Of a stretch of DNA of 64,000 nucleotides, positions 1 through 64,000 are shown piece after piece. The stretch covers positions 1,178,001 through 1,242,000 of the forward strand of contig NZ_KV917372.1 in assembly GCF_002019635.1 (NCBI RefSeq), written 5' to 3'. The stretch's first letter is position 1. Each line of letters opens with the position of its first letter. This DNA comes from Metabacillus halosaccharovorans. Its GTDB lineage: Bacteria; Bacillota; Bacilli; Bacillales; Bacillaceae. The translations under genes were made by a program, and so were the position numbers. The notes below the pieces were generated by a model, which worked only from the letters and a program-made list of their open reading frames with translations, did no database searches and was not told the DNA's origin.

Positions 1-54
1 GTTACACTATCAGAATTATTTCTTCATCCAGAGGACGTAACAAATTTTCAATAA
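1..54 (+). CDS. possible 3' end of an upstream gene (partial)
   Basis: Frame 1 is open from the window edge to a TAA at 52-54 and reads as 17 residues ending PEDVTNFQ. A hairpin terminator follows directly, which is what the end of a rightward gene would look like. The piece is too short to identify and could be chance, so no function is proposed. Confidence 0.3.
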   Translation, partial: VTLSELFLHPEDVTNFQ

Positions 55-63
55 TAGACAACC

Positions 64-96
64 ATAGGGACTGTTCTATATTCGAACAATCCCTAT
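64..96. terminator. hairpin terminator between convergent genes
   Basis: A 13-base arm at 64-76 pairs with 84-96 with one mismatch and a 7-base loop. It lies between the tail at 1-54 and the leftward CBS gene and may serve both. The T tract is weak on both strands. Confidence 0.55.
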
Positions 97-100
97 GTCA

Positions 101-739
101 TTAATTTGTTTTGGCAATACGGTCAATTGCAGTTACACGAAAATCTTTGTCTTCTAATTTCTTCACGACTTTTTGAAGTTTTTGATCAGATAAATCCCCA
201 GATAAATTTAAAATGACCCTTCTAATATACTCATCACCATTATCTAATGTTAACAAACCTTCGATATTAATATCTTTTACAGCTGTTACTAAATCCTTTA
301 TTGCACCTTTGTGCTCCTTCGTACCAACTGTTAAAAGAACTCCTCCAGTTTTCATTCCAAAAGAATCTTCTAATACATCCATAATATTTGAATGAGTTAT
401 AATACCGGAAAATTCATTTTGTTCATTGATTACAGCTAGGAAAGGTAACCTGCGAATGGATAAAAATGTTTTAAAGAAAGAATCGTCTTCAAATATGTAT
501 GCATCTTGATTTTTAATGAATGGCTCAATTTGATCTGTTTCCTTTCCATTATGTTCAACAAAATGCTCCAATAAATGAACTTTATAGATGAAACCAACAA
601 ATGTTTTCCCATCATCCTTTAAAACGGGTATTGACCTATACCCTGTTTCCTTTAAATATTCATATGCTTCCTTGACAGTCCATTGACTTTCACAATATTT
701 AACTTCAGCTTTGTTCACATAATGATAGCGAACTTTCAT
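101..739 (-). CDS. cbpA: CBS-ACT domain protein, CbpA-like (c-di-AMP binding family)
   Basis: The protein has 212 residues. Two CBS motifs occupy about residues 1-130 (SIPVLKDD and LAVINEQNEFSGIITHS are typical cores) and an ACT-like region fills the C-terminus (GGVLLTVG to the end). This CBS-CBS-ACT layout matches the Listeria CbpA family, which binds cyclic di-AMP; ligand binding here is inferred from family only. The start is set at the ATG at 739, which has an AAGGGGG ribosome site 7 bases upstream; a longer frame to 847 has no such site. The gene is monocistronic, with a hairpin just downstream. A simple CBS-ACT protein of other ligand specificity is the alternative. Confidence 0.7.
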   Translation of the reverse strand: MKVRYHYVNKAEVKYCESQWTVKEAYEYLKETGYRSIPVLKDDGKTFVGFIYKVHLLEHFVEHNGKETDQIEPFIKNQDAYIFEDDSFFKTFLSIRRLPFLAVINEQNEFSGIITHSNIMDVLEDSFGMKTGGVLLTVGTKEHKGAIKDLVTAVKDINIEGLLTLDNGDEYIRRVILNLSGDLSDQKLQKVVKKLEDKDFRVTAIDRIAKTN

Positions 740-1116
740 AACATAGCCCCCTTGAAGTGTAATTGATAAAAATTTATCATAGCCCAAATTATTAGTAAAG
801 GGCATTTGAAAATATCCGTCTCCCAAGTATATGATATGTTGTTGCATTTTCTTTCCTTGTTACATATAATAATAGTAATTAAGACGGAAAGGGTGAATGT
901 TGAGACAATGAAGTTCTAATCTTTTTTTTCAGGCTATTATTTTTCATTTATTTATTGAATCTTAATATTACCTAGAGAAATTGGATTAGTCTGCATTCTT
1001 CAACATTATACATCCCTTATGAAACTTTTTGATATGTTCTTCCATATCAGAAGCCTTTTTTCATATGCATATGTATTTTTTAAGAATGATCTCTCTAGGG
1101 CTAGGGAGGTTTTTTT
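740..1116. promoter_or_regulatory. divergent intergenic region with a terminator-like leader hairpin before the ABC-F gene
   Basis: This gap separates the leftward CBS gene from the rightward ABC-F gene. A hairpin at 1026-1053 (11-bp arms including two GU pairs, 6-base loop) is followed by six T at 1056-1061, which is an intrinsic terminator on the + strand although no gene lies upstream on that strand. CCTAGAGA at 971-978 can pair with TCTCTAGG at 1092-1099, next to the SD AGGGAGG that sits 7 bases before the start codon. This is the geometry of a leader attenuator. No leader peptide with a good ribosome site was found. Confidence 0.5.
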
Positions 1117-2820
1117 ATGCTTACAGTACGAAATATTCACAAACATTTTGGTGATCAACAGATTTTAAACGATGTTTCCTTTGAAATAAAAGGCCAAGAT
1201 CGAATTGGGTTAGTTGGTATAAATGGTGCAGGAAAATCAACACTTGCCAACTTGATTTACGGCAGAATGGAGCCTGATAGCGGCACAATCGTAAAAGCCC
1301 CATCACTTAAAATTGGTTATTTAAAGCAATCCGTCGATTTTCAATCAGCAGAAATCTCACATCCTTCTAGTGAATTTCTTGAAAAGACAAGTGAATTAGG
1401 ACTTTCAAAATACCAATCGTGGGATCATGATCGCCTCTCACATTTAAGTGGAGGTGAAAAACTTAAAATTGCTTTAGCTGAAGTTTGGTCATGTCATCCA
1501 CATATCCTTTTACTTGACGAACCTACGAACCATCTGGATTTTCAAGGAATTAATTGGTTAATCGAACAACTTAAAACCTTCAAAGGAGCTATCGTTGTCA
1601 TTTCTCATGATCGGTACTTTTTAGATCAAACTGTTGGTCAAATTTTTGACCTGGAGAACGGACATCTTACAACTTATGAAGGAAATTACACTTCTTACTT
1701 TAATGAGAAAAAGAAACACAGAGAAGTTCAATTACACCATTATCATAGCCAGCAAAAGGATATCGCAAGAGTTGAAGCTCAAATGGAGCAATTACAGCAT
1801 TGGGCAGGAAAAGCTCACCGAACAATGCGAGATCAAGAAGGAATGAAAGAATTCCATGGTGTAAAAGCAAAGAAAATAGATCGTGCAATGAAGTCAAAAA
1901 TGAAAAGACTAAAAAGTGAATTAGAAAAAAATAAGGTTGAAAAACCTTCTGAAGAGAAAAACATTGCATTTCAATTTAAGGCAAACGAAAAAAGAGGAAA
2001 CCGTATCATTGAGGCAAAAGACCTTATGAAAAAGTTTCAAACAAGAATGTTGTTTCAGCCCAGTCAGTTTTTTATTAAACATGGAGAAAAAATTGGTATC
2101 TACGGACCAAATGGTTCAGGCAAAACAACATTAATAAATATGCTAAGAGGAAAAGAAACAATCACATCAGGTTATTTAAATATTAGCTCCTCACTTAACA
2201 TCGCAAGCTTAAGTCAGGATGTTGCAGATATGGATATCTCGCAAACAGGTTTAGAAGCATTACAGATCTCAGACCGTACACAACTGCTTAAAGCCAGAAC
2301 AACTCTGGCAAATATGGGAATGGATGCTGAAAAACTGAGTCAACGAGTTGGAACTTTAAGTCTCGGAGAGCGGACAAGAATTAAATTAACAAACATGCTC
2401 GTTAATGAATATGACCTCTTAATCCTGGATGAACCGACAAATCATTTAGATTTAGCAAGCCGCAATCAATTAGAAAAAACATTAAAAGATTTTACCGGTA
2501 CGATTCTTATCGTTTCACATGATATCTATTTTTTACAACATGTTTGTGATAAACTGTTAGTTTTCGAAGACAAAAAAATTAAACGTGTAGAAATGTCGAT
2601 TGAAGAGTATGAAAAGAAACGAACTACACCTCAAAAATCTATATCATCTACACAAAAGGAAATAGAAGAAGAATTATTAAGAGTGAACACAGAAATTTCT
2701 GCGGTACTTGGTGAGCTTAGTTTATTAACTCCGGATTCTGAAAAATATGCAATATTAGATCAAAAATTTCTAAATTTAACTAAGAAAAAACAAGACTTAT
2801 TAAAAATAGCGGAGAAGTAA
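1117..2820 (+). CDS. ABC-F ATPase, ribosomal protection type (Vga/Lsa/VmlR-like)
   Basis: The 567-residue protein has two ATP-binding cassettes and no membrane segment. Cassette 1 has Walker A GINGAGKST near residue 35, signature LSGGE and Walker B LLLDEPTNHLD. Cassette 2 has GPNGSGKTT, signature LSLGE and LILDEPTNHLD. Between them is a long basic helical linker (about residues 190-300, with AGKAHR and VKAKKIDRAMKSK), as in ABC-F proteins that displace lincosamides, streptogramin A or pleuromutilins from the ribosome. A coiled-coil tail ends the protein. The start ATG has the SD AGGGAGG. A role in antibiotic protection is inferred from the linker and from the attenuator-like leader; a housekeeping ABC-F role cannot be excluded. 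Confidence 0.85.
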   Translation: MLTVRNIHKHFGDQQILNDVSFEIKGQDRIGLVGINGAGKSTLANLIYGRMEPDSGTIVKAPSLKIGYLKQSVDFQSAEISHPSSEFLEKTSELGLSKYQSWDHDRLSHLSGGEKLKIALAEVWSCHPHILLLDEPTNHLDFQGINWLIEQLKTFKGAIVVISHDRYFLDQTVGQIFDLENGHLTTYEGNYTSYFNEKKKHREVQLHHYHSQQKDIARVEAQMEQLQHWAGKAHRTMRDQEGMKEFHGVKAKKIDRAMKSKMKRLKSELEKNKVEKPSEEKNIAFQFKANEKRGNRIIEAKDLMKKFQTRMLFQPSQFFIKHGEKIGIYGPNGSGKTTLINMLRGKETITSGYLNISSSLNIASLSQDVADMDISQTGLEALQISDRTQLLKARTTLANMGMDAEKLSQRVGTLSLGERTRIKLTNMLVNEYDLLILDEPTNHLDLASRNQLEKTLKDFTGTILIVSHDIYFLQHVCDKLLVFEDKKIKRVEMSIEEYEKKRTTPQKSISSTQKEIEEELLRVNTEISAVLGELSLLTPDSEKYAILDQKFLNLTKKKQDLLKIAEK

Positions 2821-2837
2821 ATTTCTCCGCCTTTTTT
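2809..2837. terminator. Rho-independent terminator of the ABC-F gene
   Basis: GCGGAGAA at 2809-2816 pairs perfectly with TTCTCCGC at 2823-2830 and is followed by a run of T. The stem overlaps the stop codon. Confidence 0.85.
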
Positions 2838-2841
2838 CGTA

Positions 2842-3384
2842 TTATTTAGTTAATTCTTGTTCTTCTTTAAAAGGATGTGCCACCCATCCCTCAGTTTCAA
2901 TAAATAAACGAACAGCCACAACTTGACGATCTTCCATTAATGTAAAGAAATGCGGATTTCCTTCTGGTACAGAAATAACATCTCCCGCTTCCAATTCTAC
3001 ATCAAAATATCCTGTTTGATCGTCTCCTTTGATTATGAAAATACCATGTCCGGCAGTAATTGCACGAACCTCATCTTCAGTATGTGTATGAACATTTTCA
3101 AACTTCTTTAGTAGCTCTTCAAGGTTTGGTGTTGCATCTGATAATGCCACGATATCCCAAGTTTTGTATCCTCTTCTTTCAGCTAAATCTTCAATTTCCG
3201 TTTTGTAAGTTGTTAATATTTCTGATTTTTCTTCATCATTTAGAACAAATTTTTCAACTAAATGTGACGGAAGTTTGCTCATATCCCAGTGCTCATATAA
3301 AACACCTTGCTTTTCTAAAAATGAAGAAACCTGCTCTTGACCTTCTATTACTTCTTTTGTGTTTCTTACTTTAATAACTGCCAT
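2842..3384 (-). CDS. mtnD: acireductone dioxygenase (methionine salvage)
   Basis: The enzyme oxidises the acireductone made by MtnX to the keto acid of methionine plus formate; the bound metal (Fe or Ni) decides the product. The 180-residue cupin shows the metal site HTHTEDE (residues about 97-103) and the later ligand region GNPHFF. A strong SD (GGAGGAG) precedes the ATG. It is the last gene of the mtnW-X-B-D operon, 44 bases after mtnB, so it is presumably under the S-box upstream of mtnW. Length and context are normal for the Bacillus enzyme. Confidence 0.95.
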   Translation of the reverse strand: MAVIKVRNTKEVIEGQEQVSSFLEKQGVLYEHWDMSKLPSHLVEKFVLNDEEKSEILTTYKTEIEDLAERRGYKTWDIVALSDATPNLEELLKKFENVHTHTEDEVRAITAGHGIFIIKGDDQTGYFDVELEAGDVISVPEGNPHFFTLMEDRQVVAVRLFIETEGWVAHPFKEEQELTK

Positions 3385-3428
3385 TATTTTCTCCTCCAGT
3401 TTTCAAATTGTTATATGACATTCTTCCT

Positions 3429-4049
3429 CTAGCGAACAGCTTTCAAAGCCATCAATTTCAGATGATAGGAAAATAAAAACTCACTAGCTTCTAAGAATTT
3501 CTTCGCTTCTAATGCATCCCTTCCCCATACAGTAATACCATGATTACGAATAAGGACTGCACCTGCATCACCTTTAACAAATTCACTAAAGTCCTCTGCC
3601 AATGTAGGAATATGAGCGTGATTATAGATAATTGGAATTGTAAACTCTGCATCTTCTTCCCACAAACCATACGCTTTAATGATTTCCTGACCTTTAAACG
3701 TGATCTTTCCTTGATCTCCGTACAACTCGGAGATTACATTGTTATCAACGGTATGGACATGAAGGCTGCAACCTGCATTGGTTTTATTAAATATTTCAAC
3801 ATGTAATAGCGTTTCAGCTGATGGCTTTAAATGAGAGTCATGAACCGGCTGACCGGTGCTATCTACAAGCAAAAAGTCTTCGCTCGTTTCCTTTGTTTTA
3901 TCCTTACCACTTGCCGTAACAAGAAATGAAGTTGGATCACTATTCACTTTTATAGCCAAGTTTCCACTTGTTCCCGGGAACCACTCTCTCTTAGCCAGTA
4001 CTCTTTTTATATCAGCTAATTCCTCCCAGCGTTGTTCTAGCAAACTCAC
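3429..4049 (-). CDS. mtnB: methylthioribulose-1-phosphate dehydratase
   Basis: MtnB dehydrates 5-methylthioribulose 1-phosphate to the diketone phosphate used by MtnW. The 206-residue protein is a class II aldolase/adducin fold with the zinc ligand region [10 protein letters not shown] and the later H in RNHGITVWG. Translation starts at a GTG that overlaps the mtnX stop (GTGA), preceded by GAGGAGGTG inside the end of mtnX, which indicates translational coupling in the operon. Confidence 0.95.
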
Positions 4050-4708
4050 ACACTCACCTCCTCTAATTGATCAAGGATATTCACCACATCATAAAACGTA
4101 GTAAAAGACTGATGTGGTAATTCTAATTCTTTACATTTATTTAATAACAAATCTCTAGCAATCACGAAATCTGCCAATTTTGCAGCTTGTAAATCGGTTA
4201 TCGAGTCACCTATGACGATTTTCTTTTGATCTTCTTGTGTAAGCTGACGGATAAGTGAAGGCTTACAGCATCCACATTCATTGGCACAAAATTCATCACA
4301 ACTGTTTGGCCATTCAATTTCTATATGATCGTGTGAGAAATTGGCCACATTACAATATATTTGATCTTCTTGAACTATTCCGTGCAGAAGAGGATAAACA
4401 AAAAAGTCAATTCCTCCACTGACAATATAAAGTGGAATATTTTTGTCGACTGTATATTGAACGAACTCTTTAAATCCTGATCGGATTTCAGCATGATTGA
4501 GAATATAGTCCACAATTTGCGCCTTTGATGAAGAAGGCAGTAAATGAAACATCTTGCCGACTCCTTCTTTAATGGAAATCTCCTGGGATAGAACTCCTTC
4601 TTTTAGAGCATTCCATTCAGGTGGTGCGAACCTTTTCATGATAGCTATAATGTTGTCTGTCTCAGTGATTGTCCCATCAAAGTCACAAATAAGTACTGTG
4701 TTACTCAT
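4046..4708 (-). CDS. mtnX: 2-hydroxy-3-keto-5-methylthiopentenyl-1-phosphate phosphatase
   Basis: MtnX removes the phosphate from the MtnW product to give the acireductone. The 220-residue HAD-family protein has motif I DFDGT near its N-terminus, motif II as SGG, and motif IV as [11 protein letters not shown]. The start is placed at the ATG at 4708, which overlaps the mtnW stop (ATGA) and has GAGGTG inside the end of mtnW; a frame running on to 4732 lies within mtnW and lacks its own ribosome site. It overlaps mtnB by 4 bases. Confidence 0.95.
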
Positions 4709-5946
4709 TTGCCCACCTCTTTGGCACCCCAAAGATCAATGGCAAGCTTAAGGTCCTCATTTGTTTCAGCAGCTTGCTTTAAGGAAATACCTGAAAGGGT
4801 AGCATCGATCGCTGCACGGAATGCTTGTCCTCCACCAATTGCTCCATTTGGATGTCCGTGTACACCGCCACCGGCATTAATCACAGAATCGATTCCAAAA
4901 TCGTTTACTAATAAAGGGACTAATCCAGGGTGAATACCTGCAGACGGAACCGGGAAAGCTTGCTTTAGCCCTTCTTCTTTCAAACAGTATTCAGCAATTC
5001 CTAGTGCTTCATTTCGATCTAAAGCTACACTTCCATATGGAGATGGAAATAAAGAAAAATCAGCACCAGACATTCTAACTAGTTTTCCTAATAGTAAAGA
5101 GCTGGAAAACCCATACAAACTTGATGCCATTAAAGCACCACTAACAGCCGGATGTGCCATAATCGGTATATTAATTTCCGGATCTTCCACTAAACTTTGC
5201 ATCACATCCAAACCATATGCAAACACATTAAAAAGCAACACGCTGGCTCCGAGATCAGTGGCCCTTTTCGCTTTGTCTCTCAGCTCAAATGTTTTTCCTG
5301 TTAAGTTTACCGCGTATAATGCTTTATGTCCTGTTTCTTCAAATACTTGTTGTAATACTTCTTTACCAGCTGCAATTCTAGCTTCAAAAGGTGTTAAAGG
5401 ATTATCAAAGAGGATTTCATCATCCTTTACTAAATCAACACCACCCAATATTTGCTGCTTCAATTGATCTTTTAAGTAAACCAGATCTCTACCAATAACA
5501 CCCTTGAAGATACTCATTAGTAGTGGTCGATCATAGACTCCTACCAAGTCACGGATCCCGGGTATACCGAATTTTGGACCTGGAAAAGCTTTCTGCACCT
5601 CTTCAGATAACTCTAAATCAAGAAGCTTCACTTCCCCATCAAGAGATAATTTTCCGAAAACGGTTGTTAAGATGGCAGGTATATCATGGCTATAATTTAC
5701 GCTTGGATAAGCAATTTTGATGATTCCTTTTGTAACATGTTTTCCTAAAAATTGATTTGTTTTTTCACAACTCTCAAGCTGACTGACTTCTAATACACGA
5801 CCTTTATGGGCTTTTAATTGTTCTTGCTCAAGCAATGGCAGATCGGTCCATGAACCAACCGTTAAGCCCAATGCAATGCCTTCGGCTTTTTTATTTAAAT
5901 TACCTTTTGCATCGTGTACAAGGTATGTAGCAATAACTTCACTCAC
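4705..5946 (-). CDS. mtnW: 2,3-diketo-5-methylthiopentyl-1-phosphate enolase (RuBisCO-like)
   Basis: MtnW is the RuBisCO-like protein of methionine salvage and enolises the diketone phosphate. The 413-residue protein carries the RuBisCO-fold signatures GVDLVKDDE (with the lysine and acidic metal ligands) and [16 protein letters not shown] near the C-terminus. It is the first gene of the operon; the GTG start has an AGGG SD 6 bases upstream. An S-box riboswitch lies in its leader. Confidence 0.95.
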
Positions 5947-6095
5947 TGATAACCCTACTTTCTCAATACATCTGACATTTTCTGAATCTTTCTATTAATC
6001 ATACTAATTTTAACATCTTTTATTAATCTATGCCATTTGATTCCTTCTGTAAATCTTGAACATTTCGTTTCATATACGGATTCAAAATTAATATT

Positions 6096-6266
6096 AAAAA
6101 AGCCCCTTTGAATAGATCAAAGGAGCTTTTTGTACGTACAAATGTATAAAGCAATTTCCCTTATCTATCAGCTAATGCTGCAAGAATTAGCACCGTGCTT
6201 AACATGTAATGTTTAAGTCGGTTGCCGGGCTTCATCGGGCCAGTCCCTCCACCTGCTCTTGATAAG
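6096..6266 (-). promoter_or_regulatory. S-box (SAM-I) riboswitch with terminator, upstream of mtnW
   Basis: Read on the minus strand, CTTATCAAGAGCAGGTGGAG, then ACTGGCCCGATGAAGCCCGG, CAACC and GCACGGTGCTAATTC are the S-box core. P1 closes with GATAAG at 6160-6165. The expression platform is a terminator at 6096-6131 with arms AAAGGAGCTTTTT and AAAAAAGCCCCTTTG. SAM binding should stop transcription of mtnWXBD. Confidence 0.95.
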
Positions 6267-6296
6267 AACGAACGTTCAATATATTAAATTAATAAG

Positions 6297-6326
6297 ATTA
6301 TGACAGAACAAAATATAATCTGTCAA
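6297..6326 (-). promoter_or_regulatory. SigA-type promoter of the mtnWXBD operon
   Basis: On the minus strand, TTGACA (6326-6321) and CATAAT (6302-6297) are separated by 18 bases and lie about 30 bases before the S-box. It sits directly after the mtnE stop codon. Confidence 0.7.
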
Positions 6327-6328
6327 GA

Positions 6329-7504
6329 TTAGAAAATATTTAATTTCTTTATTCTTTCAACTGCTTCTTTTAATCTTTCTTCGGATGTAAGTAAACCAAC
6401 CCTCACATACCCTTCACCATACTCTCCAAATCCCACACCTGGTGCTACAACAACATGGGCATTCTCAAGCAAAAAATCCGAAAATGCTTGAGAAGAATCA
6501 AATTGTTTCGGTACAGGCAGCCACGCAAAAAACGATCCAGCTGGTGCAGTTACTTTCCACCCGATATCAAGGCATGCTTCTATTAATACATTTCGTCTAG
6601 ACTCATATAATTCATTTAATTCTTCTACACATGTTTGCGGACTTAATAAAGCATGTGCAGCTGCTTCCTGGATTGCACTAAATACACTTACATACATATG
6701 ATCCTGCAGCAAGTTTATCGCCTCAATAACAGAAGGGTTTCCTACTGCAAATCCAACCCTCCAACCGGCCATATTGAATGTTTTAGAAAATGTGTATATT
6801 TCAATTCCAACTTCTTTTGCACCCTTTGTTTGTAGGAAACTCTTCGGTTTCTTCCCATCAAAGCCAATCGCACCATATGCAAAATCATGAACAACACAAA
6901 TATTATGATCATCTGCAAACTGAACAGTCTTTTCGAAAAATTCCTCTGATGCTGTTGCTCCGGTGGGATTATTCGGATAGTTAATAAACATTAATTTTGC
7001 TTGTTTTACGACTTCTTTTGGCAAACTTTCATAATTCGGTAAAAACTTATTCTCCTCCAACAAAGGCATAACTTCCATTTTTGCACGAGCTAATTCCACA
7101 CCTGACCAATAATCAGGATATCCTGGATCTGGTACAAGCACCACATCCCCTGGATTCAGAAGACATTGAGGAACCTCGACTAACCCTGCTTTTCCTCCAA
7201 AAAGAATGGCCACCTCTGATTGCGGATCAACATCCACTCCATACTCTCTCTTGTAAAAAAGAGAGACGGCTTCCTTTAAAAAGGTCTGACCGCGAAACGG
7301 AGAATACTTATGGTAATTTGGATTCTGCACTGCCTTTTCCATCGCTTCTACGATATGTGCCGGTGTTGGCTGATCAGGATTTCCCTGCCCTAAATTAATC
7401 ACATCATGTCCTTGTTCCATAATATTGTTTACCTTTTCGACAAGACTTGCAAAAAACTGCTTTGGTAATGAAGTTAATAATTCTGATTGCTTATATATTT
7501 TCAT
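6329..7504 (-). CDS. mtnE: PLP-dependent aminotransferase of methionine salvage
   Basis: MtnE makes methionine from 4-methylthio-2-oxobutanoate by transamination. The 391-residue class I/II aminotransferase has NYPNNPTGA, the PLP-lysine segment YTFSKTFNMAGWR and the C-terminal arginine region VRVGLL. The ATG at 7504 is chosen because AGTAGGTG lies just upstream; a GTG at 7513 is part of that SD. It is divergent from mtnU and has no S-box of its own. Family members can use other amino acids, but the location makes MtnE likely. Confidence 0.88.
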   Translation of the reverse strand: MKIYKQSELLTSLPKQFFASLVEKVNNIMEQGHDVINLGQGNPDQPTPAHIVEAMEKAVQNPNYHKYSPFRGQTFLKEAVSLFYKREYGVDVDPQSEVAILFGGKAGLVEVPQCLLNPGDVVLVPDPGYPDYWSGVELARAKMEVMPLLEENKFLPNYESLPKEVVKQAKLMFINYPNNPTGATASEEFFEKTVQFADDHNICVVHDFAYGAIGFDGKKPKSFLQTKGAKEVGIEIYTFSKTFNMAGWRVGFAVGNPSVIEAINLLQDHMYVSVFSAIQEAAAHALLSPQTCVEELNELYESRRNVLIEACLDIGWKVTAPAGSFFAWLPVPKQFDSSQAFSDFLLENAHVVVAPGVGFGEYGEGYVRVGLLTSEERLKEAVERIKKLNIF

Positions 7505-7607
7505 TTTTAGCACCTACTCAAAAAATTCTTGAAATTCTAGTCACAAATCATATATTGTTAGAAACAACTTGTAAAGTAAAAATTTTATAAATGAAAGTGT
7601 GAACGAA

Positions 7608-8396
7608 ATGAAATCTATCATTACATGTATTCAATTAGACATTAAATTCGGTGATCCAGACTTTAATTATCAACAAGTAGAAGAAAAGATTGCACAAGCT
7701 GTTCAACAAGAAGATTCAACAACCGTCGTACTACCAGAGCTATGGACAACTGGATATGATCTAACTCGCTTAGATGAAATCTCTGATGAAAATGGTGAAA
7801 AAACATGCTCATTTTTACAAAAGCTTGCAAAAAAATATAACATACACATCATCGGTGGGTCCATCGCAAAAAAGAGTGACAAACATGTTACAAATACGAT
7901 GTTCATTGTGAATAATAACGGGCAGCTTATCCATGAATATAGCAAACTTCATCTATTTAAGCTTATGAATGAACATCACTACCTAACAGCTGGAAAGGAA
8001 AAAGGACTATTCGACCTTGGCGGCATGAAAAGTGCTGGAGTCATTTGTTATGATATTCGTTTTCCAGAATGGATTCGTGCACATACCACAATGGGAGCAG
8101 AGGTATTATTCGTTGTAGCAGAGTGGCCAATGCCTCGCCTTCACCATTGGAAAACACTGCTGCTCAGCAGAGCAATAGAAAATCAATGCTATGTAGTAGC
8201 ATGCAATCGGGCAGGAAGTGACCCGGATAATGAATTTGCAGGACATTCACTTATTATTGACCCATGGGGAAATATCTTAGCCGAAGCAGATGAAAATCCA
8301 GGTTTGATCTCAGCTGAACTGGACATCGACATGGTGAAACAAGTTCGCAGTCAAATCCCTATTTTCGATGACCGTCTCCCAAATTATTATCGTTAA
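7608..8396 (+). CDS. mtnU: nitrilase-superfamily omega-amidase of the mtn cluster
   Basis: The 262-residue carbon-nitrogen hydrolase has the Glu-Lys-Cys triad: E in VLPELWTTG, K in EYSKLHLF and C in GVICYDIRFPE. In Bacillus, MtnU is the omega-amidase thought to hydrolyse the alpha-ketoglutaramate left by MtnE when glutamine is the amino donor. The ATG at 7608 aligns with family N-termini; a GTG at 7599 is possible. The SD is weak (GAAAGTG). It is transcribed divergently from mtnE. Confidence 0.85.
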   Translation: MKSIITCIQLDIKFGDPDFNYQQVEEKIAQAVQQEDSTTVVLPELWTTGYDLTRLDEISDENGEKTCSFLQKLAKKYNIHIIGGSIAKKSDKHVTNTMFIVNNNGQLIHEYSKLHLFKLMNEHHYLTAGKEKGLFDLGGMKSAGVICYDIRFPEWIRAHTTMGAEVLFVVAEWPMPRLHHWKTLLLSRAIENQCYVVACNRAGSDPDNEFAGHSLIIDPWGNILAEADENPGLISAELDIDMVKQVRSQIPIFDDRLPNYYR

Positions 8397-8432
8397 ATTC
8401 ACAAATATTTAGGCAATTCTTTAGATTTACTG

Positions 8433-8462
8433 TTGACAAAATCTTATGAACATTGATAATAT
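8433..8462 (+). promoter_or_regulatory. SigA-type promoter before the mtnK S-box
   Basis: TTGACA at 8433-8438 and TAATAT at 8457-8462 have an 18-base spacer and stand about 75 bases before the riboswitch. They lie after the mtnU stop. Confidence 0.6.
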
Positions 8463-8539
8463 GCTAATCAAGCGTTATATTTTGCTAAAAGCATTACTAC
8501 CTAAAAACAATTAAATGAATCTATTATTTTTATAATAAT

Positions 8540-9986
<1,447 letters not shown>

Positions 9987-10011
9987 AGAATTGCAAAAGG
10001 AGTTTTACAAA

Positions 10012-11064
10012 ATGCCAACACAAAATTTCGTTATACCTCGTTCTGTCATCTGGAAGGAAGAGTATATTTCTTTATTAAATCAACAAAAGATCCCTCAAGT
10101 CACTGAGTATCTCGAACTGAGAACAGTCGAGGATGTTTGGGAAGCTATTCAGTCATTAAAAGTAAGAGGAGCTCCTGCAATTGGTATAACTGCCGCTTAT
10201 GGTTTAGCGTTAGCGGCTAACCAGGAACTTTCACAAACTTATGAAAGCTTCCTAAACAACCTGAAAAAACATCGTGATTATCTGGCAAGTTCAAGGCCAA
10301 CAGCTGTTAACTTATTCTGGGCATTAGATCGATTAATGAACAGTATAAAAGAAGTGACAAATATAGTTGAAGCAAAGAAGACAATCCTAAATGAAGCAAA
10401 AGCTATTGAAGCGGAAGATGAAAAAGTGTGCCAATCAATTGGAGAACATGCTCTTTCTGTTTTTAAAGACGGTGACCGGATTATGACAATCTGCAATGCC
10501 GGATCTATCGCAACAGCTAAATACGGAACAGCTCTTGCACCTTTTTATCTTGCCAAAGAAAAAAATATAAACTTAAGTGTCTATGCCTGTGAAACAAGAC
10601 CAGTTCTGCAAGGAGCACGTCTTACAACATGGGAACTGATGCAAGCAGGTGTTGATGTAACATTAATTACTGATAATATGGCAGCACATACCATTAAATC
10701 AAAAAACATCACCGCTATCATTGTTGGTGCTGATCGAATCGCTGCAAATGGTGATACTGCAAATAAAATCGGAACTTTTAATCTAGCGCTTTTAGCTAGT
10801 GCCTTCAACATTCCATTTTATGTTGCAGCACCATTATCTACGTTTGATCCTGCCATTACAGATGGAAATCAAATACCGATCGAAGAACGTCATTCAGAAG
10901 AAATTACACATATTCATGGCGTTCAAGTAGCCCCTGAAGGTGTTAAAGTGTTTAATCCTGCATTTGATGTTACTCCGAATAAGTTAATCGCAGGAATTAT
11001 TACGGAAAAAGGCATTTTATCTGGTGATTTAAAGGAAGCTATTTCATCTTTATTTAGTAAGTAA
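10012..11064 (+). CDS. mtnA: methylthioribose-1-phosphate isomerase
   Basis: MtnA converts the aldose MTR-1-P to methylthioribulose-1-P, the MtnB substrate. The 350-residue protein belongs to the eIF-2B alpha/beta/delta-related family and shows [13 protein letters not shown], the catalytic-Cys segment IMTICNAGS, and the Asp region [18 protein letters not shown]. The start ATG has AAAGGAG 9 bases upstream. A terminator follows the stop. Confidence 0.95.
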
Positions 11065-11066
11065 AC

Positions 11067-11110
11067 AAAAGAACAAAGTTTTCACTCCCCGTGATTACTT
11101 TGTTCTTTTT
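11067..11110 (+). terminator. terminator of mtnKA
   Basis: AAAAGAACAAAGT pairs with ACTTTGTTCTTTTT across a loop of about 17 bases and is followed by T residues. Confidence 0.85.
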
Positions 11111-11115
11111 ATTAA

Positions 11116-11232
11116 CTAATTCTTCTTTTTTTGAAGAAGTGTGTTTTTTTCCTGTTCTGATAAAATGTGTAATTTTGATAACAGAACAGAATAAAAATAC
11201 ACCTTTTTAGACCGTTTCTTTTGTACCCACAT
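11116..11232 (-). CDS. possible small basic protein (38 aa)
   Basis: An ATG at 11232 with AAAGGGG 8 bases upstream opens a 38-residue frame with 11 lysines, no membrane segment and no recognised family. It lies 87 bases downstream of ogt on the same strand, and its frame is the continuation of the ogt frame after the ogt stop. The ribosome site argues for translation; the short size and composition mean it could be chance. Confidence 0.35.
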   Translation of the reverse strand: MWVQKKRSKKVYFYSVLLSKLHILSEQEKNTLLQKKKN

Positions 11233-11319
11233 ATACCTTGCCCCTTTCTTTACCTTACGCAACTTTTTTCTCTTAATGAAATAATATGTTGCAAAGTCAA
11301 AAGTGTGACAAGTTATGAA

Positions 11320-11820
11320 TTACTCTTTAAATGTGATTTTTTCATGTGTTAAAAGGGTTGCTTTTAACTCGATTTTTGTCCCAGCATAACCAGTAAGTTT
11401 TTTGTTCTTACCGATTACTCTGTGACATGGAATAAAGATGGGAAGTTTATTTGCTTTATTAGCCTGACCAATTGCTCGTACAGCATTTTTTTGCCCAATA
11501 GCTACTGCTATATCCTGATAGCTGTATACCTTTCCAAAAGGAATGTCTCTTAATTTTCTCCATATCTTTTTTTGAAAGTCTGTTCCATTTAGTTCCATAG
11601 GTATGTCAAATTCTTTTCGATCTCCATGAAAATACTCGTGTAATTGTTGATTGCCGCTCCGCAGAACATCACATTTTTGTTCTTGATCATGAACAATCTC
11701 TTTTCCAAAGCGAAACGAATTAAATAGTTCTGTTGTTAAAAACAAGTTTGTTAGCTTGTCTTTTTTTGCGACGATCGTTAATGTTCCTAATGGTGATTCA
11801 TATAATTGATAATAATACAT
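11320..11820 (-). CDS. ogt: methylated-DNA--[protein]-cysteine S-methyltransferase
   Basis: This suicide enzyme transfers the methyl group of O6-methylguanine to its own cysteine. The 166-residue protein has the active site IPCHRVIG and the DNA-binding helix region GQKNAVRAIGQANKANKLP. The position between the mtn genes and kinE matches ogt of B. subtilis. It is monocistronic, or followed only by the small frame downstream. Confidence 0.93.
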   Translation of the reverse strand: MYYYQLYESPLGTLTIVAKKDKLTNLFLTTELFNSFRFGKEIVHDQEQKCDVLRSGNQQLHEYFHGDRKEFDIPMELNGTDFQKKIWRKLRDIPFGKVYSYQDIAVAIGQKNAVRAIGQANKANKLPIFIPCHRVIGKNKKLTGYAGTKIELKATLLTHEKITFKE

Positions 11821-11878
11821 AAATAAAAACCCTCATTCTTCTCAAGCTTTTTCAGTTACCAAAAAATAACCTATTATT

Positions 11879-14068
11879 CTATTGTCTAATAGGTAACATA
11901 ATATGAAAAGTTGTGCCTTTTCCTTCTTCACTTTCTACGTCTACTTGTCCCTGATGCTCTTCAATAATTTTGTAACTAACCATTAGACCAAGGCCGGTTC
12001 CTCTCTCCTTCGTTGTATAAAAAGGCTGCCCTAACCGTTTGATTTTATCTTCTGAAATACCTGAACCTCTGTCTGTAATAGATACTAGAAGATTATCTTC
12101 ATCTTTTTGTTTTATTTTCACGTCAATTTGACCGCCATTCGGCATAACTTCAATTGCATTTTTTAACACATTGATAAAAACTTGTTTTAATTGGTTTGGT
12201 TCACAATATATTAACGGAAGATTGTCTTCGATATCAAGGATCATTTGAACATTGACTAAAATGGCTTGAGCGTTCAATAATTCAGTTGTTTCCTTCATGA
12301 TAATACTGAGATCTTTCTCAGAGAATTTAATTGCTTGCGGCCTAGCTAAAATAAGAAACTCAGTAATAATCGATTCAATTCTACTCAACTCTGAGGTGAT
12401 CACATTAAAATACATAGAAAAATCGTCTTTCACACTTCCCTCTAAGAGCTGGATAAAACCTTTCAAGGCCGTCATTGGATTTCGGATCTCATGGGCTATT
12501 CCAGCCGCAAGTTCTCCAACAACATTTAGTGTATCCGATTTCCGCAATTGTTCCTCTAGTTCTCTCTTTTCTGTTACATCACGAAAAACCGCCAAATTCA
12601 TATCTTCATTTATATGATGTTTTAAAGAAATCTCTAAAATTTTCTCTGCACCATTAGAAAGAGTGTAGATGGTCTCCTTTGTTTTGGCCTCGTAAAAATC
12701 TAATTCTTCCTCCTGATAAAGATCATCCATCTTTGAAAAAAGAATATCACATATTTTATACGATTTTATATCACTTGATGATAGATTCAGTATTTTCCTT
12801 GCTGCAGGATTTGCTTCAATGATTTCATAATTATTATTAAAAAGGATGATACCGTCCATAGATGCATTAAATATATTTCTAAATTTATGCTCACTTTCTC
12901 TTAAGACTTTTTCCATTCTTTTTCTTTCACTAACATTACGAAAAATTGTTAAATGATGTCCGTCTAAAATGTCCATTTTTGAGGTGAACTCAAGTTCTTT
13001 ATTTTGACCGTTCGGCATGTGAAAAAGCAATTCTTCTCTTATGGCACCTGTTTCAAAATACTCTTTTTTCACTCGTTGAAAGCTTACTGAATTCTGATCC
13101 ACAAAGTCTAAAATATTTCTTTGTACAAGTTCTGTCTCACTTAATTCAAATGTTCTGCTTGCTGCTTGATTTACCTTTTGAATTTGCCCATTTTTCCCCC
13201 AGATCATGATGGCATCAATGGCATTTTCAAATACTTCTCTAAAGCGCTCCTCACTTTTGTATAGCTTCATTTCCATTGATCGTTTTTCAGTTATATCCCG
13301 CATAATCGCCATATAAAAACCATTTATAATATTTGAAGTTGTTGTAAACTCAAAAACCTTTTTACTGCCATTTCTAAGCAGCACTGGAAGCTCACCTTTT
13401 GCACTTCCATTTTCTTTTAGCATCTTCCATAAACGATCCAATTTATAAAGATCCGGCTCATCAATAAAATCCCCTAAAACAAATGAGTTCAACTGACTTT
13501 TATTAATTTCAAAACTTGTACAAAAGGAGCCATTTGCATCTATAAATGCTCCATCTTGATCAAATATAACAATTCCATCAACAGCCCGGTGAAATAGGTC
13601 TTTAAAAAGTTGTTCATTAATTGTTCTTTCCCGTTCAAGCATTTTCTTGAATGAGACATCTTTGATCATTGCAAGATCATACCCATTTATCGCCTGCTTA
13701 CGTACAGAAATTTCCAAAAACTTCACTTGTCCATTTTCTAATTTTACGATTAATTCGTTTCTGCCAGGGTCATCTTGATAGATTGCCTCCATAACTTCAC
13801 TCAATTGATTTTTCGGAATTAATGACAGAAAATCATAAAGGCTTTTTTGACATAATTCCTTTTTTTGTAGTTGAAACATATGACATGCAGCCGAGTTTAC
13901 ATCTATAAATTTCATATTTTCATCAAAAATAGCTACCGCATCTAATGCACCTTCCAATATATTTTCGTGCTGCAGTAACTTAAATTTTAACATTTCATTT
14001 TCTTTTTCTAATTTAGTTAATTGTGCTTTTAAGGTAACGATCTCGAAATCCTCCATCGTTTGTTTCAA
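11879..14068 (-). CDS. kinE: multi-PAS sensor histidine kinase, KinE-like
   Basis: The protein has about 729 residues and no membrane segment, so it is cytosolic. Four PAS domains follow a short coiled coil (repeated pairs such as DGIVIFDQDGAFIDAN and DAIMIWGKNGQIQKVN). Next come a HisKA domain with the phospho-acceptor in GIAHEIRNPM and a HATPase with DRGSGISEDKIKRLGQPF and GTGLGL. In Bacillus, KinE can feed the Spo0F-Spo0A phosphorelay; this role rests on gene order and domain layout. A TTG at 14068 has GGGGTG 6 bases upstream and is preferred; a GTG at 14092 would add 8 residues. No partner regulator is adjacent. Confidence 0.82.
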   Translation of the reverse strand: MKQTMEDFEIVTLKAQLTKLEKENEMLKFKLLQHENILEGALDAVAIFDENMKFIDVNSAACHMFQLQKKELCQKSLYDFLSLIPKNQLSEVMEAIYQDDPGRNELIVKLENGQVKFLEISVRKQAINGYDLAMIKDVSFKKMLERERTINEQLFKDLFHRAVDGIVIFDQDGAFIDANGSFCTSFEINKSQLNSFVLGDFIDEPDLYKLDRLWKMLKENGSAKGELPVLLRNGSKKVFEFTTTSNIINGFYMAIMRDITEKRSMEMKLYKSEERFREVFENAIDAIMIWGKNGQIQKVNQAASRTFELSETELVQRNILDFVDQNSVSFQRVKKEYFETGAIREELLFHMPNGQNKELEFTSKMDILDGHHLTIFRNVSERKRMEKVLRESEHKFRNIFNASMDGIILFNNNYEIIEANPAARKILNLSSSDIKSYKICDILFSKMDDLYQEEELDFYEAKTKETIYTLSNGAEKILEISLKHHINEDMNLAVFRDVTEKRELEEQLRKSDTLNVVGELAAGIAHEIRNPMTALKGFIQLLEGSVKDDFSMYFNVITSELSRIESIITEFLILARPQAIKFSEKDLSIIMKETTELLNAQAILVNVQMILDIEDNLPLIYCEPNQLKQVFINVLKNAIEVMPNGGQIDVKIKQKDEDNLLVSITDRGSGISEDKIKRLGQPFYTTKERGTGLGLMVSYKIIEEHQGQVDVESEEGKGTTFHIMLPIRQ

Positions 14069-14241
14069 TTCATTCACCCCTACCTGACTCACTTTCTTCT
14101 ATAACTTCTATTCTACAAGTTCCTTCATTGTCCTTCACCTATCTACAAAATGATAGAAAATGTTTCTTTTTTACTGTGAACGGTGTAATATATTAAAGTA
14201 TTTTGTTTAAGAAATAGCGAATTGTTGAATTTACCCACATT

Positions 14242-14277
14242 AAAGCTGTCATCGTTTTACAAATAGATGACAGCTTT
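14242..14277. repeat. inverted repeat between the divergent kinE and ykrP genes
   Basis: AAAGCTGTCATC at 14242-14253 pairs perfectly with GATGACAGCTTT at 14266-14277 over a 12-base loop. The gap 14069-14425 contains no other recognisable gene. No strong T run follows on either strand, so this may be a protein site or an RNA structure rather than a terminator. Confidence 0.6.
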
Positions 14278-14425
14278 GTTACGTCCCTAATAAAAAATCA
14301 ATTTTAATCGAAAGTAATGTAATAAGCTCATCTTATTTAAGTTCATTTAACGTTTATTTCCACCTTTATTCGGGAATAAAAAGGATAATTTTACGATTAA
14401 TTACTTCAAAGGGAATGATAAAATA

Positions 14426-15430
14426 ATGACTAATCGTTTGAGTTATTTTGATAATGCAAAATTCTTTTTAATTTTTTTAGTTGTTTTTGGTCATATTATT
14501 AGGCCATTTATCGATGAAAGTGATGTCATGTTGACCATTTATAAGTTTGTTTATACGTTTCATATGCCAGCATTCATTTTAGTATCCGGTTATTTTGCCA
14601 AGGGATTTAATAAGAAGGGCTATGTAAGTAAAATCGCCAAAAAGCTTATATTGCCTTATTTAATTTTCCAAGGAATTTACTCTGTCTATTATTTTGCGAT
14701 TGAAAAACAAGGAGCAAGTGTTTTGGATCCATTAGATCCCCATTGGTCATTATGGTTTCTTGTCAGTTTATTCTTTTGGAATGTTTTCTTATTTGGAGCA
14801 ACAAAACTTTCTTCAAAATGGTCATTAACTTTAGCTTTTGCGATCGGAATTGCAGTTGGATATTTTGACATAGTAAGTAATTATTTAAGCTTATCAAGAA
14901 CATTTGTGTTTTTCCCATTATTTTTAATCGGTTTTTATTTAAAGAAAGAGCATTTTACGTTCATTACTAAACCAAATATCAGAGTTATTGCCGTGTTATT
15001 GTTAACCATAACATTTGTATCGTATTTCTACCTTGACTTTGATTATGAATGGTTATTTGGTTCAAAGCCTTATTCACAGTTTGGTGATGTATCCATTTTT
15101 AATGCAATTATTCGAATGGGCTTTTACACTCTAACATTGATCACGTCTCTTAGTTTTTTGGCTCTCATTCCTACCAGACATGCTTTCTTCACTGAGTGGG
15201 GAACCAGGACATTCTATGTATATCTTCTGCATGGGTTTATCATACAATTTATGAGAAAAGGCGATACGATTGAGTGGTTGGGCGATTATCAAAGTATTGC
15301 TACTCTTACGCTGTTAGCAATCTTGCTAACAACGGTATTATCAACAAAAACAGTGAAAGAAATTGCGAGCCCTTTTATTGAGTTAAAGCCATCTCATTTA
15401 TATATTAAGCCTTTTTCTTTGAATAAATAA
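14426..15430 (+). CDS. ykrP: acyltransferase family membrane protein (YkrP-like)
   Basis: The 334-residue protein has about ten hydrophobic segments across the acyltransferase 3 fold, with the typical N-terminal FDNAKFFLIFLVVFGH carrying the conserved histidine and FHMPAFILVSGY after it. Such enzymes O-acylate extracellular sugars or glycans; the substrate here is unknown. The symbol comes from the B. subtilis order kinE-ykrP. A terminator follows. Confidence 0.8.
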   Translation: MTNRLSYFDNAKFFLIFLVVFGHIIRPFIDESDVMLTIYKFVYTFHMPAFILVSGYFAKGFNKKGYVSKIAKKLILPYLIFQGIYSVYYFAIEKQGASVLDPLDPHWSLWFLVSLFFWNVFLFGATKLSSKWSLTLAFAIGIAVGYFDIVSNYLSLSRTFVFFPLFLIGFYLKKEHFTFITKPNIRVIAVLLLTITFVSYFYLDFDYEWLFGSKPYSQFGDVSIFNAIIRMGFYTLTLITSLSFLALIPTRHAFFTEWGTRTFYVYLLHGFIIQFMRKGDTIEWLGDYQSIATLTLLAILLTTVLSTKTVKEIASPFIELKPSHLYIKPFSLNK

Positions 15431-15434
15431 TGAT

Positions 15435-15472
15435 ATGAGACATTTTCCTATCAAGGATAATGTCTCATTTTT
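15435..15472 (+). terminator. terminator after the acyltransferase gene
   Basis: ATGAGACATT and AATGTCTCAT form a perfect stem followed by five T. Confidence 0.85.
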
Positions 15473-15599
15473 GTTTAAATGCCTGGCATTCCTTCCATAC
15501 TGTGGTTATATACCCAATCGAAGCATTATGTTAAAATAAATAATTGATTAAAAGCTTACGCAATTTGTTTTTATAAAATCAAATAAAAGTGGTGTAGAA

Positions 15600-17366
15600 A
15601 TGAAAACTGTTTTATCAACATTAAATGCAAAATATATTCATACAAGTTTATCAATTCGTTATTTAAAAGCATACGCAGAGCCTGATTATGATATAGAGTT
15701 AGCAGAATATACAATCAAAGATCCTGCAATGAATATCGTTACAGACCTTCATGCAAAAAAACCTGAGATTATCGGATTTAGCTGCTATATTTGGAATATT
15801 GAAGAAACCATAAAAGTAATAAAAATGTTGAAGAAGATTAACCCCTCCTTACTGATTGTATTAGGAGGACCAGAGGTAACATATGACACGAGAGAATGGA
15901 TGGAGAAGATTCCGGAAGTTGACTTTATTATTATCGGTGAAGGAGAACAATCATTTAAGCAATTATTAGATGAATTACATGGTGAACATAACTATGAAAA
16001 TGTTAGTGGGATTGCTTACCGCAAAGACGCAGCATTACAAATTAAGCCGCAGCGAAACAAAATTGATTTAAAAACATTACCTTCTCCATTTCGTTTTAAA
16101 GAAGATTTATCACAGCTTTCAAAGCGTGTTACGTATATTGAAACAAGTCGTGGTTGCCCTTTTAGCTGCCAATTTTGCCTATCTTCGATTGAAGTAGGTG
16201 TACGTTACTTTGATCGAGAAAAAGTGAAAGAAGATATTCGCTTTTTAATGGAACATGGTGCAAAGACAATTAAATTTGTTGATCGTACATTTAATATTAG
16301 CCGTAGCTATGCCATGGAAATGTTTCAATTTCTCATTGATGAGCACAAGCCTGGTACTGTATTTCAATTTGAAATAACAGCAGACATTATGAGACCTGAG
16401 GTTATTCAATTTTTAAACGACAATGCCCCTAAAGGTTTGTTCAGATTCGAAATTGGTGTTCAATCAACAAACGATGCAACAAATGAACTTGTGATGAGGA
16501 AACAAAACTTCAGTAAGTTAACACGTACTGTCACAATGGTAAAAGAAGGACAGAAAATTGATCAGCATCTGGATTTAATTGCTGGTTTACCTGAGGAAGA
16601 TTATCATTCATTTAAGAAAACCTTTAATGATGTTTTTGAACTACGTCCAGAAGAGCTTCAGCTAGGATTCTTGAAAATGTTAAGAGGAACGGGTCTGAGA
16701 CTTCGGGCCGAAGATCATGGTTATGTATATATGGATCATTCCCCTTATGAAATTTTAAAAAACAATATCCTATCATTTGAAGATATTACAAAAATTAAAC
16801 ATGTGGAAGATGTATTAGAAAAATATTGGAATGATCACCGAATGGATGAAACTGTTGAATACTTAGTTTCAAATGTATTTGCATCTCCTTTTGACTTTTT
16901 TCAGGATTTTGGAACCTTTTGGGATAAAAAAGGCTGGAGTCGAATTGGTCATCAGTTAGAAGATCTTTATAAACATCTATTTGAATTCCTAGCAAGCTCC
17001 AATCATGACGTTGTAGACATTGTTAGTGGATTTATGAAATATGATTATTTACGTAATCAAAAATTCAAACCACGTAAACCATGGTGGGATGATGCACTTT
17101 CCAAACAGGAACGCAGCAAAATTTATCACTCCATATTAGAAAACCCTCTTCTTTTGGGTGAAGAATTTGCAAGAAAACAACTAACAGAGAAGGATCTATT
17201 CAAACATACAGTGCTTGAAACCTTACCATTTAATTTAAATCACTACCTTAAAACAGGAAAAATGGTAGAAGAAGGCTCTTTCATTCTTGTTCACTATGAT
17301 ACCGTCCATTCAAAAACAACAGTTTATACAGCTTTATCACGTGAATTCGAATCTAAAGTAGGGTGA
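15600..17366 (+). CDS. B12-binding-domain radical SAM protein (DUF4080 type)
   Basis: The 588-residue protein starts with a cobalamin-binding-like Rossmann domain (residues about 1-140, with LGGPEVTYD and GEGEQSFKQLL). The radical SAM core has the cluster motif CPFSCQFC (C-x3-C-x2-C) in ETSRGCPFSCQFCLSS. A C-terminal domain of about 200 residues, of the type found in DUF4080 proteins, follows. The substrate is unknown; related proteins are anaerobic-type methyltransferases or methylthiotransferases. It stands alone with its own terminator at 17369-17407. Confidence 0.85.
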   Translation: MKTVLSTLNAKYIHTSLSIRYLKAYAEPDYDIELAEYTIKDPAMNIVTDLHAKKPEIIGFSCYIWNIEETIKVIKMLKKINPSLLIVLGGPEVTYDTREWMEKIPEVDFIIIGEGEQSFKQLLDELHGEHNYENVSGIAYRKDAALQIKPQRNKIDLKTLPSPFRFKEDLSQLSKRVTYIETSRGCPFSCQFCLSSIEVGVRYFDREKVKEDIRFLMEHGAKTIKFVDRTFNISRSYAMEMFQFLIDEHKPGTVFQFEITADIMRPEVIQFLNDNAPKGLFRFEIGVQSTNDATNELVMRKQNFSKLTRTVTMVKEGQKIDQHLDLIAGLPEEDYHSFKKTFNDVFELRPEELQLGFLKMLRGTGLRLRAEDHGYVYMDHSPYEILKNNILSFEDITKIKHVEDVLEKYWNDHRMDETVEYLVSNVFASPFDFFQDFGTFWDKKGWSRIGHQLEDLYKHLFEFLASSNHDVVDIVSGFMKYDYLRNQKFKPRKPWWDDALSKQERSKIYHSILENPLLLGEEFARKQLTEKDLFKHTVLETLPFNLNHYLKTGKMVEEGSFILVHYDTVHSKTTVYTALSREFESKVG

Positions 17367-17368
17367 AG

Positions 17369-17407
17369 GAAAAAGTGAGAGGATTATCTCTCACTTTTTC
17401 TTTTTTT
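17369..17407 (+). terminator. terminator of the radical SAM gene
   Basis: A 13-bp perfect stem (17369-17381 with 17388-17400) with a 6-base loop is followed by seven T. Its 3' arm also encodes the lysine-rich tail of the leftward small gene at 17391-17552. Confidence 0.85.
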
Positions 17408-17552
17408 CCTTTTTATTACCTGCTAGTGCGCTATATAGTTGAGATGCATTAACATCTCCCATTTCATGACCAAATTCTTCTTGTAGCAAATCCTTTTCAG
17501 TAGGAATTTTATGGTTTTGCATATCTTTACTTTTCATCTTTTTACGTGTCAT
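17391..17552 (-). CDS. small basic hypothetical protein (53 aa), second of a coupled pair
   Basis: The frame encodes 53 residues beginning MTRKKMKSKDM and ending in a run of lysines. The middle, EEFGHEMGDVNASQLYSAL, looks like a short amphipathic helix. Its ATG overlaps the stop of the upstream small gene (ATGA), which points to translational coupling. Size, charge and company suggest a spore-type small protein, but no family is recognised with certainty. Confidence 0.6.
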   Translation of the reverse strand: MTRKKMKSKDMQNHKIPTEKDLLQEEFGHEMGDVNASQLYSALAGNKKEKKKK

Positions 17553-17707
17553 GATGATTTCCCTTGCTTTCCATGTTTAGAATTTCGATTTGCACCCTTC
17601 ATCGGGTTTTCATCATCATTAATTTCAGCAAATTCTACATCTGGCAGACTTTCTGTTGGTGTATTATTATGTTTTACAGCTTGATTTCGAAATGCTTTTC
17701 TCTTCAA
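17549..17707 (-). CDS. small basic hypothetical protein (52 aa), first of a coupled pair
   Basis: A TTG at 17707 with GAGGTG 7 bases upstream opens a 52-residue frame beginning MKRKAFRNQAV and ending in a Gly/Lys/Ser-rich tail. An upstream GTG-type extension to 17743 has no ribosome site. The protein is hydrophilic with no membrane segment. It overlaps the next small gene by 4 bases. It could be a small spore protein; this is inference from size and composition. Confidence 0.6.
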   Translation of the reverse strand: MKRKAFRNQAVKHNNTPTESLPDVEFAEINDDENPMKGANRNSKHGKQGKSS

Positions 17708-17857
17708 TCTTCTCACCTCAATGATAAGTTTCGACTTATTCAAGATGTTACTTTTTTACTTTCTCCATTTTCGAGTTTTCTATCATAGGTAGAAATCGGA
17801 AAAAAGATCAGTTACTAATTGGACATTCTAAACATAAATAAGATTGAGGTGAAAAAT

Positions 17858-18199
17858 GTGAAGAAGGAAAATGAAGGCAAGTTTTCACTTGATGAATCAT
17901 TACCACATCAAATAGATGCTCCATCTTGGAAAGGAACAGGAGTGACAATGAAGAAACCGTTTTTAAACGACTATGGGGTGGTGATTGGAGATAGCAACTA
18001 TAACTCCGAGCATTCTCCATTAAACAAATGGAGTGATAAGATTGATCCGGCAATTATGTCTGGTGAACAGTGGGTTCACCCTACAAATGATATCGGCTGG
18101 AATACTCCTGAAAATAAAGAATTACTTGAAGAAATGAGAAAACCAAATGGTGTTCCCTTTACACATCCTGATAAAGATGTAAGTTATAGCAGTGACTAA
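17858..18199 (+). CDS. DUF3905-like hypothetical protein
   Basis: The product has 113 residues and resembles DUF3905 proteins of spore-forming Bacillus, with LPHQIDAPSWKGTGV, GVVIGDS and WVHPTNDIGWNT as the memorable conserved blocks. It has no signal peptide and no membrane segment, and its function is unknown. The GTG at 17858 is preferred because GAGGTG stands 6 bases upstream; a frame to 17819 lacks one. The family name is from memory. Confidence 0.7.
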   Translation: MKKENEGKFSLDESLPHQIDAPSWKGTGVTMKKPFLNDYGVVIGDSNYNSEHSPLNKWSDKIDPAIMSGEQWVHPTNDIGWNTPENKELLEEMRKPNGVPFTHPDKDVSYSSD

Positions 18200-18214
18200 T
18201 TTAGATAAAAAAAA

Positions 18215-18256
18215 GATGACTCAAAATATCAATCCATTTGAGTCATCCATTTTTTA
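18215..18256. terminator. bidirectional terminator between convergent genes
   Basis: GATGACTCAAA at 18215-18225 pairs with TTTGAGTCATC at 18237-18247. A T run follows on the + strand and an A run precedes, so it can serve both the DUF3905-like gene and the PBP gene. Confidence 0.85.
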
Positions 18257-20272
18257 TTCATTCGAGAGATATTGCTTCATGACCTCTTTTACTTTAGGAA
18301 CTACGTAATGGCTCCCTCCCCTGTCTTTTACATCTTCAATCATCATTGTAACCATGAGTTTAGGATTATCTGTATTAACAGCTACAAACCAGCCATTTTC
18401 TTTACCTGTCTTATCTTCTTTTGACTGTTTTAATTCAGCTGTTCCAGTTTTTCCTGCTATCTGTAGGCTATCTACTTTAGGCTTATAAGCTGTACCATTT
18501 GGATTGTTTACAACTTCTTTTAAGTTTGACAGTAGAATATCGTTATTTTCCTTCTTTGTAATACTTTCTTTCCAAAAACTTGTTTTTGCTTCTTCTGTGA
18601 CCTCGACATACGGCTTTATCATACTGCCATTATTTACATAGGTTGTATATGCTGCTGTCAAATGAAAAGGACTCATCAATATTTCTCCTTGTCCATAACC
18701 AGAATCGGCCAAAAGCTGTTCATTTGAAAGATTTTCATTTGAAATAGAAGATGTTGTGATTGGAAAAGGAAAGTCAATATCTTCTTCAAATCCAAACTGT
18801 TTTAATCCGTTTACCATTCCCTCTGCCCCTATATCCAATGCTAATTGAGCAAAATAGATATTGTCAGAATAGATAAGAGCATCCTTTAAGTTAACATTTG
18901 AATCTGAATCTGAAACTCTTGTTATGCTATAATTTCCCCAACTAGCATCTTTTTTCCACGTTAGTCCTGTTATTTGTTTTTCAGTATCAGGATCTAACTT
19001 TCCAGCATTCATTCCAATCGATGCAATAATCGGTTTCAAAGAAGATCCTGGAGAAAAGGTTTTATTAAAACGAGCCATTAATGGCTTTTGTGGATGATCT
19101 GATAAGGCTGCATATTGTGATGAAGATAGTCCATATATAAATTCATTAGGATTATAAGAAGGACTGCTCACTAAAGCTAATGTTTCTCCTGTTAAGGGAT
19201 CCATTGCAACAGCTGTACCTGCTTCACCCTTAAGCTGATCAAACAGTTGTTTTTGCAGCTCACCATCAATGGTTACTTGTATATCCTCACCATTTTCTGG
19301 AGGCTTTTCAGCAATAATTTTATCTGTACCATCGACGTAAATGGTATAACCTGTTTCTCCTTTTAACCTTGCTTCAAATACTTGTTCTAATCCTGCTTTT
19401 CCAACTAAGGATTGGCTGGAATACCCTTCATCTTTTAATTCCTCAAGCTGTTCTGCTGTAATACTTCCAATATACCCTGTTAGATGTGCTGCAGCTTCTC
19501 CGTAAGGATAAAACCTTGCTGGAACATCTTTCTTTTGAATAGATGGAATTGAAATTAATTCAGCAAGTAATTCCTGTTGTTGTGGATCAATTTTTTTAAT
19601 AGGAACAAATAATTCAGGCTGAACCCAACTTTGTGAAAGCTTATCTTCTATTTCTTTCACGTCCATCGAAAGTATTTTAGCAATCTTTTCGATCGTTTCA
19701 TCCCGATTTTCCGGAAGATTGCCGGGAACAATTCCAATTTCATATGCTAAACCATTCACTGCAAGCCCTTTATTCTTTTCATCAAAAATTTGTCCACGCT
19801 CAGGTGATGTACTACTCACTCTTACTTCTTCATTACCTTCTAATTGCGGGAAGATCATAGTAGGTGACCAGGAAATAAACCAATCCTCTCCATCTTCTGT
19901 TTCTTCCTGGACAATTTGCACATCTTGTTCAAACGATATTTGGCCAGCCACGGTTTCCATAGATAATGAAAAAGGGTAACTTACCTCTGTTGCCTTATCA
20001 TCTATCTTTTCTTCTTCCGGTTTATCAAACTCAACCTTCAACTCATTAACTGACACACCATCGTATATACCTTCATAGCGACTAACAAAATCTTCTTTTG
20101 TAATCTCCTCTTTCGTATTTGACGATAGTTTATCGTACATTTCTGAAAACTTTTGATCATTCCATAATTTTATGTATTCAGAAAAACGGTCTGCAGCAGT
20201 TGGTGCTTCTGAGCATGCACTTAATACGATTAATAAGACAAAAAAAACAAATGCAATTAAACTTTTTCTCAT
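18254..20272 (-). CDS. pbpC: class B penicillin-binding protein, lipoprotein (PbpC/PBP3-like)
   Basis: This is a 672-residue D,D-transpeptidase for peptidoglycan cross-linking. It begins with a lipoprotein signal and lipobox LSAC at residues 17-20. A MecA-type NTF2-like domain (about 30-140) and a PBP dimerisation domain follow. The transpeptidase has SSLK in SPGSSLKPI near residue 410, SDN in YSDNIYFAQ near 468 and KTGT near 606. Residue order and length fit B. subtilis PBP3 (PbpC). PBP3-like proteins have low beta-lactam affinity in some species; that is not shown here. Confidence 0.85.
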   Translation of the reverse strand: MRKSLIAFVFFVLLIVLSACSEAPTAADRFSEYIKLWNDQKFSEMYDKLSSNTKEEITKEDFVSRYEGIYDGVSVNELKVEFDKPEEEKIDDKATEVSYPFSLSMETVAGQISFEQDVQIVQEETEDGEDWFISWSPTMIFPQLEGNEEVRVSSTSPERGQIFDEKNKGLAVNGLAYEIGIVPGNLPENRDETIEKIAKILSMDVKEIEDKLSQSWVQPELFVPIKKIDPQQQELLAELISIPSIQKKDVPARFYPYGEAAAHLTGYIGSITAEQLEELKDEGYSSQSLVGKAGLEQVFEARLKGETGYTIYVDGTDKIIAEKPPENGEDIQVTIDGELQKQLFDQLKGEAGTAVAMDPLTGETLALVSSPSYNPNEFIYGLSSSQYAALSDHPQKPLMARFNKTFSPGSSLKPIIASIGMNAGKLDPDTEKQITGLTWKKDASWGNYSITRVSDSDSNVNLKDALIYSDNIYFAQLALDIGAEGMVNGLKQFGFEEDIDFPFPITTSSISNENLSNEQLLADSGYGQGEILMSPFHLTAAYTTYVNNGSMIKPYVEVTEEAKTSFWKESITKKENNDILLSNLKEVVNNPNGTAYKPKVDSLQIAGKTGTAELKQSKEDKTGKENGWFVAVNTDNPKLMVTMMIEDVKDRGGSHYVVPKVKEVMKQYLSNE

Positions 20273-20386
20273 ATCGCTCCCTCCTCCTTACATATTGTAC
20301 CAAAGATTACGAAGCCATCAATTAATAAGATTGATTTTTTGTTAAATGAAAAAAGAGCCGGATTTAACACCAACTCTTTTCCTTTC

Positions 20387-21739
20387 CTATCCAATAATGA
20401 CTCTTTCCTTTGGATAATGAAAATTATCTTTTTTCTCTTTTGTACCTAACAAATATAAGAATGTTAAAATCCCAATACGACCGATAAACATTAAGATCAT
20501 AATGATGATTTTGCCTATTATACTAAGTTCTGGTGTAATTCCTATTGATAATCCGGTTGTTCCAAATGCAGAGCATACTTCAAATAAAATAGAAACAAAC
20601 GGGAAAGGTTCTGTTATTGATAAAATGACGACTGAAGTAAAACATATTAAGAAGGCCATCATTGTGACGACAACAGACTTATTAAGGTCTGCTTCATGTA
20701 GCTCCCGTTTAAATATTTTGATTGATTTATGCCCTCTTGCGAAATGGAAAAGGAATAATAAATTTAAAGCAAATGTTGTAGTACGGATACCTCCTCCAAC
20801 TGAACTGGGAGAAGCACCAATGAACATTAAAGCACATAATATTAAAATGGTTGTCTCAGTGAATAAGCTTACATCCATTGTTGCTAACCCGCCACTTCTA
20901 GTAGCAGTTGATTGAAACAATGAATAAAAGAAGGTTTCGTGCCATTCTTTCCCCTTAAAGAAGTGTGAATATTCTAAAATATAGATAGCAATTGTTCCAA
21001 ACAAAATAAGGGCAAAGAACGTAATAGTTGTTAGCTTAGTAAATAAGGTAAACCGATGTCTTTTATTTTTGTTAAATAAAAAATCCTTTACTTCAATCAA
21101 AACAGGAAAACCAATAGCTCCCAATACTATAAGAATCATGGTGATAAACTGAATAAAATAATCATGGGCAAACGGAATCATTGATTGACCTGTTATATCA
21201 AAACCACCATTGGTTGTTGCACTGATTGATGTGAAGAAACCATGTAAATAGGCTTCTTGCCAAGTCGGGTAATATTTTAGGAAATAGGTCCCAAGTATTA
21301 AGCCACCAAGAAATTCGATCAAAAGAATGAGCACAATAATTTGGCGGATCAGATTTACAATTCCTGATAAGTTAACTTGATTTTGATCTGCCATAATAAG
21401 TTGCCGTTCTTTTAAGCCAATCTTTTTCCCCATAATAAGCCATACAAATGTTCCGAGTGTCATAATTCCAATTCCACCGAATTGCAATACAAAGGCCAAG
21501 ATAAATATGCCGGGAACACTAAATGTTTCAGCAGTAGACACTGTTGTTAATCCTGTTACACTAACAGCACTTACTGCAGTAAATAGTCTGTCAATAAAGG
21601 CAAATTCAACACCAGGCTTATGGGCCACTGGTAAACTCAGCAATAAAACAGAAACACTTACAGCTAAAAAATAATAGGCAACAATTAGTTGTACAGGTGT
21701 TAATGATTGTAATCTAAGCTTTAATTGTTTCATATCCAT
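20387..21739 (-). CDS. ktrD: Trk/Ktr-type potassium uptake membrane subunit
   Basis: The 450-residue protein has the four-fold M1-P-M2 layout of KtrB/KtrD/TrkH proteins, with selectivity-loop segments such as VSVTGLT, TSISATTNGGFD, STATRSGG and AFGTTGLS. It imports K+ (often Na+-dependent) together with a cytosolic KtrA/KtrC subunit, which is not in this window. The name KtrD follows gene order next to htpX. A hairpin 150 bases upstream of the start may regulate it. Confidence 0.88.
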   Translation of the reverse strand: MDMKQLKLRLQSLTPVQLIVAYYFLAVSVSVLLLSLPVAHKPGVEFAFIDRLFTAVSAVSVTGLTTVSTAETFSVPGIFILAFVLQFGGIGIMTLGTFVWLIMGKKIGLKERQLIMADQNQVNLSGIVNLIRQIIVLILLIEFLGGLILGTYFLKYYPTWQEAYLHGFFTSISATTNGGFDITGQSMIPFAHDYFIQFITMILIVLGAIGFPVLIEVKDFLFNKNKRHRFTLFTKLTTITFFALILFGTIAIYILEYSHFFKGKEWHETFFYSLFQSTATRSGGLATMDVSLFTETTILILCALMFIGASPSSVGGGIRTTTFALNLLFLFHFARGHKSIKIFKRELHEADLNKSVVVTMMAFLICFTSVVILSITEPFPFVSILFEVCSAFGTTGLSIGITPELSIIGKIIIMILMFIGRIGILTFLYLLGTKEKKDNFHYPKERVIIG

Positions 21740-21884
21740 TCATTCCTATCTTACAGTTCAAATACTATGAAATAAGGTGCTTTGATGCACCCATGTTTTC
21801 TATCATAACGATTATTCATGGAAATGAAAAGGCTAATTACTATCAACCAATTAACAACCATGTATCTCTAATATCTGAAAAACA

Positions 21885-21913
21885 CGACTTACCGCCAAGA
21901 GTGGCGGAAGTCG
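21885..21913 (-). promoter_or_regulatory. strong bulged hairpin upstream of ktrD
   Basis: CGACTT-A-CCGCCA, loop AGAG, TGGCGGAAGTCG gives 12 pairs with one bulged A. On the minus strand it is followed by TGTTTTTC, so it could be a second terminator after htpX or an attenuator in the ktrD leader. Confidence 0.5.
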
Positions 21914-21970
21914 ATGCATTTTTTGTATATTTTAATCCTTTAATATAATTTCTTAAAGGATTAAAAAGTG

Positions 21971-21998
21971 AAAAGGATGACAATTATGCCATCCTTTT
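21971..21998 (-). terminator. terminator of htpX
   Basis: AAAAGGATG at 21971-21979 pairs with CATCCTTTT at 21990-21998, directly after the htpX stop. Confidence 0.75.
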
Positions 21999-22001
21999 CT
22001 T

Positions 22002-22880
22002 TTATTTCGCTTCCAATCTATTAATACGATCATCTAAGTCAGGGTGTGTTGAAAATAGTGACATCCCTTTTTTACTGTTAATCTTTAATGTGGATAAAGA
22101 CGCCTGATCATCTCTTACTCGTTGAGTATATTGTTTAAGTGAACGCAGAGCATGAACCATCTTATCTTTACCGGCTAAATCGGCTCCACCTCTGTCTGCA
22201 TGATATTCCCGGTATCTAGAAAACGCAAATACAACTAGGCTTCCGAGTATTGAAAAGACTAACTGGAAAATAATCACAGCCACAAAATGCACAATCGGAG
22301 CCAAGTCCTCTCGAACAAATCGTGAAACTAGCCATGCTGCTATACGTGCTAAGAATACAACAAATGTATTAACAATACCTTGTAATAATGTCATCGTCAC
22401 CATATCACCGTTTGCGATATGAGCTACTTCATGTGCAACAACACCTTCAATAGCATCATCGTCCATTTCATGTAACAGACCTGTTGATACAGCTACTAAA
22501 GAACGACGCTTGGAAGGACCTGTAGCAAAAGCATTAACTTCAGGAGACTGATAAATTCCTACCTGAGGCATTTTCATAAGCCCAGCTGCTCTTGATAGGC
22601 GATGAACTCGTTCTACTAATTCTCTTTCTGCCGGAGAGAGCGAGCTCTCAGGATTTAATACCTTGACACCCATCATCATTTTGGCCATCCAACGAGACAT
22701 AGCCAATGATACAAATGACCCTGTAAAGCCTACAACTGCACTAAAGATGAGGAGACTAACTAAATCGAGACCACCACCTGCTGTTTGATAAGGTGATATA
22801 TTCAATAGGGATAAAACAATGCCAATTGTGGTGATAACTAAAATATTTGATAATAGAAAAAGAAAAATTCTTTTTGCCAT
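22002..22880 (-). CDS. htpX: membrane zinc metalloprotease HtpX
   Basis: HtpX is an M48 peptidase of membrane protein quality control. The 292-residue protein has two N-terminal membrane segments, the zinc motif HEVAH in [13 protein letters not shown], a further hydrophobic pair, and the third ligand region [14 protein letters not shown]. The ATG at 22880 has GGAGG 5 bases upstream; a frame to 22892 overlaps that SD. It is divergent from the DUF1836 gene, whose B. subtilis homologue YkrK represses htpX. Confidence 0.93.
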
Positions 22881-23054
22881 ACAGACCTCCATCTTTCAAG
22901 TTCACATGAACTTATATTATAATAAAAATTATAGAAACATTTTTCATAAAAAGCAAGATAGAATACTTACATTTAATAAATCGTTCACGATTTTGTTAAA
23001 TCCCTTACAATAAAGATCAAACCGTCTTTTAGATTCATAAAACGAGGTGTTAAG

Positions 23055-23732
23055 ATGTCTTTTCAATTAACTCGAGTACAAATGACGAAACTTTTATATG
23101 CGTTAAAAGGTGAGTCAGTAGAGACTCCTATACATATTATACAGGAAGCCTTAAAAACATCGACCTTCACTGAAGAAGTGATTCCAAACTTCTTAATAAA
23201 GGCTAGCAACCGAAAAAACCAACTTGAATATGGCTTATCAACAAATGAAATTGTTTCATTAGCCAATCTATGCGAACTAACGTCTTTAAAATCTACCTCC
23301 ATTCAAAATTGGATTAAACGTGATGTAAAGGAATTAATCGGACAACCGGAGCTTGGTAAAAAATATTCAATAGAACAAGCAGCTATGCTATTAATTGTGA
23401 GAGATTTAAAAGCAATTTTTGATTTTGAGCGAATTCGCAATATCTTGACGGAGGTATTTAACACACTTTCAGACCGAAGTGATGATTTAATGAGCCCGAT
23501 TACTTTTTATGAAATATATGGATCTGTGTTGGAAAGCTTAGACACAAGTTCAGGGAATGATATAACATTGGAAAAACGTATTAATAGCAAAATAAAGTTC
23601 CCCTCACAAATTATTTCTAACTTGACAAATGATCAATGTTATACAATTCGTAGAATCTTGGTGACAACTGTATTGGCAGTATTAGCCTCACATATCCAAA
23701 CAAGGGCACAAACTTATTTAAATGATATATAA
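23055..23732 (+). CDS. ykrK: DUF1836 regulator YkrK
   Basis: The 225-residue protein has a DUF1836 domain, a MerR-like DNA-binding fold: the segment TSLKSTSIQNWIKRDV followed by KKYSIEQAAMLLIVRDLK is the recognisable winged-helix part (about residues 78-120). In B. subtilis, YkrK and Rok repress htpX, and the divergent arrangement is kept here. The 174-base gap 22881-23054 should contain the operator; I could not pick it out with confidence. Confidence 0.8.
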   Translation: MSFQLTRVQMTKLLYALKGESVETPIHIIQEALKTSTFTEEVIPNFLIKASNRKNQLEYGLSTNEIVSLANLCELTSLKSTSIQNWIKRDVKELIGQPELGKKYSIEQAAMLLIVRDLKAIFDFERIRNILTEVFNTLSDRSDDLMSPITFYEIYGSVLESLDTSSGNDITLEKRINSKIKFPSQIISNLTNDQCYTIRRILVTTVLAVLASHIQTRAQTYLNDI

Positions 23733-23853
23733 ATTTTAAGCACCTCTAAACATTTCCAGTATAGAAATACATACGCAATGAAACCTTATGAGTAAGGCTA
23801 TAAATGAAACTCTTTATAGACTGAAGCAATTAATATAAAAGGGGTGCTAAAAA

Positions 23854-24054
23854 ATGGCAAGAAGTAGTAATAAATTACTTGTACCGGGGATCGAACAAGC
23901 TCTGGATCAAATTAAATATGAAATCGCACAAGAATTCGGCGTGCATTTAGGATCAGATACTGTTTCTCGATCAAATGGGTCTGTTGGTGGAGAAATCACC
24001 AAACGTCTTGTGGCACAAGCGCAATCCCAGTTAAACGGACAAAAAACTGAATAG
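23854..24054 (+). CDS. sspD: alpha/beta-type small acid-soluble spore protein
   Basis: This 66-residue DNA-binding protein coats and protects spore DNA. The germination protease (GPR) site is seen as [10 protein letters not shown], and the C-terminal family signature is [16 protein letters not shown]. The SD AGGGG is close to the ATG. sspD is named from its place beside ykrK/htpX; any alpha/beta SASP paralogue would look alike. SigG control is expected from the family, but I could not assign its promoter boxes. Confidence 0.9.
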
Positions 24055-24063
24055 TATGGTTAG

Positions 24064-24112
24064 AAAAACTTGGCTTGTCGCCAAGTCCTAATGGCGAAAG
24101 CCTTAGTTTTTC
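24064..24112 (+). terminator. terminator of the SASP gene
   Basis: AAAAACT-GGCTT-CGCC pairs with GGCG-AAGCC-AGTTTTT in a long, interrupted stem that ends in a T run. Confidence 0.75.
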
Positions 24113-24156
24113 TTATACTATCATCCATAAAAATTTATATACTTTCTGATAGTGTA

Positions 24157-24186
24157 AAAAGGCTGATCCGATTTGATCAGCCTTTT
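24157..24186. terminator. terminator downstream of sigI-rsgI
   Basis: AAAAGGCTGATC and GATCAGCCTTTT form a perfect 12-bp stem with a 6-base loop, 22 bases beyond the rsgI stop. Confidence 0.85.
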
Positions 24187-24208
24187 GGTATATAAAACTG
24201 TACGTTAT

Positions 24209-25378
24209 TTAATCGTCGTCACGGTCTTTCTTTCCTCGTTTGTTATCATCTCTATCTTGGCGGCCGTTGTTATTTTTACCTCTATTGTTTTCTTTGCGAT
24301 CATCATCGCGATCGTCGTTGTCATCATACCTGTCTTTTTTCTCTTGCCATCGTCTTTTACTTTCGGTACGCTCTTTTTTCCGTTCCTCTTGGTTAAACTT
24401 AGCCTGTTGATTATTATGTTGTTTATTCTCATTTCTCTTTTGTTGAATTTGATGAGCATTCTCTTGTAGCTTTTCCTTCGCTTTAGTTAACTTTTCTTTA
24501 GCTTCAGATTTATCTTTTTGCACAGAAGTTGTATTATCAGCAGGTTTAGTGTTCTGCTGTTCTTTTACTTGGCTCGTAATGCTCGTACCCTTCTTTTCCG
24601 GAACAATTGGAGCTGGTGTAACTTCACTCTGTACTGATTCATCTGCTTCTTCAGGCGCTTCCGTTTCTTTAGATTCTTCTTTTTGCTCAACAAGTTCAAT
24701 ATATTTACCGGTCGAAACCCCTTGTTTTTGTGCTTTATCTCTTGTATCTTTATCTGAATTAATCGTTTTTACGACCATATCCTCTTCTTCAATCACTGTA
24801 CTTATTTCTGTCAAGCCTTCATGCAGCTCTTTTTCAATTTTCTTGTCAGTATCATTCATTACCGTAGTGATGACAATTTCTTTACCAGGATAAACGTATC
24901 CATCTGACTTACATTCACTAATAATTATTTGTACGATTTCATTTAGTGGCTTTTTCTCCCACTCATTAAGGCTTTTCATAATGTTATTAGCCTCGTCATT
25001 AAGCGGCACTAATGAAATTACCTTTAAATGATCATCAAGACTTACTTCAAAGCTAGGGTTTATGTCAATTGACATGTATGCATAAACTTTATCATTGTTA
25101 AATAAAGGTAGAAAACTAATCATAAAAAATATGATGGCTACTGCTGATAAAGCACCTACCCTAGCTGTACGAGTACGTATAGATTTAAGAAAGGTATGAT
25201 CGATTGCCCTTTTTGTTCTTGTTGCAGCTTCTTCACGTTTATCCGCTAAAGGAAAAAAAGAAATTTCTTCACCTAGTTCATAATTACCCTCTTTATTTGA
25301 AGTCTTTAGAAATTGCCCATCTGGGGTAAGCAATGTAACAAAGTCATCATCGAGATCTACGACGACCCCTTTTTTCAT
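24209..25378 (-). CDS. rsgI: anti-sigma-I factor RsgI
   Basis: The 389-residue membrane protein has an N-terminal cytosolic RsgI domain (about residues 1-60) that binds SigI and one membrane helix (about 73-92). An extracellular RsgI-type domain starts SIDINPSFEVSLDD and keeps the Asn-Pro at which family members self-cleave. The rest is a long disordered tail: acidic and Ser/Thr/Pro-rich, then almost only Lys, Arg, Asp, Asn and Glu. There is no carbohydrate-binding module as in clostridial RsgI proteins. It overlaps sigI by 4 bases and is translated from the same transcript. Confidence 0.93.
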   Translation of the reverse strand: MKKGVVVDLDDDFVTLLTPDGQFLKTSNKEGNYELGEEISFFPLADKREEAATRTKRAIDHTFLKSIRTRTARVGALSAVAIIFFMISFLPLFNNDKVYAYMSIDINPSFEVSLDDHLKVISLVPLNDEANNIMKSLNEWEKKPLNEIVQIIISECKSDGYVYPGKEIVITTVMNDTDKKIEKELHEGLTEISTVIEEEDMVVKTINSDKDTRDKAQKQGVSTGKYIELVEQKEESKETEAPEEADESVQSEVTPAPIVPEKKGTSITSQVKEQQNTKPADNTTSVQKDKSEAKEKLTKAKEKLQENAHQIQQKRNENKQHNNQQAKFNQEERKKERTESKRRWQEKKDRYDDNDDRDDDRKENNRGKNNNGRQDRDDNKRGKKDRDDD

Positions 25379-26133
25379 GAATCTAGCACCCCTTTTATAT
25401 AATCTTTTAAATAGACGAAGTTTCCCGAAAGAATGATAGCCATAGCTATGATGTATTTTCTATTTCTCTCTATGGTTTTACGACTTACTGAAACTTTTGC
25501 CTCAAGCTGTTTTACCGGCAGCTGTCGTTTAGTAAAAAGAATATTTCGCAGTTTCTCATCATTTACCAACTCAGTTGCCACTAACATCGCATTTTGTCTG
25601 GCATCAAAGTGTTTTGGAGATTGTTCCACAATTTCAGCAAAAGTTAATTGAAAATCGCTTAGACAGTGCTGAAAATAAATAATTTCTTCTCTACGGTGTT
25701 CTTGTTCAATTGCTTTTGTATATTCTTCAATTGATAAGTCTGATTCAATTTTGCTTTGGGAAAATTCTCCCTCTTCATGCTCTTGCAGCTCTAGGTGGAC
25801 CGTATAAGGATGACGTGCTTCCTTTCGAATATAGTCAATCACTTTTCTTTTAATGACAAGCTCAGCAAAAGCTAATAATGAGCTCCCCTTATCAGTCGAA
25901 TATTTCTCAATGGCATCATTAAATGCGATAAGACCTATACTAAATTCATCATCAGTTTCGCTAATATATCGTTTACAAACAGATGAGACTGTTTTAGCAA
26001 CAAATGGTTTATATTGTTCGATTAGTTCATTTTGTAAATGTAGATCTCCCTTTTGTATTTGGAGAACTGTTTCTTCTAATGTTCGCTTCTTTTTACCTAA
26101 TTTAAACAAAAGGCTAAGCATTGGGATGTTCAC
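25375..26133 (-). CDS. sigI: RNA polymerase sigma factor SigI
   Basis: The 252-residue sigma-70-family protein has region 2 as DDEFSIGLIAFNDAIEKY with FAELVIKRKVIDYIRKEARHP, and the C-terminal HTH as LPVKQLEAKVSVSRKTIERNRKYI. SigI of B. subtilis is a heat- and cell-wall-linked factor held by RsgI. The GTG start at 26133 aligns with the known N-terminus and has AGGGGA 8 bases upstream; an ATG at 26121 with GAGGTG is a good alternative. The pair is normally autoregulated. Confidence 0.93.
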   Translation of the reverse strand: MNIPMLSLLFKLGKKKRTLEETVLQIQKGDLHLQNELIEQYKPFVAKTVSSVCKRYISETDDEFSIGLIAFNDAIEKYSTDKGSSLLAFAELVIKRKVIDYIRKEARHPYTVHLELQEHEEGEFSQSKIESDLSIEEYTKAIEQEHRREEIIYFQHCLSDFQLTFAEIVEQSPKHFDARQNAMLVATELVNDEKLRNILFTKRQLPVKQLEAKVSVSRKTIERNRKYIIAMAIILSGNFVYLKDYIKGVLDS

Positions 26134-26565
26134 CTCTGTTTCCCCTATATTACTTTGTATATCATAGCTAATTTAATAGGGGATCGCAAAGGAAGATATA
26201 TGAAACTATCTTTCTAATTTTCTACAAAAGAAAGTCAATTATTACAAAACAAACAACTTTAGACCTATTGATTTCAACCTATTTTAAATTAACAAAAAAG
26301 CAAAGACTAATCAAATTGACAGGTCATATCAAACAATACATCACATTAGCAAAACAATGAAAAAACAGAAAAATATTAGAGAAATTCCCTATTGTCACAT
26401 TCCCCCTCTCACGATTTTATTAATTCTCTACATAGTTACGTCACCCTGATTTATCTTAAGGGTGTTAAAATACTATTTTGTAAAAAAAATGTTCAAATAT
26501 GATTTTAGACCTACAAAATGTTACACATTTGATATATTTGTGTGTATTTTTTCTTTATTTAATAT
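26134..26565. other. AT-rich intergenic region upstream of sigI
   Basis: This stretch of about 430 bases has no convincing gene; short frames in it lack ribosome sites. It must hold the sigI-rsgI promoter(s), but no SigI-type or SigA-type box could be assigned with confidence. Confidence 0.5.
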
Positions 26566-26594
26566 AAAAAGGAATCCGAATCGGATTCCTTTTT
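26566..26594. terminator. terminator of the TerC-family gene
   Basis: A 14-bp palindrome around 26580 (AAAAAGGAATCCGA / TCGGATTCCTTTTT) ends just before the stop codon of the leftward gene. Confidence 0.85.
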
Positions 26595-26599
26595 ATTAT

Positions 26600-27403
26600 T
26601 TAATAATCGTTACTTGCTTTTGCTTTATCTATGGTCTTTTCTTCAATGACCTCTTCTTCATTGACATCTTTAGATAAGAACCATCCACCTACTGCAATAG
26701 CAGCAAGGATAATCCAGAAAATGATTTTCCAAGTGGCAGATTCTATAAAATGTTTTGAAATGACATCAATTTGTGGATGTGCAAGTGTATATAAGGAAAG
26801 CTTCACACCTACCCAACCAACAATTAAAAACGCAGCCGTTTCTAAATTCGGTTTTTTCTTTAACAGTTTCACAAAATACGTTGCCGCAAATCTCATGATC
26901 ACAATTCCAATAATACCACCTGCTAAGATAACAAGGAATTGTCCGCCATCAAGTCCACCTATAGTAGGTAAATTTGTTGCTGGTAGTGTAACGGCAAGTG
27001 CTACTGCAGCCAAAATGGAATCTACTGCAAAAGCCAAGTCTGCAAGTTCTACCTTTAGGACTGTACCCCAAAAACCAGATTCCTTCTTTACAACCTTGTG
27101 CTGCTCACTTTTCTTTAAAATAAACTTCTTCACGATATGGTTGATTGAAATATAAAGAAGGTAAATGGCACCTATTGCCTGAACTTGCCAGACATTGACA
27201 AGAAATGAGATGAGGAATAGTGCACCAAATCGTAAAACAAATGCACCTGCCAACCCGTAAAATAAAGCTTTCTTTCTTTGCTCCTCTGGAAGATGCTTAA
27301 CCATAACAGCCATTACTAACGCATTATCAGCTGCTAAGATCCCTTCCAGGGCCACTAACACTAATAGTACCCAACCGTACTCTAATAATAAAGTTACATC
27401 CAT
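26600..27403 (-). CDS. ykoY: TerC-family integral membrane protein (YkoY-like)
   Basis: The 267-residue protein has about seven membrane helices and the TerC signatures LEGILAADNALVMAVM and ADLAFAVDSILAAVAL, with the conserved acidic Asn-Asp pairs. Recent work on Bacillus TerC proteins links them to Mn2+ export and to metalation of secreted enzymes. The ATG at 27403 has GGAGGAG upstream. A yybP-ykoY riboswitch lies in the leader, which supports a Mn2+ role. Confidence 0.88.
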   Translation of the reverse strand: MDVTLLLEYGWVLLVLVALEGILAADNALVMAVMVKHLPEEQRKKALFYGLAGAFVLRFGALFLISFLVNVWQVQAIGAIYLLYISINHIVKKFILKKSEQHKVVKKESGFWGTVLKVELADLAFAVDSILAAVALAVTLPATNLPTIGGLDGGQFLVILAGGIIGIVIMRFAATYFVKLLKKKPNLETAAFLIVGWVGVKLSLYTLAHPQIDVISKHFIESATWKIIFWIILAAIAVGGWFLSKDVNEEEVIEEKTIDKAKASNDY

Positions 27404-27470
27404 TATTTCTCCTCCTATGCTTAAGGTATTTATCTTCTTAACCCCTTTATTAGCAATAGGACAACAAAAA

Positions 27471-27606
27471 AAGACCTTTGCCGCTAAAGGCAAAGGTCTT
27501 GCTGAGCATGTTAAACCGATCCGATCATGCCAACAAAGCCGATGGAAAATATCCATGAAATGACGACTTTGTTTTCAGGTTTCCCTGAACGCTACTCCCC
27601 TTTGAA
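27471..27606 (-). promoter_or_regulatory. yybP-ykoY manganese riboswitch
   Basis: On the minus strand the element reads CAAAGGGGAGTAGCG near its 5' end, then GGCTTTGTTGGCATG, ending GCAAGACCTTTGCC / GGCAAAGGTCTT and a T run. These are the hallmarks of the yybP-ykoY family, with an attached terminator hairpin at 27471-27500. It lies 70 bases before the TerC-family start. Confidence 0.93.
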
Positions 27607-27766
27607 AGAAGATTATTATGTTACCTTTATCATACGTGCTAGCATGTTTTCTTGTCAAATGTTTTTTCTTTGTTCCCTCATTATATTCTTTAATAAAATG
27701 TTCTACACAAGGAACTATCCTACATATTCATAAATACAGACAAGCTTTGTTTTGAGGGGGATGAAC

Positions 27767-28546
27767 ATGGACTGGATACAGGCAGTTATTTTGGGAATTA
27801 TTCAAGGTTTAACAGAGTTTATTCCGATTAGTAGTACAGGGCATCTTTACTTGGGCCGTAACTTTTTTGGATTAGAAGAAGCAGGTTTATTTTTAGATAC
27901 AATGCTTCATTTGGGTACACTTATTGCTCTTATTGTCTTTTATAAAGAAATACTAATAAAATTAATAAAAAGACCATTTAGCCGGATAACAGCACTGTTA
28001 GTTGTTGGTACAATTCCAGCTGTTATAACTGGTGTACTTTTTAGCGATTATTTTGATGAACTATCAAAATCCGGTGTTTCCATTGGTTGGGAATTTTTAA
28101 TTACAGGGCTTTTTTTGTGGTTTGCTGATTCAATTAAAAACGGATCAAAAAAAGTTGAAAACCTTTCTTTATTTGATTCATTTTTTATTGGCAGCTTTCA
28201 AGCACTGGCTATTTTCCCTGCAATTTCCAGATCGGGTATGACGATTGTAGGTGCGCTCTTAAGAAAAATGGATAAAGAAGCTGCAGCCTATTTCTCGTTT
28301 CTCCTATCTATCCCCGCTATTTGTGGAGGAGTTATCTATCAATTAAAAGATATGATTTCAGGGTCAGTACCTCAAATCAGCCTTACATCTATGTTTATAG
28401 CCACATTATCTTCTGCGATTTTCGGTTATATAGCAGTTAGATTTATGATTGCATTTGTTAAGTATAGATCTTTAAAAATCTTTGCAGTTTATGTGTGGAT
28501 TTTAGGTATTATCATTATTGTTCTTCAGCAATTATCTATTTTTTAA
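27767..28546 (+). CDS. uppP: undecaprenyl-diphosphatase, UppP/BacA family
   Basis: The enzyme recycles undecaprenyl pyrophosphate to the monophosphate for wall synthesis and confers some bacitracin tolerance. The 259-residue membrane protein has QGLTEFIPISSTGH (family usually E/Q at the first position) and the second motif ISRSGMT, with about eight membrane segments. The ATG at 27767 lies 6 bases after GAGGGGG. Confidence 0.9.
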   Translation: MDWIQAVILGIIQGLTEFIPISSTGHLYLGRNFFGLEEAGLFLDTMLHLGTLIALIVFYKEILIKLIKRPFSRITALLVVGTIPAVITGVLFSDYFDELSKSGVSIGWEFLITGLFLWFADSIKNGSKKVENLSLFDSFFIGSFQALAIFPAISRSGMTIVGALLRKMDKEAAAYFSFLLSIPAICGGVIYQLKDMISGSVPQISLTSMFIATLSSAIFGYIAVRFMIAFVKYRSLKIFAVYVWILGIIIIVLQQLSIF

Positions 28547-28635
28547 TCATAATTGGCAGCTATTGCTACTAATGAAACCCTTGTCTTAAGTAAAAAATAA
28601 AAGCAGGAAACTTATAACTTAAGGCAGGGGATTAT

Positions 28636-29544
28636 ATGCATACAATGTGGAAAGGCTCCATTAGTTTCGGTTTAGTTAACATTCCGATTAAACTTTATGC
28701 AGCAACAGAAGATAAGGATATAAAACTGAGAACCCTTCATAAGAAATGTCATAGTCCTATTCAATATGAAAAAACATGTCCGAATTGTGATGAAGAAGTA
28801 AAACAAGATGAAATTGTGAAGGGCTATGAGTATGTAAAAGGAAAATATGTTGTACTAACAGATGAAGAGCTTAAGGAATTAAAGGATGAGCACGAAGATA
28901 AAACGGTAGAAATAATTGACTTTGTCAAAATGGATGATATTGATCCAATCTATTTTAACCGTTCTTATTTTATTGGTCCGGGAGAGAATGGTGGAAAAGC
29001 GTATGGTTTACTTAGAGAAGCGCTAACGAAATCAGAGAAAATTGGAATTGCAGAAATTACGATTCGTTCTAAGCAACAGCTTGCAATGGTACGTGTTTAT
29101 CAGAATTGCATTGTCATGGAAACTGTTCATTATCCGGATGAAGTCAGAAACGTAAAAGAAGTGCCTAGTGTTCCTGAAAATGTAGAAGTCGGTGAAAAAG
29201 AACTGGATACAGCTATCATGCTTATTGATCAATTAACCACCATCTTTGAACCCGAAAAATATAAGGATGATTATCGTTTAGCTTTACAAGAATTAATCGA
29301 GAGAAAAGTCAACCAGGATGAAGGAAAAACACCAACAGAAGCGGCACCTCGTCAAAATGTAGTTGATTTAATGAGTGCTCTTCAAGCAAGTATTGAAAAA
29401 ACAAAAAAACCGCAAACAAAAGCAAAACCAGCAAAACCAAAGGCAAAGTCCGCAAAAGCAGTTGGTGATGATAGCCCACCAAAAAAAGCTCATACTGGTG
29501 GGACTACCGAAAAGAAGACAAAAACCGTTCGAAAAAAAGCCTAG
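28636..29544 (+). CDS. ku: Ku protein of bacterial non-homologous end joining
   Basis: Ku binds DNA ends and recruits LigD. The 302-residue protein starts MWKGSISFGLVNIPI, contains the Ku core to about residue 255, and ends in a lysine/alanine/proline-rich tail (PKAKSAKA, KKTKTVRKKA) of the kind that aids DNA binding. In B. subtilis, ykoV (Ku) and ykoU (LigD) are neighbours and act in spore DNA repair; here ligD lies 7.1 kb away on the same strand. Confidence 0.95.
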   Translation: MHTMWKGSISFGLVNIPIKLYAATEDKDIKLRTLHKKCHSPIQYEKTCPNCDEEVKQDEIVKGYEYVKGKYVVLTDEELKELKDEHEDKTVEIIDFVKMDDIDPIYFNRSYFIGPGENGGKAYGLLREALTKSEKIGIAEITIRSKQQLAMVRVYQNCIVMETVHYPDEVRNVKEVPSVPENVEVGEKELDTAIMLIDQLTTIFEPEKYKDDYRLALQELIERKVNQDEGKTPTEAAPRQNVVDLMSALQASIEKTKKPQTKAKPAKPKAKSAKAVGDDSPPKKAHTGGTTEKKTKTVRKKA

Positions 29545-29599
29545 TTATTAAACTTCATCATTTTTCACTTGGATCTCACCCCTATATTTTCAAAACAAA

Positions 29600-29632
29600 A
29601 AAACTTGGTGATTATGCTTATCACCAAGTTTT
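29600..29632. terminator. bidirectional terminator between ku and the amylopullulanase gene
   Basis: AAAACTTGGTGAT pairs perfectly with ATCACCAAGTTTT over a 7-base loop, with A and T runs on the outer sides. Confidence 0.9.
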
Positions 29633-29647
29633 ATTTCGCCTTTTCAA

Positions 29648-32600
29648 TTACCTTTCTACTTTTCTTCTTTGAGCAAATACATATACACTTCCAATTAATA
29701 TCATAATTACTCCTACAATTAACCAGTTGTAATGAGAAGATGCAGTTAATGGTAAATAGTTCCCTTCTTTTGACGAAGAAACTGGTGTGTTGCCTTTGCT
29801 GCTGTCATTCGGTTTATCACTAGGATTGTTACCAGACTTTTCATCAGATTGGTCCTCTGGTTTATTGCCTGGATATTCTGAATTATCATCTCCAGTATCT
29901 CCTACCGGTTCTTCTTCCTGATTATCTCCCGGTGGTTTTTCTCCAGGATTTTCTCCAGGTTTTTCGGTAACATACGTTAATACTGCTGTTCCGCCGTTGT
30001 CTTTCGAGGGAAGTTTAATCGTTACTTCTTGCTTGTCGTTTACAACGTATTCTTTGTTGTTATATAGGTCTGTCAGTATTGTATTAGCAGCATAATCAAC
30101 CGGAAAGGTTGCTTGTTTTTCTTCGGTTGCTGTATTTAAACCTACCAAAATATTTTCATCATCATATTGTCGCTTAAAAACAATGTATTTCTCTGCATCT
30201 CCACCTGCTATTTTTTCCCTAGTTCCTTTTGAAAAGACTTTTGAGTAATCTTCTCTGATATTTAAGAGAGTAGAATAGTGTTTGTGAAGAGCCATAGCTT
30301 CCGGATTCCCATTTTCATAAAGGTCCCAAGGCATATCATCACGATTTTGACCAAATGCCAATACATTTCCATCAGCGTCTTTTTCCCAATCAGACTTACC
30401 AGATCTACCTAATTCTTCACCATAGTATATAACCGGCTGACCTTTTGATGTGATTTGTAAAGCAGATGCAACTTTCAATTTCCCTACATCACCATGGACA
30501 TATTCTGTTAAGAAGCCATTTTGATCATGACTGCTTAGGAATTGGCCAAGTGTTGCTGAATTTGTCAGCTTATTGTTTCGATCTTGTAAATAAGATTCCA
30601 CACTATCAATATTTCCGTCTACAAATGCTTTTGCTTTTTCTTTAAAATCAAAATCTAATAGAGAATCCATTTGACCTGTACCTAAGTAGCCTCCATCATT
30701 TGCTATGCTTGCACCCCAATATTCTCCGATCATTTTGAAAGACGGATCAATGGCTGTTAGCTCATTTTTTAGTGCTTGCCATGTTGCATCTTCAACATGT
30801 TTTACTGTATCAATACGGAAATAGTCGATTGTATCTCCACGATCTGTTCTTGCCTTTTCAAGCCATTCTGTTTGCCAATTAATGATTTTTTGTCGTACTG
30901 CTGGATCTTCTGTTTTGAAGTCTGGAAGATTATCAAGTTCTCCCCTTACCGTAGGGTCCTCATCCACTGTTCTTAACATTCCATTAAACGCTGCTAATTC
31001 GTCCTCTGTAGGAAGATTTTCTGCATCAGCTTTCCATGTATCCCAAATATCTCCATCCATTCCATAACCAGCATGATTTACAACTACATCAAGCATGATT
31101 TTAATTCCACGATCATGAGCTTTTTCAATAAGCTCTTGGAATGTTTCCATATCACCTAAATGTTCATCTAAAGTAGTAAAATCCTTTGCCCAGTATCCAT
31201 GATAGCCATACTGCTTTGGTTCAAGACCTGCAGCGGTTTTAAAATCTAAACCTTTGTTGAATTCAATATTATCGACAATTGGCGAAATCCAGATTGTATT
31301 GATTCCTAAGTCATCAATATAATCTAATTCATCAATAATCCCTTGTAAATCACCACCATGATATGCTTCTGAGTGAGCTGGATCATATTCTTCCTTACCA
31401 TTATTAGATGGATCACCATCTTTAAAACGGTCTGTTAGCATAAAGTAAATACGTGCTTCATCCCAATTAAAGCTTATTTTTCCACCAATAGATTGCTCTG
31501 GTTTAACGGTTACTTTTGCTGATTGCTTATGCGTGTTACCAAATTCATCGATGACGACGATTTTAATCTCTTTTTCACCAGCTGTAACGGATTGATTAGC
31601 AGCTATTGAAACAGCGCCTACATTTGGATCAATATCAACCTTTTCCTTGCCACCAAGTGCCTCAAAGTCGGCATATATTTCTCTAATGTTTACCTTGTCT
31701 TCAGAAGTTACCTCTACTTTTAAAACAGCATTTTCATCAAAAGAGATTTCAGAAGGAGAAACGTTTGTCTTAATTGTAAGATTTGGACGTGTGTACGTAA
31801 TCGTTGACTTACCATTCTTTGTATTTTTTGGATCAGTTACCTCGATTGTTTCATCATCTTTTGTGACCAAGAATTTATACGCATGTGTTCCTTCCTCTAA
31901 GCCTTCAAGCTTATATGAAAAATACTCATTTTCCTTACTGTATTCTAATGGATATTCTTTTCCATCGATTTTCACTTTTACTTCTTCGATTGAATGCATT
32001 TCATCACTTTGGAATAATTCTTCGTCTCGATAATAGAACGTAACATTCCCATCCTCTAAAACAGGTCCGTTGACAGATGGTACAACTGTTTGTCCCGGGA
32101 CACCAGTGACAACGGTCACTTTAGTAATAATATCATCCCTGTTAATTTGAACGTTATGGTCATCACTGTCAGGAGAAATTTTTGCTGTATTCCAATCAGT
32201 ACCTTTACGTATTAAGAACCCAATTGATTCTGTTTCAGGAGCAATCTCAACGTTTGCTACTGCTGTATCACCATCAATTGTTTCAAAATCGATTTGATCG
32301 TTTTTCACACCAGTGTTCCATACCCAGAGGTTCCAAGCACCAAAGTCACCTGTAAACTCTCCATCAGGACGAACATATTTTATGCGAACATAACGCTTTA
32401 CATTTTTCTTTACGTCAATATCAAATGTTGCATCTGCATCACCTGAGGTAGCAGTGATTGTAACGTTACCTGGTTTAATTCCAGTAACTTTCCCCGTGGT
32501 ATCAACGGTTGCAATAGATTTATCAGACGATGACCATACTACTTTTGCATGAAGCATATCTTGGTTAAATTGGTCTTTTACGTGAGCTGAAAGCTGAGTT

Positions 32601-35600
32601 GAATATGTCTCAAAAACAGAGTTATTACCTACAATAGAAATTGTATCAGCAGCTAATTTTTCCACCGTTACTTCTATTGAAGCAACAATGTCACCAGCTT
32701 TAACCTTTATTGTAGCAACACCTTCAGCTACTCCGACAACTCGTCCATTGTTTACAGTTGCTACTTCTTTGTCAGAAGTTGACCAAATAAGCTCTTCTCC
32801 GAGCATCACACGACCGCTTTGATCCTTTACATATGCAGTTACACCTTTTGTGTCGCCCGGGTTAATAGCAAATGTATCAGGATTTATCTCAATGCTGGTT
32901 GGTACAGGTGTATATTCTGCTTCAGATTGATCATATAGTACCATCATTGAAAGACCCTCAACAGATACTTTGTCTGATTTTACTGTACGTATTGTTTCTG
33001 TTCCAGCTGAAGTATGGTCAACGACAATATTCCAGTTTCCGACTGTTGGTAGAGCTACTTCTTTTGTTGTTTTATTTGCATTATAAATCACAACAATATT
33101 TTTCCATGTATCATTGTTTGCATTGTCTTTTAATTGGTATGCGACAATGTTATCCTTCTGATTAAAAACTTGAAGATGTTTTTCGATTTTTTCTTTTGAC
33201 TCCATTTTAAAAGCGGCGTGTTTTTTTCGTAATTCTATTAAGCCTTTGTAGTAGTTAAAGACTGATTGATATTCATCTTTTAGTTCCCAACGGATTTTGT
33301 TAATTGTATCAGGACTCTTGTAGCTATTGTGTACACCATATTTACTTCTTAACATTTCTTCACCGGCATGAAGAAATGGAATACCTTGTGAAGTTAGGAC
33401 GATTCCGTTGGCCAATAAACTGCGTTTAACCCATTCATTGTTCAATGCATTTTCTTCTGTGACGACTGCATGGGGATCATACTGCTCTGACTCGTGATTA
33501 CCATCAGTTCCGGCAACTCTCATTAATTTGTCCCAAAGGTTTAAATTATCATGTGCTGTAACATACGTAATACTTTCTTGAGGCTTACTTGTAAATTGAT
33601 CGATAGCACCTTTTAAGCCGGCAACGATATCTCCTTCTTTACCCGAAGCACCTGTTGCAAAACCAGTCCCAGCTCCATCACTGTCTCCTTTGATGGCACC
33701 TCGGATATTATCGTTAAAAACAGCATAGCCTTGATCTTTTTGTGAGCCTTTTACATGCTGCATTGAATTTGGCAGGCTAGTTGTACCACCAGTCCAAGGT
33801 TCACCATAAATCAACATATTCGGATCTACATTGTTCTTCAATTCTTTCGTTAATTCCTGCATTGTTTTTTGATCAATTAAGCCCATTAAGTCAAAACGGA
33901 AGCCATCAATACCAAATTCTGTAGCCCAATAATGAACAGAATCTTTAATATATTTACGAACCATCGGTCGTTCTGAAGCTACTTCATTTCCTGTTCCTGA
34001 GCCATTTGTAATTTCCCCTGTATCATCTGTACGATAATAATAACCTGGAACAATCAAATCAAATGGGGAACTGCCTTCCAATTGTGTTGATTCGTTCATA
34101 TACGTGTGATTATACACAACGTCTGAAATGACACGTATTCCATGATCATGTAAAGATTGAACCATTTGCTTGTATTCTATTATTCTACTAGTCGGATCAG
34201 CAGGGTCAGTAGAATAAGATCCTTCCGGCACATTAAAATGTATTGGATCATATCCCCAGTTAAACTTTGCATCTGTGGAGTTAGGATCATTAACCGTTAG
34301 TTCGTTTACAGAACCGAAGTCATAGGTTGGTAATAAGTGCACATAGTTCACACCTAATTCCTTTAAAGAATCAATGCCTGTTTTCACACCATTTGGTCCT
34401 GTTGTTCCCGTTTCTGTAAATGCTAAATATTTTCCTTTATTGTCCATTCCGGATTGCTCATCAATCGAGAAATCTCTTACATGGAGTTCATAGATGATGG
34501 CATCAGCTGGTGATACAATAGCCGGTTTGTCTGTCGGGTCAAATCCATTAGGATCAGTGCTATTTAAATCAACAACAGCTGCTCTTTGGCCGTTTGCTGA
34601 CGTTGCACGCGCATATGGATCGAGCGCATAATGAAAAGTTCCATCAGCGAATTCAAGCTTGTACATATAATATTTATTTTTCAAATTTTCATTGATTGTA
34701 ACAGACCATACACCATTATTTTCTCTTTTCATGTCTGTTTCAGAACCACCTGAGTGGTCTTTAACAAAAGCACCTTCATATGTACCCTCATCTTCATAGA
34801 TTGCCAGATTTACCTTAGTTGCTGTAGGTGCCCATAGCTTGAAGGTTGTTTGACTGGAAGAGTAGGTGTAACCTAAATCATCTCCATCATAATAGAAACT
34901 ATCATCATTCAAGACATTACGCATCGTTACTTTTTGGCCTTCTGATTGCCCCAATGAAACTTCATACACGTTCCGGACATCGATACTTTCGCCATCGGCA
35001 ATTGTAAGTTGTGCTTTTTTATTACCTATAACTGTTGTTATCGTATCAATGACCTCGTTAGTTTTATTGTCCGTTAACACAAATTCTTGTTTCCCAATTT
35101 CTTTATTTGTTGTAACCAAAATTTCATTTAGTGAATCCATTAATGCAGATTGAACCATAACCGGCTCCGATGATTCTATTGTGAAAGTCGAATTTCCGTC
35201 TGTTGTATTTGGATTCAACGGATCTGTACTGTTTTCATTCCAATTGCGATTGTTAAAAATAAATTTATACTGGTACTCACCTGGTTCAAGGTCTAATATA
35301 GTAGTAGAGAAAATACCATCTTTCTCTGTTAATTCGACAGCATTTGTTAAATCCCAGTTATTAAAGCTTCCAATTACGTATACTGCGGTTTCCCCATTAC
35401 TTTCGTAATTGAATGTAACCATGTCATCCTCATTAATGACAGGGCTTTTCATAGCTGGTAATTCGGGTGGCTCACCAATCGTAAATACAGAATTCCCATT
35501 TGCTTGTTTAGAATTAGACGGATCCATTATCCATTCATCATCTACAATAAACTTATACTCATAAGTTCCTTCTGTAAGCTCTTTCGTCAGAGTCCATATT

Positions 35601-35839
35601 CCATCATCTGACTCTTCTGTCATATCAATAGCCCCATTTTGCCAATCTGTAAAGCTGCCTGCAATCTTAACAGATGTTGCTTTCCCCTCATATAAAAATG
35701 TAACAGTCCCATCATCATTGATTAGTGGACTCGTCACTTCCGCGCTAACGCTTTCATATGGAAGAAATCCCGAAAAAAGTTGTATAACGAAAGAAAGTAC
35801 AGCTAACAAAGATAACGCTCTCAATTTTGACCTCTTCAA
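29648..35839 (-). CDS. cell-wall-anchored amylopullulanase (two GH13 catalytic modules)
   Basis: The secreted protein has about 2063 residues. In order it has a signal peptide ending VSAEV and two CBM48/AMPK-like starch-binding repeats (SFTDWQNG and SFNNWDLTN). Then comes a type I pullulanase module with FNWGYDP near residue 526, nucleophile DGFRFDLMG near 647 and GEPW near 680. Two BIG2 Ig-like domains (INPGDTKGVTAYVKDQ type) and a further binding-domain linker follow. The second GH13 module is of alpha-amylase type, with YFRIDTVKHVED, GEYWG and SSHDQNG. A Glu/Pro/Asp-rich stalk leads to LPLTA, a membrane helix and RRKVER. A TTG at 35839, 9 bases after GGGGAGG, gives a normal signal peptide. 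It likely cuts alpha-1,6 and alpha-1,4 links of starch or glycogen at the cell surface. Confidence 0.92.
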   Translation of the reverse strand: MKRSKLRALSLLAVLSFVIQLFSGFLPYESVSAEVTSPLINDDGTVTFLYEGKATSVKIAGSFTDWQNGAIDMTEESDDGIWTLTKELTEGTYEYKFIVDDEWIMDPSNSKQANGNSVFTIGEPPELPAMKSPVINEDDMVTFNYESNGETAVYVIGSFNNWDLTNAVELTEKDGIFSTTILDLEPGEYQYKFIFNNRNWNENSTDPLNPNTTDGNSTFTIESSEPVMVQSALMDSLNEILVTTNKEIGKQEFVLTDNKTNEVIDTITTVIGNKKAQLTIADGESIDVRNVYEVSLGQSEGQKVTMRNVLNDDSFYYDGDDLGYTYSSSQTTFKLWAPTATKVNLAIYEDEGTYEGAFVKDHSGGSETDMKRENNGVWSVTINENLKNKYYMYKLEFADGTFHYALDPYARATSANGQRAAVVDLNSTDPNGFDPTDKPAIVSPADAIIYELHVRDFSIDEQSGMDNKGKYLAFTETGTTGPNGVKTGIDSLKELGVNYVHLLPTYDFGSVNELTVNDPNSTDAKFNWGYDPIHFNVPEGSYSTDPADPTSRIIEYKQMVQSLHDHGIRVISDVVYNHTYMNESTQLEGSSPFDLIVPGYYYRTDDTGEITNGSGTGNEVASERPMVRKYIKDSVHYWATEFGIDGFRFDLMGLIDQKTMQELTKELKNNVDPNMLIYGEPWTGGTTSLPNSMQHVKGSQKDQGYAVFNDNIRGAIKGDSDGAGTGFATGASGKEGDIVAGLKGAIDQFTSKPQESITYVTAHDNLNLWDKLMRVAGTDGNHESEQYDPHAVVTEENALNNEWVKRSLLANGIVLTSQGIPFLHAGEEMLRSKYGVHNSYKSPDTINKIRWELKDEYQSVFNYYKGLIELRKKHAAFKMESKEKIEKHLQVFNQKDNIVAYQLKDNANNDTWKNIVVIYNANKTTKEVALPTVGNWNIVVDHTSAGTETIRTVKSDKVSVEGLSMMVLYDQSEAEYTPVPTSIEINPDTFAINPGDTKGVTAYVKDQSGRVMLGEELIWSTSDKEVATVNNGRVVGVAEGVATIKVKAGDIVASIEVTVEKLAADTISIVGNNSVFETYSTQLSAHVKDQFNQDMLHAKVVWSSSDKSIATVDTTGKVTGIKPGNVTITATSGDADATFDIDVKKNVKRYVRIKYVRPDGEFTGDFGAWNLWVWNTGVKNDQIDFETIDGDTAVANVEIAPETESIGFLIRKGTDWNTAKISPDSDDHNVQINRDDIITKVTVVTGVPGQTVVPSVNGPVLEDGNVTFYYRDEELFQSDEMHSIEEVKVKIDGKEYPLEYSKENEYFSYKLEGLEEGTHAYKFLVTKDDETIEVTDPKNTKNGKSTITYTRPNLTIKTNVSPSEISFDENAVLKVEVTSEDKVNIREIYADFEALGGKEKVDIDPNVGAVSIAANQSVTAGEKEIKIVVIDEFGNTHKQSAKVTVKPEQSIGGKISFNWDEARIYFMLTDRFKDGDPSNNGKEEYDPAHSEAYHGGDLQGIIDELDYIDDLGINTIWISPIVDNIEFNKGLDFKTAAGLEPKQYGYHGYWAKDFTTLDEHLGDMETFQELIEKAHDRGIKIMLDVVVNHAGYGMDGDIWDTWKADAENLPTEDELAAFNGMLRTVDEDPTVRGELDNLPDFKTEDPAVRQKIINWQTEWLEKARTDRGDTIDYFRIDTVKHVEDATWQALKNELTAIDPSFKMIGEYWGASIANDGGYLGTGQMDSLLDFDFKEKAKAFVDGNIDSVESYLQDRNNKLTNSATLGQFLSSHDQNGFLTEYVHGDVGKLKVASALQITSKGQPVIYYGEELGRSGKSDWEKDADGNVLAFGQNRDDMPWDLYENGNPEAMALHKHYSTLLNIREDYSKVFSKGTREKIAGGDAEKYIVFKRQYDDENILVGLNTATEEKQATFPVDYAANTILTDLYNNKEYVVNDKQEVTIKLPSKDNGGTAVLTYVTEKPGENPGEKPPGDNQEEEPVGDTGDDNSEYPGNKPEDQSDEKSGNNPSDKPNDSSKGNTPVSSSKEGNYLPLTASSHYNWLIVGVIMILIGSVYVFAQRRKVER

Positions 35840-35935
35840 GTTCCTTTGCCTCCCCTTTAAATCTATCGTTTTTTGCGAAAACGATTGCACAATAATAAAG
35901 AAATAAAAAACATATTTTATCTATATAACCCCTTA

Positions 35936-35950
35936 TGCAAACGCTTTCTA
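35936..35950 (-). promoter_or_regulatory. candidate cre (CcpA) site upstream of the amylopullulanase gene
   Basis: On the minus strand TAGAAAGCGTTTGCA fits the cre consensus WTGNAANCGNWNNCA with one mismatch. It stands about 100 bases before the start codon, as expected for carbon catabolite repression of a starch-degrading enzyme. Confidence 0.45.
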
Positions 35951-36054
35951 TCTAATTTAGAATATCACCTTCAAAATATTGTTGCAATACCTATTATGAA
36001 TCCATCAACATTTTATCACCTCATTAGAGCAATCAAATTCGTGTAGATTGCTCG

Positions 36055-36573
36055 TCATTGAGTTAAAATCCATTGAGATGCCATTAATAATGAAGGAAAT
36101 CGGGCATCTGCTAATCCTTCTTTATCACCAATTAGAATAGTTTTGGTACCTGCCTGTTTACCAGCAAATATATCAACATCTCGATCTCCTACCATATAAC
36201 TTTCCTTCAAACTTACCTCATGTTTTTCCGCTAATGTATAAAGCATTTCTGGCTCTGGCTTTCGACATGCACAACCAGAGTTCGGTTTGTGTGGACAATA
36301 GATGATATCATCAATTCTTCCTCCATTTTCTGCAATATCCTGCTTCATTTTTTCATGAACCTTTCTTAGCATACCTTCCTTCATATACCCAAAACCAACA
36401 CCACCTTGATTTGTCACCACAAAGACAAGATAACCTGCGTTGTTTAAGAGTTTTATTCCTTCAACAACTCCTTCTAATAAATGCATTTGCTCAGGTTTGT
36501 TAACAAATTTTACACGGTTACTTAACACCTCATTAATGACACCGTCTCGATCAAGGAACACAGCTTTTTTCAT
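36055..36573 (-). CDS. HAD-IIIA phosphatase, GmhB-like
   Basis: The 172-residue protein has motif I FLDRDGVIN, motif II VVTNQGGV, a zinc-type cysteine set CPHKPNSGCACRKP and motif IV MVGDRDVDIFAGKQAG. This is the D-glycero-D-manno-heptose-1,7-bisphosphate 7-phosphatase layout. The ATG at 36573 has AAAGGAG upstream. No heptose pathway partner is nearby, so the true substrate could be another sugar phosphate. It is divergent from ligD. Confidence 0.85.
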   Translation of the reverse strand: MKKAVFLDRDGVINEVLSNRVKFVNKPEQMHLLEGVVEGIKLLNNAGYLVFVVTNQGGVGFGYMKEGMLRKVHEKMKQDIAENGGRIDDIIYCPHKPNSGCACRKPEPEMLYTLAEKHEVSLKESYMVGDRDVDIFAGKQAGTKTILIGDKEGLADARFPSLLMASQWILTQ

Positions 36574-36660
36574 AATTAGAATTCTCCTTTCATGAATCGT
36601 CACGAATTTGATCATATTAATGATAAAGAAAATAGTCTAAATTTTGAAGGATGATGCTCT

Positions 36661-38493
36661 TTGAAACCAATGCTACCAACATTACATACTGATATCCCTA
36701 AAGGTTCCGATTGGATTTATGAAACAAAGTATGATGGATTTCGTTCAATCTTATATGTAACCGATTCAACAATTGAATTAATGAGCCGAAATGAAAAGTC
36801 ATTAAACAGGCAATTCCCGGAAATTATTTCTGAAATTGAGAGAATGAAAGACACTTTCAAACCATATTTGCCCATCATTTTGGATGGAGAAATTGTCTAC
36901 CTTACCTCAAAACATTTCTCAGATTTTGAACAACTCCAAATTAGAGGAAGATTAAAAAATCAAGACAAAATCGAAAATGAAGCCCAAAAACACTCTTGCC
37001 GGTTTCTAGCCTTTGACCTTTTGGAGATAAGCGGAGAAACGCTATTCACCAAGTCACTTAATGAGCGAAAAGAACTGCTTTATAATTTATTCAAAACGTT
37101 TGAATCTGAATATGTAGATCCAACTTCATCCAATCTTTTACAGTATGTTCCTTATACAACGAACTATTCCAAGTTGTGGGAAGAAATACGACTTGAAAAT
37201 GGAGAAGGAATTATTGCCAAACAATTAAAAAGTAAATGGGAGGCCGGGGTACGTACACAACAATGGTTAAAAATTAAAAACTATAAATATGCAACCTTTT
37301 TTATTACGGGTTATGACAAAGAGAATGGATATTTTCATGTTGGTGTTTTTCAAAACAAAAAAATTGTTCCATTAGGGGTGTTCTCACATGGAATATCAAG
37401 TACCGAACGTGAAGCACTTCTTACAATAGTTCGTGAAAATAAAACAGATGAAACAACTTCTTTTATTGAGATAGAACCAGCTATTGTTGTAGAAATTCAA
37501 TTTTTATCTCTGTATAAAAATCAATTACGTGAACCTTCTTTTTCATCGTTTCGATTTGATGTCCATATTAATGATTGTACATGGGATCAATTATTAATTA
37601 AAACTGCGCCTATTCGTGACGAGATTTCCATTACACATCCCGATAAACCATTGTGGGAAACGGTTGATGTTAAGAAAGAGAATTTTTTAAGTTATCTTTA
37701 TCAAATATCACCATTGATGCTACCTTTTTTACAAAAACGTCTACTTACAGTTATTCGTTTTCCTCATGGAATGTTTGGTGAAGCTTTTTATCAAAAAAAC
37801 TGTCCTGATTATGCTCCTTCTTTTATAAAAACGAGTAAACACGATGGAATCGAATATATTATTTGTGAAGATCTTTCAACATTGATGTGGTTAGGGAATC
37901 AACTAGCATTCGAGTTCCATATTCCTTTCCAGACAATTGATACAACACACCCAACCGAAATTGTTTTTGACTTGGACCCTCCTTCTAGAGAATATTTCTC
38001 TTTAGCGATAAAAGCTGCATTAGAAATGAAAAAAATTTTTGATCAATTTCAACTTAAGACATTTCCTAAATTGTCTGGAAATAAAGGTTTGCAAATTCAT
38101 ATACCACTTACCAAAAATTCACTTACTTATGAGGAAACTCGTATATTCACAGAATTTATCGCTCATTTTCTTGTTACAAGTTTTCCTGACGATTTTACGA
38201 TTGAACGGATGAAAAAAAATCGTGGCAACCGACTTTATTTAGACTATATTCAACATGCTGAAGGCAAAACCATTATCGCTCCCTACTCTCTCCGAGGGAA
38301 AAAAGAAGGAGCATTTATCGCATCACCCCTGTTTTGGGATGAAATAAATGAACATTTGTCAGTAGAACAATTTACAATTGATGAGGTCCTTCGTCGATCA
38401 AAAACAATTGGTTGTCCTTTTCAAGATTATTTTGAATCACCTCAGGATAAAACGCTACGTACATTAATTGACCAAATCAACAATGTACAATAA
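36661..38493 (+). CDS. ligD: DNA ligase D (ligase plus polymerase)
   Basis: LigD seals and fills breaks bound by Ku. The 610-residue protein has an N-terminal ATP-dependent ligase with adenylation motif KYDGFRS (Lys23), LDGEI and WLKIKNY. The C-terminal polymerase/primase domain (about 320-600) has VFDLDPPS. The 3'-phosphoesterase domain of Pseudomonas/Mycobacterium LigD is absent, as is usual in Bacillus. Translation starts at a TTG after AAGGATG. Unlike in B. subtilis, it is not adjacent to ku. Confidence 0.93.
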   Translation: MKPMLPTLHTDIPKGSDWIYETKYDGFRSILYVTDSTIELMSRNEKSLNRQFPEIISEIERMKDTFKPYLPIILDGEIVYLTSKHFSDFEQLQIRGRLKNQDKIENEAQKHSCRFLAFDLLEISGETLFTKSLNERKELLYNLFKTFESEYVDPTSSNLLQYVPYTTNYSKLWEEIRLENGEGIIAKQLKSKWEAGVRTQQWLKIKNYKYATFFITGYDKENGYFHVGVFQNKKIVPLGVFSHGISSTEREALLTIVRENKTDETTSFIEIEPAIVVEIQFLSLYKNQLREPSFSSFRFDVHINDCTWDQLLIKTAPIRDEISITHPDKPLWETVDVKKENFLSYLYQISPLMLPFLQKRLLTVIRFPHGMFGEAFYQKNCPDYAPSFIKTSKHDGIEYIICEDLSTLMWLGNQLAFEFHIPFQTIDTTHPTEIVFDLDPPSREYFSLAIKAALEMKKIFDQFQLKTFPKLSGNKGLQIHIPLTKNSLTYEETRIFTEFIAHFLVTSFPDDFTIERMKKNRGNRLYLDYIQHAEGKTIIAPYSLRGKKEGAFIASPLFWDEINEHLSVEQFTIDEVLRRSKTIGCPFQDYFESPQDKTLRTLIDQINNVQ

Positions 38494-38551
38494 GGGGAAC
38501 TATAATTCGTTTGCTCTTAGTTGGAGGTCGTTTTAATTCTAAATCTTCATT

Positions 38552-38656
38552 TGCTCTATAATGAAAGACAATCTGATTCGGTTTCATTTCAATTTTGTCT
38601 TTCATATGCTCTATAAGAGACAATCTGAATTAGTTTCTTTTCCATCCTGTCTTTCA
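38552..38656. repeat. two tandem imperfect repeats of about 55 bases with internal hairpins
   Basis: TGCTCTATA at 38552 and again at 38607 opens two similar units (GACAATCTGA...GTTTC...GTCTTTCA). In the first unit ATGAAAGACAA (38561-38571) pairs perfectly with TTGTCTTTCAT (38595-38605). They lie between the ligD stop and the shared terminator, with no coding potential. Confidence 0.7.
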
Positions 38657-38678
38657 ACATACAATAAGATCAAAAATG

Positions 38679-38723
38679 TAAAGCAAAGTGGACAGTCTAC
38701 ATTGACTGCCCACTTTGCTTTAC
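38679..38723. terminator. bidirectional terminator between ligD and the RND gene
   Basis: GTAAAGCAAAGTGG-CAGTC pairs with GACTG-CCACTTTGCTTTAC over a short loop. It overlaps the end of the RND gene. Confidence 0.85.
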
Positions 38724-41700
38724 TTCTTTTTATCCTTCACAATATCTATCATTTGTTCAAGCATGTTGACCATATCATCCTTGTCAAATTTAGAGGGTCC
38801 AGGCAATTCTTCTTTCTTTGAATCATGTTGTTCATTTTGATGGAAAATTGGATCTTCTATTCGATAGGCTGATACAAGATGACCATCTGGTGTAACGTAT
38901 TTTTTATTCATTCTTCTTGTTTCACGATCAACTAAACTATAGACAATCGGGATGATGAATAGTGAAAGGAATGTGCTTGAGATTAACCCTCCAATGACCG
39001 TTACACCCATAGGTCGATTGATTTCTGTTCCCTCACCTAAGCCAAGTGCTAAAGGTACCAACCCCAATATAGTCGTCAATGCTGTCATTAAAATTGGACG
39101 AAGCCTTACTCTTACTGATTCCACTAGTGCATCATATGTTTTGAAACCTTGTGCCTTTTTCTGATTGATGAAGTCAACGATCACTATTGCATTATTTACA
39201 ACGATACCAGCTAACACAATAAGACCAATTACGACTGTTAAACTGATTGGAGATTTTGTTACAGTTAAAGCTACAGCTACACCAATTAGCATTAAAGGTA
39301 CAGTAAACATAATAACAAATGGATATTTAAAGGACTCGAACTGTGCAGCCATTACTATGTAAATAAAAATAACCGCCAGAATAAAGGCAAGTAACATATC
39401 ATCCATTGATGACTCGAGCAACTCTCGATCTCCACTAAAACTAATGTCCGTTTCTTCAGGTAAATCCAGCTCTTTAATTTCTTTATCAACTAAATTTGAA
39501 AAATCACCTAAGTTTGTTGAGTTACTATATCTTACTGTGTATTGTACGGCAGGCTGCTTATCTATTCTTTGAATGGATACCGGTCCTTCGCCAACTTGAA
39601 TTGTGGATATATCCCCAAGCTCTACAAAGCTATTATCTGGTTTTTTAATTAGTAAACCCTTTAAAGCATCAACATCCTCGCTTACAGTCTCATCATACCG
39701 GACATTTACCATATAAATCTCATGATCATGTTCATTTGTCATCTGTATGGCATCTGTACCTCTTGTTACATCATTTACGACCATCCCGATTTGGACAGGT
39801 GATAAGCCGTTATCGAGTGCTTTATCTCGGTTAATTGTAATCTGTATTTCTTCAACAGTTTGTGTAAGATCATTTGATAATTCATCAACATCTGCCAACT
39901 TAACAAGTGCATTATCAATTTGAGCAACAGATTCTTTTAAACGAGTTTCATTCGTATCTTTTACATGAAATGTTAACGTGTTAGGTGTAGATCCTGTTGA
40001 AGATTGAGTATGAAATGAGAGCTTAGCGGTTTTATTTTCTCCCCTTGCTACATTCTCCAATGTTTTTTGAACATTATCGATCAAATCAAATGTCGTAACA
40101 TTGCGAGACTCCAGATCTTTTAGTTTCACATATATTTCAGCGATATTTGTTCTTCCGGTTCCTCTAAAGGATTCCTCCTGTGTTGTTCCAATCAGACTAA
40201 CATATAAATCTACACCGTCTTCTTCCTCAAGCTCTTCTTCGATCGCTGTTACTACTTTAGACGTTTCTGATAATGATGATCCGTTTTCTAGTTCAACGTC
40301 AATTGAAAAAAACCCTTCATCAGTATTTGGCAAAAATACTGTGCCAACTCTAGTTAACCCATATACACTTCCTGCAAAAACGACCAACGTTATACTTAGC
40401 ACAACTGTACGATTACGCAAAGACCATTTAATAGCATTGTCTAGAGAATGCATAAATGTAGACTCTCTACGGACCTTTTCTATGTTTTTAGCAGGTTTTT
40501 TTAATAGTTGACTTGCAAGCATAGGCACGATTGTCAAGGCAACAAATAAAGATGCAAACAAACTAAAAGCAATTGTCAAAGCAAACTCTGTAAAAAGATC
40601 ACCGATAATACCTGTAATAAAGACGACAGGTATAAATACCGCAACAGTTGTTAAGGTAGAAGCAATAATAGCAGGACCAATTTCTTTTGCTCCTTGACAT
40701 GCTGCATCTTTAGGATTTTTCCCCATTGAGAGATGACGATAAATATTTTCGATAACCACGATGGCATTGTCGACAAGCATCCCGATTCCAAGAGCTAATC
40801 CACCTAGAGTCATAATGTTTAACGTAAAATTCGCAAAATACATGAGAACAAATGTCACAATAACAGAATATGGAATTGCAACTCCAATAATAAGAGGACT
40901 TTTCATACTTTTCAAAAAAACAAAAAGAATAAGCATGGCCAAAATTCCACCTATTATTAGGGTATTGAACATATTTCCAATTGCTTGATCAACATATTCT
41001 CCTTGATCAAAAATGATATCTGCATTAATGGATTCATATTTCTCCTCAGAAAGGATATTTGTCAATTTCTCCCGAAAGGCATCAGAAACTGAAGCTGTAT
41101 TTGCATCAGATTGCTGTAAGATACTAACTAGCAAAGATGGATTTTGATTGGCACGTGTTGTGGTATTAGACTCCTCTTTAGCCATTTCAACATCCGCTAT
41201 ATCTCCAACCGTAATATTGTCACCAGTTGCAGGATCTTTCTTCACAATTAAACTTTTTAATACGTCAATAGAATCGATCGAACTGATAACTCTGGTTGTT
41301 AACTGTTTTCCGTCCGACACGACTGGATCTCCAGGTGTTGTGACAGAGTTAGCTCTAATTGTATCAACAATATCTGATTGACTAAGTGAGTATTGTTCCA
41401 GTTTATGTTGATCGAGCTTTACACTTACTTCATCCGTTTGTAACCCTGATAGGTTAACACTTGCTACACCAGCCGTTTTACTTAATTCTTGTTCTAATTC
41501 CCCCGCTAAATTCTGAAGTTGCTCTGTATCTTGTGATGACGATAAAGAAAGCTGTATGATCGGAAACTGAGAAGGATCAAATTTTAAAAATCTCGGCTCC
41601 CCTGCATCATCCGGTAAAGGTGCATCCTCCATCCTTGTACGAATTTCATCTTGAATATCATCAATATGTGTTGTCCAAGTAAATTTCATGATAACAAGAC

Positions 41701-41965
41701 TTGCACTTTCCTGTGATGTGGACGTTATTGTGTCAATACCTTGAACGGTTGATAGTACTTCTTCTAACGGTTTAGAAACTTTTTCTACCACTTCATTTGG
41801 GTCAGCCCCCTCATAATTGGTAACAATCACTCCGATCGGCGGGTTTATTTCCGGTATCAACTTTAACGGTATATTTATCACTGATACAGTACCTAATATT
41901 ACTACTAAAAGCATTGTTACAATGGTAAACACAGGTCTATTAATTGAAAAATGGCTAATCTTCAT
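38720..41965 (-). CDS. RND-family efflux transporter (SwrC/YerP-like)
   Basis: The 1081-residue proton-driven exporter has the AcrB-type double repeat: an N-terminal helix (NRPVFTIVTMLLVVILG), a large extracytoplasmic loop, and helices with GLALGIGMLVDNAIVVIENI (TM4 Asp pair). The second loop and the second helix set (GIVVNNAIVIVDFINQ) follow. In Gram-positives, SwrC-type RNDs work without an outer membrane partner and export surfactin-like lipopeptides, solvents or dyes. The substrate is unknown. A marR gene lies upstream on the same strand, with a terminator between them. Confidence 0.9.
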   Translation of the reverse strand: MKISHFSINRPVFTIVTMLLVVILGTVSVINIPLKLIPEINPPIGVIVTNYEGADPNEVVEKVSKPLEEVLSTVQGIDTITSTSQESASLVIMKFTWTTHIDDIQDEIRTRMEDAPLPDDAGEPRFLKFDPSQFPIIQLSLSSSQDTEQLQNLAGELEQELSKTAGVASVNLSGLQTDEVSVKLDQHKLEQYSLSQSDIVDTIRANSVTTPGDPVVSDGKQLTTRVISSIDSIDVLKSLIVKKDPATGDNITVGDIADVEMAKEESNTTTRANQNPSLLVSILQQSDANTASVSDAFREKLTNILSEEKYESINADIIFDQGEYVDQAIGNMFNTLIIGGILAMLILFVFLKSMKSPLIIGVAIPYSVIVTFVLMYFANFTLNIMTLGGLALGIGMLVDNAIVVIENIYRHLSMGKNPKDAACQGAKEIGPAIIASTLTTVAVFIPVVFITGIIGDLFTEFALTIAFSLFASLFVALTIVPMLASQLLKKPAKNIEKVRRESTFMHSLDNAIKWSLRNRTVVLSITLVVFAGSVYGLTRVGTVFLPNTDEGFFSIDVELENGSSLSETSKVVTAIEEELEEEDGVDLYVSLIGTTQEESFRGTGRTNIAEIYVKLKDLESRNVTTFDLIDNVQKTLENVARGENKTAKLSFHTQSSTGSTPNTLTFHVKDTNETRLKESVAQIDNALVKLADVDELSNDLTQTVEEIQITINRDKALDNGLSPVQIGMVVNDVTRGTDAIQMTNEHDHEIYMVNVRYDETVSEDVDALKGLLIKKPDNSFVELGDISTIQVGEGPVSIQRIDKQPAVQYTVRYSNSTNLGDFSNLVDKEIKELDLPEETDISFSGDRELLESSMDDMLLAFILAVIFIYIVMAAQFESFKYPFVIMFTVPLMLIGVAVALTVTKSPISLTVVIGLIVLAGIVVNNAIVIVDFINQKKAQGFKTYDALVESVRVRLRPILMTALTTILGLVPLALGLGEGTEINRPMGVTVIGGLISSTFLSLFIIPIVYSLVDRETRRMNKKYVTPDGHLVSAYRIEDPIFHQNEQHDSKKEELPGPSKFDKDDMVNMLEQMIDIVKDKKK

Positions 41966-42140
41966 CCCGTTCCCTCACATTCCAACTGCTTTATGTACAA
42001 CCCTTATGGTCTAATCAGCATTTAGGTAATAATTTCTAGTTTTAACAAATTTAAATCAATCCATTCTTGAATTAACATCCAAGAATTAAGCAATCATGAA
42101 TGGAATTTTATTTCGATGCCTATCTTTCTATTAAGGACAC

Positions 42141-42175
42141 AAAAAAAGAGTGACCATTAAATGATCACTCTTTAT
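42141..42175 (-). terminator. terminator between marR and the RND gene
   Basis: AAAGAGTGA and TCACTCTTT arms over an 11-base loop are followed by a T run on the minus strand. It suggests that the two genes have separate transcripts or partial read-through. Confidence 0.75.
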
Positions 42176-42208
42176 AGGTAAACGTTTACAAACAAACTGT
42201 TTAGCAAT

Positions 42209-42667
42209 CTACCTAAATAGTAAATGCTGGCTATGTACTCCAGCTTTCTTTAATAACGCTTTCAATTCTGCCTGTTCTTCAGCACTTAATCCAGAAAATG
42301 CACGAGCCATCCGAATTGCATGAATCGGATAGATTTCATCTAAGTAAGATTGACCTTTATCAGTTAATTTTGCATAGATCGAACGTTTATCCTTTGGATC
42401 CTGTTCGCGATAAATGTAGCCGTTTTTTTCAAGCTTATCAATCACATACGTAACATTTCCACTAACTAACAGCAGTCTTGAACCAATTTGTTGAAGCTTT
42501 TGCGGACCTCTCGTGAACAATAATTCCAAAACAGCAAATTCTGTTGGGTTAAACCCATGTTCCTTACTATCACGGATAGAATGCTCAGATACACTTTTGA
42601 AAGCCCTTGCAAAAACTCGAAACAAATCTAATGCATTCTGTAATTCTTCTTCAGTAAATGATCTCAT
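42209..42667 (-). CDS. MarR-family transcriptional regulator
   Basis: The 152-residue protein has the MarR winged helix: LQQIGSRLLLVSGNVTYVIDKLEKNGYI is the DNA-recognition part and DPKDKRSIYAKLTDKG the wing. The ATG at 42667 follows GAGGGCG; a longer frame to 42733 has a poor start. Upstream position and strand suggest that it controls itself and perhaps the RND gene. The ligand is unknown. Confidence 0.88.
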   Translation of the reverse strand: MRSFTEEELQNALDLFRVFARAFKSVSEHSIRDSKEHGFNPTEFAVLELLFTRGPQKLQQIGSRLLLVSGNVTYVIDKLEKNGYIYREQDPKDKRSIYAKLTDKGQSYLDEIYPIHAIRMARAFSGLSAEEQAELKALLKKAGVHSQHLLFR

Positions 42668-42869
42668 CCCATCGCCCTCTTGTTTAAAATTAGCCAAAGT
42701 AAAATGATTATTAGGAATTTTGGATGGAGCCAAGTCCTAATAAAAAAGCCCAATAGTATAAAAAATAGCACTCCCTTTTCATTTTACTATTATTTAACCT
42801 AAATTTGAAGGTTTTAAATAATAAAAGTATGTAATTATAATAATAGGCAGACAGAAATGAGGGTAAAGC

Positions 42870-43610
42870 ATGTACAAGGAGATACAAAATATCTTATATG
42901 AATTAGAAAAACAAGAAAAAATACACATTTTATTCGCTTGTGAATCTGGAAGTCGAGCATGGAATTTACATGAAAAGAAAAGCGATTATGATATTAGATG
43001 CATTTATAAGCATGAAAAAGAGTGGTATTTGCAATTATATGAAGGTCGAGATGTTATAGAGAGTTCGTTTAATAGTTTTGAGATTGTTGGATGGGATCTC
43101 AAGAAGGCCTTGCGATTACTGAATAAGTCAAACCCTACTCTTATGGAATGGCTTTATTCACCTATCATTTATCGAAACAATTTAATGTTTACCGAAGAAT
43201 TAAAAAGCTTAGCCAGTCAATCGTTTTCACCTTATTCTGTCCTTCATCATTATCTTAGTATGGCTAAAAAAAATCACATACGTTTAAAACAAGCTGACAG
43301 TTGTACAGCTAAAATGTATTTGTCCGTCTTAAAACCTTTGCAAATTTGTTTTTGGATTATTGAAAAAGATGATTTTCCACCTATCGGCTTACACATTTTT
43401 TATACGAGTCACGCAACCCCAGTCATTGAAGAGGAAATGAAAAAAGTCATTCTTCAGAAACAATCGGGACAAAATTTCACCTCAAAACCCTTGCTGCATT
43501 ATATAGAATCAAGCATAAAGACACTAGGAGAAATTGCAAAAGAAGGGCGAAAAAATGATTCAAACATATCGAAGGAATTAACTGATTTTTTTATTAGGAT
43601 GATCAATTAA
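42870..43610 (+). CDS. nucleotidyltransferase-fold protein (RlaP/YcgL-like)
   Basis: The 246-residue protein has the polymerase-beta-type motif CESGSRAWNLHEKKSDYDIR, with GSRAW and the DYD metal site near residues 27-43, as in the PF10127 family first noted beside RNA repair genes. No RNA ligase neighbours are present here, so its role is open. A convergent terminator follows. Confidence 0.8.
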   Translation: MYKEIQNILYELEKQEKIHILFACESGSRAWNLHEKKSDYDIRCIYKHEKEWYLQLYEGRDVIESSFNSFEIVGWDLKKALRLLNKSNPTLMEWLYSPIIYRNNLMFTEELKSLASQSFSPYSVLHHYLSMAKKNHIRLKQADSCTAKMYLSVLKPLQICFWIIEKDDFPPIGLHIFYTSHATPVIEEEMKKVILQKQSGQNFTSKPLLHYIESSIKTLGEIAKEGRKNDSNISKELTDFFIRMIN

Positions 43611-43614
43611 GGAA

Positions 43615-43640
43615 AGGACTCCACCCTAATAAGGAGTCCT
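43615..43640. terminator. bidirectional terminator between convergent genes
   Basis: AGGACTCC at 43615-43622 pairs with GGAGTCCT at 43633-43640, just after the nucleotidyltransferase stop and at the stop of the leftward small gene. Confidence 0.7.
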
Positions 43641-43822
43641 CAGGTTGTAGAAGCTTTTCTCTTTACCTTAGGGATGTTGTGATAAAAATAATTATACTCA
43701 TTTTTCAATTCGGTTAATGTCATTTTATTCATTACCTGACTATTATAAACGCCAATTGCCAGTAGTTTTTGTGAGTAGTAATTTCTTTGCTCCTCAAGTG
43801 CAGTTTGTAACACTTTGCTCAT
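43640..43822 (-). CDS. FbpA-family small basic protein
   Basis: The 60-residue protein resembles the Fur-regulated basic protein A family (KLLAIGVYN...MTLTELKNEYNYF). In B. subtilis, FbpA acts with the FsrA sRNA in iron sparing. The ATG at 43822 has GGAG 10 bases upstream. I could not identify a clear Fur box in the upstream gap, so iron control is unsupported here. Confidence 0.65.
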   Translation of the reverse strand: MSKVLQTALEEQRNYYSQKLLAIGVYNSQVMNKMTLTELKNEYNYFYHNIPKVKRKASTT

Positions 43823-44081
43823 AGCACTCAACTCCATATAATTTTTTACAACTTTAAATTTACCTCAAAATTGTTATGTGACAGTTAACGCAATGTTAAG
43901 ATTTTCTTTAGAGATATTAAGATTGTATTAAGTGAGACTTACCGGACCTTAACGGGCAGTTACCTCCCACTCAACTTCTTTGCTTCTCTCGAATCTTTCG
44001 TTAAGAGTTTTACTGATGAATTTGTTTAAATTTTCAAAACTTTGTCGAGAATAGTTTCAATAACACATGGAGTTGAAACTA

Positions 44082-44363
44082 ATGACAATTAAAGTGATTG
44101 CTTTGAAACAACATCTTTCTCAAACAAAGGTTTATTATCTTAACTTAGCTGAACCAAAAAACCAACAACTATATATGATGATTTTTGAAAAAGGAGAATT
44201 ATTGACTTTAACCTCCTACAATACACGTAAAGATCAATACGAAGAGGTTACTTCTTTATTCCCGAAATCCTTCCTTCAAAACCTTTCAGAACATATCTAT
44301 TTTCAAATAAATAGTAAGTCCTATAGCGATGAAGCAGACCCACATAAAAAATCTATCCTCTAA
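44082..44363 (+). CDS. hypothetical protein (93 aa)
   Basis: The frame encodes a soluble 93-residue protein starting MTIKVIALKQHLSQ, with a beta-rich first half and a charged C-terminus. The ATG at 44082 is preferred because GGAG lies 8 bases upstream; an ATG at 44067 would add five residues. No family is recognised. It stands alone between the FbpA-like gene and tnrA. Confidence 0.55.
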   Translation: MTIKVIALKQHLSQTKVYYLNLAEPKNQQLYMMIFEKGELLTLTSYNTRKDQYEEVTSLFPKSFLQNLSEHIYFQINSKSYSDEADPHKKSIL

Positions 44364-44466
44364 TGTTATAAACCTCAACTAAGCGTATGCCCTTTTACCT
44401 CTAACTATGATTCATTTACTCCTACTGTAAAAAAACCTCACATCTTTTTACAAATATATATTTCCA

Positions 44467-44518
44467 TGTTAGAATTTCTTACATAAAAGAAGTCATTAAT
44501 GACAAAACAGGATATACT
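44467..44518 (+). promoter_or_regulatory. TnrA box and promoter of tnrA
   Basis: TGTTAGAATTTCTTACA at 44467-44483 matches the TnrA/GlnR consensus TGTNANAWWWTNTNACA at every fixed position. A -10 hexamer TATACT lies at 44513-44518 with no good -35. The box centre is about 50 bases before the expected start of transcription, the classic position for activation by TnrA, so tnrA is likely autoactivated. Confidence 0.85.
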
Positions 44519-44549
44519 TGTAAAAAGAAATGTTTAAGGGGTGGAGATA

Positions 44550-44888
44550 TTGAATCATCAAGACCGCTCTTATAAGGATAAAAAGGTGATTTCTATAGGA
44601 ACAGTAAGCGAACTAACCGGATTAACTTTAAGACAAATTCGTTATTATGAAGAAAGAAAACTAATTGCTCCGTATCGAAATGATCGTGGTACGCGTAAAT
44701 ATTCGTTTTCCGATATTGAAACATTGATGGACATTGCTGATAAACGAGAGGATGGTGTACAAACAACAGAGATCTTAAAGGAAATGCGTTTAAAAGAAAG
44801 GAAAAGGGAAAGTGAAGCAGATGTTCGGAAAAAGATGCTTCAAGGTCAGTTAAATGCACAATTCAGATATGGACGTGGAGGACATTGA
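44550..44888 (+). CDS. tnrA: nitrogen regulator TnrA (MerR family)
   Basis: TnrA activates nitrogen-scavenging genes when feedback-inhibited glutamine synthetase no longer sequesters it. The 112-residue protein has the MerR-type helix ISIGTVSELTGLTLRQIRYYEERKLIAP and RGTRKYSFSDIETLMDIA. The short C-terminus QLNAQFRYGRG is typical of TnrA rather than GlnR. A TTG at 44550 after AAGGGG gives the right N-terminus; a GTG at 44541 is less likely. No glnA is adjacent. Confidence 0.9.
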   Translation: MNHQDRSYKDKKVISIGTVSELTGLTLRQIRYYEERKLIAPYRNDRGTRKYSFSDIETLMDIADKREDGVQTTEILKEMRLKERKRESEADVRKKMLQGQLNAQFRYGRGGH

Positions 44889-45265
44889 TTACAATAGGCT
44901 TCCCTCATAGATATTCAGGAGAAATCCCTGGTTTTTCTTATATGATCATCCTTAAAAGGGTAATGATATTAGTAATAGGAAAATAGACGCTACAGCGAAT
45001 CATCATACTTCCTGTAGCGTTTTACATATTCAATCCCTCTTTACAGGACATTCCTCATATACACACTACACCATCTCCCTCATCTTCTACTCCCCAACAC
45101 AAGATCTGCATCCCACTTACTTTTTGGTTACTAAGTATAGTATTTCGACTTTTTTTTGCGAAAATAGGAAAAAAAACACAGTAATCTATTTACTTTTTTA
45201 AATATTATCAGATAATAAAGGTACTAGGATCATTTTACCTAGATGTTTACTGTGAGGTGTTCATT
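44889..45265. other. intergenic region with tnrA terminator and a strand-skewed stretch
   Basis: A hairpin at 44987-45020 (ACGCTACAG / CTGTAGCGT, then TTTT) probably ends tnrA transcription. From about 45028 to 45140 the + strand is C- and T-rich with few G, unlike its surroundings. No gene is supported here. Confidence 0.55.
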
Positions 45266-45439
45266 GTGAAAGCACTAGATACCCTAATAGAAGAATATCG
45301 AAACAAAATGTTTTTGATTGCCAGAGAAGATGGTTTAAATTCACATCGAACATTAATAGCAAGTCAATACTTAGATGAATTATTGAATATAAAAATGACT
45401 GAATGTAAAACTACAAGTAAGCAAATAGAAAAACATTAG
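45266..45439 (+). CDS. Spo0E-like aspartyl-phosphate phosphatase
   Basis: The 57-residue protein is a two-helix Spo0E-family member with the signature SQYLD (S-x3-D) on the second helix and a first helix LIEEYRNKMFLIARE. Such proteins dephosphorylate Spo0A~P and delay sporulation. The GTG at 45266 with GAGGTG 6 bases before it is the better start; the GTG at 45257 is part of that SD. A terminator follows at 45459-45494. Confidence 0.85.
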   Translation: MKALDTLIEEYRNKMFLIAREDGLNSHRTLIASQYLDELLNIKMTECKTTSKQIEKH

Positions 45440-45458
45440 AAATCAAATGAAATAACAG

Positions 45459-45494
45459 AAAAATACATCAATGGGAAACCTTGATGTATTTTTT
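45459..45494 (+). terminator. terminator of the Spo0E-like gene
   Basis: AAAAATACATCAA pairs with TTGATGTATTTTT, and the 3' arm runs into T residues. Confidence 0.9.
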
Positions 45495-45572
45495 ATCCTA
45501 TCAGAAATTAGGACTAAGTCCTTCCCTATCTTTCCACTCTAATTTTAGAATTTTGTAAAGGAAGTGATATCA

Positions 45573-46229
45573 TTGGATCGTGAAATTGTTTGGTTAAGTA
45601 AGGGAACACCCTCTACCCTTACTTATAAAGGAAAGGAATTCAAATCAGGTATAGCAAAAAATCAAGTAAATGAACTAAAAGTCATGTCAAATGGAATTAT
45701 CGGTGATGATGTTGAAAATCATGATTTTCATGGCGGTTCTGAACGGGTGATTTGCGTATATGCATATGAACATTATGGTTTTTGGGAAAAGCTTTATCAA
45801 ACTGTACTTCCCAAAGCAGCATTTGGTGAAAATCTAACATTAACTGGAATGACAGAAAAAGATGTATGTGTTGGTGATATTTTCCAAATAGGTGATGCAA
45901 TTGTTCAGGTTTCTCAGGGGAGATTCCCATGCTCTACTATTAATAAATACACAAACATTCATACCCTTTTAAATAAAATTATTGAATACGGCCACACAGG
46001 TTATTTTTTTCGTGTGTTAGAAGAAGGAGTAATTTATTCTAACTCCTCTATTAAATTACTGGAAAAACATTCAGAGGAAATATCAATTAGCACCGTCCAT
46101 CATACTTATTTTCATGAAAAAAATAATATTAAAAGAATTGAATCGATCTTAACATTAGATGTTCTTTCTGATGAATGGATGGTTCGAATGAAGAAATTAC
46201 ATAAATCGTTAGTAGAAAAGTCCATTTAA
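45573..46229 (+). CDS. MOSC domain protein, YiiM-like
   Basis: The 218-residue protein has a MOSC domain (about residues 40-150) with HGGSERVICVYAYEHY, FGENLT and the conserved cysteine in QGRFPCSTINKY, followed by a YiiM-type C-terminal domain. YiiM proteins use molybdenum cofactor to reduce N-hydroxylated compounds; the role here is inferred. A TTG at 45573 follows AAGGAAGTG and is likely; a GTG at 45564 is within that SD. Confidence 0.8.
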   Translation: MDREIVWLSKGTPSTLTYKGKEFKSGIAKNQVNELKVMSNGIIGDDVENHDFHGGSERVICVYAYEHYGFWEKLYQTVLPKAAFGENLTLTGMTEKDVCVGDIFQIGDAIVQVSQGRFPCSTINKYTNIHTLLNKIIEYGHTGYFFRVLEEGVIYSNSSIKLLEKHSEEISISTVHHTYFHEKNNIKRIESILTLDVLSDEWMVRMKKLHKSLVEKSI

Positions 46230-46295
46230 CCTATAAAATGGAGGCAAAATGCTGTCTATCGTTCAAATTTACTATCTAATTTTTTGAAAAATGTC

Positions 46296-46328
46296 AGGCT
46301 TTCCCTCATTTATGAGAGAAAGCCTTTA
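46296..46328 (+). terminator. terminator of the MOSC gene
   Basis: AGGCTTTCCCTC pairs with GAGAGAAAGCCT over a 6-base loop. The T run is short. Confidence 0.7.
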
Positions 46329-46365
46329 TGTATTTCAAAACATTCAGATAGTACAAAAGATTCTG

Positions 46366-46393
46366 TTGACTTACCTCTTTACTGTGATATGAT
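46366..46393 (+). promoter_or_regulatory. promoter of thiC
   Basis: TTGACT at 46366 and TATGAT at 46388 have a 16-base spacer with a TG close upstream of the -10, about 30 bases before the TPP riboswitch. Confidence 0.6.
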
Positions 46394-46424
46394 TAACCTT
46401 GTTTAAAACCAAATTACCATTATC

Positions 46425-46613
46425 TACTAGGGGAGTCCATTAGCCTGGACTGAGAGAAGAACGCGTTTGAAGTTCTTTGACCCTTTGAACCTGATCTGGA
46501 TGATACCAGCGTAGGGAAGTGGGAATAGACTAAAAAAGGGTTTTTGCATGCACCCCTTTTTATTATTTTTCCTACATCTACCGAACGGGTTCTGAATTTC
46601 AGAACCCGTTTTT
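46425..46613 (+). promoter_or_regulatory. TPP (THI-box) riboswitch with two terminator hairpins
   Basis: The aptamer at 46425-46522 has GGGGAGTCC, the CTGAGA turn, ACCCTTTGAACCTGATCTGG and GATACCAGCGTAGGGA. Downstream, AAAAAGGG / CCCCTTTTT (46532-46561) and AACGGGTTCTGAA / TTCAGAACCCGTT plus T run (46584-46613) are two hairpins in series. TPP should stop transcription before thiC. Confidence 0.95.
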
Positions 46614-46662
46614 CTATTCTTCCGTTTCAATCAAGTAGATGAATTTTTAGGAGGAGATTTAG

Positions 46663-48414
<1,752 letters not shown>

Positions 48415-48463
48415 CATGTTAGGGATTTATCTGCTTGGGTAAATCCCTTCCTTCTTCACCTTT

Positions 48464-48868
48464 TTAGCATTTTTCTATAAAACTTCTAAAAAATGGATCC
48501 ACTCCAACTATATCAAGCGTTCGACCAGAAAACGTGTGATCATGTTTCGGACGTTCACTATTCCCATACATTACACCACCATACTGAGGTAAAACAGCCT
48601 CATCATAGTTATAATATGTACGGCTCTCAAACAAATGATAGTGGCCACCATTTTGTAAAGGAATTGCAGGACCTGTTTCTCCATAAAAGCGGTGATAATG
48701 GTTATTCGTACTCATCGTCACACCTCTAAAGTAATGCCGATGACGATCAAAGCTATTTCCATTTACAGTTAAGGTAAAGCCCTTTAATAGATGATCATGC
48801 TCTTTCGATACCGATGTTTTCGCTTCAAACCGATGTGCGTGATGGGGCTTAACTGTACCTATTTGCAT
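48464..48868 (-). CDS. ymaF: YmaF-family protein
   Basis: The 134-residue protein is very rich in histidine (about 20), with repeated H-x-H units such as HHAHRF, DRHRHYF, HYHRFYG and GHYHLFE, as in the YmaF family. Metal binding is plausible but unproven. The SD AAGGAG is followed by TTG (48880, 48871) and ATG (48868) in frame; the ATG or the TTG at 48871 is most likely. The SD is the edge of a 46-bp perfect palindrome. Confidence 0.75.
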   Translation of the reverse strand: MQIGTVKPHHAHRFEAKTSVSKEHDHLLKGFTLTVNGNSFDRHRHYFRGVTMSTNNHYHRFYGETGPAIPLQNGGHYHLFESRTYYNYDEAVLPQYGGVMYGNSERPKHDHTFSGRTLDIVGVDPFFRSFIEKC

Positions 48869-48881
48869 CAAATGAATCAAC

Positions 48882-48927
48882 TCCTTATTTTGTTATTACT
48901 TCATATGAAGTAATAACAAAATAAGGA
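48882..48927. repeat. 46-bp perfect palindrome covering the ymaF ribosome binding site
   Basis: Each base from 48882 to 48904 pairs with 48927 to 48905 without loop or mismatch; the centre is CATATG. The ymaF side of the palindrome includes most of the SD AAGGAG. No T run follows, so a simple terminator is unlikely. Confidence 0.85.
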
Positions 48928-48964
48928 AGTTGTCCATACTATTCATTCCAAATAAATTATACAG

Positions 48965-50077
48965 TTATTCCGGATACCCTTCTTGGTCCTGAATGATTCC
49001 AACATTTTTCATTTTCACTTGTGTATTCACCTTAATATCAGCTAATGGATAAATACGTTCCCATTCCTCTATCTTTGCAGATTCCTTTCCTGTATGTGAA
49101 GCGCGGTACCTCAATCCAAACCCGACTGGGTCAACTTTTTCCTTTTGAAATAAACGCAATATATCTTCCATTTGACTTGTCACTTCTTTTTCGATATTTT
49201 TTTCATATTCCGTTTTTTTCTGATCATCTAACACATCAAAAGATTCTTCTACGACTCCGCTTATTTCTATATTAAGATCGATGTTTGTTGTCTTATTTTC
49301 AGATTGTATTTCATATGTAGTTCGAACCTGATCAGTCGAGAAAACAAAGTATGGTGCTTGATTTTCTTTTTCTACTTTTATTTCTGTTTTTGATGTATTA
49401 TTGGTGATCATATTAAAGTACTTTGTTTGCTCCCCTTCTAATAGTAGAACTTGTTTTGAATCAGAAAAAACAGCTAACCGGTTTGTTGAAAAATTTTGGT
49501 CTTCCGCATCAATAATTGGTAATATCGGATCAATTCCCCGTTCATTACGAAGTCTTATTAATTTATATAAATAAACAGAACTAATATATGGTGTTTCTGT
49601 GCCTTCATTTCCAAATGTTAAAAACAAAGAATTTGAAGGAAGTCTCTCCCCCATAGGTTTTGCTTCAAGGATTTTTTTTGCACTGGGACTCCCGATAGCC
49701 GTCCATGCAATTTCTTGTATATCTCTTCTTCTGCTAAACCAATCTACAATATTTGATAAATCTTCTTTCACTAACGAACTACCGAATATAATCATCTTGG
49801 CATGACCAAAGTCAAGTTCCTTATCAACTTTGGATTTTATCATTCTAACAGCTTCAGATACCGTTTGTGCTGATTCAGTCAAAATCTCAGCTTCATCGCT
49901 TCCTGTTTTCACATCACTGCTTGGAACTGCTAGTTTTAAGGAAATTTCATACATATCGTTTTGACCTTTATCTACACCTATCGAAACGACAAAATATCTC
50001 TTGTCGATATCTTTGTAACCGCAACCCGATAAAAAGAAGATAGAACATGACACAAACAATACTAATACTTTATTCAT
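48965..50077 (-). CDS. GerC-type germinant receptor lipoprotein
   Basis: The 370-residue C subunit of a GerA-class receptor has a lipobox LSGC in FFLSGCGYKDID and the Ger(x)C features KELDFGHAKMI and GFGLRYR. It resides on the outer face of the spore inner membrane. The ATG at 50077 overlaps the gerB-type stop (ATGA). It is the last gene of the A-B-C operon. Confidence 0.92.
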   Translation of the reverse strand: MNKVLVLFVSCSIFFLSGCGYKDIDKRYFVVSIGVDKGQNDMYEISLKLAVPSSDVKTGSDEAEILTESAQTVSEAVRMIKSKVDKELDFGHAKMIIFGSSLVKEDLSNIVDWFSRRRDIQEIAWTAIGSPSAKKILEAKPMGERLPSNSLFLTFGNEGTETPYISSVYLYKLIRLRNERGIDPILPIIDAEDQNFSTNRLAVFSDSKQVLLLEGEQTKYFNMITNNTSKTEIKVEKENQAPYFVFSTDQVRTTYEIQSENKTTNIDLNIEISGVVEESFDVLDDQKKTEYEKNIEKEVTSQMEDILRLFQKEKVDPVGFGLRYRASHTGKESAKIEEWERIYPLADIKVNTQVKMKNVGIIQDQEGYPE

Positions 50078-51168
50078 TTTGCCGGCTTGTCCCTTCTTTT
50101 TAAAATGACTTTTAATAAAACGATGCCCATTATTTGTGCAGGTAATAAAACCATCATCCAAATCCTTGCTATCCTTCCAACCATCTCAACATCAAGAAAG
50201 TATTGGCTTATTAGTCCCAATAAAGAAAAAACAACCAATATGATCATTGGTGTATAATCCTTTTTCTTTATCTTAACGCTTGGAAAAATCGATTTTAACT
50301 GCTCCATCCCCACATGCCAATGCAATGTTACACTCGCAATTGAAATATTAATATACAAACCTAAGAATAAAAAACTTACCCGTTCAATAAAACCAAGTTC
50401 TATTCTTAAAGCTTCAGTTGTGGCAATCCAAGGAAAAGTGTATATTCCTATTCCGTCAAATCCATGCACACCGATAGGTATGAAAAAAGTAGTAACTAAT
50501 GTAATGAAACCAAGAAAACTTAAAATAAAAATTGAAAAACCAACTTTCACCTCTTTAAAGTATCGATTAAAAATAACAAGATTTGCATATCCAGTATAAA
50601 CAAACGATGCTGTTGAAATCGTTTCAAAATTCGGGATTTCCTGATAGTATGTCAGTGCAACACGGGCTGAATCCCAAATAATTTCATGGTTTGTATAAGT
50701 CTTAAATATGATAAACGCAATAAAAGGGAGGTTTAATAATAAAATGATTTCTATAGCATACAGAACGTGTTTGGAATTCATTAATGCTCCAAAGAAGATT
50801 ATAACCAAAAAGGAAATCATAATAACCAGTTCATCTAATTCCGGATTGATATATTGTTTTGAAATATGTGTAAATATGGTTAACGTTACAAAGCCGGCAA
50901 TAAACCATAAAAACCCCTGAAAAAATAAATAAAAAAAACGAAACCATTTTTTTGTATACTTTTCGAGAATTTCAGGTATACCCTGTTCCGGAAATTCACT
51001 GATATATTTCACAAAAAAGAATATCAGTAACATTCCAATCGGTAGACTGATAAACATGCCAAGTAAAGCACCATTACTTCTGTTTTCAATTAAAACAGTT
51101 GGAACATATGCGACAATATTTGTGAGCATATTTAAAATGAGCATAATATAAAAGTATCGTTTCGACAT
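50074..51168 (-). CDS. GerB-type germinant receptor permease
   Basis: The 364-residue B subunit has ten hydrophobic segments of the APC-type amino-acid permease fold and is the likely ligand-binding subunit; the germinant is unknown. AGGAAG precedes the double ATG at 51171/51168, and the second has better spacing. It follows the A-type gene after 40 bases. Confidence 0.92.
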   Translation of the reverse strand: MSKRYFYIMLILNMLTNIVAYVPTVLIENRSNGALLGMFISLPIGMLLIFFFVKYISEFPEQGIPEILEKYTKKWFRFFYLFFQGFLWFIAGFVTLTIFTHISKQYINPELDELVIMISFLVIIFFGALMNSKHVLYAIEIILLLNLPFIAFIIFKTYTNHEIIWDSARVALTYYQEIPNFETISTASFVYTGYANLVIFNRYFKEVKVGFSIFILSFLGFITLVTTFFIPIGVHGFDGIGIYTFPWIATTEALRIELGFIERVSFLFLGLYINISIASVTLHWHVGMEQLKSIFPSVKIKKKDYTPMIILVVFSLLGLISQYFLDVEMVGRIARIWMMVLLPAQIMGIVLLKVILKRRDKPAK

Positions 51169-51208
51169 CATCAACTTCCTAATCTATTTTTAAGCTTCAT
51201 ATGCATTT

Positions 51209-52540
51209 TTATTTTCTGAATTGTTCTCCATTAAAAAATGCCAAATAAGGCCTGCCAAAGCTATTTAAACTTACCAAATAATAAATGATCCCGATTAAAC
51301 CAACAATCACTCCAATTAAGCCAGTTAAAGTGGAGACTATTAACAGCAAATACTTTGTGACCCTCATTGCGAAGCCCATTTCATTAATCGGGATCACAAA
51401 ATTGGAAATGGCTACTGCTGAAACAATAATAATCATAATATTACTTACCAGACCTGCCTCTGTTGCAGCTTGTCCTAAAATAAGCCCACCAACAGTTGTA
51501 GCAGTCGGACCAATTGCTTTTGGTAATCTGATACTGGCTTCTGTTAACAATTCCATCATAATAAGCATAAAAAATACTTCGATATAGGCAGGATATGGTA
51601 CAGACATTCTGCTGCCAGCAATGGACAATGCCAATTGAACACGAAATAGCTCAGGATTATAAGCTGTTATACCAACATACATTGCCGGCAGTAAAAGGGC
51701 AGTTCCCAACCCCAGATATCGTAGTAAGACTAAAAATCTTGCAACCCATGAAGGTAAATAAAGATCATCCATGGAACTCATAAAATCATAGAAAACAGAA
51801 GGTAAAATTAACGCAAATCTTGTCCCTTCCATAATGACAATTACCTTACCTTTTGAAAGATTATAAGCGATTCGGTCGGGTCGTTCTGTTATAACTATTG
51901 TCGGAAACAGAAACGACTTATGCCTAGTAATCATCCTTGATAGCTGTGAAACGGATTGTACAACATCTTTATCGATTTCATTTAGTCTTTGATAAAGTTC
52001 TTGTAATACTTCTTCATCTACTTCTTTCGAATCATAGAGAATCTTTAACCCCATCTGTGATTTCTTTCCAACTCTATAATCATCAAATGCAAGTGAAGAT
52101 TGATGATACCTGTGGCGAATTATATTCATATTTGTTTCGAGGTCTTCACTTAATCCTGTTTGTGGACCTTGAATAGTCGTTTCAATTGTTGTATCAGGTA
52201 TCGCCTTATTAAGTATTTTTTTAACATCAAGAATGAGATGAAGATTATTTAAAAAAATAAGGACTGAACCTTTTAGCAATAGCTCAACGGGATTGTCACT
52301 ATCCTCAATCTTTCGAATTCCCGATAATGATAACAAATAGTCCGTATATCCCCCATTCTCTATTTCCTCATAAAAAGGTACATAAAGATCTTTGTGAATT
52401 TTCTCTACATCACAAATGCTACTTATATAACATAACTCACATATCTTCCCCCCAGCTTCTATTCTTTGGTTCACCAAATCAGGAGAGCCTGTTAATTCTT
52501 TTTTTATATCATTTATCATTTCTTGCTTAGATTTGAACAT
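51209..52540 (-). CDS. GerA-type germinant receptor subunit A
   Basis: The 443-residue protein has an N-terminal soluble domain (LLLKGSVLIFLNN; RPDRIAYNLSKGKVIVIMEGT) and a C-terminal part with about five membrane helices (SMDDLYLPSW, RLPKAIGPTATTVGGLILGQAA). In Bacillus, GerA-class A subunits form ion channels that open on germinant binding. It is somewhat shorter than many homologues (about 480-540), mainly at the ends. SD GGGGAG. It is the first gene of the operon, divergent from the acidic surface protein gene. Confidence 0.92.
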   Translation of the reverse strand: MFKSKQEMINDIKKELTGSPDLVNQRIEAGGKICELCYISSICDVEKIHKDLYVPFYEEIENGGYTDYLLSLSGIRKIEDSDNPVELLLKGSVLIFLNNLHLILDVKKILNKAIPDTTIETTIQGPQTGLSEDLETNMNIIRHRYHQSSLAFDDYRVGKKSQMGLKILYDSKEVDEEVLQELYQRLNEIDKDVVQSVSQLSRMITRHKSFLFPTIVITERPDRIAYNLSKGKVIVIMEGTRFALILPSVFYDFMSSMDDLYLPSWVARFLVLLRYLGLGTALLLPAMYVGITAYNPELFRVQLALSIAGSRMSVPYPAYIEVFFMLIMMELLTEASIRLPKAIGPTATTVGGLILGQAATEAGLVSNIMIIIVSAVAISNFVIPINEMGFAMRVTKYLLLIVSTLTGLIGVIVGLIGIIYYLVSLNSFGRPYLAFFNGEQFRK

Positions 52541-52702
52541 AGCTTAAACTCCCCACCTGGTCTTACTTTAGATTTATCGTTTGCTATAAATGGTAAATCA
52601 TACATTAAAATCAAATTATTCACATTCCTTCCTTTTAAATGAATAAATCAAAACATTAAAAACACATACTATCATCATCTATGTATGCCGGAGGGAAGAC
52701 TA

Positions 52703-53659
52703 ATGAAAAAGTTTTTTGTAGTGAATCTTTTTTTCCTATGTTTCTTATGTCAAACAACTCAAGCAGCACCACCGCAAGATGAAGTAAACAAAATCCTTTC
52801 AGAAATAAATTGGACACAGCAAGAATTAACTAATTATCTCGAGTATTATGAATTAACCCTGGATGATTTTGAAACTGGTGATGACCTGCGCATGATTTTA
52901 GGCACAGCAATTACTCCAGAAAACTTAGCGGAACTTTTACAACAATATGAAATGAACAGACAAGAATTGGATATTGTTCTAGCTGAATTCGGTGAAACAA
53001 TAGAGGATTATTATTTTATTGAGGATCTTGATGTTGCCTTGAATTTTTACTTAGATCATGATGGTGAAATGGCTGAAATTGAAGAATTTTTATCTTTAAT
53101 CGGGCTAACGGAGGAAGAAGTAGATGCCCTTTTTACCCACTTTATGGAGTTAGATGAAAAAAAACTCGAACAACAGATGGAAACTATTATATCCCGTTTA
53201 AATCCTTACTTAACGATGGGCGATATGACTGTATTATCAGAAGCACAGCAAGATGAAATGATTGGTCTCTTTCAAGAGATTATGAATGCATTAAATCTAA
53301 AAGCCCAGTTTACTTTGGTAGATAACAATGATGTTGAAACCGACGTCACATTCAAGCAATTAATGAATATGGAGGAATTATACAATAATGACCTACTTAT
53401 TGCTCTCTATAGTCTTCAAGGAGAACTTATTTTAGATATGCGGTTATCCGAAGATATGCTTAGCTCAGAATTTTTTATTGAATCAGGAATTGAATTTGCT
53501 AAGCTAGGAGATTTAGCAGGAGAATTAACGAATATACTGCATGATCGTCTACCTGATACAGCCTCTTCTATATGGATAAATTTGATAATCGGTTTCATAC
53601 TAGTAGGTATTGGTGTTACGGGTATCTTGTTTATAAGAAGGGGAAGACAGGTGGGGTAA
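52703..53659 (+). CDS. processed acidic surface protein with LPxTA anchor
   Basis: The 318-residue protein has a signal peptide ending TQAAP and a strongly acidic helical ectodomain with repeated units (QELTNYLEYYELTLDDFE; RQELDIVLAEFGETIEDY; EEEVDALFTHF). The tail is LPDTA at 53549-53563, then a membrane helix and RRGRQ. This is the layout of the 'processed acidic surface protein' family always found beside a class D sortase. The ATG at 52703 has GGAGGGA. Sortase follows after one base. Confidence 0.88.
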   Translation: MKKFFVVNLFFLCFLCQTTQAAPPQDEVNKILSEINWTQQELTNYLEYYELTLDDFETGDDLRMILGTAITPENLAELLQQYEMNRQELDIVLAEFGETIEDYYFIEDLDVALNFYLDHDGEMAEIEEFLSLIGLTEEEVDALFTHFMELDEKKLEQQMETIISRLNPYLTMGDMTVLSEAQQDEMIGLFQEIMNALNLKAQFTLVDNNDVETDVTFKQLMNMEELYNNDLLIALYSLQGELILDMRLSEDMLSSEFFIESGIEFAKLGDLAGELTNILHDRLPDTASSIWINLIIGFILVGIGVTGILFIRRGRQVG

Positions 53660-53660
53660 A

Positions 53661-54254
53661 ATGATCACTCGTTTTGTTTCATTTCTATCCTTTGGGTTCA
53701 TAATTGTTGGATGTAGCTTTATTATCTATCAATCCTATTGGCTATCAAATATGTTTCTATCTGTTGAACAGGATGTTCATGCCCCTTATTCAAAACCTGG
53801 TATAGGGAAAGCATTTCAGACAGTGACTTCTTTTCCTATTGAAGAAGGTGAAAAAATAGGTATCCTCTCCATTCCAAAACTTGAGAAAACTCTACCTATT
53901 TATGAAGGGGTAGGTGAAGACATACTAAAAAAAGGAATTGGTCACATTCCTTCTACACCCCTACCTGGTCAACAAAGTAATGCAGTATTATCCGGTCACC
54001 GAGATACATTTTTTCGAGGGCTTGATCGCTTAAAAATAGGTGATTCACTCATTGTAACAAGTAATAATAAAACATATATTTTTAAAATTAAGAAAATCCG
54101 AATTGTCGATAAGAATGATCAAACTGTTATCGTTCCAAAGCCAAGAAGTACATTAACACTTACAACTTGTTACCCTTTTACTTATATCGGCCCTGCACCT
54201 CAACGATATATTATTGAAGCACAACTACTGACTAAGCCAAAGATCGAACAATAA
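53661..54254 (+). CDS. class D sortase
   Basis: The 197-residue transpeptidase has an N-terminal membrane anchor, catalytic His in LSGHRDTFFRGLD, Cys in TLTLTTCYPF and Arg in PQRYIIEA. It attaches LPxTA proteins to peptidoglycan. Its start is one base after the stop of the acidic surface protein gene, so the two are one unit. The amylopullulanase at 29.6-35.8 kb is a second plausible substrate. Confidence 0.92.
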   Translation: MITRFVSFLSFGFIIVGCSFIIYQSYWLSNMFLSVEQDVHAPYSKPGIGKAFQTVTSFPIEEGEKIGILSIPKLEKTLPIYEGVGEDILKKGIGHIPSTPLPGQQSNAVLSGHRDTFFRGLDRLKIGDSLIVTSNNKTYIFKIKKIRIVDKNDQTVIVPKPRSTLTLTTCYPFTYIGPAPQRYIIEAQLLTKPKIEQ

Positions 54255-54319
54255 GTAATGTAGTGAGGAGAAAATAGATTTTCGATAACAATCAATACTA
54301 GTCTAGGAGGACACAAAGG

Positions 54320-55990
54320 ATGACACAAAAAGAACAACTATCTATTTTTGCATTAGGCGGTGTTAACGAAATTGGAAAAAACATGTATGTTGTTCAATAT
54401 TCGAACGAAATTTTCATCATTGATTGTGGAGGGAAATTTCCTGATGAAAGTTTATTAGGAATAGATTTAATTATTCCTGATCTCTCTTATTTAGAGGAAA
54501 ACCAAGATAAAATTAAAGCGCTTATTGTTACACATGGACATGAAGATCATATAGGAGGTATCCCCTATTTCCTTAAAAAATTGAATGTTCCTATATATGC
54601 AACACGTTTTACATTAGGCTTGATTGAATTAAAACTGATAGAGCATAACCTTTTAAGAGATACTGAACTGATACAAATTGATTCTACATCACAAATTCCA
54701 TTTGAGAATGTAAATGTGAGTTTTTTTAAAACAAATCACAGTATTCCAGATTGCTTAGGAATTGTGTTTCATACACCTGAAGGAAATGTTGTTCACACAG
54801 GTGATTTTAAATTCGATTTAACTCCAGTGAATAACCAACATTCAGATATTCACAAAATGGCTGAAATTGGGAGGCAAGGCGTTCTAGTACTCTTATCAGA
54901 GAGTACTAATGCAGAGCGTTCAGGCTTAACTCCTTCTGAAAAAATGGTTGGCGAGCACATGGATGAAGCGTTTATGAAGGCAAATCGAAAGGTAATCGTC
55001 TCTACATTTGCTTCCAATGTAAACAGAGTTCAGCAAGTTGTCGATGCTGCAAGGAAAACAAACCGAAAACTTGCTTTATTAGGTAGAAGTATGGTAAATG
55101 TCATTGACGTTGCTATGGAGCGCGGGTATGTAAATATCCCTGAAGGAATGTTGATACAACCACAGCAAATTCATGAACTTGAACCTGAAAATGTAGCCAT
55201 TCTTTGTACAGGAAGTCAGGGAGAGCCGATGGCAGCACTTGCCCGCCTTTCGACCGCAAATTACCGCGATGCAGAAATACTTGCTGGTGATACGGTTATT
55301 TTAGCAGCATCTCCTATTCCAGGTAACGAACGGAATGTATCACGGATTATTGACAACTTATTTTCATTGGGGGCAAAAGTTATCTATGGATCTGGTAGCT
55401 CAACAGGTATGCATGTGTCAGGTCATGGATATCAAGAGGACCTAAAGCTAATGCTTACGTTAATGATGCCAAAATACTTCATTCCAATTCACGGCGAGTA
55501 CAGAATGCTTCATCAACATCAACTGCTAGCTGAATCGGTGGGAGTAGAAAAAGGTCATACATTCATTGTCAACTTAGGTGATGTTGTTGACATTGCCGGT
55601 CAACAGGCTTATCAGACTCGGAAAGTTCCAGCTGGTAATACATATGTCGACGGTATAGGTGTTGGAGATGTAGGTGACATTATCTTACGGGATCGCAAAC
55701 AACTTTCAGAGGATGGAATGCTTGTCATCGTTGTTACACTAAGCAAAACAGATCGAAGTATCATCTCTGGTCCAGACACAATATCAAGAGGATTTGTATA
55801 CGCTAGAGATTCTGAAGCATTATTAAAGGATGTCAATCGTCAAGTTGAAAGAATTGTAAAAGATCTGCAAAAAGAACGAGTGCATCAGTGGAATATCATG
55901 AAACAAAGCATCAAGAAAACACTTGGACAATATCTTTATAAACATACGAAAAGAAAGCCAATGATTCTTCCAATTATTATTGAAGTATAA
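54320..55990 (+). CDS. ribonuclease J family protein (paralogue)
   Basis: The 556-residue metallo-beta-lactamase/beta-CASP nuclease has the zinc motif THGHEDHIGG (H72, H74, D76, H77), HTGDFKFD, CTGSQGEPMAALAR, IPIHGEYRM and the C-terminal RKPMILPIIIEV. RNases J degrade and mature RNA by 5'-to-3' exonuclease and endonuclease action. It is not flanked by the neighbours I recall for rnjA or rnjB of B. subtilis and diverges in many positions, so it may be a third copy. SD AGGAGG. Confidence 0.88.
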   Translation: MTQKEQLSIFALGGVNEIGKNMYVVQYSNEIFIIDCGGKFPDESLLGIDLIIPDLSYLEENQDKIKALIVTHGHEDHIGGIPYFLKKLNVPIYATRFTLGLIELKLIEHNLLRDTELIQIDSTSQIPFENVNVSFFKTNHSIPDCLGIVFHTPEGNVVHTGDFKFDLTPVNNQHSDIHKMAEIGRQGVLVLLSESTNAERSGLTPSEKMVGEHMDEAFMKANRKVIVSTFASNVNRVQQVVDAARKTNRKLALLGRSMVNVIDVAMERGYVNIPEGMLIQPQQIHELEPENVAILCTGSQGEPMAALARLSTANYRDAEILAGDTVILAASPIPGNERNVSRIIDNLFSLGAKVIYGSGSSTGMHVSGHGYQEDLKLMLTLMMPKYFIPIHGEYRMLHQHQLLAESVGVEKGHTFIVNLGDVVDIAGQQAYQTRKVPAGNTYVDGIGVGDVGDIILRDRKQLSEDGMLVIVVTLSKTDRSIISGPDTISRGFVYARDSEALLKDVNRQVERIVKDLQKERVHQWNIMKQSIKKTLGQYLYKHTKRKPMILPIIIEV

Positions 55991-55993
55991 AGA

Positions 55994-56013
55994 GGCGGTT
56001 ATATCGCCCTTTC
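55994..56013 (+). terminator. terminator of the RNase J gene
   Basis: A short GGCG/CGCC stem right after the stop is followed by a pyrimidine-rich run. Confidence 0.55.
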
Positions 56014-56135
56014 TCTTCGCTATACATCTTGACTTTTCCAGACTTTCACTTTATAATATTACACTGTTTGTTATTAGCACTTATTATCTAGTCTAATAAA
56101 ATCGTGAAATCAGATAAATGAGAGGAGTGGAGGAG

Positions 56136-56654
56136 ATGTATAAACTACTTGAAGCCGATCATCATTCTAAAAATCCTGACGTATTAAAGGAAGAATTAGA
56201 GGATCTGGAGTTTCAGGTATTTCGCATGCAAGATAATTTAAAAGAGATTGCGAAAAAAAGTAAAGTTTTAGGTGTTGACCAAGCAAATAATGAAAAGCTT
56301 GTGATTGTTTACACACCAGAAGACGATCAATCATGTAAAATTATGTTATGTGATTGTGAAACATCTTATAAAGGTAGTTGGGACTTTTCAATTCAGGCAA
56401 CATATGCTGATGAAAGTACAATTCATATCGGTGACATTAAAGGACCTGCAAATAAAGGCTACGGTACAATCTGTATGGATTATTTAAAAGAGCTGGCTAT
56501 TGAACAAAACATACCAAAGATTACCGGTGATATCGCTGAAAGAGACTGGGACCATGTTGATCGACTTGTTCATTTTTATGAAAAAAATGATTTTTACGTT
56601 AAAGTAAATGACAAAGACAAGTCAGGCGAAATCATATGGATATCAAATCTATAA
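56136..56654 (+). CDS. GNAT-fold hypothetical protein
   Basis: The 172-residue protein begins with a coiled-coil helix (EELEDLEFQVFRMQDNLKEI). It continues into a GNAT-like domain with IGDIKGPANKGYGTICMDYLKELA, resembling the acetyl-CoA loop, and VHFYEKNDFYV, typical of the C-terminal GNAT strand. Substrate unknown. The ATG at 56136 has GAGGAG 8 bases upstream; an in-frame ATG at 56118 has none. Confidence 0.65.
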   Translation: MYKLLEADHHSKNPDVLKEELEDLEFQVFRMQDNLKEIAKKSKVLGVDQANNEKLVIVYTPEDDQSCKIMLCDCETSYKGSWDFSIQATYADESTIHIGDIKGPANKGYGTICMDYLKELAIEQNIPKITGDIAERDWDHVDRLVHFYEKNDFYVKVNDKDKSGEIIWISNL

Positions 56655-56665
56655 TAATAGGAATG

Positions 56666-56717
56666 GATCATTTTGAATCAGTTTACGTCTGCACCTGAAT
56701 TAAAATGATCTATTTTT
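56666..56717 (+). terminator. terminator of the GNAT-like gene
   Basis: GATCATTTT pairs with AAAATGATC, followed by TATTTTTG. Confidence 0.65.
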
Positions 56718-56861
56718 GTATAAATTAAACTAAATTCAATGAATCTTTATGTTAATTCTTATAAAAACATTTTCAATAATGAAACCTTCTTATATTATAA
56801 TCGTATTACATGTATCACATTAAATAGTGATGCTATAACCTACTAGGAGGAAATCAACAAC

Positions 56862-57296
56862 ATGTTTAAAAAATTATTTTCGGCAATGTTAGCACTCACT
56901 TTACTTCTTACCCCTGTTGGCGGATTTATGTTAGGAGACCAAGTTTCAACAGTCCAAGCAAAAGGCTACAAATCAGGAAAAAAGTCGTTTAATTCAAACA
57001 CAAATTCTAACAGTCCTTCCTTATTTAAAAAGGAAGATTCTCAACAAAAATCTTCAACAACAAAAAGCACAACAACAAAACCTAAAACTGGTGGAATCAT
57101 GAAAGGCTTATTTTTAGGTGGACTAGCAGGTCTATTACTTGGCGGATTATTATCGAATCTTGGAGTATTAGGTTCTATTATCGGCTTATTAATTAATGTG
57201 TTCGCAATTATGGCGGTTATCATGATTATTCGTAAGATTTTCACTTATTTTATGAAGAAACGTAAAGATAAGGAAGAAACTGCATGGGGCAAATAA
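56862..57296 (+). CDS. secreted/membrane hypothetical protein with Gly-rich segment (Tim44-like N-terminus)
   Basis: The 144-residue protein has a signal peptide ending VQAKG, a Ser/Thr/Lys/Asn-rich linker and a Gly/Leu-rich segment GGLAGLLLGGLLSNLG. A second membrane helix and a basic C-terminus follow. The layout resembles the N-terminal part of bacterial Tim44-like proteins, without the Tim44 domain. SD AGGAGG. It overlaps the YxcD-type gene by 13 bases. Confidence 0.7.
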   Translation: MFKKLFSAMLALTLLLTPVGGFMLGDQVSTVQAKGYKSGKKSFNSNTNSNSPSLFKKEDSQQKSSTTKSTTTKPKTGGIMKGLFLGGLAGLLLGGLLSNLGVLGSIIGLLINVFAIMAVIMIIRKIFTYFMKKRKDKEETAWGK

Positions 57297-57574
57297 AGAT
57301 TTCCGAGCAAGATATTGTAAATGCGTTATGTTTACACATTGCCCATAAAAGACAAATTAGCCCTCAAGAGGTTGAAATCGAATTAATGTTTGATGATGAT
57401 TATGGTTTTTCTGCTGAAGCTTATGTGAACGACCGCAAGCAGGTATTAATTACAGCAAATATCATTGAAGCTTTAAGATTCTGGCTCGAAAATGAAATGA
57501 ATATTGATCCATTCTCTGCTGCAATTGAACTGCTTTTAGATGATAATGAAGGAATTATAGCCTATATAAAATAA
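57284..57574 (+). CDS. yxcD: YxcD-family (DUF2653) protein
   Basis: The 96-residue soluble acidic protein resembles YxcD/DUF2653 (HIAHKRQISPQEVEIEL, DDDYGFSAEAYV). Function unknown. The ATG lies inside the end of the preceding gene with AAGGAAG upstream, so the two are cotranslated. A strong terminator follows. Confidence 0.75.
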   Translation: MGQIKISEQDIVNALCLHIAHKRQISPQEVEIELMFDDDYGFSAEAYVNDRKQVLITANIIEALRFWLENEMNIDPFSAAIELLLDDNEGIIAYIK

Positions 57575-57603
57575 AAACAGAGTCTGACTCTGTTTTTATT
57601 TTT
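57573..57603 (+). terminator. terminator of the yxcD unit
   Basis: AAAAACAGAGT pairs with ACTCTGTTTTT, followed by ATTTTTT. Confidence 0.9.
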
Positions 57604-57661
57604 TCCTGTTAAATCTGCTATATTGTAATAGTCTAACTTTTTTCAAAGGAGCTAATGATGT

Positions 57662-57829
57662 ATGAGATCCCCAAAAGGACTTCTTATCGGTTCAGTAATC
57701 ACAGATATTGTTTTAATAATCTATCTTTTTACTTTAATAGAAGAAATCGGATTAGGCTTTGTTATCTTACTATCAGCTTTACTTTTAGGAGCCACATTTC
57801 TTACCTATAAATTAACCTCAAAGATATAA
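57662..57829 (+). CDS. small two-helix membrane protein (55 aa)
   Basis: The frame encodes 55 residues starting MRSPKGLLIG, with two hydrophobic helices (about 8-26 and 31-48) and a lysine end. AAAGGAG lies upstream at a slightly long spacing (about 12 bases). It has no recognised family and ends 6 bases before the convergent M42 gene. Confidence 0.55.
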   Translation: MRSPKGLLIGSVITDIVLIIYLFTLIEEIGLGFVILLSALLLGATFLTYKLTSKI

Positions 57830-57834
57830 ATGTG

Positions 57835-58869
57835 TTAAATATTCATTTCTGATAAAACATAGCAATAAAGTAGTTTGGCTGTATGTTCTAATGAAGTAGT
57901 GTGAGTTCTTTCAAAAGCATGTGAAGCATCAATACCAGGTCCAATTAATCCGTGTACAAGGTCATGGCCTGAGCGGATAGCTGCTGAAGCATCTGAACCA
58001 TAGTATGGATAGATATCTACTTTGTATTCAATATTATGCTTTTTCGCAAGTTCTACTAATTTTTTTCTTAACCCATAATGGTACGGCCCGCTTGAGTCCT
58101 TTGCACAAATTGATACCGTATATTCGTCTGTTGCTTGCCCGTCCCCTATTGCTCCCATATCTACTGCCAAATACTCGATTGTTTCAATAGGTATATTTGA
58201 ATTACCTCCATAACCAATTTCCTCATTATTTGAAATAAGAAAATGGGTCGTATATGGTAGTTCGATCGATTCAAGCGATATTTTCTTGATTAAGTCTAAT
58301 AATAAAGCAACACTTGCTTTATCATCCAAGTGACGGGATTTAATAAAACCACTTGTTGTGATTTCGACTCGTGGGTCAAATGAAATAAAATCTCCAACTT
58401 CTATACCTAATTCTCGGACATCCTGTGCATTATGTACACGTTCATCAATCCTGACTTCCATATTTTTCTGATTTCTCTCCAACTTCCCTGCTTCTTTATA
58501 AACATGGACAGATGTTTGATGCATTAAGATCGTTCCAGTATAAACTTGACCATTTGATGTTTCAATCTGACAATATTCACCTTCAATCGAGTTATAATTA
58601 AACCCTCCGATGAGATCAATCATTAATCGTCCATTGGATTTAATATCTTTTACGATTGCACCCAATGTATCGACATGTGCAGTAAGCATCCGGTGCAGGC
58701 TATCATTTTTTCCCGGTATTGTAACAATTAACCCACCTTTATGATTTCTTTTCATTTTCACCTGAAAGTCTTTAAGATACGATTCCACAAATGAAATTAC
58801 TTTTTCGGTATTTCCTGAAGGACTTGGAATTTTCACTAATTTCTTTATTAATTGAAGTGTTTCTTTCAT
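57835..58869 (-). CDS. M42-family metallopeptidase
   Basis: The 344-residue aminopeptidase of the M42 (glutamyl aminopeptidase/endoglucanase M) family shows the two-metal ligands HVDTLG, HLDDKASVA, SNNEEIGYGG, AVDMGA and SHAFERTH. It probably trims peptides in the cytosol; specificity cannot be read. The ATG at 58869 has AAGGAG 8 bases upstream. Confidence 0.92.
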   Translation of the reverse strand: MKETLQLIKKLVKIPSPSGNTEKVISFVESYLKDFQVKMKRNHKGGLIVTIPGKNDSLHRMLTAHVDTLGAIVKDIKSNGRLMIDLIGGFNYNSIEGEYCQIETSNGQVYTGTILMHQTSVHVYKEAGKLERNQKNMEVRIDERVHNAQDVRELGIEVGDFISFDPRVEITTSGFIKSRHLDDKASVALLLDLIKKISLESIELPYTTHFLISNNEEIGYGGNSNIPIETIEYLAVDMGAIGDGQATDEYTVSICAKDSSGPYHYGLRKKLVELAKKHNIEYKVDIYPYYGSDASAAIRSGHDLVHGLIGPGIDASHAFERTHTTSLEHTAKLLYCYVLSEMNI

Positions 58870-59063
58870 GAACATATCTCCTTTTTCATCATGTTGAATT
58901 ATATTGTAACGCAGATTGGTAAAGAAACAAATTATTCAATTGTTATTATTATATTCCTTCCTGCTATTTCACTTTTCCCCCATGAATTTAAAGTACCGGA
59001 TAATTTTTCTAGTTAAGGGAAACATTATAAATAGTTTAATTTAATGTAAAAGGAGATATCGTC

Positions 59064-59285
59064 ATGGATTTACATCATAATATGGAATTTAAATTAAGCG
59101 GAAACTTCCTGCCGAATATCAGTAATTCAGATAAGCTTAAAATTGTTGAAATCTCTGATAAAAGTATTGTTATCCAAATGAATAACTCAAAAAGAAGAGG
59201 TGTTTTCCCAAAAGATAGTTTCCATTACTGGATTAATCGAAAATCACTAATCGCTATACAAGAAGACGAGAAAAAAACATCATAA
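59064..59285 (+). CDS. hypothetical protein (73 aa)
   Basis: A strong SD (AAAAGGAG) precedes an ATG for 73 residues with a beta-rich pattern (FKLSGNFLPNI, KLKIVEISDKSIVIQM, GVFPKDSFHYWI). No family is recognised. A hairpin terminator at 59302-59323 follows. Confidence 0.65.
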   Translation: MDLHHNMEFKLSGNFLPNISNSDKLKIVEISDKSIVIQMNNSKRRGVFPKDSFHYWINRKSLIAIQEDEKKTS

Positions 59286-59301
59286 ATAGTAAAGCAGAAA
59301 A

Positions 59302-59323
59302 AGGACCTGAGAAATCAGGTCCT
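59302..59323. terminator. terminator between the small gene and the yjcZ-type gene
   Basis: AGGACCTGA and TCAGGTCCT form a 9-bp stem with a GAAA loop. Confidence 0.75.
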
Positions 59324-59339
59324 CTTCACTTGGTTCATC

Positions 59340-59471
59340 TTATAACCAAGCAGCACCAACGATAATCAATAGAATGAACAATACAACGATTAACGCGAAT
59401 CCTCTACCATATCCATATCCTCCACCATATCCGTAACCACATTGACCATGACCATAACCATATCCGTACAT
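59340..59471 (-). CDS. YjcZ-family sporulation protein
   Basis: The 43-residue peptide has a Tyr/Gly-rich head ([18 protein letters not shown]) and one membrane helix [15 protein letters not shown], the typical YjcZ-family form of small spore-associated peptides. SD AGGAG is visible upstream on the minus strand. Confidence 0.88.
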
Positions 59472-59512
59472 AAAAATTCCTCCTTTATATAATAATTGAA
59501 ATCAGCAGCAAA

Positions 59513-59617
59513 CTAATATACAACGTAAGCAGAGCCCACAATAATTAGCAGGATGAATAACACAACGATCAAAGCAAAGCCACCACCGTAGCCATAACCT
59601 GGAGTTGCACCACTCAT
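59513..59617 (-). CDS. second YjcZ-family sporulation protein
   Basis: The 34-residue peptide reads MSGATPGYGYGGG followed by [15 protein letters not shown], the same helix as its neighbour 40 bases downstream, and ends AYVVY. SD GGGAGGTG precedes it. The pair is a tandem duplication. Confidence 0.88.
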   Translation of the reverse strand: MSGATPGYGYGGGFALIVVLFILLIIVGSAYVVY

Positions 59618-59882
59618 TTACAACACCTCCCTTTCGTTGTACTAATACACTATGTATATAGGTACTTGTCTGTAAGGGCGGATGCACAGTTCCTATAAAA
59701 AATTTTTTTATTTCAATGAGCATTAAGGATCAACACATTTTGTTTGCTAATTTGTTAGAAATCGTTTATGAATAAAGAAGGAATTCAATGTTAAACTGTA
59801 TAGTATAAAAGTGTTAAAAGCCGATAGTTCACGTAAAACACTTTTCTAACAAGCCTATTTCTTATATGTAAAGGATGATTTG

Positions 59883-60455
59883 ATGAAAAAAATAGTATTT
59901 CTTATTAGCTTTCTATGGATGCTTCCATTCATGGTCTCTGCCCATACAACAGTATCAAATTCCACCCCTGCGGAAGGTCAAGTAATTACAGAAGAATTAT
60001 CAAGCATGAAAGTTGAATTTGCCGGTGAAATTGAAAAACAAAGTACACTTAACTTAAAGCAAAATGATACAGAAATTCCTTTAGATTCCGTTACAGTTAA
60101 TGAAAAAGAGATTATTGGTACAGTTACTGCACCATTAAAAAATGGAAACTACGTCTTAACATGGAAAATAGCCGCAAAGGACGGACATGCAATGACAGGA
60201 GATATCCCATTTACTGTGGAAATTCCTGAGACAAAAAAAACTGAAACTGAAGACACAGAAGATACAGAGAGTGAAGCACCAGAACCCGAGGAATCAACAG
60301 AACAAAGTGATGAAGATATTCTTGAAGAACCCCAATATAACGGGACAAGCTCAAACGAAGATTCGAATACTTCAACATTTGCAACAGTTTCGGTCATTGT
60401 CCTGATTGTCTTATTAATTGGTGGAATATGGGTTATTTTTCGCAAAAAGAGGTAA
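59883..60455 (+). CDS. copC: CopC-domain copper protein, membrane anchored
   Basis: The 190-residue protein has a signal peptide ending VSA, so the mature chain would begin with His, the usual first copper ligand of CopC. The CopC beta-sandwich ends AAKDGHAMTGDIPFTV with the DGH motif. A Glu/Thr/Ser-rich stalk and a C-terminal membrane helix with KKR follow. It probably binds Cu at the outer membrane face and passes it to CopD. The ATG at 59883 follows AAGGATG. Confidence 0.88.
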   Translation: MKKIVFLISFLWMLPFMVSAHTTVSNSTPAEGQVITEELSSMKVEFAGEIEKQSTLNLKQNDTEIPLDSVTVNEKEIIGTVTAPLKNGNYVLTWKIAAKDGHAMTGDIPFTVEIPETKKTETEDTEDTESEAPEPEESTEQSDEDILEEPQYNGTSSNEDSNTSTFATVSVIVLIVLLIGGIWVIFRKKR

Positions 60456-60458
60456 AGT

Positions 60459-61541
60459 ATGAATCAACTAATTCCAATTACAGAGTATGCTACATATATG
60501 CTCTTTTCTTATATAGTCGGGTATATCTTCTTACAATTTATACCTCAATTTAGCAAACCTGTTATTCAAGTAACAAAACAGAGTCTATTATTAAGTGTAT
60601 TAGGTATTATTGTGTTAACTTTTTTACCTGTTGTTCAGGTAATTACTTTCTTTTCTGAGGATGGGTTATTTAGTTTAACTGCCTATTCTATATTAACTGA
60701 GTTTCAAGTTGGCATTGCCTGGCTCTACGGAAGCTTTTTCGCGGTTTTATTATGGATGACAATTTATGTAGAAGGTCCAAAGTATTTGCAGGCATTTTTT
60801 ATCCTTGTCATGATTATTTCAGTTGGTTATGCAAGTCATGCTTCAACACTTGATGCTTTACCAGGCTTACTTTCACATTCCATCCATTTTTTAACGATCA
60901 CCATATGGTTTGGTATACTTCTTCATGTTGGTTGGTTAGCAAAAGAGATAAATAATTTGCATGCATTTCTTCGATGGTTTACACCTTTATCGATCGTATT
61001 GATTGTCATTTTAACGATATCTGGGATCAGCCTCATGCTTTTTGTGGTTGAACCACGCGATTATACAAACTCATGGGTTCTGACATATGGACAGATGCTT
61101 TTACTTAAGCATATAAGTATTATTCCTATCCTTGTCTTTGGATTAATAAACGGATTTTTATCTCGAAAAACAAAGCATGATGAGAATTTCAATCCAATTA
61201 AATGGATACAAGCAGAAACATTTATCCTTATGATTGTTTTTTTTATTACAGGAGTATTAGGGACACTACCTCCTCCGCATCAAGTGAATGCAACATTTTT
61301 ACAGGAGGGCCCTGCAAATTGGGTTGAGCCTATATTAGGGCTAAATATTCAAGCACCATTTAACGTGCAACTTAATATAGGTTTACAATCGATTGTTCTA
61401 CTAATAATTGCTGTGTTATTTATCATGATGATGATTGTTAGTTTTTTCAAAAAAATTTCACCTATGTTTGCTTTAAGCTTTGGTATCGCCTTTATCATTG
61501 CTACCTACCTGGGTTTAATGTTTTCGATTGTTATTAACTAA
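60459..61541 (+). CDS. copD: CopD-family membrane protein
   Basis: The 360-residue protein has about nine membrane segments and conserved His positions (SHSIHFLTITIWFG, LLKHISIIP) of the CopD domain. It starts 3 bases after copC and is cotranscribed. CopC-CopD pairs import copper in several bacteria; whether this pair imports or detoxifies is not readable from sequence. Confidence 0.88.
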   Translation: MNQLIPITEYATYMLFSYIVGYIFLQFIPQFSKPVIQVTKQSLLLSVLGIIVLTFLPVVQVITFFSEDGLFSLTAYSILTEFQVGIAWLYGSFFAVLLWMTIYVEGPKYLQAFFILVMIISVGYASHASTLDALPGLLSHSIHFLTITIWFGILLHVGWLAKEINNLHAFLRWFTPLSIVLIVILTISGISLMLFVVEPRDYTNSWVLTYGQMLLLKHISIIPILVFGLINGFLSRKTKHDENFNPIKWIQAETFILMIVFFITGVLGTLPPPHQVNATFLQEGPANWVEPILGLNIQAPFNVQLNIGLQSIVLLIIAVLFIMMMIVSFFKKISPMFALSFGIAFIIATYLGLMFSIVIN

Positions 61542-61716
61542 CAATCATCCATATAGGAATAGGGACAATTCCTAATTATCATTTTACAAAAGTTGACCAG
61601 TTCTTTAAGTAATATTAATTTTCTGAAAATATAAGCAGATAATATTAAAACACCTCTAATCATTGAATAAGAAAGCATTAGTTTGCTTATCCTAACAATG
61701 AAGGAGGTGTTTTAAT

Positions 61717-61878
61717 ATGGCACAAGACGTATTATGTGAAGTTAGTAGCTGCGTCCATAACATTAACAACGAGAACAAATGTGGTGCAACTCAAATTTAT
61801 GTAGTGAATCATAAAGAAAAGAACGCTTCCACAAGCAGTGACACAGACTGTAAAACATTTGAACCTTCTGACATGTAA
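61717..61878 (+). CDS. DUF1540 small cysteine protein
   Basis: The 53-residue protein has the DUF1540 pattern VLCEVSSCVHN...NKCGATQIYV...DTDCKTF with four cysteines, suggesting metal binding. SD AAGGAGGTG. Function unknown; members are common in spore formers. Terminator at 61888-61924. Confidence 0.85.
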   Translation: MAQDVLCEVSSCVHNINNENKCGATQIYVVNHKEKNASTSSDTDCKTFEPSDM

Positions 61879-61887
61879 TGCTATTAG

Positions 61888-61924
61888 AAGAGGCGACCGA
61901 TTAGGGGTTGTCTCTTTCTTTTAT
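61888..61924 (+). terminator. terminator of the DUF1540 gene
   Basis: AAGAGGCGACC pairs with GGTTGTCTCTT (GU allowed), followed by a T-rich run. Confidence 0.75.
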
Positions 61925-62013
61925 AGTATTGAAAATAATTATCATTATTATTCATGTTATAACAATAAAATAAAAGCAGCTGATATTTTTTTCAGTCGCT
62001 TTTTATCATTAAA

Positions 62014-63021
62014 TTATTCTTTTTTAATTATTTGATCACGATCATCTGTTTGTGGAGGCTCTTCAAGCCAGCTATGATTAATCATAATATTTGCGCCATC
62101 TTCTGCGTAAAGGGCAATTTCAGGTACTAAAGAGGCATACCTTAGAGCAAGATCTCTCCTAGGACTGCCTGACATAGAGGCACCATAATTTCCAATTCCT
62201 GCTGCAATCATGGCTGAAATATGAAACATCATAATCTTATCAGAAAATACAGGAACCGTCGAATCTGTAAGTGCTGTATCCCACGTCATTGGGGCAGGCA
62301 AATCCTCTTTCTTTAAGATATCACTAAAAAGATCTATATGTTTTTGAGCAATTCGCTTACCTCTTAAAAAATACTCTTTCACTTCTTTCCTTTTAGCAGT
62401 TTGTGCAAACCCCATAATTAACGTTTTCCCGATTGCATTTGTTTGAATATTATTAAATAGCATTGTAATTTCATGTGCTGTTAATGGCCTTTTATCCCCC
62501 ATAAATCCTGCTAAGAAATGTTGTTTCCCCACAAAATCAACTTTATCAGGTACAGAGATATATGGAGGTCTTATATATGTCCCTTGCTTTAACATTATAT
62601 CCCTTGTTAAATCTTGTAGTCCAACAGCTGTTTTAAGTACACTCTTAAAAAACGATACAACATCAGATCTAGTTGAAAATCCAATTGCCCCACTTGCCGC
62701 TGCCATCCCTAATATGGACATATTTCTCAAATATATAAGTGAAAAAGTATCAGAAAATAAACGAGGAGCATCCTTATTAACATCCTCTTTTGTAAAACCA
62801 AGCGGTATTGGGAACTTCTCTTTTTGAAATAATTCTCTTAGAAAAGCAAGATTTTTTTTCGAACCATCGAGTGTGAATTCCAAAACAGGACGAACCTCTT
62901 CATCTTCTACTTTTTGTAAAAAATGACTCACAACACATACAGAGGCTGTATCATTTATATATTGAGTCCATAACACCGACATTTCAGCAGCCGTTAATTG
63001 AATGTTTGTTTTTTTCTCCAT
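62014..63021 (-). CDS. DUF3231 family protein
   Basis: The 335-residue protein is built of two copies of a ferritin-like four-helix DUF3231 unit (first copy with LWTQYINDTASVCVVSHFLQ, second with ITMLFNNIQTNAIGKTLIMGF). Similar proteins are frequent in Bacillus. Function unknown. The ATG at 63021 has GCAGGTG upstream. A T-rich hairpin follows downstream near 61975-62005. Confidence 0.82.
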   Translation of the reverse strand: MEKKTNIQLTAAEMSVLWTQYINDTASVCVVSHFLQKVEDEEVRPVLEFTLDGSKKNLAFLRELFQKEKFPIPLGFTKEDVNKDAPRLFSDTFSLIYLRNMSILGMAAASGAIGFSTRSDVVSFFKSVLKTAVGLQDLTRDIMLKQGTYIRPPYISVPDKVDFVGKQHFLAGFMGDKRPLTAHEITMLFNNIQTNAIGKTLIMGFAQTAKRKEVKEYFLRGKRIAQKHIDLFSDILKKEDLPAPMTWDTALTDSTVPVFSDKIMMFHISAMIAAGIGNYGASMSGSPRRDLALRYASLVPEIALYAEDGANIMINHSWLEEPPQTDDRDQIIKKE

Positions 63022-63102
63022 TACGTACACCTGCTTTTTTTATATGTGTTATAAGTTTTCACCACCTTTATAAAATTATGTATTTTATAGAAATTCTTAG
63101 AT

Positions 63103-63138
63103 AAAAAAAGCAGGACCCACCGTAAACGGGTAAGTCCT
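63103..63138 (-). terminator. terminator of proA
   Basis: AGGACTTACCCG and CGGTGGGTCCT (minus strand) form a stem followed by a run of seven T. Confidence 0.85.
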
Positions 63139-63147
63139 GATCATTTA

Positions 63148-64000
63148 TTATCTGGTTTGACCATTTCCTGACATAAGAAATTTTACTGTCGTTAACGCAG
63201 GTAATCCCATTGGACCACGTGCATGTAACTTTTGTGTAGAAATTCCAATTTCTGCACCAAATCCAAGTGCACCACCATCCGTAAAACGAGTCGAGGCATT
63301 ATGGTACAGAGCGGATGCGTCCACTAAATTCATAAAGATTTTAGCAGTATCTCTATTTTCAGTTACGATTGCTTCTGAATGCTTCGTACCATATCTTTCA
63401 ATATGATCTATCGCTTCTTCCACACTCTCTACTGTTTTTATCGCAAGATCCAAGCTTAAATACTCATTAGCCCAATCTTCTTCATTGGCTAGCATAGCAT
63501 CCGGAAAATAGGATAATGCTGTTTCATCACCATGAACTGTAATACCCTCTTCATTCAATGTGTTAATTAATTGTTCTTTGTTTTTATCAAGCCACTCTTT
63601 ATGAATAATAGCTGTTTCTAATGCGTTACATACAGCTGGTCGGTCTGTTTTTGCATTAACAAGAATATTTAATGCTTTCTCAACTTCTGCTTCTACATCA
63701 ATATATAAATGACAGTTTCCAACGCCTGTTTCAAGGACAGGAACAGTCGCATTGTTTACAACGGCATTGATGAGAGAGCCGCCACCACGTGGAATTAACA
63801 CATCAATATGTTCCTTCATTGTAAACAACTGTTGTGTTGCTTCACGATCCGTACTCGCAATAAATTGAACTGCATCTTTTGGGATTTTTGTTGTGTTTAA
63901 TGCTTCATGCATAACCTCTACAATTGCTTTGTTTGATGATAAAGCAGAAGATCCGCCTTTTAATAGAATGGCATTTCCTGATTTAAGTGCGAGTCCTGTT
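63148..64000 (-). CDS. proA: gamma-glutamyl phosphate reductase (5' end outside the window)
   Basis: ProA reduces glutamyl-5-phosphate to the semialdehyde in proline synthesis. The visible 283 residues include the NADPH-site part GLALKSGNAILLKGG at the window edge, LIPRGGGSLI, the catalytic Cys in RPAVCNALE and the C-terminal ARGPMGLPALTTVKF. An internal ATG at 63912 is not the start because the frame is open and homologous to the edge. The N-terminal third lies beyond 64000; proB may lie there. Confidence 0.95.
   Translation of the reverse strand, partial: TGLALKSGNAILLKGGSSALSSNKAIVEVMHEALNTTKIPKDAVQFIASTDREATQQLFTMKEHIDVLIPRGGGSLINAVVNNATVPVLETGVGNCHLYIDVEAEVEKALNILVNAKTDRPAVCNALETAIIHKEWLDKNKEQLINTLNEEGITVHGDETALSYFPDAMLANEEDWANEYLSLDLAIKTVESVEEAIDHIERYGTKHSEAIVTENRDTAKIFMNLVDASALYHNASTRFTDGGALGFGAEIGISTQKLHARGPMGLPALTTVKFLMSGNGQTR

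Follow-up and report, generated by a model that had tools for sequence, protein, structure and literature searches.

Introduction

The insertion sequences IS10 and IS50 are protected from outside transcription by the fold of the RNA itself: read-through RNA folds over the start site, whereas the native transcript does not. In phage T4, the Shine-Dalgarno (SD) sequences of gene e (lysozyme), soc, 49 and I-TevI are hidden in the long early transcripts and free in the transcripts of late promoters, which lie inside the structure, with a reported effect on translation of 100-fold (PMC3014915). Template switching is described as creating or mending perfect RNA stems in one event (PMC8794818). A sporulation promoter (sigma-E/F) yields a ymaF-miaA-hfq transcript in Bacillus subtilis (PMC4410918), the YmaF-like gene CD3620 of C. 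difficile is a member of the sigma-K regulon (PMC3789822), and ymaF is among the entries of a Tn-seq table on germination mutants (PMC6568419). Germinant receptors of the gerA type are made in the forespore in B. subtilis (PMC3789822).

The present analysis concerns a perfect palindrome upstream of ymaF in a 64,000-nt stretch of the Metabacillus halosaccharovorans genome, referred to as the window. With a probability of roughly one half, and on the basis of comparative and folding evidence, the palindrome is read here as a promoter-in-the-loop read-through silencer resembling that of T4 gene e, which would keep ymaF silent on messages running on from a gerA-type operon.

The palindrome and its genomic setting

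The two arms (48882-48904 and 48905-48927) comprise 23 nt each, are 100% complementary and are separated by a spacer of 0 nt; no other entry among the 23 inverted repeats listed for the window combines this length with perfect pairing and no loop. About 6e-7 such palindromes are expected in a random genome of equal size (5.4 Mb) and composition, in agreement with the preliminary description, which had called the palindrome long, perfect and rare by chance. That description had also stated that a terminator T run is missing, and none is present; an intrinsic terminator at 48882-48927 was ruled out, as no T run follows the stem.

The same description held that an RNA hairpin would take in most of AAGGAG. 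Five of the six SD bases lie inside the perfect palindrome and, beyond one bulged T, CAAC-GTTG pairing extends the stem, so that in the predicted fold the entire ymaF SD is covered (Table 1). The read-through RNA stem measures about 25 bp, with a folding z-score of -8.8 and none of 200 shuffles equally stable; the z-score is -8.6 when shuffling is restricted to the upstream part. Folding refers to single RNAs without ribosomes or proteins, and the species is represented by one genome.

Table 1. Features of the ymaF-gerA region, with positions in the window.
Feature	Position	Strand	Basis or remark
Loopless perfect palindrome, 46 bp (23+23)	48882..48927		Inverted-repeat search; unique in genome
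Whole read-through RNA stem	48878..48933	-	Palindrome plus CAAC 48929-48932 pairing with GTTG 48878-48881; bulged T 48928
ymaF, 134 aa, histidine-rich	48464..48868	-	Start ATG 48868 or TTG 48871
ymaF Shine-Dalgarno AAGGAG	48881..48886	-	In 3' arm; unpaired 0.00 in read-through RNA
Predicted ymaF transcription start, about 48894, within 3' arm	48890..48896	-	By rule from -10 position
-10 box CATATGAA, consensus CATANNAA; palindrome centre and hairpin apex	48900..48907	-	CATA and 8th-base A 16/16
Candidate -35 block TTCCTTAT, consensus TTnCnnAT	48921..48928	-	Column counts; sigma-E spacing rule (PMC517825)
ACAAC box	48929..48933	-	ATGGACAACT fits SpoIIID consensus by eye; ACAA[CG] in 16/20 orthologs, 21 nt from CATA
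gerAC-type gene	48965..50077	-	PF05504/PF25198; TIGR02887 above cut-off; start by eye from translation
gerAB-type spore permease gene	50074..51174	-	PF03845; TIGR00912 below cut-off
gerAA-type gene, first of operon able to read into ymaF	51209..52540	-	PF03323; NF052514 below cut-off
gerA operon promoter region	52541..52684	-	Conserved GTATGA, possible forespore -35 (weak); 10-locus alignment

ymaF is identified by Pfam PF12788, which scores 49.8 bits where the cut-off is 27. In Metabacillus niabensis, TTG TTG stands where the window reads TTG ATG, and ymaF may start at TTG. From the gerAC stop (48965) to the palindrome is a distance of 37 nt, and this interval contains no terminator. The GerAA and GerAB types (50074-52540) score far under the NCBIfam cut-offs (243.5 of 850 and 38.9 of 139.55, respectively); with clear Pfam domains but low NCBIfam scores, GerAA/GerAB is, to judge by these matches, a divergent germinant receptor. 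Strict and loose forms of a sigma-G/F pattern gave no match upstream of gerAA in 10 loci.

On either side, the window contains a TPP riboswitch (RF00059, 86.3 bits, 46419-46534, + strand) upstream of thiC (46663-48414), a gene convergent with ymaF, and, beyond the gerA operon, a gene for a processed acidic LPXTA surface protein (TIGR04383, 52685-53659, + strand). ymaF is back to back with the LPXTA gene in six of ten orthologous loci devoid of gerAC (L006, L009, L011, L012, L019 and L020); as read from this gene order, the gerA operon was either inserted or lost between ymaF and the surface-protein gene. No gerAC was found upstream of ymaF in ten loci outside the genus (L022-L031), which gave weak matches only (E 1.6 or worse).

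A predicted, conserved promoter at the palindrome centre

A YmaF match was found in 73 of 100 related genomes and, within the genus, in 21 of 21. Genus comparisons covered 20 orthologs, with L055-L057 left out as divergent and without the promoter element, one of them being the only match of genome G009. CATATG, at the palindrome centre, is the predicted -10 box of ymaF's own sporulation promoter, which is conserved and of mother-cell type, a point absent from the preliminary description. The element ACAA[CG]-N21-CATANNAA occurs upstream of ymaF in 16 of the 20 orthologs, and when the gap between ACAA[CG] and CATANN[AT]A was left free from 5 to 40 nt, it was exactly 21 nt in all 16, no other gap being found. 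ACAA is followed by C in 15/16 elements and then by T in 16/16, position 8 is C in 16/16, and the spacer is mostly variable. The -10 reads CATANNAA in 15/16, with the 8th-base A and CATA in 16/16; ACAA and CATA were fixed by the search pattern, and their column counts are not independent of it. The element is absent from L011, L015, L017 and L019, with CATAGTAAG still visible by eye in L015 and L017. It adjoins gerAC in 10/16 cases and other upstream neighbours in 6/16, and because it is kept with either kind of neighbour, it belongs to ymaF.

From its bases, the -10 fits the mother-cell sigma factors (sigma-E/sigma-K). The SpoIIID consensus is WWRRACARNY, to which ATGGACAACT of the window fits by eye as a candidate site; the base preceding ACAA is G in 12/16 elements and T in 3/16. 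The conserved TTnCnnAT has the spacing from the -10 that is expected for sigma-E, yet is a poor match to the sigma-E -35. In sigma-E promoters, the -35 and -10 blocks are separated by 12+-1 bp (PMC517825).

Genome-wide, ACAACTT-N8..30-CATA occurred at 115 places against 247 for the control, with no visible signature at this stringency; among 100 of the 115 matches listed, a 19-nt gap was counted by eye in 6, about 4 being expected with even gaps. The exactness of the palindrome also gives the + strand a near mirror image of the promoter: there, 48900-48927 likewise reads CATATGAA with CAACTCCTTATTTTG 20 nt upstream, directed antisense into gerAC.

Predicted folding of read-through and own-promoter RNA

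A start about 6 nt past the -10 falls in the 3' arm, so that RNA from ymaF's own promoter would have no 5' arm and an open SD, and the hairpin would be possible only in RNA from the upstream gerA-type operon. By folding, the window SD is unpaired at 0.00 in the read-through RNA vs 0.81 in the own-promoter RNA. Across the 16 loci with the element (Table 2), SD hiding in read-through RNA is strong in 8 of the 10 gerAC-linked loci (unpaired 0.00-0.16) and weak in 5 of the 6 with other neighbours. Own-promoter RNA leaves the SD unpaired at 0.49-0.81 in all ten gerAC-linked loci, and the folding z-score is negative in the same ten (-1.6 to -8.6).

Table 2. Predicted unpaired SD at a 40-nt setting; single values shift with RNA ends and SD choice.
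Locus	Upstream gene	Read-through RNA	Own-promoter RNA
L002 (window)	gerAC	0.00	0.81
L003	gerAC	0.34	0.67
L004	gerAC	0.05	0.52
L005	gerAC	0.03	0.52
L007	gerAC	0.01	0.65
L008	gerAC	0.01	0.49
L010	gerAC	0.01	0.60
L013	gerAC	0.14	0.49
L014	gerAC	0.01	0.60
L016	gerAC	0.49	0.67
L006	other	0.01	0.23
L009	other	0.14	0.10
L012	other	0.33	0.34
L018	other	0.43	0.43
L020	other	0.29	0.24
L021	other	0.17	0.24

With alternative RNA ends or SD choices, the value for L016 is 0.25 whichever RNA is folded, and that for L021 in read-through RNA is 0.00. At each of the three RNA lengths tried, the gerAC-linked loci pair the SD to pre-start RNA more than the others do (rank-test p 0.013, 0.007 and 0.002, ignoring kinship). 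The linkage label needs four changes on the YmaF tree, which leaves few independent contrasts behind the association (about three lineages with the link and three without). L006, alone among the unlinked loci in hiding its SD strongly, falls within a group of linked loci in that tree (support 99/96), as would follow from a recent loss of the gerA operon, and L018, with a different co-directional neighbour, has no such SD pairing.

The null mean pairing of shuffled pre-start RNA reaches up to 0.67. L013 does not exceed its own shuffles (p 0.15-0.41), nor does L016, and L003 exceeds them only slightly (p 0.13-0.16). Results for some unlinked loci vary with RNA length (0.11, 0.81 and 0.02 for L021). 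The pairings that hide the SD differ between clades, and for 8 loci RNAalifold returned a shared structure of 5 apical pairs only (-1.4 kcal/mol), with no stem beyond the apex. On the conservation of pairing in relatives, to which the preliminary description had pointed, the outcome is divided: perfect pairing is not conserved, and SD sequestration recurs, by differing pairings, in gerAC-linked loci. Among 22 SD-bearing starts from 48 open frames of the window, one passed z <= -1.6 with SD unpaired <= 0.13, limits picked after inspection of the data; this sole passing start (z -8.97) is evidently ymaF itself.

Origin of the perfect palindrome and a neutral alternative

The perfect form is confined to this species, and the two nearest relatives, Bacillus sp. 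J37 (L003/L052) and M. niabensis (L004/L053), carry an imperfect palindrome whose 5' arm has one or two changes and whose 3' arm reads ATGAAGAAATGAACACAAAATAAGGA or a near form. Their gerAC and ymaF diverge from those of the window by 3.5-7%. The changes in the 3' arm of the window (A-to-T, G-to-A and a 3-nt deletion) all fall within about 12 nt and match expectation from copying of the 5' arm, of which the 3' arm is now the exact reverse complement; one more 5' arm base (A to C) in the window matches the SD. To judge from this pattern, the 3' arm differences look like a template-switch mutation.

These observations also feed a serious rival to the silencer, namely that the promoter is real and the palindrome a recent, role-less product of quasipalindrome correction, SD pairing in relatives arising from pyrimidine-rich promoter DNA ahead of a purine SD, with which such DNA pairs easily. 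We regard such a neutral by-product as a substantial possibility, if short of an even chance. It would account for perfection in this species only, for the templated look of the arm changes and for a structure without base-by-base conservation; template switching yields perfect stems in one event (PMC8794818), and the SD is paired fairly often even when the upstream RNA is shuffled. Against it, SD hiding exceeds that of the locus's own shuffles in most gerAC-linked loci, which is not so for the majority of unlinked loci, and among the gerAC-linked loci the own-promoter RNA is more open throughout.

Terminator, operator and thermosensor readings

It is improbable that the hairpin serves to end or protect the gerA operon mRNA, as a terminator without a U tract or a 3'-end stabiliser. 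Its place 37 nt past the gerAC stop with no other terminator between would suit that role, as would the terminator at another genomic site (L058), which has an almost identical core and a T run, but a T run is missing here and, by eye, in relatives, and the ymaF SD ends the 3' arm. At about the middle of L058 (genome C1:2193088-2193105) stands a loopless palindrome whose core, TTATTTCATATGAAGTAA, differs little from the one here and which, with the T run behind it, is an ordinary terminator.

The preliminary description had further proposed a high-affinity operator. A perfect dyad centred on the -10 box and the histidine-rich character of YmaF are what one would look for in a DNA operator overlapping the ymaF promoter and bound by a dimeric repressor, metal-responsive or other. 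The genome speaks against such a site, which we consider very unlikely: in the clade, dyad conservation stops at TTCATATGAA, and the central 26 bp of the palindrome are single copy in the 5.4-Mb genome with <=3 mismatches permitted. An 18-bp core allowing <=3 mismatches has 25 genome sites vs 5 for a reversed control, and the best three matches besides the palindrome are the L058 terminator (AGATTATTTCATATGAAGTAATCT, then the T run) and two stretches that appear coding by eye (L059 and L060).

That the ymaF leader acts as an RNA thermosensor or as a ligand switch is scarcely credible: the SD does lie within a long stem, but the modelled SD is unpaired at only 0.001 at 37 C, 0.007 at 55 C and 0.039 at 70 C, the search of 44000-54000 found no Rfam family at the palindrome and the thiC TPP riboswitch as its sole match, and the normal mRNA would miss one arm. 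The earlier suggestion that the hairpin switches ymaF translation thus survives in part: control by a buried SD is plausible, while a temperature switch is unsupported, since the modelled SD stays closed throughout 20-70 C (unpaired 0.000-0.039).

Discussion

The read-through silencer may be pictured as follows. ymaF would have its own mother-cell-type promoter, supported by conservation, with its -10 at the palindrome centre; RNA from this promoter would begin in the 3' arm, without the 5' arm and with the SD exposed, so that YmaF would be made in the mother cell. The co-directional gerAA-AB-AC operon would be transcribed in the forespore, a timing taken from B. subtilis, and transcription would continue into ymaF. 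According to the folding, run-on RNA with both arms would form the stem of about 25 bp, hide the SD and yield no YmaF from forespore transcripts. Comparison with relatives suggests that an older, imperfect hairpin was perfected by one template-switch mutation plus one substitution. Promoter, transcription start and read-through are all inferred.

A broader proposal, which we hold to be rather unlikely, is that of a compartment insulator: where a mother-cell gene follows a terminator-less forespore operon, a promoter placed in the hairpin loop would let only the compartment of the inner promoter translate, template switching would build or repair such hairpins, and the arrangement may be common at forespore/mother-cell borders. 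If true, a phage timing device known from T4 gene e would have a counterpart in bacterial development, separating two genetically identical compartments without a terminator, and border genes could be found by a CATA-type promoter inside the loop of an SD-hiding hairpin. The species would then have been caught shortly after the likely template switch that perfected a regulatory stem.

Among known systems, IS10 and IS50 share with the ymaF locus a read-through RNA that folds back on the start site and a native transcript that does not, but they are mobile elements, whereas the ymaF locus is not mobile and has no transposase; no literature support for the IS10 parallel was found in the passages searched. 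A literature search by titles and abstract openings found no instance of the read-through silencer idea in B. subtilis. The B. subtilis ymaF-miaA-hfq promoter is similar in that a sporulation sigma factor drives ymaF, as described in PMC4410918, although the neighbours differ and gerAC is not upstream in the ten other-genus loci. Quasipalindrome template-switch mutations, as described in PMC8794818, show the same clustered changes in one arm copying the other; they explain origin, not function, and here the change would have taken place in a bacterial promoter.

The closest likeness is to T4 gene e as described in PMC3014915. In both, the promoter lies in the region of the 5' strand, its RNA lacks that strand and the read-through RNA hides the SD, here by prediction. 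Two traits of the gene e type are predicted at ymaF, an SD paired in the long transcript (from folding) and a promoter inside the structure (from sequence, with the conserved -10 at the apex). T4 separates early from late infection, whereas ymaF is a chromosomal spore gene of a bacterium, for which the separation would be between two cell compartments and the effect is predicted from folding only. With the same anatomy by prediction, the ymaF arrangement probably works like that of T4 gene e.
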